In this document: positions 1 through 37,013 of the stretch, piece after piece
How the letters are laid out: the number at the start of each line of letters is the position of its first letter
Numbering within the stretch: position 1 is the stretch's first letter
Source: a bacterium
Lineage (GTDB): Bacteria; Verrucomicrobiota; Verrucomicrobiia; Chthoniobacterales; UBA6821
DNA length: 37,013 bases
Direction: 5' to 3'
NCBI GenBank assembly: GCA_021849805.1
Contig: JAJZSL010000013.1
Location: forward strand, 1-37,013
Position numbers and translations under genes: made by a program
Notes under the pieces: model-generated
What the model saw: the letters and a program-made list of their open reading frames with translations, nothing else
What the model was told of the DNA's origin: nothing
Database searches by the model: none

Positions 1-364
1 AAGGGTGCAACAACAATAGAGAAGAAAGCGGGAATTAAGAAAAGGAAAGGGGAAGGAGACTGTGTGAAGTTGGTAAACGACTCTAAATGATATCTCTGCT
101 TTTAAAGATATCTCTGGTTTTTAAAAAACACTCATCAAGGAGATCAGGGGGAAGGTCCTCCCATTTTATTTTGGAGAAGGGTGATTGATAATCATCCATT
201 GAGTTGAAAAGGGTAAATCAGACTCTATGAGCTAACTCTTTTTCCCTAGAAGGGGCTGCTCCATTCTTGTTTTATCGTCGGATAATGCTTTTGACCTTCA
301 CACCTGGTTTTAAGAAAATTTTCTGAGCTTCTCATCGAGTTTCTCGAGCACATCTTTTCAAAGA
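1..364. other. intergenic region, no gene seen
   Basis: This stretch lies downstream of rimO, which is on the minus strand and ends at 365. No convincing coding frame is visible on either strand. From about position 60 to 195 it carries copy A of a dispersed repeat whose second copy is near 30524-30640. The rest is AT-rich sequence with nothing I can name. The gene to the left lies outside the window, so I cannot say whether this is a convergent gap. Confidence 0.6.
60..195. repeat. dispersed repeat, copy A
   Basis: The segment beginning CTGTGTGAAGTTGGTAAA is repeated at 30524-30541. The similarity continues with gaps through GATATCTCTGCTTTT, AAGGTCCTC and ATTTTGGA, so about 120-135 bp are clearly related between the two places. 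Read on the minus strand both copies keep a related but broken peptide sequence (for example GRTFPLISLM here and LRTFSLMSLV in copy B), with stop codons in this copy. It sits about 170 bp downstream of the rimO stop codon. It could be a mobile repeat or the remains of a short gene family. Confidence 0.6.
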
Positions 365-1771
365 TTATAGCTTCTCAATCACTTCACCCACTAAATCATA
401 ATCGCGTGTTCCTGTAATCTTCGTCTTCAAAAAAGTTCCTGGTGTAACTGGTTGAAGAAAATGAACACGACAATCAACTTCAGGAGCATCTCCTTCACTA
501 CGTCCTAGAAGAGGAGTATCAGCCAGAATGTTGAGTTCTTTTCCAACCTGATTTTGAGCCCACTGACGTGCAATCTGTTGCTGCAAGAGCATGGCTTCTC
601 GTAGGCGACGTTCTTTGGTTTTTGGATGAATTTGATGAGGGAGCTTGGCAGCGCGTGATTGTTCTTCTTGGGAATAAGCAAAAACACCCAATCGCTCAAA
701 GCGTGTTTCTTCAATAAAGTCGAGCAAGTTTTTAAAATGCTCTTCACTCTCTCCTGGAAAACCAACAATAAAAGTTGTTCGAAGGATGAGATCAGGGATA
801 GCAGAGCGGAGACGAGCAATCAGATCAATGATATGCTGGCGGCTGGTTTCTCGCTTCATTGATGCGAGCATTTCCTCATCAATGTGCTGCAATGGCATAT
901 CGATGTAGCGTGCTACTTTAGGATTGCGAGCAATAGCAGCTATGAGTTCATTACTCCAGTGGGCAGGATGTGTGTAGAGAAGTCGAATCCAAAAATTCCC
1001 TTCAATATGCCCTAAAGTATCGAGTAGTCCGATAAGGCTAGGACCACGTGATGGATCCACTTGCTGACGCGGGCCAACTTTTTTTTCCCACTGATCCATA
1101 CCAAAATAAGTTGTATCTTGACTCACTAAATTGATTTCCCTAACACCAGATTGAACAAGTCCCTCCACTTCTTTGACAATGGAATCAATCGAACGGCTGC
1201 GATGGCGTCCACGCATACGAGGAATGACGCAGAAGGAACAGGGATGATTGCACCCTTCCGCTATTTTGACATAAGCAGTGTGAGCAGCGGTCAAGCGAAC
1301 TCGTGGTGTATCAAAATCTGGAATGTAGGCAGCACGTTGTGAAACATTGATTCGATGTTCTTGAGAACATTCTTGCTCAAAAAGACGGTTAAAAATTTCT
1401 CCGGCACGAGTGATTTCATCCAGTCCTAAGAAAGCATCAACTTCGGGAAGCTGTTTAGCAAGTTCTTGAGAATAACGTTGTGCAAGACATCCTCCAACAA
1501 CTAGCTTTTGACCAACCTTAGTACCGTGAAGACGATGACGATGAGCCTCAAGAATGGCATTAATACTCTCCTCCTTGGCAAGATCAATAAATCCACACGT
1601 ATTTACTAGCAGTACATCAGCTTGGTCATGTTGTTGCGTCAGTTCGTAGCCATGACGAAGAGCGTCCCCTAGAAGAATCTCTGCATCAACAAGATTTTTA
1701 GCACATCCTAGGCTGATTAGACCAATTTTGCGTTGAGTAGGAAGTGAAGGAGAGAAAGAAGAAGACTTCAT
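365..1771 (-). CDS. rimO: ribosomal protein S12 methylthiotransferase RimO
   Basis: RimO is a radical SAM enzyme that adds a methylthio group to the conserved aspartate of ribosomal protein S12. The 468-residue product has the family's three parts. The N-terminal UPF0004 domain has the second-cluster cysteines C23 (LGCAKN), C59 (NTCG) and C95 (GGC). The radical SAM core has the CxxxCxxC cluster motif at C174, C178 and C181 (CNHPCSFC), followed by PRMRGRHRSR. The C-terminal TRAM domain ends in YDLVGEVIEKL. The LVSQDTTYFG stretch separates RimO from MiaB. The length is slightly above the usual 430-450 because of a short N-terminal tail. No Shine-Dalgarno is visible before the ATG at 1771. The gene is alone on its strand and divergent from the coiled-coil/TPR gene, with a 244-bp shared upstream region. 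Confidence is high. Confidence 0.96.
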   Translation of the reverse strand: MKSSSFSPSLPTQRKIGLISLGCAKNLVDAEILLGDALRHGYELTQQHDQADVLLVNTCGFIDLAKEESINAILEAHRHRLHGTKVGQKLVVGGCLAQRYSQELAKQLPEVDAFLGLDEITRAGEIFNRLFEQECSQEHRINVSQRAAYIPDFDTPRVRLTAAHTAYVKIAEGCNHPCSFCVIPRMRGRHRSRSIDSIVKEVEGLVQSGVREINLVSQDTTYFGMDQWEKKVGPRQQVDPSRGPSLIGLLDTLGHIEGNFWIRLLYTHPAHWSNELIAAIARNPKVARYIDMPLQHIDEEMLASMKRETSRQHIIDLIARLRSAIPDLILRTTFIVGFPGESEEHFKNLLDFIEETRFERLGVFAYSQEEQSRAAKLPHQIHPKTKERRLREAMLLQQQIARQWAQNQVGKELNILADTPLLGRSEGDAPEVDCRVHFLQPVTPGTFLKTKITGTRDYDLVGEVIEKL

Positions 1772-2015
1772 AACAAAGAGAAAGAGGAGATTATCATGAT
1801 CGTGCCATACTCAACTACTTCTTTTAGCATTTTTTTAGAGCAAATAGCTCTTTGGCCTCCTCAGTCAAAGAGAATGAGTGAGTATTTTTCTTTTGATTGT
1901 ATGCTCCATCGTTTGATTCAACAGTGTTGCACTTAAAATTATCCTTCGATAAGGTAACGATATTCCCTACTACTAAAAACGGCTTTGATCTTATTACTGT
2001 TTTAATCCTTTTAGC

Positions 2016-4658
2016 ATGCGTCAAAAAAAAAATTGCTCCTTTAGCCTTCTAGTCGTTTTTTTACTCTCTTTGCTCTTTTTGGATTTTTCCAAAGACCTTC
2101 TTGCTGGAGCTGAATCTACTGATCCTGCTCAAGAATTTCTCCTTGCTTATCAAAGTTTTCAACAAGCGGAGCGGTTAGAACGAGCAGGGAAGCGTCAAGA
2201 AGCTATTACTAAATATCGTTATGCAGAATCAATTCTAAGAGCATTGAGCAATAAAAATCCTGATTGGCAACAGCCTGTTGTCGATTATCGATTACATAAA
2301 GTTACTGATAGCCTTCTGAGGCTTACTGGCAGCCTCTCTCCAGAAGACCATGAAGAATCAACGGCTCCATATCTTGCTGAAGAATCAACTCATCAAAAAA
2401 ATGAATCCTCAGGAGAAACTAAAAACCGAGAGGAAGAAGAAAAAAGCAATGAGGCTCCTAGCATTTCCATTACTCCGCCAACACAAAGAAAGACTCTTTC
2501 TCAATCACAGTTAACGGAGCTCGAAAAACAACTTAAAAAAACTGAACTAGAACTAGAAAAAACACGATCCGACCTCAATGATAAAGTCACTCAGTTAGAT
2601 CATTCGCGAGTTGTTATTGTTGATATGAAATCACAACTTGAGCAATCACAACGTCAAATTGCAGATTTGAAGACAGATCTTTCCAAAACACGCCTTCGTA
2701 GCAAAGAGCGTGAAGCATCACTGCAACAATCAATGCATGACCTCGAGAGTAAAGTGGATAGCTTGACAGCAGACCAAGAAGTGATCCTGGAAGAAAACAA
2801 AGAATTACAAAACCGCCTGAGTCAAGCAACAACTTCTTTGACTTCAGGTCTAGAAACCAAAAAGCATTTAGAAGAATTACAAGCTGAAGTTGACAAAGAA
2901 AAGAACAGTATTGCCTCCCTCAATCAACAGCTCATTACCGCCAAAGAAGAGCTCAAGAGTTCTAGTGAACTCAACGATCATTTAAAGAAACAATTGATGG
3001 AAGCAACAACCTCTTTAAAAAATGCTCAACAAGAAACTGAAAATGTTGCGGCTCTGCGATCTCAAATAGAAAAACTTCAAGCAGACCGGGCTACGCTTGA
3101 AGAGCAGAGGCGTATCATGCAAAAAAAACAAGAAGAAGAATTAGAGAGCTTGAAAAAAAGAGATGCACTGGCAGAAGAACATCAAAAACAAACATTAGCC
3201 GAAGCTCAAAATAAAACAGAATCAGCCTTGAGAGAGTGTCGATCTTTAGAAGAAAAAAAATTAGAAGCTGACCAAAATCTTGCTGCAGCAGAAAAAAAAC
3301 TAGCTGCTCTTGAGCAGTCACTCTCTGATCAGGCCGTTGTCAAAGAAGAAGTGATTCGCTACAAAAAACAGCTTGAAGAAAACTCTACAAAACTTCTTCA
3401 ACAAGAGAAGAAAATAGCTGATCTCCAGCAGGCTCAGCCTGTTAATAACCAGGCCCTCGAGGCAAAAGAAAAAGAGCTAACAGCAGCACGAGCTGATGCT
3501 CAAAAGTTTCAAAAAGATCTTCTTGCTGCTACTCAAAAGCTATCGCTCTTGCAAGCAGAGGTGCAGCTTAAAGATGAGCGCTACCTTCAGCTCAAAAATC
3601 AATTGGACCAGCGTAATGAAGAATTATCTCAGCTTAAAAAAGAACCTAAGATTTCTGAGCAGGCAGGAAATGTTCTTGCTGAGAATCAACTCCTCAAAGG
3701 AATTGTTCTCCGTGAACTCAAAGAAGAAGCAAAGCGTCAGCAGCTAAAAAAATTAATCACTGAAGATTTAGAAAAGTTGAAAGTCAATTCAGCAACACTG
3801 CTAGTAGAACTGAAAAAATTAGCAAATCCACTTCAACTTACACCAGAAGAGAAGGCTCTTTTCAAGGATACTCCAATGCTTGATAGTAGCCCTGCAAGTT
3901 TGCAAGAAGAAGATGACGACTTGCTGATGCTCTCTGCTGCTGCTGTTAAAAGAGAAGAGAATCTTTCTGAGAAAAACGAGGGTCCTCTTCAGAAAGATTC
4001 TTCTCTTAGTGGAAAGGATGATGAAAAAAAATCTTCTACAACTTCCTTGAAACTTGCTTCAACTCCTTCTCAAGAGGAGAAAATCAAAGCTGATCTTGCT
4101 CAACAACATCATGTTCTTGTTGCCAAAGCAAAAGAGCAATTTGAACATCAAAATTACTTGGAGGCAGAAAAAAGTTTTCAAGATGCACTGGCTCTACTTC
4201 CCGGTGACTACTTAACACTTTCAAACCTAGGAATTGTTGAGTTTCAGCTTGGGAAAATGTCGGAAGCAGAGGCCTCCTTAAAAAAAGCTATAGATCTTGA
4301 TCATCAAAAATCCTTTGCTTTTACAACACTTGGTATTGTGAAGTATCGTCAAGAACGTTTGGACGATGCTGAGAAAAATTTGCGTCAAGCTCTTGCCATT
4401 GATGAACATGATTTCACCGCACACAATTATTTGGGAATTGTTCTAGCTGCTTCTGGAAAAGGAAAATTAGCAGAAAATGAGATCATGAAAGCATTAGAAA
4501 TTAATCCACAATATGCTGACGCTCATTTTAATCTAGCTGTGATTTACGTTACCAATAAGCCACCTGCTAAAGAAATGGCTAAGCTGCATTATCAAAAAGC
4601 TATTAGCTTAGGTGCTCCAGCAGATGCATCGTTGGAAAAGCTTATCAATGATAAGTAA
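2016..4658 (+). CDS. secreted coiled-coil protein with C-terminal TPR repeats
   Basis: The 880-residue product starts with a basic segment and a hydrophobic stretch (LLVVFLLSLLFLDF, about residues 11-24), so it is probably exported or anchored by a signal peptide. Residues about 40-95 form a short helical TPR-like unit. An acidic linker follows, then a very long heptad-patterned region (about 165-560) rich in Glu, Lys, Gln and Leu that should form a coiled coil. After another acidic Ser-rich linker, residues about 700-870 hold at least four TPR units (for example YLTLSNLGIVEFQLGKMSEA and AHNYLGIVLAASGKGKLAEN). Proteins of this build act as scaffolds. The substrate or partner is unknown. The ATG is preceded by TTTTAGC and has no clear Shine-Dalgarno. 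The aldo/keto reductase gene follows 45 bp later. The architecture is clear but the function is not. Confidence 0.85.
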   Translation: MRQKKNCSFSLLVVFLLSLLFLDFSKDLLAGAESTDPAQEFLLAYQSFQQAERLERAGKRQEAITKYRYAESILRALSNKNPDWQQPVVDYRLHKVTDSLLRLTGSLSPEDHEESTAPYLAEESTHQKNESSGETKNREEEEKSNEAPSISITPPTQRKTLSQSQLTELEKQLKKTELELEKTRSDLNDKVTQLDHSRVVIVDMKSQLEQSQRQIADLKTDLSKTRLRSKEREASLQQSMHDLESKVDSLTADQEVILEENKELQNRLSQATTSLTSGLETKKHLEELQAEVDKEKNSIASLNQQLITAKEELKSSSELNDHLKKQLMEATTSLKNAQQETENVAALRSQIEKLQADRATLEEQRRIMQKKQEEELESLKKRDALAEEHQKQTLAEAQNKTESALRECRSLEEKKLEADQNLAAAEKKLAALEQSLSDQAVVKEEVIRYKKQLEENSTKLLQQEKKIADLQQAQPVNNQALEAKEKELTAARADAQKFQKDLLAATQKLSLLQAEVQLKDERYLQLKNQLDQRNEELSQLKKEPKISEQAGNVLAENQLLKGIVLRELKEEAKRQQLKKLITEDLEKLKVNSATLLVELKKLANPLQLTPEEKALFKDTPMLDSSPASLQEEDDDLLMLSAAAVKREENLSEKNEGPLQKDSSLSGKDDEKKSSTTSLKLASTPSQEEKIKADLAQQHHVLVAKAKEQFEHQNYLEAEKSFQDALALLPGDYLTLSNLGIVEFQLGKMSEAEASLKKAIDLDHQKSFAFTTLGIVKYRQERLDDAEKNLRQALAIDEHDFTAHNYLGIVLAASGKGKLAENEIMKALEINPQYADAHFNLAVIYVTNKPPAKEMAKLHYQKAISLGAPADASLEKLINDK

Positions 4659-4703
4659 CCTCAACTTTTCTTAAAACAAATCTATCTCATTACTCATTTT
4701 CTT

Positions 4704-5753
4704 ATGAAATATCGCTCTCTTCCTGGATCACAATTACCTATTAGCGAAATTGGTTTTGGACTTTGGACTCTCTCTACTGGTTGGTGGGGAAATTATACAG
4801 ATGAAGAAGCAATTGGGCTGATGCGTCTTGGTGCTGATTTAGGAATCACTCTTTTTGATGCAGCCGATACCTATGGTAACGGTCGCAGCGAAGAACTAAT
4901 CGCCAAAGCCTTTTCTCAACTTCAAGAACGTGATCGTATTGTGATAGCTACTAAAGTCGGTTATGATTTTATCAATCATGGTGAAGCGCGACGTGGACAG
5001 CGTGAGATTCCTCAAAATTTTTCTCCACAAGCTATTCGAACTGCTACTGAAGCTGCTCTCAAGCGCCTTCATACCGATCATATTGATATTTTACAACTCC
5101 ACAATATCCATGTGGATCAAATTTTAGATGATGAGCTTTGGGAATTATTAGAATCTCTGAAGAGAGAAGGGAAAATTCTTCATCATGGAGTAGCTCTTGG
5201 ACCAGCTATTGGATGGCTTGGAGAGGGAGCTATGGCTATTGAAAAACGTCATCCTGATGTCCTTCAGCATATTTATAATCTTCTGGAGCAGCATCCTGGA
5301 AAGAGACTTCATCAGCTTGCTCAAGAAAAAAATTCTACCACTCGCTTCTTTATTCGAGTTCCACATTCTTCTGGGATGTTGGAAGGAAAGTATACGGCTG
5401 AAACTATTTTTCCACCTAATGATCATCGCAATCATCGCCCGCGCAGCTGGCTGCTTCATGGAATTAAGAAAGTGGAACAGCTACGTTTTCTAGAAAATCC
5501 TCATCGCACACTTGCGCAAGCTTCGATGCAATGGCTTCTCAATGATCCTTCTGTAGCAACTGTTCTCCCTAATATTTATGAGGAAGAGCAGCTCCGTGAA
5601 TTTGCAGCAACTTCATCAACAGCACTGCTTACTGAGGAAGAATTAGAACTCATTGAACATTTAGTAAAAAATAATTTTGGATTAGACCCAGAAGAAGGAA
5701 AATTCAAAGGAATCATGGAGTGGCCTATAGTCAGTAGGATGTTAGCTGGTTAG
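4704..5753 (+). CDS. aldo/keto reductase family oxidoreductase
   Basis: This is a 349-residue NAD(P)H-dependent TIM-barrel reductase. The catalytic tetrad can be seen: D52 and Y57 in LFDAADTYGNG, K84 in ATKVGY and H133 in LQLHN. The N-terminus (RSLPGSQLPISEIGFGLWTL) and RTLAQASMQWLLNDPSVATVLPN near the C-terminus are typical of the family. Enzymes of this type reduce aldehydes and ketones in the cytosol. The physiological substrate cannot be read from sequence. The start is an ATG preceded by CATTTTCTT and no Shine-Dalgarno. The gene follows the coiled-coil/TPR gene by 45 bp and may be cotranscribed with it. Its TAG stop codon (5751-5753) coincides with the first bases of an inverted-repeat element. 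Confidence 0.92.
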   Translation: MKYRSLPGSQLPISEIGFGLWTLSTGWWGNYTDEEAIGLMRLGADLGITLFDAADTYGNGRSEELIAKAFSQLQERDRIVIATKVGYDFINHGEARRGQREIPQNFSPQAIRTATEAALKRLHTDHIDILQLHNIHVDQILDDELWELLESLKREGKILHHGVALGPAIGWLGEGAMAIEKRHPDVLQHIYNLLEQHPGKRLHQLAQEKNSTTRFFIRVPHSSGMLEGKYTAETIFPPNDHRNHRPRSWLLHGIKKVEQLRFLENPHRTLAQASMQWLLNDPSVATVLPNIYEEEQLREFAATSSTALLTEEELELIEHLVKNNFGLDPEEGKFKGIMEWPIVSRMLAG

Positions 5754-5906
5754 AGCATTCTCACTAACGTTGTAGCCTCCTATTGTGGCGTCACTTTGGT
5801 GCTCGAGTTCTCGAGTAGGAGAATACACGATGGGTCTTCAACTCCGCGTTTCCGCTACTACAGTGGCTACAGCCTTATTTAAAACGCTCTAGTTAGAGTG
5901 CTCTAG
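5751..5906. repeat. imperfect inverted-repeat element
   Basis: The ends TAGAGCATTCTCACTA (5751-5766) and TAGTTAGAGTGCTCTA (5890-5905) are inverted copies with 14 of 16 bases matching. A second inverted block lies inside: GTTGTAGCC near 5769-5777 pairs with GGCTACAGC near 5864-5872. The whole of about 155 bp could fold into a long imperfect hairpin. It looks like a small non-autonomous element or a palindromic intergenic repeat. I saw no second copy in the window, so its repeat status is unproven. It overlaps the stop codon of the aldo/keto reductase gene. Confidence 0.45.
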
Positions 5907-5911
5907 ATATA

Positions 5912-6070
5912 GTCAAATTACTTAGAAATGACAGGAAAATTGACTTAATCTTATTTAAAAAATGCAGCGGTCTTATCCCATCACCTTACCGTTGAGATAG
6001 CGCTCGGTCTTCGGCCTTGCCTTTTTTAAAAATCTCTGCACTCTCTCCTGTAATTTCTAAGTAATTTGAC
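5912..6070. repeat. MITE-like element, copy 1 (159 bp)
   Basis: Both ends carry the same terminal inverted repeat: GTCAAATTACTTAGAAAT at the left and ATTTCTAAGTAATTTGAC at the right, extending to about 25 bp with one mismatch here. The inside matches a second copy at 30083-30240 nearly base for base, including TTATTTAAAAAATGCAGCG, GATAGCGCTCGGTCTTCG and CCTTTTTTAAAAATC. It has no coding capacity. Short length, long terminal inverted repeats and more than one copy fit a miniature inverted-repeat transposable element. It lies between the convergent genes for the aldo/keto reductase and YgfZ, and an insertion sequence abuts its right end. Confidence 0.8.
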
Positions 6071-6072
6071 TA

Positions 6073-6920
6073 TGGCACTGTTAACAAAGTGGTTTAAATA
6101 TTTTAAGACAAGCTAAGGAGAAGAAGGTAATATTAAGTTTATCAAAACGTAAGGCGAGTCGTTTATTTTCTTTAACCTTTGCAAAGAAATGCTCGATATG
6201 AAACCTTGTCAGATACTTTTCTTTATCTTTTCCTTGCAAGCCTGGAGAAAGAGCTCCGAGCCTACGAGGGATAATAGGGTTCTTTTGAGATTGTCTAATA
6301 AGGGTGCGCACCTCATAAGAATCATAGCCTTTATCGGCTATTACATCCTTCATATAAAACCAATTACCGGAAGACCAAAGTTTAGAAAACACCTTCATAC
6401 CTGCTCTTTGACCTTCAGATAAGCAAGCACTATTAAGATAGCTAGAAGAAAGAGCAACATGAATTTTTGTACTCATTCCCTTACGACCTCTACTTATGGA
6501 TTGTGAACCTCTTTTTTTAAACAACCTGCTCCATGACGATGTAACAGAACAGTGGTACTATCAACCCAAGTAAAATCAAGCTTGAGAGCTTTTTCTTGCT
6601 CAAGCTGGTGTAAAATCGACCAAAATAAGCCATTTTCACTCCATCGCTTAAATCGTGTATAGAGAGTATGCCAAGAACCAAAGCAAGAAGGCAAGTCTCT
6701 CCAGCTTATGCCTGTTCTTAATACATAGAGAACTCCACAAAAGAAAATATAATGCTCTTTCTTAGGTGGCCTGCCCGGCCTCTTCTAATGCGCTAGAATA
6801 AGAGGTTCTATAGTCTTTTTGAAAAACTCTTCTGATAATGGAAAATAACGCATGTTCATTGGAAAATTCTCTTTTCATCTAAAAGAGTTTATTAAATCAA
6901 TTACTTTGTTAACAGTGCCA
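6073..6920 (-). mobile_element. IS5-family insertion sequence (IS427/IS1031-like), 848 bp
   Basis: The 18-bp terminal inverted repeats are perfect: TGGCACTGTTAACAAAGT at 6073-6090 and its complement at 6903-6920. A TA dinucleotide flanks both sides (6071-6072 and 6921-6922), consistent with a 2-bp target duplication. Length, the two overlapping transposase frames, and the motifs VDSTTV, RHGAG, RGRKGMSTKIH and ADKGYDS place it in the IS5 family, closest to the IS427/IS1031 type. It was inserted 2 bp beyond the right end of the MITE-like element. The transposase start is on the minus strand near 6859 and its stop codon lies within the left inverted repeat. An in-frame stop near the start suggests this copy no longer makes full transposase. 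Confidence 0.92.
6081..6859 (-). pseudogene. IS5-family transposase, interrupted by an amber codon and a frame change
   Basis: The reading starts at ATG 6859 (MNMRYFPLSEEFF) and meets an in-frame TAG at 6785-6787 after LILAH. It then continues as RPGRPPKKEHYIFFCGVLYVL and LPSCFGSWHTLYTRFKRW to WVDSTTVLLHRHGAGCLKK. There a run of seven A residues (about 6513-6519) joins it, by a -1 shift, to the second frame KKRGSQSISRGRKGMSTKIHV, which runs to the stop at 6081. The DDE residues are D of WVDSTT, D of IADKGYDS and E of FHIEHFFAKVKENKRLALR. A -1 shift at A-runs is normal for many IS5-type elements and may be programmed. The amber codon is not normal, and makes this copy probably defective. Confidence 0.85.
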
Positions 6921-6955
6921 TACATAAAATCCTAAAAATAGGATCATCATAGATT

Positions 6956-7867
6956 CTAAAACTCTTTTTTTCGTAAAAAGAGTTGAGCAGATGTTTTTTT
7001 TTGAATATCGCGTGCCATGAAAGAGGAGGAAGACTCTCTCCCTCGCCGCAAGTATCCAAGTGCTACCCAAGTTCCCAAACCATCAAGTTCTGCTGTGCTT
7101 GTCAGTACTCCTAGAGCATGAGTTGGCTCTTCTGGAGAGAAAATTTCCATTCCAGCAGTGATTTCTTCTTGGGAAGAAAATCCATAGAGCAAACGATTGA
7201 CATGTCCAATACTCTTAAGGCGTGAAACAATTTCTTGACCAAGATAACACCCTTTTTCATAGCTAATGCATTTTTCTTCCAATCGTGCTTCTGGGGGCAG
7301 AGTTTGAGTGGTTAATTCGAATCCCCATTTGGGGATCCATTGCTCAATTCGCAAAATGTTGAGTAGTTTTTCAGAAAGTAGTTTAGTTTGTAAGTTTTCA
7401 GACAAAGAGTAAAAGTCAGAAACTTCTAGATCTTTTCCATAAAAACCAAGACGTGAGATGATGATTCCACGAGCCTGTTGGATTTTGGGGTGTTGAGCAT
7501 ACGTTCCAAAACAGTGAATAGCTTGAGGAGTTGTTGTAACTTTGATCTCAACGTCGTCAGCAATAAGATAGCGCTCAAGACGCTCTTGAACTTCTTGAAG
7601 TAATTTTTCTGTTTCAATAAAAAAAAGATTTTCTCTCTTGAAGAGATGACACAAAGCAAAAAGACGTCCTTGAGGAGTTAGTAAGCAAGCTTCTATTGCT
7701 TGCCCTGGTAAAAGTTGATTCAAGTCAGCAGTAATTTGACCTTGAAGAAAACGAAAAGCATCATTCCCACCAATAGAAAGCAAAGAGCGTGGAGGTAGGA
7801 GAAAAGCTCCACCAGCACCACGAGCCTTAGAAAGAAGAGCTATTTGAAGATTATTCTGTTGACTCAC
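6956..7867 (-). CDS. ygfZ: folate-binding protein YgfZ (GcvT-like)
   Basis: YgfZ is a tetrahydrofolate-binding protein related to the glycine-cleavage T protein. It is needed for full activity of certain Fe-S enzymes, including MiaB-type methylthiotransferases. The 303-residue product carries the signature K-G-C-Y-x-G-Q-E at residues 205-212 (KGCYLGQE) with the conserved C207. Before it comes the N-terminal GcvT-like part (LLSIGGNDAFRFLQGQITADL), then VSRLKSIGHVNR. The start is GTG at 7867, giving MSQQNNLQ. No ATG lies closer to the conserved region. The 3' end lies just right of the IS element, in a convergent gap. The presence of RimO, QueE and aconitase in the same window fits a role in Fe-S protein upkeep, but that link is inferred. 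Confidence 0.9.
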   Translation of the reverse strand: MSQQNNLQIALLSKARGAGGAFLLPPRSLLSIGGNDAFRFLQGQITADLNQLLPGQAIEACLLTPQGRLFALCHLFKRENLFFIETEKLLQEVQERLERYLIADDVEIKVTTTPQAIHCFGTYAQHPKIQQARGIIISRLGFYGKDLEVSDFYSLSENLQTKLLSEKLLNILRIEQWIPKWGFELTTQTLPPEARLEEKCISYEKGCYLGQEIVSRLKSIGHVNRLLYGFSSQEEITAGMEIFSPEEPTHALGVLTSTAELDGLGTWVALGYLRRGRESSSSFMARDIQKKTSAQLFLRKKEF

Positions 7868-7958
7868 TAGCCTTGAACCTAAAAGTGTGAATAAAAAAAT
7901 TTTTCTAACGTAACATCCTGTAAAAATTTACTTTAAGAAATGAAGATCCTTAGGATGA

Positions 7959-8810
7959 TCAATCAGGATAGTTGTAGCGATTTGCAAGGGCTGAATAATC
8001 CATGTCACCAAATCCTGATTGAAAAAGATCATCTAATGCAGTAGCTGTAGCAGCAGTTGCAGGAAGTGAGATTCCATGATCCTGAAGAGACCGTAGTGCT
8101 AGTTGAAGATCTTTAAGCATATTCTTAACAGAAAAATGAGGCTCAAAATTTCCTTCTAACATCAAAGGTAGTTTCATTCCAAGCGTTGTAGAGAAAGCAG
8201 CATTATACTGAAGAGCTTCTTGAAGGTAGTGCAATGGAATTTTATGAATATTTAAAAAAGCTAATGCCTCTGCTAAGACTTGCACTTGGACTCCAGCGAT
8301 AAGATTCGTCGCAATTTTGAGATAAGTTGCTGTCCCGATATTCCCCATGGGAAGGATTTTTTTAGAAGAAAGCTCTAAAATAGGAATGGCTCTTTGAATA
8401 GCTTCTTGAGCTCCTCCTAGATAGTAGACTAGTTTTCCTTCTGCAGCAGCATCACGACTTCCTGTAAAAGGTGCATCTAAGAATTGAGCTCCCTGTTTTT
8501 TCACGAGTGCTGCAGCTTGGAATGTCTCCTCAGGAGAGACAGTGGCATGATTTAAAACAAGATGATTAGTTGTTAGTGCCGGGGAAAGTTGTTCAAGAAC
8601 ATCTAAAAGAGCAACTCCGTCACGTACAAAAATTTGAAGGATCGTTGATGAGTGAGCTACTTGTGCAGGAGAAGATAAAAAATGTGAATCTAAGCGAGGT
8701 GAGCGGTTCCAGAGAAAGAGAGGAACTCCTTTACTCTGTAAAACAGCTGCAACTCGAGAACCAATGATACCAGTTCCAAGAAGGCCTATTGGTGATTGAG
8801 ACTTTATCAA
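7959..8810 (-). CDS. NAD(P)-dependent beta-hydroxyacid dehydrogenase (3-hydroxyisobutyrate dehydrogenase family)
   Basis: This is a 283-residue oxidoreductase of the 3-hydroxyisobutyrate / glyoxylate-succinic semialdehyde reductase family. The Rossmann motif GLLGTGIIG is at residues 9-17. The substrate-binding signature DAPFTGSRDAA is at 112-122. The catalytic lysine is K165 in LKIATNL with N169 nearby. The C-terminal helical domain follows. Enzymes of the group reduce or oxidise short beta-hydroxyacids or semialdehydes, and sequence alone does not fix the substrate. The start is TTG at 8810, since no ATG or GTG is suitably placed before the Rossmann fold. It lies on the same strand as ygfZ (91 bp downstream) and the prolyl isomerase gene (54 bp upstream), possibly one transcript. 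Confidence 0.88.
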   Translation of the reverse strand: MIKSQSPIGLLGTGIIGSRVAAVLQSKGVPLFLWNRSPRLDSHFLSSPAQVAHSSTILQIFVRDGVALLDVLEQLSPALTTNHLVLNHATVSPEETFQAAALVKKQGAQFLDAPFTGSRDAAAEGKLVYYLGGAQEAIQRAIPILELSSKKILPMGNIGTATYLKIATNLIAGVQVQVLAEALAFLNIHKIPLHYLQEALQYNAAFSTTLGMKLPLMLEGNFEPHFSVKNMLKDLQLALRSLQDHGISLPATAATATALDDLFQSGFGDMDYSALANRYNYPD

Positions 8811-8864
8811 CGTAGATTTTTTTTCTTGTGTCAGGGAGAGAGGAGAAGAAATAAATTCCTTCTT

Positions 8865-10196
8865 CTAACTTTTATTTGACCCTGCTGAAGAAGGTGATGG
8901 AGTAGTGATTGTTGTTGTCGTAGCTGCAGGCTTAGCTGATGAAGGTTTTGTTGTAGGCGCAGGAGCTGCTGGCTTCATTGTTTCAGGAGTAATAACGGCT
9001 GGTGCAGGAAGAAAATTTTCAATTTTTGCAGCTTGGCGTAATTGTTGCATTTCTGCCTTGAAAGCTTCACGACGTTTTTTGTTTTGAAGATAGGCAATAA
9101 TATTTGCTTTTACTTCTTGAAAACTAGCTGTTCCAGCAGGCTTCTTTTCAGTTACTTTAATGACATGGTAGCCAAATTTTGTTTTAATAGGCTTTTCACT
9201 TACGGAGCCAACTTTTTGATCAAAGGCAGCTGTTGCAAATTCAGGAACCATTTGATTTTTGCTAAAGAAGCCAAGATCACCAGCACGTTGTTTAGCACCT
9301 GGCTCTTCAGAAAGTTCTGTAGCCAACTTGGAGAAATCCTCTCCTTTATTTGCTCTTGAAATAGCTGTTTTAGCCGCCTCTTCTTTTGCTTTAACAACAG
9401 AATCCGAAGCACCTTGTGGGACCAGAAAGAGAATATGGGAAGCGCGAACCATTTCTGGATTAGCAAATTTTTTAATGTTCTCGTTATAAAATTTCTGAGC
9501 ATCAGCATCAGTGACCACATCTTTTCCTTGAATTTGAGCTTTCATCCATTTGGTCTGACGCATCGACTTTTTGAGATTGGTAGTAAACTGATCCATTGTT
9601 TGACCAGACTTTTTGAGCTCAGCGCTAAAGGCATCAGGAGTTGGGAATTGTTTTTTAATTTTTTCAATCTCTTCGTGAACTTCAGCATCGGAGACTTCCG
9701 TTCCAGTCGATTTTTTGTCGACTAGCTTCTCCATGATGAGGGCATCTAAAATTTGATGGTACCCTTGAATTTTTTGATCAGCAGTAAGAGTTGCTGGATT
9801 GACATTGCTAGAGGCAACAGCTTCTTTAAAGGCTTTTTCTAAATCAGCTTTGGAAATAGAAACGCCATCAATAGTGGCAACAGGATCCTTAAGTGCAATG
9901 ACGTTGGAGGTAGCTCCCGAGAGCTTAGCAGCGCCTTCTAGAACTTTTGAAGAAGTTTCTGGAGAAGGGCCTGGCTTTAATTTTTCTTTTGCAGAAGTAA
10001 CAATTTCTTTAACTTTTGTGAGCGCTTTTTCCGCAGTAGTAGCATTGGAGCTAGAATTAGAAGTTGTAGTCGATACTGCTTCTGTTGAATGGCTGGGAGC
10101 TGATGTTGAGGGAGCTACTTGCCCTTGTAAAGGGTTCATGGTTAAGGGAAGAGCAACAAGGAGAGAGAGTAGAGGTGTATATTTTTTAGATTTCAT
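8865..10196 (-). CDS. periplasmic peptidyl-prolyl cis-trans isomerase, SurA/PrsA-like (PpiC domain)
   Basis: The 443-residue product looks like an exported folding factor. Residues 1-25 are a basic then hydrophobic signal sequence ending near LQGQVAPS. Residues 27-60 are a Ser/Thr-rich linker. Residues 104-245 form a SurA-type N-terminal chaperone region (VATIDGVSISKADLEKAF, then helices to TDADAQKFYNENIKKF). Residues 250-350 are the parvulin domain, from VRASHILF through GDLGFFSKNQMVPEF to KTKFGYHVIKV. The tail (about 395-443) is Pro/Ala/Thr/Ser-rich and of low complexity. Such proteins assist folding of outer-membrane or secreted proteins. The protein architecture is clear. I do not assign surA because the domain set has only one parvulin domain and an unusual Ser/Thr/Pro-rich tail. 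Confidence 0.9.
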   Translation of the reverse strand: MKSKKYTPLLSLLVALPLTMNPLQGQVAPSTSAPSHSTEAVSTTTSNSSSNATTAEKALTKVKEIVTSAKEKLKPGPSPETSSKVLEGAAKLSGATSNVIALKDPVATIDGVSISKADLEKAFKEAVASSNVNPATLTADQKIQGYHQILDALIMEKLVDKKSTGTEVSDAEVHEEIEKIKKQFPTPDAFSAELKKSGQTMDQFTTNLKKSMRQTKWMKAQIQGKDVVTDADAQKFYNENIKKFANPEMVRASHILFLVPQGASDSVVKAKEEAAKTAISRANKGEDFSKLATELSEEPGAKQRAGDLGFFSKNQMVPEFATAAFDQKVGSVSEKPIKTKFGYHVIKVTEKKPAGTASFQEVKANIIAYLQNKKRREAFKAEMQQLRQAAKIENFLPAPAVITPETMKPAAPAPTTKPSSAKPAATTTTITTPSPSSAGSNKS

Positions 10197-10405
10197 AGGT
10201 AATCAGTGAATAGAATCATTAAAAGCAGCTGTAGATAAGTGTCAGAAAAGAGGTGAGAATGCCAGTAAAAATTGAATAGCTTGACGTTAATTTAACATTG
10301 ACCGTTTGTTAACCATTTTGAAGGTTTACTTTTTTCGATAAGTCCGTAAGGATAGTCCATCGATTCTTTCAATACAATTGAAATATTGAAATATTAACAA
10401 TCAAA

Positions 10406-10487
10406 GCTCACGTGGCGAAACTGGCAGACGCGTACGTCTCAGAAGCGTATGGGTAATTCCATGGAGGTTCGATTCCTCTCGTGAGCA
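10406..10487 (+). tRNA. tRNA-Leu (CAG)
   Basis: The acceptor stem pairs perfectly: GCTCACG at 10406-10412 with CGTGAGC at 10480-10486, with A at 10487 as the discriminator. The anticodon loop CTCAGAA gives anticodon CAG, which reads CUG leucine codons. A variable arm (TGGGTAATTCCA) longer than in ordinary tRNAs and the T loop GGTTCGATTCC fit a class II leucine tRNA. The 3' CCA is not encoded, as the gene is followed directly by AAAAA. Confidence 0.95.
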
Positions 10488-10741
10488 AAAAATCTAACTT
10501 ATTTTTTCTTACTATTTTTAGTAGGTTCTCTGAAAACTCGATCAATACTCTTTTCTTTTCATGCAATTCTTCAATTTTACGAATGTCATGAAGGTTTAGT
10601 TTTTTATCGCTTCTGCAGGTTCTTTTGTATTCCTTTGTTTCTGTTTTATTGATTCATCAACAACCAAGATAAGATCATGAAGGATTATTTTCTAAATTCT
10701 ATTTTTTAAATTTTACTCTATCCACACCGTTTTATTTTCCT

Positions 10742-11251
10742 ATGTCCTCACTCCCACTCTCCCTTGGCCAGCATGCTCCTGATTTTACGCTTGTTTCAAA
10801 AACAGCAGAAGGCCCTCAACGAATTACTTTAAGCGATTCTCTGAAAAAAGGTCCCACGCTTCTCCTTTTCTTTCCAATGATTTTCACACGTGTTTGCACT
10901 GAAGAATTTTGTTCTCTGAGCTTAGAGTTCCATTCTTATTGTGAGCTTGGAGTGAATGTTTATGGAATCAGTGGCGACAATCCGTTTGCTCAGGAAGCTT
11001 GGGCTCAGCAAGAAAAGATCATCGTGCCTCTCCTGAGTGACTATGAACATGAGGTTGCTCAAGCTTATGGAATCGCTTACCAGAGCTTTCTTCCAGATCA
11101 TCACTTAGGAATGCGAGGAGTTCCCAAGCGCGCTGCTTTCATTATTAACCAAGCAGGTGTCATTGAAGATGTTCAATGGAGTGATGATCCGACGATACTT
11201 CCCGATTTTGAAAAAATAAAAAGAATTCTTACTAGTTTAAAGACTCTTTAA
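10742..11251 (+). CDS. peroxiredoxin, BCP/PrxQ-like
   Basis: This 169-residue thiol peroxidase of the AhpC/TSA superfamily reduces hydrogen peroxide and organic peroxides in the cytosol. The peroxidatic cysteine is C52 in [10 protein letters not shown], and a second cysteine at C57 stands five residues later, the spacing seen for the resolving cysteine of BCP/PrxQ proteins. The N-terminus ([12 protein letters not shown]) and the later [17 protein letters not shown] are family features. Arg replaces the more usual Pro before the Val-Cys (FTPVCT). The ATG is preceded by TTTTATTTTCCT with no Shine-Dalgarno. It lies 254 bp downstream of tRNA-Leu and 29 bp upstream of acnA, perhaps protecting that oxygen-sensitive Fe-S enzyme. 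Confidence 0.9.
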
Positions 11252-11280
11252 ACTGCAGGCATCTATTTCAAATTTTTTTC

Positions 11281-14058
11281 ATGGATCCTTTTCAGGTTTT
11301 TTCTAGTTTTGAGATTACTTCTTCTAAAAAAGGATGTTTCTATTCACTTCCTAAGCTTCAGCAACGAGGTTTTGGGGTGATCTCTAGATTACCATTGAGT
11401 ATTCGTGTGATTTTGGAATCACTGCTCAGACATTGTGATGAAAAAAGAGTAACTTCTGCTGATGTGAAGCGTCTTGCTGCTTGGAATGCTCAAGAACCTC
11501 TTGAAGAAGAGATTCCATTTCTTGTGGCTCGCGTCCTTCTTCAAGATTTCACGGGAGTGCCTCTGCTTGTTGACTTAGCAGCCATGCGTAGTGCTATTAA
11601 GAGGCTTGGGGGTAATCCTGGACTGATCGAGCCATTTGTTCCCGTCGACCTTGTTATTGATCACTCTATCCAAGTTGATTATTACGGGCGTTCCGATGCT
11701 AGGGAGCTTAACTTAGCACGGGAGTTTCAACGTAATAAAGAGCGTTATGAATTTTTAAAATGGGGAGAGGAAGCTTTCAAAACTTTTCGCATTATTCCCC
11801 CGGGAATTGGCATTGTGCATCAGGTGAACTTAGAATATTTGGCAAAAGGGGTCCTTCATCAAACAACCTCCCAAGGTGAAGTTTACTATCCTGACACTTT
11901 AGTAGGAACAGATTCACACACAACGATGATTAACGGATTAGGTGTGGTGGGATGGGGGGTTGGAGGTATTGAGGCAGAATCAGGCATGCTTGCACAACCG
12001 ATCTATTTTTTGACTCCTCAGGTGGTTGGTGTTCATCTTACTGGAGAATTAAAGCCTGGAGTCACGGCTACTGACCTTGCCCTTCATATTACCAAAATGC
12101 TACGTGCTGCTCATGTAGTTGGGAAATTCGTAGAGTTTTTTGGCCAAGGAGTGGCTACTCTCTCACTACCTGATCGTGCTACTATTGCCAATATGGCCCC
12201 AGAGTATGGGGCTACCATGGGACTTTTCCCAGTGGATGAAGAAGCCGTTGCTTACTTGGCTACTACAGGAAGAAGTGAGGAAGAGTGCCTCGCTTTTAAA
12301 AAATATTTTCAAGCTCAAGAACTCTTTGGAATACCACAGGCTGGCCAAATCGACTATAGTATGAATCTTGAGCTTGATCTCGGGAGCATTGAACCGAGTG
12401 TAGCTGGACCAAAGCGTCCTCAAGATTTGCTCAAGCTTTCTGAATTAAAAGAAAGATTTAACATGTTACTCCAGCAGAGCGTTCTTGAAGGCGGCTATGA
12501 GGTGGAGCATGGTTCTCCTAAAGATCAAGGCGATGCTCCTTCTTCTTTGATTTCTAGCGAAGAAGAGATGGTGGATAGTCATCCCACAGAGGACGTTTTT
12601 CCATCTTCTTCCGCTCCTTTTTCTCCAACTCGTACTCCTCTTGAGCATGGTAGTATTGTCCTTGCAGCCATTACAAGCTGCACCAACACAAGTAATCCTT
12701 CGGTGATGTTGGCTGCAGGCCTTCTTGCAAAAAAAGCTCTTGAGTATGGGCTCTCTATTGATCCTAGTATTAAAACCTCTTTAGCGCCAGGTTCGCGAGT
12801 CGTTACTCATTATCTAGAAGAAACAGGTCTTCAGCACTACCTCAATCAACTTGGATTTCAAACGGTAGGTTACGGTTGCACAACCTGCATTGGAAATTCA
12901 GGACCGCTTGATCCTCATTTAGAAAAAATGATTCATAAGGATCGTCTCGTTGTAGTAGCTGCTCTTTCAGGAAATCGTAACTTTGAAGCTCGTATTCACC
13001 CTTCAGTAAAAGCAAATTTTCTGATGTCGCCACCACTGGTTGTTGCTTTCGCGCTTGCTGGTCGTATCAATATTAATTTTGAAGAGGAACCTCTTGGATT
13101 TGCTGCTGATGGGAAACCAGTTTTTCTTCGTGATCTCTGGCCTGATTCTAGTGATCTAAAAAATCTTCTAGCTGATGCACTGAAACCTTCACTATTTCAA
13201 AAAAATTATACTTCTCTAATAGAGGAACATTCTCAGTGGAGTCAGATTTCAAGCCCTAAAGGAGAAACATATCAATGGAATCGGCAGAGTACCTATATTC
13301 AAGAGCCACCTTTTTTTGAAAACTTTTCTATCAACCCAACACCTATTCAGCCTATTGAAGGAGCACGTGCTCTTGCTATTTTGGGAGATTCTATCACTAC
13401 GGATCACATTTCTCCTGCTGGTTCCATCAACAAAGAGTCTCCTGCTGGTCAATATCTCCTTAAGGAAGGAATTGCTCCAGAAGATTTCAATAGTTATGGG
13501 AGTCGTCGTGGAAATGATCGTGTCATGCAACGAGGAACTTTTGCCAATGTAAGGATTAAGAACTTGATGCTACCTGGAGTTGAGGGAGGAGAGACTCTTT
13601 ATCAGCCAGATGCTCAGAGAATGACTATTTTTGAGGCTTCCAGACGCTATGCTCAAGAAAATGTTCCTCTCATCATCATTGCTGGTCATGAATATGGGAG
13701 TGGGAGTAGTCGTGACTGGGCTGCTAAAGGAACACAACTTTTGGGTGTTCGTGCTCTTCTTGCTGCCAGCTACGAGCGTATTCATCGCTCTAATCTTATC
13801 GGCATGGGAGTGCTGCCACTTCAATTTTTAGAAGGAAGGAATGCTCAAACTCTCCATCTTGATGGAAGTGAATTTTATGATTTACCAGAACTCTCCGAAG
13901 AGCTAAAACCGCGTCAAGAGCTCTTCATGCGTATCACTAGGAAAAATGGACTCATGGAGCAAATTGCTATAAAGCTTCGAATCGATACTCCTATTGAAAT
14001 GGAATATTACCGTCACGGAGGAATTTTACCTTTTATTTTAAGACAAATTTTAAAATAA
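11281..14058 (+). CDS. acnA: aconitate hydratase AcnA
   Basis: Aconitase interconverts citrate and isocitrate in the TCA cycle using a [4Fe-4S] cluster. The 925-residue product has cluster cysteines C467 ([11 protein letters not shown]), C533 and C536 ([12 protein letters not shown]). Active-site motifs include [43 protein letters not shown] and [16 protein letters not shown]. The order, with the swivel domain at the C-terminus, is that of the AcnA/IRP1 type, not AcnB. It is somewhat longer than usual (890-910) because of an acidic, Ser/Pro-rich insert of about 40 residues just before the first cysteine ([19 protein letters not shown]). The ATG is preceded by TTTTTTTC and no Shine-Dalgarno. 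It follows the peroxiredoxin gene by 29 bp. Confidence 0.96.
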
Positions 14059-14142
14059 ACTTTATAATCCATTGTCATTTACGATGGATCTTAAAGTAAT
14101 TGATGATATGCGATGCTCTTCCTTTTATGTGCTGATCTAATC

Positions 14143-14241
14143 ATGAAGAATAGCGTAACTTTGGGAGGAGTTCTTTTGATTGCTTGGATGCTTTTGATCG
14201 TTTCTCTTTTTTTAGATAGAACACTTCTTAAAACGTTTTAG
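14143..14241 (+). CDS. possible small single-pass membrane protein
   Basis: A 32-codon frame runs from ATG to TAG: MKNSVTLGGVLLIAWMLLIV, then SLFLDRTLLKTF. A basic N-terminus, one membrane-length hydrophobic stretch (residues 8-24) and a basic C-terminus give a plausible small inner-membrane protein. It lies alone in the 254-bp gap between acnA and lepA. No homologue is recognised, no clear Shine-Dalgarno is present, and AT-rich DNA produces such frames by chance. The call rests only on composition. Confidence 0.25.
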   Translation: MKNSVTLGGVLLIAWMLLIVSLFLDRTLLKTF

Positions 14242-14312
14242 GAAGATTTTAGAAAAGTCGAGAGGCGTTTTTCCCTGTTCTTTCTCTCTGTTGTAGTTAT
14301 TTTCTTCTGCTC

Positions 14313-16106
14313 ATGTCTTCCTCTCGCACTCGTAATTTTTGTATTATTGCTCATATTGATCATGGCAAAACCACACTCTCCGATCGTCTTTTAGAATTTA
14401 CTGGAACGGTTGCTAAGCGCGATCAACAAGATCAGCTTCTTGATTCTATGGATTTGGAGAGAGAGCGTGGAATCACCATTAAAGCGCATCCTGTGAGCAT
14501 GGAATATCAAGCACGTGATGGTCAGCGATACTTCTTAAATCTTCTGGACACACCAGGACATGTCGATTTTGCTTATGAAGTCTCACGAAGCTTAGCTGCT
14601 TGTGAAGGTGCTCTTCTTATTATTGATGCTGCTCAGGGAGTTGAAGCACAAACAGTGGCCAATGTTCACTTAGCCTTACAACAAGGACTCACTATCATTC
14701 CTGTCATTAATAAAATTGATTTGCCCAATGCAGATCTTCCTAATGTTAAAAAGCAGTTGGAGGAAATTCTTGTGATTCCAGCTCAGGAAGCTATCGAAGC
14801 AAGCGCCAAAGCAGGTCTTGGAATTGAGGAAATTTTGGAAGCTATTGTTCAGCGCATTCCTCCTCCTTCAGCAGGAGATGGAGTACTAAGAGCACTCGTT
14901 TTTGATTCTCTTTTTGATATTTATCGTGGTGTTGTCGGTTATATTCGCCTCTTTTCGGGAACACTCAAGCCCGGCCAGCAAGTTCGACTGATGTCAACCA
15001 ATCAATCCTATGAAACAAAGGAAGTTGGCATTTTTACTCCTAAAATGAGCGCTACTTCTTCGATGAAAGCAGGGGATGTCGGTTATTTCATTGGCAATAT
15101 TAAATCAACTGCTGAGATGAAAATTGGAGACACACTCACTGATGCACGTTCTCCTGCTCTTTCTCCTCTTCCTGGATTTAAGGAAGTCCAACCCATGGTC
15201 TACAGTGGTATCTATCCTATGAATACAGCTGACCTAGAGCCTCTTAAAATGGCTATGTCCAAGCTTCAGCTCAATGATGCAGCTTTTGTTTTTCAATCGG
15301 AGAGCTCTGTCGCACTTGGCTTTGGATTTCGCTGTGGCTTCCTAGGACTGCTGCATATGGAGATCATTCAGGAGCGTCTCAGAAGAGAATACAACATGGA
15401 TATTATTGCCACTTATCCCAGTGTTGTTTATGAGGTGGAGAAGACCAACGGAGAACTCTTGCTTGTGGACAATCCAGCGAATCTTCCTGATATGAGTGTT
15501 GTCAAGGAAATCAGAGAACCTATTGTCAAGTGTGTTGTCATGGTTCCCAATGAAAATATTGGTGATATTCTGCAAATCATGATGGAGAAGCGAGGAGTAG
15601 TTGAGAATACTGACTCAGTGGATACACGACGTGTGATGATTACTTCTATTTTGCCATTGAATGAAATTTTGGTCGATTTTCATGACAAGATCAAATCAGT
15701 CACTCGAGGCTACGGATCGATGGATTATGAACCAGCTGGTTATCGTGCTGAAAGATTAGTGAAGCTCGAAATGCTTGTTAATGGGGATCCAGTCGATGCT
15801 TTTTCAAGTATTGTTCACCGTGATAAAGCAGAATCACGAGGACGAGCACTTGCTACTAAATTGAAAGAAGTCATCCCTACGCAACTCTATCAAGTTGCCA
15901 TCCAGGCTGCTGTTGGTGGAAAAATTGTTGCCCGCGAAAGTGTCAGTGCTATGCGCAAAAATGTAACGGCAAAATGCTATGGAGGTGATATTACTCGTAA
16001 ACGTAAGCTTCTTGAAAAACAGAAAGAAGGGAAAAAGCGCATGAAATCTATCGGAACAGTCAATATTCCTCAGGAGGCCTTCATTCAGGTACTCAAGACG
16101 AATTGA
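14313..16106 (+). CDS. lepA: elongation factor 4 (LepA)
   Basis: LepA is a translational GTPase that acts on the ribosome in ways linked to initiation and back-translocation. The 597-residue length is standard. The P-loop AHIDHGKTT is at residues 13-21, followed by the G2 region RERGITIKA, G3 LLDTPGHVDF and G4 VINKIDLP. The LepA-specific C-terminal domain is complete, with GYGSMDYEPAGY and the final basic stretch CYGGDITRKRKLLEKQKEGKKRMK. The ATG is preceded by TTTTCTTCTGCTC and no Shine-Dalgarno. It is convergent with glmM, leaving 20 bp between the two stop codons. Confidence 0.97.
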   Translation: MSSSRTRNFCIIAHIDHGKTTLSDRLLEFTGTVAKRDQQDQLLDSMDLERERGITIKAHPVSMEYQARDGQRYFLNLLDTPGHVDFAYEVSRSLAACEGALLIIDAAQGVEAQTVANVHLALQQGLTIIPVINKIDLPNADLPNVKKQLEEILVIPAQEAIEASAKAGLGIEEILEAIVQRIPPPSAGDGVLRALVFDSLFDIYRGVVGYIRLFSGTLKPGQQVRLMSTNQSYETKEVGIFTPKMSATSSMKAGDVGYFIGNIKSTAEMKIGDTLTDARSPALSPLPGFKEVQPMVYSGIYPMNTADLEPLKMAMSKLQLNDAAFVFQSESSVALGFGFRCGFLGLLHMEIIQERLRREYNMDIIATYPSVVYEVEKTNGELLLVDNPANLPDMSVVKEIREPIVKCVVMVPNENIGDILQIMMEKRGVVENTDSVDTRRVMITSILPLNEILVDFHDKIKSVTRGYGSMDYEPAGYRAERLVKLEMLVNGDPVDAFSSIVHRDKAESRGRALATKLKEVIPTQLYQVAIQAAVGGKIVARESVSAMRKNVTAKCYGGDITRKRKLLEKQKEGKKRMKSIGTVNIPQEAFIQVLKTN

Positions 16107-16126
16107 ACAATGAAGCAAAAGAACTT

Positions 16127-17548
16127 CTATGAGAGAACTTCTTGAAGTTCCTCCATAAGTTGATCCGCTGCTTGATGAATCAAGGCTCTATCATCTCCTT
16201 CAATGAGCAGTCGTAAAAGCGGTTCTGTTCCTGAGTAACGAAGCAAGAGACGGCCTTTTCCAGCAAGTCTTTCCTCAATACTCTCAATAAGAGGGATTTT
16301 TTGCCTCAATAAGGAGAGTGGTGGTTGAGTCATCACAGGCAAGTGACGTTGTACTTGCGGATATTTTTTGAGGCATTGACGCAGTAGGCTCAAGGGTTGT
16401 TGCTTCTCAACCATGATACGAAGTACTTGAAGTGCTGCGAGAATACCATCACCACTCGTGCTGTAATCGCGAAAAATCAGGTGGCCACTCTGCTCACCGC
16501 CTATATTGAAATCTCCTTTTTCCATTGCTTCAAGGACATGCCGATCGCCCACAGCTGTACGTACTACTTCTCCTCCTGCTTTTCTCAGGCATTCATCAAG
16601 TCCAAAATTACTCATCATCGTTGTCACAAGCGTACGATGCCTTAATGTTCCCCTCTGAAGGGCATCAAGAGCGGTTATAGCTAAAATTTCATCTCCATCA
16701 ATGAGGTTTCCCTTTTCATCACAAAGGAGAAGGCGATCAGCATCTCCATCATGAGCAATCCCAAGATGAGCTTGTGATTGAAGGGTGATTCTTTGTAGTT
16801 CTTCTCCGTGCGTACTTCCGCAGTTTTTATTAATACTCTTTCCATCTGCAGAGTCATGGAAAAGAAAAAGTGTGGCTCCTAAATTTCTTAAAATTTGAGG
16901 TGACGACTGATAGGCAGCTCCATTGGCACAGTCAAGAGCAATGTGTATTCCTTCTAGAGAGAGTGAAGGAGTAATTTTAGTTACTGATATTATGTAGCGC
17001 TCGAGCGCATCAGCCACTAGCATGCCTCTGCCAAGCAGAGCTCCTCGAGGCCGTAGCGAATCAATGGTAGAGGTAAGGATGAGTTCTTCAATGACTTCTT
17101 CTTCTTTCTCGTTGAGCTTGTGACCATCATAAGAAAAAACTTTGAGCCCATTGTCATCGGCATGGTTGTGAGAGGCTGAAATAACGACACCTCCTTCTGC
17201 TCCTAATTCTCCAATGAGAAAAGCGAGAGCAGGAGTTGGGATGATTCCTGCAAAAAGTGCATCAGCTCCCATGGAGTAAAGACCAGCAGCTAGCGCTGCC
17301 TCTAGCATAGGACCAGAGCAGCGTGTGTCTCTTCCAAGAAGAAAGCGAACATGTTCTCTCTTTTCTTTGTTCTTAACGTAGTAGGCAAGTGCACGTCCTA
17401 ATCGAAAAGCCAGCTCAGGAGTCATGGGCTCTTCATTAGCAATACCACGAATACCGTCAGTGCCAAAGAGTCGTTTTGCGGAAAGGAGGCTTCTTTCTTC
17501 TTGGTAATGGCTTCGTACTTTGTTCTGTTGTTGAGGTTGTCGTTGCAT
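16127..17548 (-). CDS. glmM: phosphoglucosamine mutase GlmM
   Basis: GlmM converts glucosamine-6-phosphate to glucosamine-1-phosphate on the way to UDP-GlcNAc for peptidoglycan and LPS. The 473-residue product has FGTDGIRGIANEEPMTPE at residues 28-45. The phosphoserine loop ISASHN is at 123-128, with S126 as the phosphorylated serine. The metal loop DGDADR, the sugar loop GGEQSGH and the phosphate-binding SGTEPLLRLLIEG follow. The residue after SASHN is His129, where most family members have Pro. The N-terminus has a Gln-rich extension of about 20 residues, with no closer start codon. It lies downstream of cdaA and a small CdaR-like frame, an order like the cdaA-cdaR-glmM cluster of Firmicutes, where c-di-AMP synthesis and GlmM are linked. 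Confidence 0.95.
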   Translation of the reverse strand: MQRQPQQQNKVRSHYQEERSLLSAKRLFGTDGIRGIANEEPMTPELAFRLGRALAYYVKNKEKREHVRFLLGRDTRCSGPMLEAALAAGLYSMGADALFAGIIPTPALAFLIGELGAEGGVVISASHNHADDNGLKVFSYDGHKLNEKEEEVIEELILTSTIDSLRPRGALLGRGMLVADALERYIISVTKITPSLSLEGIHIALDCANGAAYQSSPQILRNLGATLFLFHDSADGKSINKNCGSTHGEELQRITLQSQAHLGIAHDGDADRLLLCDEKGNLIDGDEILAITALDALQRGTLRHRTLVTTMMSNFGLDECLRKAGGEVVRTAVGDRHVLEAMEKGDFNIGGEQSGHLIFRDYSTSGDGILAALQVLRIMVEKQQPLSLLRQCLKKYPQVQRHLPVMTQPPLSLLRQKIPLIESIEERLAGKGRLLLRYSGTEPLLRLLIEGDDRALIHQAADQLMEELQEVLS

Positions 17549-17571
17549 CAGGGAACGTTTCTTAAGAATTT

Positions 17572-17724
17572 CTAGTGTTTATGTTCCAAGCGAGATTCAC
17601 TATATTTTCCTATCAAGGGTTTTTGAGTCTGCGCGATGTTTTGTGAGATCAGGTACCAAAGGGCTATTCCCAGCAATAGGGAGCATAGTTTTTCTTTCCA
17701 ATGATGAAGGAGTGGGTGCTGCAT
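17572..17724 (-). CDS. CdaR/YbbR-like membrane-anchor micro-ORF
   Basis: A frame different from cdaA encodes MQHPLLHHWKEKLCSLLLGI then ALWYLISQNIAQTQK, ending in SESRLEHKH (50 residues from the ATG at 17724; an ATG at 17772 would give 66). The segment WKEKLCSLLLGIALWYLIS resembles the N-terminal membrane helix of CdaR/YbbR proteins, which regulate the diadenylate cyclase CdaA. The YbbR domains are missing. It overlaps the last 41 or so codons of cdaA and lies directly between cdaA and glmM, where cdaR sits in other bacteria. It could be a real minimal partner of CdaA or the remnant of a truncated gene. The resemblance is by eye. Confidence 0.4.
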   Translation of the reverse strand: MQHPLLHHWKEKLCSLLLGIALWYLISQNIAQTQKPLIGKYSESRLEHKH

Positions 17725-18502
17725 TTTCAGGAATAATAAGTTGACTGAGGCGTTCTCGAAATTGCTGCTCATTTAAATGGCGCTCTAGAGATCCGCGATA
17801 ACAGAGCGAAACATAGCCTGTTTCCTCTGAAACAACGAGAACGATTGTATCAAATTCTTCACTAAGACCCAATCCAGCACGATGACGCAGTCCTATGGTA
17901 CGATCTAAATCATCACGTTGAGAAAGTGGAAAAATACAACTAGCTCCCACAATGCGACTATTACTAATGATTACTCCTCCATCATGAAGCAACGTTTTGG
18001 GATGAAATAGAGTGAGAATCAGTTCCTTGGAAAAAAGAGCATCAAGTTTAACGCCTGTTTCAACAACAGTTTTCAGGTCCATGTCTCCTTCAATAGCAAT
18101 CAGGCCTCCAAATCCTTTACTGGAAAGCTCAAAGACAAGATCAGTTAATTCTTCTACTGTTTCACGATGCTGGAGGGCTGAAGTAAAAAAGCGATGGATG
18201 CCAAGTTCATTGAGAGCACGGCGCAACTCTGGTTGAAAAATAATCATCAGAGCAATAATCAAAAATGCAGAGATGCTTTTTAGGAGCCAATTGAGAACAA
18301 CTAAATTCAATTCTTGGGAAATAAAGGTGAGCGTAAAAAACGTCAGTATAGCCCAAATCAAAATTCGAGCTCCTGGAATACGCTTTAAGGAGAGATAGCT
18401 ATAGTAGATCAGTGTTGCCAAAATAAGAATTTCAAGACCTGAGGTCCAGTGGTTGGCTAAAAAAGTGGCAATCTTGAGAATGGTATTTTTTAAGAAAATC
18501 AT
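17600..18502 (-). CDS. cdaA: diadenylate cyclase CdaA (c-di-AMP synthase)
   Basis: CdaA joins two ATP to make the second messenger c-di-AMP, which controls potassium and osmolyte transport and cell-wall balance. The 300-residue product has three N-terminal membrane helices (about residues 21-38, 46-60 and 68-88), then the DAC (DisA_N) domain. The two catalytic motifs are DGG at 174-176 (LLHDGGVIIS) and RHR at 206-208 (GLRHRAGLGLSE). The first motif is normally DGA, so G176 is a variant. Residues after about 260 form a low-complexity tail not needed for the fold, and are encoded where the CdaR-like frame overlaps. The start ATG overlaps the folP stop by 4 bp (ATGA), implying translational coupling. 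Order on the minus strand: folP, cdaA, CdaR-like, glmM. Confidence 0.94.
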   Translation of the reverse strand: MIFLKNTILKIATFLANHWTSGLEILILATLIYYSYLSLKRIPGARILIWAILTFFTLTFISQELNLVVLNWLLKSISAFLIIALMIIFQPELRRALNELGIHRFFTSALQHRETVEELTDLVFELSSKGFGGLIAIEGDMDLKTVVETGVKLDALFSKELILTLFHPKTLLHDGGVIISNSRIVGASCIFPLSQRDDLDRTIGLRHRAGLGLSEEFDTIVLVVSEETGYVSLCYRGSLERHLNEQQFRERLSQLIIPENAAPTPSSLERKTMLPIAGNSPLVPDLTKHRADSKTLDRKI

Positions 18503-19326
18503 GAAAGTAAGATTTCAAGGGTCTCTAGAGCTTCACGATGAAAACGAGGGTCATGAACACGAAAAAGCATCACTCCATGATAACGAGCAAAACAAGTCAG
18601 AGCAACGCTAGGAATTAGTCTGGAGGGCTTCTCTGGACTATGATCAAGAGAAGGATGAGGTAGAAAATAGTCTAACAATGATTTCCTTGAGTGACCAAGA
18701 AGGAGGGGAGATTCAAGCTCCGTGAGTCTTGGAATTGCTCTGATCAAAGCAATGTTGTGTTCCACGGTTTTTCCAAATCCAATACCAGGATCTAAGATAA
18801 TAGACTCTTTCTTAATGCCTGCTTGGAGTGCCTTCTCTCTTGCTTGCAAGAGAAATGAGTAGACACTCTCTACAACATCGTTATGAGGGTAGGTAGGATT
18901 CTCTTGCATAGTCCGAGGCGTTCCTTGGCAATGCATCAAAATAATTGTGGCTCCACTCGAAGCAGCAACTTTACTCATGGCTGGATCACGCAGAGCGCTT
19001 ACATCATTAATCATAGTTGCCCCAGCTTCTAGAGCGGCTTGAGCAACTGCCGCCTTAGAAGTATCAATGGAAATAGGAGCACTTGTTCTTTGATGAAGTT
19101 CTTCAATAACAGGAATCACACGTTCTAACTCTTCTTCTGCTGAAATAGGAGTAGCTCCAGGCCGTGTGGACTCTCCTCCAATGTCTAAAATATCTGCTCC
19201 TTCCTCAAGAAGCTTCAAGCCACGTTCTAGAGCTGATTCTTTCTTTAAAAACAATCCACCATCCGAAAAAGAGTCAGGAGTGACATTGAGAATACCTAAA
19301 AGAAGAGCTTTATTTTTGATAAGCAT
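18499..19326 (-). CDS. folP: dihydropteroate synthase FolP
   Basis: FolP condenses 4-aminobenzoate with the pterin pyrophosphate to give dihydropteroate in folate synthesis, and is the target of sulfonamides. The 275-residue TIM-barrel enzyme shows GILNVTPDSFSDGG at the start. Pterin-site motifs DIGGESTRPGA, INDVSAL and ILDPGIGFGKT follow, then GHSRKS. The start codon at 19326 begins MLIKNKALLLGILNVTPDS, a normal distance from the first motif. The gene overlaps cdaA by 4 bp and follows the xerD-like gene by 41 bp on the same strand. pabB, which supplies its substrate, is elsewhere in this window (30677-32023). Confidence 0.96.
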   Translation of the reverse strand: MLIKNKALLLGILNVTPDSFSDGGLFLKKESALERGLKLLEEGADILDIGGESTRPGATPISAEEELERVIPVIEELHQRTSAPISIDTSKAAVAQAALEAGATMINDVSALRDPAMSKVAASSGATIILMHCQGTPRTMQENPTYPHNDVVESVYSFLLQAREKALQAGIKKESIILDPGIGFGKTVEHNIALIRAIPRLTELESPLLLGHSRKSLLDYFLPHPSLDHSPEKPSRLIPSVALTCFARYHGVMLFRVHDPRFHREALETLEILLS

Positions 19327-19367
19327 GAGTCCGTTGGTGATTGCTTTACTTTTTGAGTGATCTCAAC

Positions 19368-20258
19368 TTATCCACGTGGATGAAATTTCTGATGGACAGC
19401 TCTCAATTGGCTTGTATCCACTTGAGTATAAATTTGAGTAGTAGTCATACTAGCGTGGCCTAACATTTCTTGAATAATACGTAGATCTGCTCCTCCAGCA
19501 AGTAGGTGAGTAGCAAAAGAGTGTCGTAGTTGATGAGGATGAATAGCTCTTGAGAGGCCTGCTTCTCTAGCATAGTGAAGGACAAGCTGCCAAAGACGAG
19601 CAGGAGTGAGTGGATGTCCACGGACAGAGAGAAAAAGAGCTGCTCCTGATCTAGGCTTAATAAGCTGAGGACGAGAAAGAGAGAGATACGCCTTCACTGC
19701 TTCAATAGCATTTTGACCGATAGGAATGAGGCGCGTTTTATTACCTTTACCAGTCACACGGATTATTTTTTCTTCTAAATCGATATGCTCTAAACGCACA
19801 TTACAAAGTTCAGTGATGCGAAGTCCACAAGCGTAGAGAAGTTCTAGAATAGCTCGATCACGGATAGTTAGAGGATTAGTACCGCTTGGTGCTTGAAGCA
19901 ATTGTTCTATTTCTTGATGGGTAAGAGGCTGAGGGAGCGTATGAGGAAGCTTGGGAAGTGGTAGCTTCTGAGCAGGATCACTCTTAATGATTTTTCTTAT
20001 AAAAAGGAAACGGAAAAAAAGACGTAAAGCTACCGATTCTAATTTCAGGGAAGCAGGAGCGAGTCCACGTTGTTGTTCATGTTTCAAAAAACTGTGGAGA
20101 TCTTCTTCCGTAATAGAATGAAGTTCTCGCTTTTCTCTTTTCTGATGCATCCAGGAGAGAAAACCTTCTAGCGAAGCTCGTGTTGAAAGTTGATAGTTTG
20201 TGGAGAGTCCTCTCTCTGTTGCTAAATAGAGAAGAAATGCTTCCAGCGAAGAATTCAC
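19368..20258 (-). CDS. xerD: tyrosine recombinase XerC/XerD
   Basis: Xer recombinases resolve chromosome dimers at dif during division. The core-binding domain (SSLEAFLLYLATERGLS) is followed by the catalytic domain with all expected residues: Arg in GLRITELCN, Lys in TGKGNKTR, His and Arg in HPHQLRHSFATHLL, His in GHASMTTTQIYT, and the nucleophilic Tyr of that last motif. MTTTQIYTQV resembles XerD more than XerC, so the symbol is tentative. The frame is open upstream to an ATG at 20432, which would overlap purC by 161 bp. I prefer the GTG at 20258, 14 bp beyond the purC stop codon, which gives 296 residues, the usual Xer length. No dif site was identified here. Confidence 0.88.
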   Translation of the reverse strand: MNSSLEAFLLYLATERGLSTNYQLSTRASLEGFLSWMHQKREKRELHSITEEDLHSFLKHEQQRGLAPASLKLESVALRLFFRFLFIRKIIKSDPAQKLPLPKLPHTLPQPLTHQEIEQLLQAPSGTNPLTIRDRAILELLYACGLRITELCNVRLEHIDLEEKIIRVTGKGNKTRLIPIGQNAIEAVKAYLSLSRPQLIKPRSGAALFLSVRGHPLTPARLWQLVLHYAREAGLSRAIHPHQLRHSFATHLLAGGADLRIIQEMLGHASMTTTQIYTQVDTSQLRAVHQKFHPRG

Positions 20259-20271
20259 AAAAGAAGAACTC

Positions 20272-21165
20272 TTAATTTTTGCTGAAGCGTTCCAAGGCTT
20301 CTTGATATTTTTCTGCTGTTTTGAGGATGATTTCCTCTGGAAGTACTGGAGCAGGTGGGAGTTTGTTCCATCCACATGATTGAAGATAGTCACGAACAAA
20401 TTGTTTATCGAAGCTAGGTGGATTTTCTCCAATACGATAGCTAGCAGCAGACCAAAAACGAGAAGAGTCTGGTGTCATGCATTCATCAATAAGGATGATT
20501 TCTTCTCCAAGAAAACCGAACTCAAATTTTGTATCAGCAATGATCATACCTCTCTGAGCAGCTATATGAGCTCCTGCTTGATAGAGCTCCAAACTCAGGG
20601 AACGAACTTTTTCTGCGACTTTTTCCCCAACTAGCTCTTGACATTCCTGCCAAGTGATCGATTCATCATGTCCATCCTTAGCTTTGGTGCTAGGAGTGAA
20701 GTGAGGTCTCTCTAAACGCTCTGCTTCTAGCAATCCCGTAGGAAGAGGAACGCCGGCAAGCATCCCTTTTTCTTGATACTCCCTCCATCCTGAACCTGCA
20801 AGATAACCACGAACAATACACTCGAGAGGGAGCGGCTTTGTTTTTTTGACAATCATGGATCTCCCTCGCAGTTGCTCTTTATAAGGCTCTAGAGCTTTAG
20901 GATAATATTCGACTTCTGTTTCAAGAAGATGATGGGGGAGGTTAGAGAACTTTTGAAACCAAAATTTGGAGAGCTGCGTTAAGACAAATCCTTTCTGAGG
21001 AATCGTATTGGGTAAAATGCAGTCAAAAGCAGACAAGCGATCAGTGGTTACAAGAAGAAGTTGTTCATCGAGCCCAAGCGAAGCTAAATCAAAAACCTCA
21101 CGTACTTTTCCGCTACATATTTTTTTAAGAGGAGGAAGGTTGCAATCGAATAATTCCATAGGCAA
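20272..21165 (-). CDS. purC: phosphoribosylaminoimidazole-succinocarboxamide synthase PurC
   Basis: PurC (SAICAR synthetase) adds aspartate to CAIR in de novo purine synthesis, using ATP. The 297-residue product has the ATP-site motif SGKVREVFDL, then TTDRLSAFDCILPNTIPQKG, the substrate-binding RGYLAGSGWREYQEKG, IIADTKFEFG and DECMTPDSSRFW. The length is close to the longer bacterial and yeast-type enzymes, not the short 237-residue E. coli form. The ATG at 21165 reads MPMELFDCNLPP, and an internal ATG two codons later is also possible. It is divergent from the small TPR gene, with 72 bp between them. The xerD-like gene follows closely on the same strand. Confidence 0.95.
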   Translation of the reverse strand: MPMELFDCNLPPLKKICSGKVREVFDLASLGLDEQLLLVTTDRLSAFDCILPNTIPQKGFVLTQLSKFWFQKFSNLPHHLLETEVEYYPKALEPYKEQLRGRSMIVKKTKPLPLECIVRGYLAGSGWREYQEKGMLAGVPLPTGLLEAERLERPHFTPSTKAKDGHDESITWQECQELVGEKVAEKVRSLSLELYQAGAHIAAQRGMIIADTKFEFGFLGEEIILIDECMTPDSSRFWSAASYRIGENPPSFDKQFVRDYLQSCGWNKLPPAPVLPEEIILKTAEKYQEALERFSKN

Positions 21166-21237
21166 GATGCTGGAGGATTTTTTCTCTTTGCTCCACGAGA
21201 AAATTTTTTTGTTTTAGAGAGCCTTTTTTCTTCACTC

Positions 21238-21858
21238 ATGATTCTTCAAGAACTCACTTCAGCTCAGCAGCATCTCTGGCATAGAGCAGAAGAAGCCGAG
21301 AAGGAGAAATGCTATGAAGATGCTCTTTTCTTCTCTCATGCTCTGCTCCGTTCTGCCCCTGACTTTCTGGAAGCCAGAGTGCTAGCACGTCGCGTAGCAC
21401 GAATCGTGACAGGGAGCAAAGAGGTTTCTTTTTTTAGAAAAATAAAACTCTTGCTCCAACGACAACTCGTAAAAATCAAGGTGCTTCTGCTACTTGGGCA
21501 GCAACGTCCTGCAGCAGCACTCATGGTTCTGGAGGATTTTCTCTCAAAAGCTCCCGGAGATCCTTGTCTCAATGAGTGGATGGGGAGAATAGCAGCTGCT
21601 TCTTCTCCTCCATCTCCTTCTCTAGCACTCTTTGCACTAGAAGCAGCGCTCTTAGAATATCCGCAGAAGAAGAAACTTCATTTTCAAATTGCAAGAGTAG
21701 CACTTCTGCCAGATGAGTATGGTCAAGCTTGGAATTTAGAGCGTGCTATTGAAGCATATCAAGCGATCCTCACTCAAGACCCTCATGCCTGGGAAGCAAA
21801 GCAAGGCCTCAAAAATACTTTGGCTCTCCTTTCGATGAAGAAGATGAAATCAGGATAA
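21238..21858 (+). CDS. TPR-like helical repeat protein, function unknown
   Basis: The 206-residue product has no signal peptide and reads as stacked helix pairs of TPR type: CYEDALFFSHALLRSAPDFLEAR near residues 22-46, then AALMVLEDFLSKAPGDPCLNEWM, ALFALEAALLEYPQKKKLHFQIA and ERAIEAYQAILTQDPHAWEA. A basic segment (FRKIKLLLQRQLVKIK, about 63-80) interrupts the first two units and could touch a membrane or nucleic acid. I do not recognise a named family. Similar small TPR proteins are usually adaptors. The ATG follows a pyrimidine-rich stretch (CCTTTTTTCTTCACTC) with no Shine-Dalgarno. It is divergent from purC. Confidence 0.75.
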   Translation: MILQELTSAQQHLWHRAEEAEKEKCYEDALFFSHALLRSAPDFLEARVLARRVARIVTGSKEVSFFRKIKLLLQRQLVKIKVLLLLGQQRPAAALMVLEDFLSKAPGDPCLNEWMGRIAAASSPPSPSLALFALEAALLEYPQKKKLHFQIARVALLPDEYGQAWNLERAIEAYQAILTQDPHAWEAKQGLKNTLALLSMKKMKSG

Positions 21859-22016
21859 AGACTAAAAAGAGCTTTCTTTAAGCATGCGCCTTTTCTTAGG
21901 ATCTGGTTTAGCTTCTTGAATCAACTCCTATTTGAGATGACTTTACTGACTTTGAGATCAAATTTTCTAGCAATAATCACGCTGGAGGCTATAATAGCTT
22001 CTTAAAATAATTTCAT

Positions 22017-23387
22017 ATACTAAAAAAATCTTCGTTACTCTTCCTCGTTATTTTAATTTTAGGTTGGTTAAAATTTCCAGTTTCTTCCCTTGCTATTGAA
22101 TTGAAGCCTGATGGTTTTTGCTACGCTGCTTGGAAGCCACTGAATATTGTGAAAAAAGAACACCAACTGCCAGCTCATCCTTACTTTGTTGTCTCTGCCC
22201 AAAGCAATGGTGATTTTATTGCCGTGGCTGCTGAGGAAGCTGGAGGGATATCGCACTTCTATCGTCTTGACCATCTTCATCTCGAAGATGGATGGCAGAA
22301 AACAGGTGACTTTGTAGAAGGAGAAGTCAATGCTCTGAAAGCAACCGTCTTTGACAAAATCTTTGCTTTTGGAGTTGATAAGAAAACAGGCCACTCTCTT
22401 GTTGCTACTTCTTACGATGAAGGCAGAACCTGGTCTCAGTCAGAAATCATCGATGGTAGTGCTCACTATGATAGCGTGGCATTTTCTTACGTGAGATCGA
22501 CAGATGCTAGTGGGAAGGACGTTTTTAATGGTATCGGCGTTGCTACTGGACGAGATGGAGCGATTGCAATAACGACTTCTAAAATTTCTCTTGATCAAAA
22601 AAATGGAATTATTTGGAAACAAACGCAAGCTCCTTCTCATGCTGCTAAGAAAGTCGTTTATGTGCCAACCGGAGGAACACCCCAACAGCCTGATTTTTCC
22701 TTTGTTCTCATAACTGACCCTGCTGATTACTTCTCTGGTCTTCTGTTGACTCATGATTGTGCGACTGTGGTTGGTACTACTACCTATTCTAAGGATGGAG
22801 AGACTTGGTTGACTTCACCGAGTATTTTCTTAACCTCAAGTTTCCCTACTGGTGGTTATAATTCACAAGCACTGATTCATCATATCAATGCTGATGAGAA
22901 TACTGGTAAGGAGGCTCATAACGAAGCTTTTCTCACTGATGATGTTAATACTAATAAAGATCACGTCTTCTCCTCTCCCTGTAATAATCTAGGTGATCTA
23001 GCAAAGGCAGTCTCTTCTTTCAAAACAACGAGTCAGTTTCATGAGCTAGAGGCCTTATTCGATGTTACTGATTTTTTTGCTTCACCATATATTTTTGTTG
23101 GCTTTGGTAGTGACAAAAAGACAGGAAAGCCTGTTTCTTTTCTCTCTCCATCAACTCCACTACCAGCAAATCTTATTTTTTATCGTTATTTTATGATTGA
23201 AGATCTACCTCAACCCTTCCTTGGAATTGCTCATGGTGGAGTTTCTCTTCAAAGAGATAGTAGTGGTAACTTTATCAAAAATGACAATGGTTTTGGTTAT
23301 AAAACCGAAGGAGAGGATCTTCTCTTAGCTCTTGGTAGTGACGGTACTTGCTATACCACTTCTACCTTGATTAATAGAGTTCAATAG
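22017..23387 (+). CDS. secreted Asp-box (BNR-like) protein, function unknown
   Basis: The frame contains an obvious signal peptide, LKKSSLLFLVILILGWLKF with cleavage likely after PVSSLA, but no ATG, GTG or TTG precedes it. The only candidate between the upstream stop (22008) and the signal is ATA at 22017. The first conventional start is TTG at 22101, which would drop the signal peptide. The mature part of about 430 residues has one clear Asp-box, SYDEGRTW, and a second weaker one, SKDGETW. These mark beta-propeller blades as in sialidase-like and YCF48-like proteins. No sialidase active-site set was recognised. It was probably exported to the periplasm or surface. Either a rare ATA start is used or the gene has lost its start codon. 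Confidence 0.7.
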   Translation: MLKKSSLLFLVILILGWLKFPVSSLAIELKPDGFCYAAWKPLNIVKKEHQLPAHPYFVVSAQSNGDFIAVAAEEAGGISHFYRLDHLHLEDGWQKTGDFVEGEVNALKATVFDKIFAFGVDKKTGHSLVATSYDEGRTWSQSEIIDGSAHYDSVAFSYVRSTDASGKDVFNGIGVATGRDGAIAITTSKISLDQKNGIIWKQTQAPSHAAKKVVYVPTGGTPQQPDFSFVLITDPADYFSGLLLTHDCATVVGTTTYSKDGETWLTSPSIFLTSSFPTGGYNSQALIHHINADENTGKEAHNEAFLTDDVNTNKDHVFSSPCNNLGDLAKAVSSFKTTSQFHELEALFDVTDFFASPYIFVGFGSDKKTGKPVSFLSPSTPLPANLIFYRYFMIEDLPQPFLGIAHGGVSLQRDSSGNFIKNDNGFGYKTEGEDLLLALGSDGTCYTTSTLINRVQ

Positions 23388-23612
23388 TTTCTTTTGAAAT
23401 TTTTCCTTAGCATTCATCCTCAATACTTTTTGTTGACTTCGACTACAATTTGATTGGAGAGTTTTTTAGTAAAAAACATATCAAAAAATCGTAGCGCTAT
23501 TCTTTTGCTTATCTTGGGATAAGCCCTGTGGCCTGGATATCAAAGAAAATATCTTTGTGTTCAACGTACCCTTTTAAAGACTTTGTCAATAAAATCACTG
23601 AAAGTGATGAGA

Positions 23613-24401
23613 TCATTTCTGATAGCTCGTCGGATCAGCAACTCCAGCGAGTAGAAAAGCCTCTTTGCGCTCTACACAAGTTCCACAGCGGCCACAATGA
23701 AGAAGCTCTCCTTTGTAACAAGACCAGGTCTGGGCGTAATCGACTCCAAGAGCACTGCCCTGCTTGACAATCGCAGCTTTATCCATCGTGACAAAAGGAC
23801 GCAGTAGCTCGATAGCACTTTCGGTTCCTTCACGGAGAGCCTCGGCCATTGGCCGTAGAAATTCTTCTCGGCAATCGCGATAAATTGCATGATCGCCAGT
23901 ATGAGCGCCATAAGCAATAGCCTCTGCACCTTGACTCTGAGCAAAGCCAGCAGCAATGGAGAGCATGATGGCATTGCGCGCAGGAACAACAGTCTGCTTC
24001 ATGTTCTGAGCCGCATAATGTCCTTCAGGAATAGCCCCTCCCGATTGCAGAAGATCAGATTGAAAATAATCATTGATAAAATTCATAGAAATGACCGTAT
24101 GCTCAAGGCCAAGACGCTCACAATGATAGGCTGCCATTGGGAGTTCACGATGGTTATGTTTGGATCCATAATCAAAGCTCAAAGAACCAACTACCTGATG
24201 ATGAGCATGTAGGAAGTAGAGTAATGTTGTTGAATCAAGACCACCGCTAAGAAGAACAATCAATTTTTTAGAAAGTTCTACTTCAGTTGCTTCTCCTGTT
24301 GAGGATAGGGATGTTTCTTCATCACAACGAAACATTGGATCACTTGATAATCCAAGACTCATAGGGTGCCAACCATTGATAGAATTAACTGGAATTCTCA
24401 T
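23613..24401 (-). CDS. queC: 7-cyano-7-deazaguanine synthase QueC
   Basis: QueC converts 7-carboxy-7-deazaguanine to preQ0 using ATP and ammonia, in queuosine synthesis. The PP-loop LLSGGLDSTT is at residues 51-60. The C-terminal zinc site is CYKGELLHCGRCGTCVERKEAF, with four cysteines. The product of 262 residues is longer than the usual 220-235 because about 45 residues precede the core (MRIPVNSINGWHPMSLGLSS and on). No better start is found near the core, and the ATG at 24401 overlaps the stop of an upstream open frame as ATGA, which supports it. It follows queF on the same strand, 127 bp downstream, so the two probably share a transcript. queE is about 10 kb away on the other strand. Confidence 0.95.
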   Translation of the reverse strand: MRIPVNSINGWHPMSLGLSSDPMFRCDEETSLSSTGEATEVELSKKLIVLLSGGLDSTTLLYFLHAHHQVVGSLSFDYGSKHNHRELPMAAYHCERLGLEHTVISMNFINDYFQSDLLQSGGAIPEGHYAAQNMKQTVVPARNAIMLSIAAGFAQSQGAEAIAYGAHTGDHAIYRDCREEFLRPMAEALREGTESAIELLRPFVTMDKAAIVKQGSALGVDYAQTWSCYKGELLHCGRCGTCVERKEAFLLAGVADPTSYQK

Positions 24402-24540
24402 AACTTATTTGATGCTCCTTTCAGGAAATTCGTGAAGAGAAAGTTTGGTGCTGGATGATCAAATGTCTCTAGAAGTTGAATCGAAGTAGGATCAACTTGA
24501 GAAGCAGATGGCGAAGCTATGATTTGAGCTACTTTCTTTT
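24398..24540 (-). other. open frame resembling a QueF N-terminal fragment
   Basis: Between queF and queC, in a frame shifted from queF, the translation runs KKKVAQIIASPSASQVDPTS then IQLLETFDHPAPNFLFTNFL and ends in TGA at 24398-24400. That TGA overlaps the queC ATG as ATGA. The pieces KKK, SPSA and LLETFDHPAP echo the start of QueF itself (MAKKK, QSPSAA and ILETFPNPAP). No ATG, GTG or TTG begins this frame, so it is not an independent gene as it stands. It may be the remnant of a partial duplication of the queF 5' end, or chance. Confidence 0.3.
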
Positions 24541-24975
24541 TGGATAGGAGGCTTCTACATGGAGTCCTATTCCACCACGTGGAGTGAATTCTCCAGTAAC
24601 AGTCAGACTATGTGGTGCAAGTATCTCTACGAGGTCATCAAGCATACGGCTGATGATTCCCTCAGCAAAGACGCCTTGATTGCGAAAAGATCGAAGATAA
24701 AGCTTCAATGCTTTGCTTTCAATACAACGTTCCTTAGGGATATAGCGAATAGTAATTGTTGCAAAATCAGGTTGCCCAGTGATAGGACACATGGATGTAA
24801 ATTCATCGGTACTAAAACAGATTTCCAAACGTTCTCTTGGTGCAGGATTGGGAAAGGTTTCTAGGATAGCCGCTGAAGGAGACTGAACGTGTGGTAGCGA
24901 TCCAGCACCCAAGAGTGTGAGGCCCTCAGTATTGGAAGTTAATGGTTTTGAGTGAATCGTCTTTTTCTTGGCCAT
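24529..24975 (-). CDS. queF: NADPH-dependent 7-cyano-7-deazaguanine reductase QueF
   Basis: QueF reduces the nitrile of preQ0 to the amine of preQ1, the last step before insertion into tRNA. The 148-residue length marks the short (unimodular, YkvM-type) form. The catalytic cysteine is C63 in FTSMCPITGQPDF with D70 nearby. The NADPH-binding motif region is ESKALKLYLRSFRNQG (about 86-101). ILETFPNPAPRE precedes the active site, as is usual. The first 30 residues are a variable basic leader. The ATG at 24975 has no clear Shine-Dalgarno and I see no preQ1 riboswitch upstream. It is the first of a queF-queC pair; the ABC permease gene lies 82 bp upstream on the same strand. Confidence 0.95.
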   Translation of the reverse strand: MAKKKTIHSKPLTSNTEGLTLLGAGSLPHVQSPSAAILETFPNPAPRERLEICFSTDEFTSMCPITGQPDFATITIRYIPKERCIESKALKLYLRSFRNQGVFAEGIISRMLDDLVEILAPHSLTVTGEFTPRGGIGLHVEASYPKRK

Positions 24976-25057
24976 AAAATTTTTGTTATTGAAATTGGAA
25001 ATTAGTGCGATGGAGAAGTAAAAAATAAGAAGAGCAAACTTTCATCCTAATATTTGT

Positions 25058-25849
25058 TTATTTTTTTTTAGGGTGGGCAACTAAGTAGAAGCTCATGGCC
25101 AGCGTTGCTGCTCCAAAGAGGGCTGTAATGAGGAGGGAAATATAATAATCGGTAAGAGAGGTTGCCGCTCTTCCCATCATCAGCGCGTCACGAATAGCAC
25201 TCACGCAGTAGCTCACTGGATTGAAACGTCCTACAAGATAGAGCCATCCACTTCCCTCTGGCATCGGAAAGAGTGCTCCTGACATCATCCAAAGTGGCAT
25301 GAGAAAAATATTCATGATAGCATGGAAGCCTTGTGTCGAATCCATAGGCCAGGCAACTAAAAAGCCAAGCCCCGTCATGCTAAAACCTGCTAATAGCAAG
25401 GCTGGAAGAAGGAGCAGTAGTTGAACTGCCCCAAGATGGATACCAGCTAAGGGAGCAAGCAAGCAGAAGAAAAGGGCTTGCAGTAGAGCAAGTGTTGTGC
25501 CCCCTAAAAATTTGGAAAGTGGGATCACAACAGGAGAGAGTGGAGCTACCAGAGCTCCTTGGAGAAAACCTTCTCGGCGATCTTCAATCACGGAGATTGT
25601 TGAGAAAATAGCCGTAAAAAGCATAATGAGGAGAAGAATTCCTGGGAAAAAATAGACAAGATAGCTCTCTGTAGCAGCACTCCCTTTCTGATAAAAAGAA
25701 GGACCAAAGCCTGAGCCAACTAAGAGCCAAAAGACTAAGGGAGTCGCTAGAGCTCCAATAATACGATTGCGCTGGCGCAAAAAGCGAATGATATCTCTCC
25801 ACCAAAGAGCAAGCAGTGGAGTCCAAAGAAGGGTGGTACATTTTTTCAT
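25058..25849 (-). CDS. ABC-2 type transporter permease
   Basis: This 263-residue integral membrane protein of the ABC-2 (DrrB/NodJ) family has about six hydrophobic segments. After an amphipathic start (WWRDIIRFLRQRNRIIGALA) come the first helix and loop (PLVFWLLVGSGFGPSF), FFPGILLLIMLFTAIFSTIS, the conserved EDRREGFLQGALVAPLSP motif of the family, and MPLWMMSGALFPM near the end. It should pair with the ATP-binding protein encoded 12 bp upstream to form an exporter. The substrate is not evident; relatives move drugs, polysaccharides or lipids. The spacing with the ATPase gene and shared strand argue for one operon. Confidence 0.92.
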   Translation of the reverse strand: MKKCTTLLWTPLLALWWRDIIRFLRQRNRIIGALATPLVFWLLVGSGFGPSFYQKGSAATESYLVYFFPGILLLIMLFTAIFSTISVIEDRREGFLQGALVAPLSPVVIPLSKFLGGTTLALLQALFFCLLAPLAGIHLGAVQLLLLLPALLLAGFSMTGLGFLVAWPMDSTQGFHAIMNIFLMPLWMMSGALFPMPEGSGWLYLVGRFNPVSYCVSAIRDALMMGRAATSLTDYYISLLITALFGAATLAMSFYLVAHPKKK

Positions 25850-25861
25850 GAATGGTGAGTG

Positions 25862-26821
25862 TTATTTTTTTTGAAGAGGTTGTGGTTCCAGTTTTTCTTC
25901 TCCAAAAAGTGAACCTGTACGAGCAACAAAGACATCCTCTAAAGTCGGACTTGCAATGCGAAGACCAGTGATGGTGTTGGGGAAATCAGCAGCAATCCGT
26001 GCTGCTAATGTATAGGCTTGGTCATGTTCTATTCGAATTTCTCCTTCAATGACAAAGGCAGGAATTCCATATTGCTCACTCAATTTTTTTGCTAGTTGAT
26101 CGGCTCCGCTAGCTGTAGAGAGGCTCAAGACATCACCACGTAGGGAAGAAGTTAGTTCTGCTGGAGTGCCTAGTGCTACTAATTTGCCAGCACTAATGAT
26201 AGCAACACGATCCGCACGTGCTGCTTCCTCCATGAGGTGAGTAGTATAGAGAATGGTAACCTTTTTTTCTTGGCGTAGTTTCTCCAAAGTTGCCCAAAGA
26301 TCAAGACGTGCTGCAGGATCAAGGCCAGTGGAGGGTTCATCTAAAATGAAGATTTCTGGAGAGGTGAGAAGACATTTTGCAATTTCAGCACGGCGTTGAA
26401 GACCACCTGAGAGATGTTCAACCAAATCACTGAGGCGTTCTGTGAGCTCTAGTGCAGCAGCAGCAGCTCTAATACGTAATCTAAGTTCTTTTCCTCGGAG
26501 TCCATAAAGAGCTCCACCACAGCGAAGATTCTCCTCCACACTTAATTTAGGATCAAGGCTGGGGGATTGAAAAACAACTCCAAGGCGTGCACGAACTGCT
26601 GCTGAATCTTCTAGAACATGGTAACCTAAAATTTCAGCTGAACCTGCGTCTGGCTCAAGGAGTGTGCTCAAAATCCGAAATAGAGTACTCTTTCCTCCTC
26701 CATTAGGACCAAGAATGGAGAAAATCTCTCCAGGTTGAATTTGAAGATGGAGGCCGTCTAAAGCACGACGCTCGCCAAAATTTTTTACTAAATCACGAAT
26801 AATAATAGCTGGTTGGCTCAT
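25862..26821 (-). CDS. ABC transporter ATP-binding protein (DrrA-like)
   Basis: This 319-residue ABC ATPase partners the ABC-2 permease just downstream. Walker A is GPNGGGKST (residues 38-46, with Gly in place of the usual Ala). The Q-loop lies in VVFQSPSLDPKLSVEENL. The signature is LSGGLQRR (137-144), Walker B is IFILDEPSTGLDP (157-169), and the switch His is in YTTHLMEEA. The extra C-terminal region (to residue 319) with TLEDVFVARTG is characteristic of DrrA/CcmA-type exporters. It powers export across the inner membrane. The start ATG at 26821 gives MSQPAIIIRDLVKNFG, a standard distance from Walker A. The plsC gene ends 27 bp upstream. Confidence 0.94.
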   Translation of the reverse strand: MSQPAIIIRDLVKNFGERRALDGLHLQIQPGEIFSILGPNGGGKSTLFRILSTLLEPDAGSAEILGYHVLEDSAAVRARLGVVFQSPSLDPKLSVEENLRCGGALYGLRGKELRLRIRAAAAALELTERLSDLVEHLSGGLQRRAEIAKCLLTSPEIFILDEPSTGLDPAARLDLWATLEKLRQEKKVTILYTTHLMEEAARADRVAIISAGKLVALGTPAELTSSLRGDVLSLSTASGADQLAKKLSEQYGIPAFVIEGEIRIEHDQAYTLAARIAADFPNTITGLRIASPTLEDVFVARTGSLFGEEKLEPQPLQKK

Positions 26822-26848
26822 GATGAAAATGGAGTTGTTAAAGCATGA

Positions 26849-27511
26849 CTAGATTTTTTGAGAGTTTTCATAAGTTTCAATTTCTTTTTCTGGAAGTTTC
26901 AGTGCAGCAATAGCACTCATAACACGATTAGTAAGTTGCTGGTAGAGGAGGCGATTGTTCCCCTCTGGAGCTATCAACTCGGCTTCGCTAAAGTAAATAG
27001 GCTCTCCAAGAACAACACGAATGGGATGGAAATTGATTGTTTTGGCATTGCGAGGGAAAGCTTCATGGACTCCAAAAAGACGAAGTGGGAGGACTGGTGC
27101 TTTTGTTTTAGCAATGATGAGTCCTATGCCAGATTGAGCCGACTGAATATTCCCATCAGGAGAGCGTGTTCCCTCCGGGAATAGAAGCACTCCATGGCCT
27201 TGCTCAAGACGCTGGATAATATTTTTGAGAGCATGACGGTCATTTCCATCACGATCAACGGGAATAATCTGAAAATAAGGAAGCAATTTTCTAAGAATGG
27301 GAACAGAGTACAGTGTCCTTCTAGCAAGGAAAAAAATAGCTCTCTGAGAGCAAATGCCAGCTAAGGGAGGATCAAAGTAACTCTGATGGTTGGCTGCTAG
27401 AATGAGCGGTCCACTTTCAATCATTCGTTGAGGATGAATTACACGAAAATCAAAAAAAGCATGAGCAAGAATCTTCGAGAGCGTATAAAAAAAATAATAG
27501 ACAAAATTCAT
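26849..27511 (-). CDS. plsC: 1-acyl-sn-glycerol-3-phosphate acyltransferase (PlsC family)
   Basis: This 220-residue membrane-associated acyltransferase makes phosphatidate from lysophosphatidate in phospholipid synthesis. Block I is NHQSYFD (N41 H42 and D47, the NHX4D catalytic motif). Block III is FPEGTRSPDG, which binds the glycerol phosphate. The conserved IIPVDRDGND and later APVLPLRLFG follow the usual order. An N-terminal hydrophobic segment (FVYYFFYTLSKILAHAFF) likely anchors it. It starts 15 bp after the cmk stop on the same strand. The cmk-plsC pairing recurs in several bacterial phyla and supports both calls. Confidence 0.92.
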   Translation of the reverse strand: MNFVYYFFYTLSKILAHAFFDFRVIHPQRMIESGPLILAANHQSYFDPPLAGICSQRAIFFLARRTLYSVPILRKLLPYFQIIPVDRDGNDRHALKNIIQRLEQGHGVLLFPEGTRSPDGNIQSAQSGIGLIIAKTKAPVLPLRLFGVHEAFPRNAKTINFHPIRVVLGEPIYFSEAELIAPEGNNRLLYQQLTNRVMSAIAALKLPEKEIETYENSQKI

Positions 27512-27526
27512 GGAGCCTTCTTCTGG

Positions 27527-28333
27527 TTATTGGTCACGGATCCCAGTAATATCACAAAGCTCCATGAGTTCAGTATGAAACATTGCGGTTAATGTTGGCA
27601 AAAGATGCGCTAGCATTTTTTCAGCAGTTTCCTCCACCGTTAGATTTGTTGTATCAATAAGCATAGCTCCTTCTGGAATCATTAATGGAGCTAAGGTCCG
27701 TGAAGAATCTTTTTGATCCCTCTCTTCAATCGTATCAATTTCACCCTCTTTTCGGCGTCGACGAACTCTCTCTTCTAAAGAAGCATTTAAATAAAATTTG
27801 AAGGGAGCATTTGGAAAAACAACAGAGCCAATATCACGTCCTTCCATGACTAAATGATGATCGAGAGCTAGGCTTCTTAACTTAGTTAAAACAAATTTTC
27901 TAATTTCAGGTAAAGTTGCTAGGGAGGAAACAAGAGCATTAATAGAAGACTGAAAAAGATACTCGCGTGGATCTATCTCTTCGAGCAGAGGGTATGCTTC
28001 TTCTCCAAAGATAGCTGTTTGAAAATCAAGTCTACAAAGCCAAGAAGCAATCTTGCTTTCTTCAGCAGGTATGAGTCTTTTTTGAAGAACTCCCCAAGCT
28101 AATGTTCGGTAGTAATAGCCAGAGCTAACAAAGAGAAAAAGAGCTTGACGTGTTAAGGAGTTAGAAAAATTTTCCTCTTTATCAAACACGCGCCAAGGTA
28201 GAGGGGACTGATTTAGTTTTTGAGTCAACAAGCGTGCAACGCTGCTTTTTCCTGAAGCGGCGGGCCCATCAATGGTAATAACAAGATGTTCTTGCCTCAA
28301 GGTAGATTTTTTATACTGCTCGAAGAGCTCCAT
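27527..28333 (-). CDS. cmk: cytidylate kinase Cmk
   Basis: Cmk phosphorylates CMP and dCMP to the diphosphates. The 268-residue product has the P-loop GPAASGKSS at residues 23-31. The CMP-binding part shows SSGYYYRTLAW in place of the more common DTGAMYRAVT. The motif MEGRDIGSVVFPNAPFKFYL is followed by ASLEERVRRRRKE and the LID region. It is longer than the 220-230 typical of the family, because of an N-terminal tail of about 17 residues and extra residues after the P-loop (RVFDKEENFSNSLTRQALFL). The family assignment is safe; the altered CMP-site sequence is unusual for a Cmk. It lies between a lipoprotein gene and plsC on the minus strand. Confidence 0.9.
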   Translation of the reverse strand: MELFEQYKKSTLRQEHLVITIDGPAASGKSSVARLLTQKLNQSPLPWRVFDKEENFSNSLTRQALFLFVSSGYYYRTLAWGVLQKRLIPAEESKIASWLCRLDFQTAIFGEEAYPLLEEIDPREYLFQSSINALVSSLATLPEIRKFVLTKLRSLALDHHLVMEGRDIGSVVFPNAPFKFYLNASLEERVRRRRKEGEIDTIEERDQKDSSRTLAPLMIPEGAMLIDTTNLTVEETAEKMLAHLLPTLTAMFHTELMELCDITGIRDQ

Positions 28334-28403
28334 GATATCGAATGCTCAATAATTAGAAATCAGATGAAGAAAAAAATAACCCTAAGCTCAAGAAGGAAGA
28401 ACA

Positions 28404-28919
28404 TTAGGGAACTAGGAAAACTTTACCTGAATAGGGATCCTTCACTTCTGTTCCTGGTGGAAAGCCTCGTACGTCGACATAGCCAGCATTGGGCGAGTGA
28501 GGACTAGTAACAAAACCAGATTTTCCAGGCACAGGAATTCCATAAGGCAAATCATGAGTGATGACATTAGTAGATTCTGCATTAGGTGAAAGAAATGGGT
28601 TCGCAGGTGGTGTTTCAGTAGGTTGATTAGTTGGAGTGGTTGCTGCTGATATGGAGTTTGTGATTGTTTGCTCTGTCGTGACAAAAGCATCATCTTCATT
28701 CGTTCCTCCATAGCCGAATTTACTAGGAGCCTGTTCAGGCATTTTCGAAGAGATATCATGATTGGCACATCCACTAAAGAAGAGCAGAGAAAAAGAGGTA
28801 ATAGCTACAGGCATGATGGTAAGAAAAAAGCTTTCTAAGGAAAATTTTTTTAAAAAAAAGAAAGAAAAAGATTGGTGGAACATAAGTTTTGTTTTTTGAG
28901 AATGCACTTCATGATTCAT
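28404..28919 (-). CDS. putative lipoprotein with a Pro/Gly-rich C-terminal tail
   Basis: The product of up to 171 residues has a hydrophobic signal ending in a lipobox-like sequence, [15 protein letters not shown], so it is probably lipidated at that cysteine and attached to a membrane. The middle is Thr/Asn/Pro-rich and likely disordered. The C-terminus is more structured and looks conserved: [20 protein letters not shown], then [20 protein letters not shown] and FLVP. I recognise no named domain. Several ATG codons precede the signal; the first (28919) gives a basic leader and later ones (such as the M before FHQSF) are equally possible. It lies 70 bp upstream of cmk on the same strand. Function is unknown. 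Confidence 0.7.
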
Positions 28920-29376
28920 ATCAATCTAACTTAATGAAGTTGAAAAGATCAAAAATTATACTGATTCTTCTGCTAAAGATTGCCCTGAGGAGTCAAGTAA
29001 AAAATTTCGTAACAATAGATCTTACAAAAGAGAGTAGTATTGACTTGAAAGAAAAATGAATTTGCTCAAGGAGCGAATCTAGAAAACTCTTGTTATCTCA
29101 ACTGTCATGACTCATTTCCTTATCTTCTTCCTCTTGAAGAAGAGTTGAGCAAAAGAAGTGCTTTTAATAATTTCGCCCTTTGTCAATAAAAAAAGATTCA
29201 GGAAAAAAGAAAAAATTTCTATTGCTAAAGTTGTTGAACCCAATCATACCTTCATGTGCTCTTTTGTTTAATATTAAGATTTTTCCAATGATAAGTTCTC
29301 TTTGAGGTGCAAAGAAGTTGTTGTGTAAATTCTTAATGTTAGCCAAAATAGTATATAAAAGTGATAGCGTTAAGGT
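28920..29376. other. intergenic region with a structured segment
   Basis: This divergent gap between the lipoprotein gene (minus) and the RRM gene (plus) must hold promoters for both. No convincing gene is seen. A 60-codon minus-strand frame at 29164-29346 is Asn/Phe-rich and looks accidental. At 29097-29149 there are nested inverted repeats: CTCAACT (29097-29103) with AGTTGAG (29143-29149), and CTTCTTC (29124-29130) with GAAGAAG (29136-29142). They could form part of a structured leader. A TATA-rich stretch (GTATATAAAA) near 29351-29360 may be the -10 region of the RRM gene. Confidence 0.45.
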
Positions 29377-29487
29377 ATGAATGTTCCTTCCAGTACGGAG
29401 CGACAGTTCTACTCCTCCTTTTTAGAGAAGTTGAGTCATTCCAAAATTAGCTACCATCATTACAGGCAATCAATTAAAACTCATTAG
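29377..29487 (+). CDS. possible 36-codon upstream ORF of the RRM gene
   Basis: A short frame starts at ATG 29377, preceded by the purine motif AAGG, and ends in TAG at 29485-29487, one base before the ATG of the RNA-binding protein gene. It reads MNVPSSTERQFYSSFLEKLS then HSKISYHHYRQSIKTH. The tight junction would allow translational coupling or leader-peptide control. It has no recognisable homologue, and the call rests on position only. Confidence 0.25.
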   Translation: MNVPSSTERQFYSSFLEKLSHSKISYHHYRQSIKTH

Positions 29488-29488
29488 T

Positions 29489-29815
29489 ATGAAATTATAT
29501 GTAGGCAATTTGGCCTTTTCTGTTACGGATGCAGATCTCAAAGAGATTTTTGCTCCCTTTGGTACCGTTACTGATTCTTTTGTTCTCCTTGACAAAACAA
29601 CCCGTCGTTCTCGTGGTTTTGGATTTGTTACCATGAGCAGTCAATCAGAAGGTGAGGCCGCTATTCATGGACTTAATGGTAAAGAAGTTAATGGTCGTCG
29701 TTTGACAATTAATGAAGCTCGTCCCATGGAAGAGCGTGCTCCTCGCTCCAATAGCGGTGGTTATGGTGGCGGACGTTCTGATGATCGTCGTCGACCCCGT
29801 CGTGACTTTAACTAG
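29489..29815 (+). CDS. RRM-type RNA-binding protein
   Basis: This 108-residue single-RRM protein is of the kind found in cyanobacteria and several other phyla (Rbp-like). RNP2 is LYVGNL at residues 3-8 and RNP1 is RGFGFVTM at 42-49, with the aromatic residues for RNA stacking in place. The basic, Gly-rich tail (GGYGGGRSDDRRRPRRDFN) resembles the unstructured RNA-binding tails of these proteins. It likely binds single-stranded RNA in the cytoplasm, perhaps as an RNA chaperone in cold or stress. The ATG at 29489 has no Shine-Dalgarno close by. A 36-codon upstream frame ends one base earlier. It stands alone, convergent with pabB across a repeat-bearing gap of about 860 bp. Confidence 0.95.
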   Translation: MKLYVGNLAFSVTDADLKEIFAPFGTVTDSFVLLDKTTRRSRGFGFVTMSSQSEGEAAIHGLNGKEVNGRRLTINEARPMEERAPRSNSGGYGGGRSDDRRRPRRDFN

Positions 29816-30082
29816 GTTATTGTTGACTTCCAGGAGGGCTTTTTAAAAAGATGGCAGCCGATATAGTAGAAAGAATGAGGAGTTAGAGAACAGAGGTTTT
29901 AGTTGTTGAAACTTTTGAGTGCTAAGATAAAGCTTACGACAAGCTATAATTTTAATCAAATGATCTAACCTTAATGATCTAGCTTTACGTTGTTACTTTA
30001 GTGCTATTATCCATTCTCTTGCAAGAGGCTCCATGAGCTTCTTCTTCTTTTCAGAGCTGCATTTTTAGAGTCTTCTATTATC
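29816..30082. other. intergenic region, no gene seen
   Basis: This is the left part of the convergent gap between the RRM gene and pabB. No coding frame or structured RNA was recognised. It ends where the second copy of the MITE-like element begins. Confidence 0.5.
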
Positions 30083-30240
30083 GTCAAATTACTTAGAAAT
30101 TACAGGAAATGGACTTGATCTTATTTAAAAAATGCAGCGTTCTCATCCCATCACGTTATCTTTTAGATAGCGCTCGGTCTTCGTCTTTGCCTTTTTTAAA
30201 AATCGCTGCACTCTTTCCTGTAATTTCTAAGTAATTTGAC
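30083..30240. repeat. MITE-like element, copy 2 (158 bp)
   Basis: This is the second copy of the element at 5912-6070, in the same orientation. Its terminal inverted repeats are perfect for 27 bp here: GTCAAATTACTTAGAAATTA at the left end (then CAGGAAA) and the exact complement at the right end, finishing at 30240. The core includes a small hairpin, CGTTATC-TTTTA-GATAGCG, and the stretches TTATTTAAAAAATGCAGCG and CCTTTTTTAAAAATC, shared with copy 1. The flanks show TTAT on both sides but not symmetrically, so the target duplication is uncertain. It has no coding capacity. Like copy 1, it lies between convergent genes. Confidence 0.8.
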
Positions 30241-30481
30241 TTATTCTCAAGAGTATTTCGATTTTAAGTGTTTGCTCTAAAGAAAAAATCCGTGCTTCTA
30301 GCACTCTCTTTTTAATGGAATAGAAGATAATCTTCCTCTCTATTGCTCACTTTAGAAGATAATTTATTATTACTGTCTAAAATAAAAATGATCCATAGAA
30401 GGGTGCTCGTCTAGAAACATCATTCCATCTTCATTGCCGTCATCTTTTTGAAGTTTTTTCTAAAAGAGTTTCCAATGTTCA
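30241..30481. other. intergenic region, no gene seen
   Basis: AT-rich sequence lies between the MITE-like element and the twin-hairpin repeat. No supported gene or RNA is visible. Confidence 0.5.
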
Positions 30482-30519
30482 TCCAGAAAGCCTTCTGGAT
30501 TTCTGCGTTCGCAGGAATA
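30482..30519. repeat. twin hairpin, palindromic repeat unit
   Basis: Two hairpins follow each other. ATCCAGAA and TTCTGGAT (30482-30489 and 30494-30501) form a perfect 8-bp stem around AGCC. TTCTGCG and CGCAGGA (about 30502-30508 and 30511-30517) form a stem with one G-T pair around TT. Read on the minus strand it gives TTCCTGCGAACGCAG then AAATCCAGAA. That resembles the palindromic intergenic repeats of many bacteria whose translation reads VIPANAGIQ. It joins directly to repeat copy B. Confidence 0.6.
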
Positions 30520-30523
30520 ACAC

Positions 30524-30640
30524 TGTGTGAAGTTGGTAAAAAAACTAAAAAAGATATCTCTGCTTTTTGAAAAAGTGCTCACTAAGGACATTAGAGAAAA
30601 GGTCCTCAAATTTGATTTTGGAAAAGAGTGATCGTTGATC
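30524..30640. repeat. dispersed repeat, copy B
   Basis: This is related to copy A at about 60-195. Both begin CTGTGTGAAGTTGGTAAA and share GATATCTCTGCTTTT, AAGGTCCTC and ATTTTGGA in the same order and orientation. Copy B is shorter by roughly 15-20 bp because of internal gaps. On the minus strand it is open as part of a 60-codon frame (MINDHSFPKSNLRTFSLMSL and on), which is interrupted in copy A. It ends about 36 bp before the pabB stop codon, so both copies lie downstream of a minus-strand gene. Confidence 0.6.
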
Positions 30641-30676
30641 AAAAAGCAGTTTCTCCAAGAACTCTCAAAAAGATTT

Positions 30677-32023
30677 TTATGTTAGGATTCCTGCTGCTTT
30701 ATGCAACGTTTCCTTCCATTCTTCTTCTGGAATTGAATCACTAGTAATGCCGGCTCCTACGTGGAGACTAACAATATTCTGATCAAGCACCATAGTTCTA
30801 ATAGCAATATTGAATTGACTTGTTCCATTAAAGCCAAAATAACCGATTGCTCCACTAAAAATGCCACGGTCCAGCGCTTCTAAGCGTTGAATAATTTCAA
30901 TAGCTTTCTTTTTAGGAGCTCCTGAAATAGATCCTCCTGGAAAACAGGCCATTAATGCTTGAGCAGCTGTTACTGAGGGACAAAGCTTTCCTTGGATTTT
31001 GGAAACAAGGTGGAAGACATGGGGGTAAGATTTTAACGTGAGTAATTGGGGAGTGATAACACTTCCATACTCAGTAACTTTACTCAGATCGTTACGCTCA
31101 AGATCAGTAATCATCATGAGCTCAGCTTTTTCTTTTTCAGAGTTCTCTAATTCGAATCGTTGACGATCATCTTCTGTTCTTGTGTTTCCACGAGGACGTG
31201 TTCCTTTGATAGGATAAGTACTAATTTGACGACCTTCGATTTTTAAAAAACACTCTGGTGAACTAGAGAGAATTTTTTCTTGGCCAAGATCTAGATAAGC
31301 TGCAAAAGGAGCAGGATTGTTTTTACGAAGTTTTAAGTAAAGCAACCACGGATCCTCCTCAAAGGGAGCCTTAAAACAATGTGCAAGACATGCTTGATAG
31401 ATATTGCCCGCAATAATTTCCTGCTGAACAGAGCAAACTTTCTGGCAATATTCTTCAGCAGTGAGGTTGGATTGAAAGGATAGTGGCTCCAAGGCATTTT
31501 CCTTTTCCTTCCAAGGCAGAATGATTGGCAATGGTGTTAACCACTGAGAAATAGTAGCCCTGGAATAGTGACGATATGTTTTTTCATAAAATCCAAAACA
31601 GAAAGAACCATCAAAACGAACATAACCGATAGCAGCCCCAGAGTTTTCCTCTGGAAGATGTAGGAAGCTCTGAGAAGATGCTACTGTAGCATTGGTTTTT
31701 TTTCTATGATGACTCTGGAACTTCGATGAAAAGCCTGAATGGACTTCAGTTGCTCTTCTACGCTCCAACTCTTCTTCAAGAAGATGCCAATCCTTTGATT
31801 TTCCTTCGATGAGAAGATCAGGTTCTACAGCAAGAATAGAGAGTCCTTGCTGACGTGGTGTTACTGTTTTTGCTAAAGTTTGCGATGTTTTTTGAGGAGC
31901 TAGAGAATCAAGCCAAACAAATCCTCTCTTTTGTCGTAATGATGCTGCAAGCTCTAGTGGAGAGGGAAATGCGCTGTAGTGAGACATGTTGTTCTTATCA
32001 ATGGGAAATGAGCTTTCTAACAT
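30677..32023 (-). CDS. pabB: aminodeoxychorismate synthase component I (PabB)
   Basis: PabB aminates chorismate to 4-amino-4-deoxychorismate for folate synthesis, normally with the glutaminase PabA. The 448-residue product has the chorismate-binding core: YQACLAHCFKAPF, LSSSPECFLKIEG, YPIKGTRPRG, MITDLERNDLSKV, and GGSISGAPKKKAIEIIQRLE. PIKGT, with Lys in place of the Ala of TrpE (PIAGT), is the hallmark of PabB. The C-terminal GIFSGAIGYFGFNG is standard. No pabA or pabC is in the window. An ATG 12 codons inside (MSHYSAFPSPLE) is an alternative start. It is convergent with the RRM gene. FolP, which uses the end product, is encoded at 18499-19326. Confidence 0.93.
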   Translation of the reverse strand: MLESSFPIDKNNMSHYSAFPSPLELAASLRQKRGFVWLDSLAPQKTSQTLAKTVTPRQQGLSILAVEPDLLIEGKSKDWHLLEEELERRRATEVHSGFSSKFQSHHRKKTNATVASSQSFLHLPEENSGAAIGYVRFDGSFCFGFYEKTYRHYSRATISQWLTPLPIILPWKEKENALEPLSFQSNLTAEEYCQKVCSVQQEIIAGNIYQACLAHCFKAPFEEDPWLLYLKLRKNNPAPFAAYLDLGQEKILSSSPECFLKIEGRQISTYPIKGTRPRGNTRTEDDRQRFELENSEKEKAELMMITDLERNDLSKVTEYGSVITPQLLTLKSYPHVFHLVSKIQGKLCPSVTAAQALMACFPGGSISGAPKKKAIEIIQRLEALDRGIFSGAIGYFGFNGTSQFNIAIRTMVLDQNIVSLHVGAGITSDSIPEEEWKETLHKAAGILT

Positions 32024-32160
32024 GGATCACCATTTCTAAAAATGGAGTATTAAACGATCATTTTTGAAGAAATCAACAATGCTTACTCGCCTCCTTATTC
32101 TCCTTTTATGAAACTCCGCTAGAGAATCTCAAGAGTAACAATGGCTTTGTAAAGTAGATT

Positions 32161-32237
32161 TGGTGCGGCCGCAGGGATTTGAACCCCGAACCTTCTGATC
32201 CGTAGTCAGATGCTCTATCCAATTGAGCTACGGCCGC
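32161..32237 (-). tRNA. tRNA-Arg (ACG)
   Basis: On the minus strand the acceptor stem GCGGCCG (ending at 32237) pairs perfectly with CGGCCGC (32165-32171). The anticodon stem-loop TCTGA-CTACGGA-TCAGA gives anticodon ACG, which reads CGN arginine codons after A34 is converted to inosine. The D arm (AGCTCAATTGGATAGAGC) and T arm (GGGGTTCAAATCCC) are canonical. The 3' CCA is encoded at 32161-32163, unlike in the leucine tRNA gene of this window. Confidence 0.97.
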
Positions 32238-32580
32238 AAAGAAGCTCTCTAGGAAAGTACAAAATAGAGCATTGGTCAAATGCAAAGACAATAAATTATT
32301 TTCTTCAGCGAAAAATGACCTTCTGGATCAAGCACAATAATGAGAACTTCATTCTTCAGCGCAGTATTTGCAACAAGAAGAGGGGGGTATTCTGAGTGCC
32401 TGTGTACAACGAATGCTTCTACTTCTTCTTGCTAAAAGTTTTATTGTTGAGAAAAAGTGAAAAAAACATCAAATAACCGAAGAGTAGAGATAGAACGATC
32501 ACGAGCACAAATACTCTTTACCACTATTCTTTTCACCGCTATGCTGCATGTTTTTTCAACGTTCACGATTCTCTCATACT
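32238..32580. other. intergenic region, no gene seen
   Basis: This divergent gap between tRNA-Arg and the superoxide dismutase gene should hold both promoters. The frame is open from an ATG at 32548 into the dismutase, but the 11 extra residues ([11 protein letters not shown]) do not match the family. No other gene, RNA or clear repeat was recognised. Confidence 0.5.
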
Positions 32581-33192
32581 ATGTCTTACACACTACCAAC
32601 ACTTTCTTACTCTTTTAGTGCTCTCGAGCCTTTCATTGATACAAAAACAATGGAAATTCATCATGGCAAGCATCATGCTGCCTACGTCACCAATCTCAAT
32701 ACAGCTCTTAGTCATTATCCCGAGTTACCTCAAAAGCCAGTTGATGAGCTCATTGCTCATTTGGATCTCCTCCCTGAGGCGATTCGGACTGCCGTTCGAA
32801 ACAATGGAGGTGGACATTCTAATCACAGTTTCTACTGGGAATTGATGACTCCAGGAGGCTCTTCAGTTCCTCTTGGAACACTCGCTCAAGAATTAGGAAG
32901 TGCCTTTGGGGGCTTTGAAGAATTTAAAGCAAAGTTCGAAGCAGCAGGTCTTGCTCGCTTTGGAAGTGGCTGGGTATGGCTTGTAAAAAATAAAAAGGGG
33001 TCTCTTGAAATCTTGTCGACTCCTAATCAAGACTCACCACGCATGGATGGTCTAGTGCCAATTATTGGCAATGATATTTGGGAACATGCCTACTACCTCA
33101 ACTACCAAAACCGTCGCGCTGATTACCTAAAAGCTTGGTGGAATTTGGTCAACTGGGAAAAAGCAGAATCTCATTTCAGAGCTGCTCTTTAA
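32581..33192 (+). CDS. sodA: superoxide dismutase, Mn/Fe family (Mn-type features)
   Basis: SOD disproportionates superoxide to peroxide and oxygen in the cytosol. Starting at the ATG at 32581 the protein is 203 residues, beginning [17 protein letters not shown], which matches family N-termini. Metal ligands are H27 (MEIHHGKHH), the His of [11 protein letters not shown], and Asp and His of [12 protein letters not shown]. Gly before GGHSNH and Gln in the later TPNQDSP are features of Mn-using or cambialistic enzymes; Fe-specific ones usually have Gln and Ala at those points. I use sodA on that ground, with moderate certainty about the metal. The next gene, dapL, starts 116 bp later. Confidence 0.94.
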
Positions 33193-33308
33193 CTTTTTTC
33201 TACTGGAGAGAGAAGTCTTAGTTTTCATTTTTTACAAGGATTAGAAAAGTAGTGCAACAGCTGAATGATTCAATCCTAGTGAGTCGTTTCCATGCTTAGA
33301 GAAGCAAA

Positions 33309-34541
33309 ATGTTTTCTCTGAATTCAAATTATCTCAAACTTAAGGCAGGCTACCTTTTCCCTGAAATCGCCCGCCGTGTTCAAGAGTTTATTACTACAAA
33401 TCCAAGTCAAGCTGATCATTTAATTCGTTGTGGAATAGGAGATGTAACCGAACCTCTCCCTCTAGCAGTACGTGAGGCGATGCATGTGGCTGTCGATGAA
33501 ATGGGCAGCCGATCAACTTTTCGTGGTTATGGGCCTGAGCAAGGTTATGACTTTTTGAGAAGAGCGATTCAACAAAGTGAATATGCTGCCCGAGGGATTC
33601 CGATTGCTGAAGATGAAATTTTTATTTCTGATGGGTCCAAATGCGATGGAGGAAACATTCTTGATATTTTGGGGGCTCATCCCTCAGTTGCTCTGATGGA
33701 TCCGGTCTATCCGGTCTATGTAGATACTAATGTCATGGCTGGACATACTGGAAACGCAAGAGAGGATGGTTCCTACGAAGGAATCGTTTATCTTGAATGT
33801 ACACCAGAAAATCATTTCATTCCCTCTCTGCCTCAGAGAAGAGTTGATCTCATCTACCTCTGTTATCCAAATAATCCAACTGGAGCTGTTGCCTCTCACC
33901 AAGCCCTTCGAGCATGGGTTCAGTATGCTAGGGAGCACCAAGCACTTCTTCTTTTTGATGCAGCGTATGAGGCCTATATACAGGATAAGACATTGCCTCA
34001 CTCTATTTATGAAATTCCAGGAGCACGCCAATGTGCCATTGAGTTTCGGAGCTTCTCCAAAAAAGCAGGTTTTACGGGAGTTCGCTGTGCTTTTACAATC
34101 ATTCCAAAAGAACTTCTTGCTCTCAGTGCAACTGGAGAGAAAAAACCACTCCATGCTCTCTGGCATCGACGTTTTACAACGAAGTTCAATGGAGTGAGCT
34201 ACATTACTCAGCGCGGTGCAGCAGCCATCTATACACCAGAAGGAGCAGCTCAAGTACAAGCTCTTCTCGATCACTATATAGGTAATGCAGCTATTCTACG
34301 AGAAGCAGTCATAGCGGCTGGTCTTACTGTTTATGGAGGTGTTCATGCTCCTTATCTTTGGGTAAAGAGCCCTCAAGGAGAAACAAGTTGGCAAACTTTT
34401 GATCGTTTCCTTCATGATTATCGTATTGTCATCACTCCTGGAAGTGGCTTTGGAAGAGCTGGTGAGGGCTATTTTCGTATTTCTGCATTTAATAGCAGAG
34501 AAAACATTCTCGAAGTAGTAAAAAGGCTCTCTTCCTGCTAA
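33309..34541 (+). CDS. dapL: LL-diaminopimelate aminotransferase DapL
   Basis: DapL converts tetrahydrodipicolinate directly to LL-diaminopimelate, replacing three steps of the classical lysine and peptidoglycan precursor pathway. The 410-residue fold-type I PLP enzyme has the family N-terminus ([17 protein letters not shown]), [26 protein letters not shown] and [23 protein letters not shown] contains the PLP-contacting Asn, DAAYEAYI the Asp/Tyr, and the Schiff-base lysine is K251 in [12 protein letters not shown]. Substrate motifs near the C-terminus ([22 protein letters not shown]) are intact. It has one of the few purine-rich Shine-Dalgarno-like sequences here (AGAGAAGCAAA before ATG). The gene is a useful marker of PVC bacteria. 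Confidence 0.97.
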
Positions 34542-34642
34542 TCAAATGAAACAGAGGAAAATTCAGGTTTTTGTTTAGTTTCATGAGCAGATCATGGTTG
34601 ATGGTTCTCTGCTTGTTTTGAAAAATATTTCACTTCTTTTCT

Positions 34643-35332
34643 ATGTTTATTGCAGAGATTTTTCACTCGCTACAAGGAGAGGGGATGCTTCTTGGAGTGC
34701 CTTCTATTTTTATAAGGACTTCAGGCTGCAATCTTCGTTGTGTTTGGTGTGATACACCTTATGCCTCTTGGAAGCCAGAGGGGGAAGAACTTTCCATAGA
34801 AACAATTCTCCAGCGCATTCATGCTTATGACTGTCGTCATGTTGTGCTCACAGGAGGAGAACCAATGCTTGCTAAGGAGTTGCCACAACTTGCTCTAGAG
34901 CTAAAAGCCAGAGAATATCATATCACTATTGAAACAGCAGGAACACTCTTGCCTAATGGAATCATTTGTGACCTTGCTTCTCTTAGCCCCAAGCTGAGCA
35001 ACTCAACACCGGAGCAACAGATCGCTGGAGTATGGACTTCCCGCCATGAACAACAACGCTATTCTCCACATGTTCTTCGAGTATGGAAAGAGTCAATGGA
35101 ATATCAGCTCAAATTTGTAGTTACTTCTGCAGAAGATTTAGAAGAAATCGAGAGTATCCTCACTACTATTGGACCTCTAGAGTGTCATCGTGTCTTCTTA
35201 ATGCCTGAGGGAACTGAAACAGCAGTGCTTCAAGAACGTTCTCATTGGCTTGCTCCAATTTGTTTAAAGAAGAATTACCGCTTCGCTCCACGCTTGCAAA
35301 TAGAGCTCTATGGTCATACTAGAGGTACATAA
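34643..35332 (+). CDS. queE: 7-carboxy-7-deazaguanine synthase QueE
   Basis: QueE is a radical SAM enzyme that makes 7-carboxy-7-deazaguanine (CDG) from 6-carboxytetrahydropterin, ahead of QueC in queuosine synthesis. The 229-residue product begins IAEIFHSLQGEGMLLGVPS, then has the cluster motif C29xxxC33xxC36 (CNLRCVWCDT), an uninterrupted CxxxCxxC. HVVLTGGEPML and TIETAGTL follow, and the C-terminus LAPRLQIELYGH-like region (RFAPRLQIELYGHTRGT) is typical of the family. The ATG is preceded by CTTCTTTTCT with no Shine-Dalgarno. It is about 100 bp downstream of dapL and 79 bp upstream of the GT9 gene. queD was not found in this window. Confidence 0.96.
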   Translation: MFIAEIFHSLQGEGMLLGVPSIFIRTSGCNLRCVWCDTPYASWKPEGEELSIETILQRIHAYDCRHVVLTGGEPMLAKELPQLALELKAREYHITIETAGTLLPNGIICDLASLSPKLSNSTPEQQIAGVWTSRHEQQRYSPHVLRVWKESMEYQLKFVVTSAEDLEEIESILTTIGPLECHRVFLMPEGTETAVLQERSHWLAPICLKKNYRFAPRLQIELYGHTRGT

Positions 35333-35411
35333 ATAGATTTTTCTTCTATGACTGGGAGAAGAAAGAGCTCTTTACTGGGATTAGCAATACTGGTTTGATC
35401 AAAGGCTTTTT

Positions 35412-36428
35412 ATGAAAGAGCTCAGTATTCTTCTTGTGCGTCGCGATAATATTGGAGATCTCCTCTGCACAACGCCACTCATTGATGGTCTTCGCAAGAG
35501 GTATCCACGAGCTTTCTTAGCTGTGCTTGCTAGTAGTTATAATGCTGAAGTATTAGATGGGAATCCTCAGGTCGATCGAGTTTTTATTTTTCCGAAAAAA
35601 CATGAGGAGAAAAGCATACACTATTTTTTTTCCAAACTTTGGAAGCGATGGCTCCTAGTAGAGGAAATTAAAAAGTATTGTTTCGATTACGTTATTCTAG
35701 CTAATGGTGGTTGGCGCTATGGTCGCCGCCTAGGAGGCAAACAGACAATTGGATTTCGAGAACGAAAACGCTCAGAGCATCAACAACCAAGTATTCTTCT
35801 TCCTTTAGAAAAGGAGACTCAAGAAGAACATGAAGTTTTGAAAATGGCTCGCCTTGGTGCTCTACTAGGCGTTCAAGAAGCTACTGGCCCACTGCATATT
35901 TTTCCACAAAAAGAAGAATGTGAGCGCCAACAAAAACGTCTCCTTCAATTAGGCTGGGATCCTTCGCTGCATACTATTGGTTTGCACATTAGTTCTAGAA
36001 GACCAGAACAGCGTTGGCCAAAGGAATTTTTTGTAACTCTAGCGCGTGAGCTCATGAAGAAAAGCAAGAATCAAATTTTCCTTTTTTGGTCTCCAGGAAA
36101 TAGTAATAACCGCATGCATCCTGGTGATGACGAAAAAGCAATGTGGATTCTTGAGCAATTAAAAGGGAAATATATTTTCCCTTGTCCAACAAAGAAATTA
36201 CGAGAGCTCATTGCATCTCTCTCCTTGGTTGATCAAATAATTTGCAGTGATGGGGGAGCTATGCATGTTGCTGCAGCTCTTCAAAAACCAATACTCTGTT
36301 TTTTTGGAACAAGTGATCTTTCTCAATGGCACCCGTGGAGAGTGCCTTATGAAGTCCTACAGCCAGTATCAAAAAATGTTGCCGATATTCGTGTCGAAGA
36401 TGTTTTAGAGAAACTGAGCAATTTATAG
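35412..36428 (+). CDS. glycosyltransferase family 9 (heptosyltransferase-like)
   Basis: The 338-residue product resembles the GT9 enzymes that add heptose to lipopolysaccharide core. The N-terminal Rossmann-like domain has LLVRRDNIGDLLCTTPLIDG (about residues 6-25), the typical (R)xDxIGD motif with the catalytic Asp. The C-terminal domain contains HISSRRPEQRWPKEFF and ICSDGGAMHVAAALQKPILC (near 278-297), with the conserved D-GG-MH-A motif followed by FFGTSDLSQWHPW. It should act on the inner face of the cytoplasmic membrane in making an envelope glycan. The exact sugar is not known. It follows queE by 79 bp. The gene ends at an AT-rich hairpin. Confidence 0.92.
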   Translation: MKELSILLVRRDNIGDLLCTTPLIDGLRKRYPRAFLAVLASSYNAEVLDGNPQVDRVFIFPKKHEEKSIHYFFSKLWKRWLLVEEIKKYCFDYVILANGGWRYGRRLGGKQTIGFRERKRSEHQQPSILLPLEKETQEEHEVLKMARLGALLGVQEATGPLHIFPQKEECERQQKRLLQLGWDPSLHTIGLHISSRRPEQRWPKEFFVTLARELMKKSKNQIFLFWSPGNSNNRMHPGDDEKAMWILEQLKGKYIFPCPTKKLRELIASLSLVDQIICSDGGAMHVAAALQKPILCFFGTSDLSQWHPWRVPYEVLQPVSKNVADIRVEDVLEKLSNL

Positions 36429-36456
36429 CTTTTCAAAAAAAGCAAGACTTATTTTT
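36428..36456 (+). terminator. possible weak terminator after the GT9 gene
   Basis: GCTTTT (36428-36433) and AAAAGC (36438-36443) form a 6-bp stem around CAAA, right at the stop codon, followed after a few bases by ATTTTTT. The stem has only two G-C pairs and the T tract is offset, so this is a weak candidate. Confidence 0.25.
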
Positions 36457-36592
36457 TAAATTTTTGAAAAAAAACAAAAATAATTTAAAAAAAAGATTGA
36501 ACACTGCTCAAAGGTCGTATAGAAGGGACGCCGTTTTTTTAGATCTTTTTGTGAGAACAAAGAGCTTCTTGTTTGACAGAGAACAAGAAGAA

Positions 36593-37013
36593 ATGAGCAC
36601 AATTCCCCACTACCCCCCAAGCACTGTGTATCAATATAAACTTTTAGGTCTTTTTTTCATTCTCTTCACTTTTTTCTTAACTCCTCATGAGCTAAAAAGT
36701 CATGATTCTCATAGTTTAACTAACGAGAATGATTCCGATTCTTCATTGCTGAGTAGTAAAACTTCAAAAACTCACACTCATGCTAAGCACCGAACAGCTA
36801 CATCAAATAGAGCTCCTTATAAAAAAACAATTCCTGGAGTAGTTCCCGGCTTCACACCTGGAGTTGTAGCAGGTTTCACGCCCGGGGTGAATCCAGGAGA
36901 GATTCCTGGTATCGACCCTGGCAACCCTGATAACCGTGTTGTGGGTAACCCCAAGGGGAGAGAAGTTGGTAAGACTGATGGGACTCCCGGCGTCAATCCA
37001 GGAGAGATCCCTG
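36593..37013 (+). CDS. secreted Pro-Gly-rich repeat protein, truncated by the window end
   Basis: A frame starts at ATG 36593, preceded by AAGAAGAA, and is still open at the last base (140 codons visible). It has a hydrophobic export segment, YKLLGLFFILFTFFLTP (residues 15-31), then a Ser/Asp/His-rich polar region to about 75. After that come repeats built on Pro-Gly: IPGVVPGFTPGVVAGFTPGV and NPGEIPGIDPGNP. The motif PGVNPGEIP occurs at residues 97-105 and again from 132. The DNA of those two units (36881-36908 and 36986-37013) matches at 25 of 28 bases, and this part looks richer in G and C than its surroundings. The pattern resembles elastin- or collagen-like surface proteins. Function and full length are unknown. 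Confidence 0.7.
   Translation, partial: MSTIPHYPPSTVYQYKLLGLFFILFTFFLTPHELKSHDSHSLTNENDSDSSLLSSKTSKTHTHAKHRTATSNRAPYKKTIPGVVPGFTPGVVAGFTPGVNPGEIPGIDPGNPDNRVVGNPKGREVGKTDGTPGVNPGEIP

Follow-up and report, generated by a model that had tools for sequence, protein, structure and literature searches.

The gene at the contig edge

The window, by which we mean the whole 37,013-nucleotide stretch of DNA that was analysed, is the entire contig C2 of an 18-contig, 1.68-Mb genome, and it ends in an open frame on the forward strand that starts with an ATG at 36593 and remains stop-free through 140 codons and one further base to the last nucleotide (36593..37013). Since the window is a whole contig, the gene is interrupted by an assembly break, which falls within a repeat; we read the frame as the probable 5' part of a Pro-Gly (PG)-repeat autotransporter gene whose likely continuation lies on a second contig (C3:3-1850). 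Upstream, and outside the repeat gene, the same strand encodes a glycosyltransferase of family 9 (heptosyltransferase-like; 35412..36428; PF01075, E 2.9e-23). Two tandem RNA hairpins, a possible 5'-UTR structure, are predicted just before the start codon (36545..36590, + strand; z -3.96), with a stability of -18.2 kcal/mol for 81 nt, the highest among the 25 start regions compared; the second hairpin covers a purine-rich stretch that may be the ribosome site. The start regions of the repeat-bearing genes of a sister species, G002 (-11.9), and of contig C17 of this genome (-5.5) are without an equally stable structure, and an Rfam search with the hairpins returned one match, at E 0.87 and under its gathering score.

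The encoded protein begins with a 16-residue N-region followed by the hydrophobic segment LLGLFFILFTFFLTP (residues 17-31; 36641..36685, + strand), which has a mean Kyte-Doolittle value of 2.27. The AF2 model of the window part contains a single helix, at residues 9-29, with pLDDT near 89. An earlier interpretation of this DNA made from its letters (hereafter, the sequence-only reading) placed an export segment ahead of the repeats, and the hydrophobic stretch agrees with this; the signal is putative, and a clear Ala-X-Ala cleavage site was not seen in it. Between this segment and the repeats lies a linker rich in Ser, His, Thr and Lys (36686..36832, + strand), which is predicted to be disordered from its sequence and from pLDDT values of about 50-59 across most of its length.

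A Pro-Gly array with a period of four

Codons 81-140 of the frame form an array in which PG recurs every four residues, together with the insert GNPDNRVVGNPKGREVGKTDGT (36833..37013, + strand). The PG dipeptide spacings in the window gene are 4, 4, 8, 4, 4, 4, 23 and 4, and TRF detects a 24-nt period at 36833-36879. The nonapeptide PGVNPGEIP opens a 105-nt unit at residue 97 (36881..36907, + strand) and, exactly 35 codons later, opens the next one at residue 132 (36986..37012, + strand), which is interrupted by the window edge; about one and a third units are present within the window. The two copies differ at 3 of 27 bases, and all three differences are synonymous. The array is beyond chance: residues 79-140 contain six PG..PG motifs, whereas 20,000 composition shuffles gave 0.1 on average and never more than 3, and this gene alone among the 54 window frames of at least 100 aa contains the motif. 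GC content is 54.7% over 36824-37013 vs 41.0% window-wide, a value unmatched by any other sampled 190-base stretch, and GC3 is 42% in the repeat vs 27% in the remainder of the gene's window part; much of the increase stems from the CCN-GGN codons of the repeat, but GC3 is raised as well. The repeated nonapeptide with its spacing, the local rise in G and C and the difference from the rest of the window (the other 53 frames lack PG..PG) had all been pointed out in the sequence-only reading, and we confirm each of them.

The same reading also described the product as elastin- or collagen-like. A matrix protein of this kind would be in keeping with a Pro- and Gly-rich, exported product; however, the period is 4, rather than the 5 of elastin or the 3 of collagen. 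The window array, in which PG spacing is 4, 8 or 23 and never 3, has neither collagen Gly-X-Y triplets nor elastin VPGXG pentapeptides; furthermore, no Pfam family was found for the window part at E 0.01, and the C-terminus, if assigned correctly below, is a barrel. We regard an elastin- or collagen-like protein as very improbable. The PG unit itself matches no Pfam or NCBIfam model above cut-off. FliH models of NCBIfam scored 12-15 bits (cut-offs 192-293), and a PDB entry labelled 'ARID domain-containing protein' was matched at E 2.6e-4 and at 6.4e-5; both were read as composition effects. AF2 yields no fold for the array, with pLDDT mostly near 50 outside helix 9-29, which is consistent with disorder, although a single-sequence model is weak evidence for it.

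Probable continuation of the repeat on a second contig

A DNA search of the genome with the feature gave nine matches, comprising C2 itself, the first 229 bases of contig C3 and an array on contig C17, and a protein search agreed. C3 starts within the same repeat in a compatible frame that stays open for 615 codons, and of the locations in this genome at which the repeat was found, just two reach a contig end, namely those at the end of C2 and at the start of C3. In the shortest join, constructed by analogy with copy 1, 9 nt are missing and the frame is kept, while any number of further units may be absent; if C2 joins C3, the protein has at least 140 + 4 + 615 = 759 residues. If C3 is the continuation, the repeat also runs past the window edge, as the sequence-only reading expected, and neither an early stop nor an end of the repeats is what follows position 37013.

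The best evidence that C2 and C3 belong to one gene is that their units resemble each other more than they resemble those on C17: DNA identity is 91-92% between C2 and C3 and 94-100% among the C17 units, vs 81-87% between C2/C3 and C17, which suggests that units have been homogenised within each locus. We infer the join from the frames and from this grouping. Gene order speaks neither for nor against the join. In three other genomes (G002, G004 and G005), different genes lie downstream of the glycosyltransferase gene, the first of which we take, by eye, to be carboxypeptidase-like. Beyond this gene, G002 has what is presumably, again by eye, a 6-phosphofructokinase-like gene, whose protein has no match in the present genome at E 1e-60 and was found in 7 of the 11 genomes searched.

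Alternatively, C2 and C3 may be two different genes that share the repeat, in which case the window gene would encode a barrel-less exported PG-repeat protein like that on C17. The presence of the same repeat in the unrelated exported C17 protein, which ends without a barrel, would fit two genes, as would a join that is spanned by no assembly, read or long contig and supported by no synteny; on the other hand, two genes would require two more unseen repeat contig ends although the genome is rated 97.5% complete, the units of C2 and C3 group apart from those of C17, and the frames fit. We therefore consider two genes quite unlikely and proceed with a single gene spanning C2 and C3.

The C3 part of a probable type Va autotransporter

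The C3 frame contains one Pfam domain, the PF03797 autotransporter beta-domain (residues 336-593 of 615; E 1.4e-37; 130.3 bits vs a cut-off of 26), which is the sole PF03797 match found in the genome. An autotransporter domain had been named beforehand as something to look for, and it is present on C3 and, if C3 is the continuation, on the window gene. The beta-domain lies at the C-terminus, as in type Va proteins, and the C3 protein ends in WSVGIKF, with the terminal aromatic Phe of that class. It matches AaaA by sequence (9oqa, E 4.7e-7), and proteins matching it occur in 27 of the 38 genomes searched, this genome counted; the named relatives come from Spartobacteria, Chthoniobacterales and other Verrucomicrobia assemblies. 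One Spartobacteria relative (L029) is 50% identical to the C3 protein over its length. Its AF2 model, computed from an 11-row alignment (mean pLDDT 80.5), has short beta strands at 8-121, helices at 124-208 and a barrel at 248-538, and Foldseek placed this model with AaaA, EstA, EspP, BrkA and NalP. The C3 part can be assigned to the autotransporters with good support; the same assignment for the window part hinges on the join.

The relatives differ from the present protein in what precedes the barrel. PATR passenger repeats, which are common in the beta-helical passengers of type Va proteins, score in both relatives scanned and gave no match in the C3 frame at E 0.01. In all seven of the long autotransporter frames taken from relatives (L057-L063, 1064-3559 aa), PG..PG occurs no more than once per frame. 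Between the array and the barrel of the C3 protein lies a short passenger remnant that aligns to a relative. Because the relatives carry a long beta-helix with PATR and this protein a short remnant, the array seems to occupy the place of the beta-helix. We consider it probable that the window gene encodes the N-terminal portion of a classical (type Va) autotransporter, joined to C3 and bearing an N-terminal PG array. Such a protein would resemble the PF03797 type Va autotransporters (the AaaA, EstA, BrkA, EspP and NalP translocators) in its putative export segment, passenger, helical linker, C-terminal barrel and terminal Phe; unlike its type Va relatives, it would be without most of the passenger beta-helix and have the PG array instead.

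The array in other exported proteins

On C17, the array is the C-terminal tail of an exported protein that ends without a barrel (L011 3893-7559). Its first 454 codons, up to a 10-N gap within the array, include a signal-like N-terminal stretch, and no Pfam family was found in them; the N-terminal domain gave weak matches alone, in 3 of the 35 genomes besides this one, each belonging to the same genus. The gap indicates that the assembler had trouble here, and it could mark a false join, such that C2 pairs with the C-terminal half of the C17 gene and its N-terminal half with C3. This arrangement is hardly credible, since the units flanking the gap share 94-100% identity and differ from those of C2/C3, and since the gene is flanked on the same strand by genes that we take, by eye, to be gcvT and gcvH, which are adjacent in four of the eight other genomes where both were found.

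Within the taxonomic order, the array matched 4 of 213 genomes, of which two were kept, namely this genome and G002, in which it is attached to different proteins. The other two genomes lie outside the genus: the matches in G039 were TPGL and QQPG low-complexity runs and those in G053 lay in stretches without a frame containing more than two PG..PG; both genomes were dropped from the family. In G002, the array follows a signal-like N-terminus in a 504-codon frame on contig C13 that is ended by the contig edge, and on that genome's contig C3 it occurs in a 996-codon frame, just before a stretch of weak FGE-sulfatase similarity. The 996-codon frame is located downstream of an autotransporter barrel end that is 66% identical to the barrel of the present genome, where an FGE-sulfatase-like gene (L010 2028-3110; PF03781, E 6.1e-23) follows the autotransporter; the FGE-like part of the G002 frame is 31% identical to this gene over 166 positions. 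Given these pairs of barrel and FGE-like sequence in both species, the array sits in different genes of a similar two-gene neighbourhood. The C13 frame of G002 was not accepted as a proven autotransporter, as it is truncated at the edge of its contig and the 125-residue tail does not match the C3 protein significantly (E 0.46).

Read in antisense, the arrays likewise yield a PG-repeat frame, of 155 aa at C17 (L011 4174-4641, + strand) and 122 aa at G002 contig C3; we take this to be mechanical, because CCNGG encodes PG on both strands.

Selection and age of the units

The units were compared over 26 codons, for which substitution rates are necessarily rough. Between C2 and C3, six codons changed synonymously and one did not; between C2 and each C17 unit, the corresponding numbers are 10 and 2 (dN/dS about 0.04). 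NG86 estimates for pairs involving C2 or C3 range from 0.017 to 0.035 for dN and from 0.39 to 1.07 for dS (dN/dS about 0.02-0.05), and the C2-C3 pair, with dS about 0.39, shows almost no amino-acid change. Several different Pro and Gly codons are used across the units, and two loci retain the insert GNPDN.VVGNP.GREVGKTDG. As judged from these substitutions, the amino acids of the array are held by selection while the DNA drifts, which argues against pure slippage as well as against recent expansion in this gene. Neutral low-complexity sequence generated by replication slippage, without a function of its own, would agree with the 24-nt and longer internal periods of the array and with its narrow distribution; however, the predominance of synonymous change between units, the variety of Pro and Gly codons and the retained insert all speak against it, and we judge such an origin unlikely.

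The sequence-only reading had considered the repeat to be recently expanding, which does not fit this gene: at dS of about 0.39, the C2 and C3 units are not especially young, and fresh copies occur at C17 only, where three of the four units are identical over 78 nt, as expected of a fresh duplication. The same substitution estimates argue against recent exchange of units between the C2/C3 and C17 loci.

Proposed design of the protein

In type Va autotransporters, an N-terminal signal leads to Sec, the BAM machinery inserts the barrel, and the passenger exits C-terminus first, so that the position most distant from the membrane would fall to an N-terminal array. In the design that we propose, the N-terminal hydrophobic signal would send the protein through the inner membrane, the C-terminal part on C3 would provide a helical linker and an outer-membrane beta-barrel of the 12-strand type, and the short beta-helix passenger remnant would stay outside the cell. 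The PG array would then form the outermost N-terminal tip, exposed at the surface, where relatives have a long beta-helix. With a Pro-Gly turn per four residues, it would probably be an extended, flexible, unfolded arm, which could space the cell from something or stick it there as a flexible surface stalk, spacer or adhesive tip. Of the earlier description as a surface or matrix protein, export and a probable surface location stand, while a matrix role is not supported, given the probable outer-membrane beta-barrel at the C-terminus.

The export design is ordinary, but the repeat is lineage-specific and common to an unrelated exported protein. More tentatively, and with the balance of probability on the other side, the PG unit might be a lineage-specific surface module under strong amino-acid selection, grafted onto different exported proteins, with a shared binding or assembly property, and replacing the beta-helix of the autotransporter. 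Its carriers, on the same tentative footing, might be the autotransporter, the exported protein between gcvT and gcvH, and the sister-species frame with FGE-sulfatase-like similarity beside an autotransporter barrel. If true, the sharing of the array among otherwise unrelated exported proteins of one small genome would illustrate in a simple way how a surface module spreads within a lineage, and it would suggest how an unfolded arm can take the place of a long autotransporter passenger.

Comparison with known repeats

In the standard picture, the repeats of pertactin are loops on a beta-helix, whereas the array described here is N-terminal to the passenger remnant. Pertactin of Bordetella is an autotransporter with repeat regions of the types (GGXXP)n and (PQP)n (PMC3279416); it is alike in having Pro/Gly repeats in an autotransporter passenger and different in repeat unit and length; neither motif occurs in the 140 window residues. 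The accessible part of a report on a Gracilibacterium describes a PTD repeat with a 9-nt unit (PMC6851277). The protein is predicted to be extracellular, its Pro-containing repeat breaks the assembly and varies synonymously, a surface protein unrelated to it has the repeat as well, and the gene is flanked by stem-loops. That case closely resembles ours in the assembly-breaking repeat, the synonymous variation, the sharing by unrelated surface proteins and the stem-loops by the gene; it differs in the 9-nt unit, in that the same part of the report mentions no autotransporter domain (PMC6851277), and in that the sharing is between two organisms, compared with genes of one genome here. Within the parts of these two sources that were available, neither repeat has the present PG unit. 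Among the open-access papers listed on Spartobacteria or Verrucomicrobia autotransporters, on proline-glycine or elastin-like repeats in autotransporters and on Pro/Gly tandem repeats of surface adhesins, none describes this repeat in its title or in the start of its abstract. Such genes escape notice because assemblies break, or leave gaps, within their arrays.

A further autotransporter barrel, on contig C16 of G002 (L076 1-320), is truncated. Its frame is lost before the end and the final barrel strand turns up in a different one, as would be seen after an internal deletion or through a faulty assembly.
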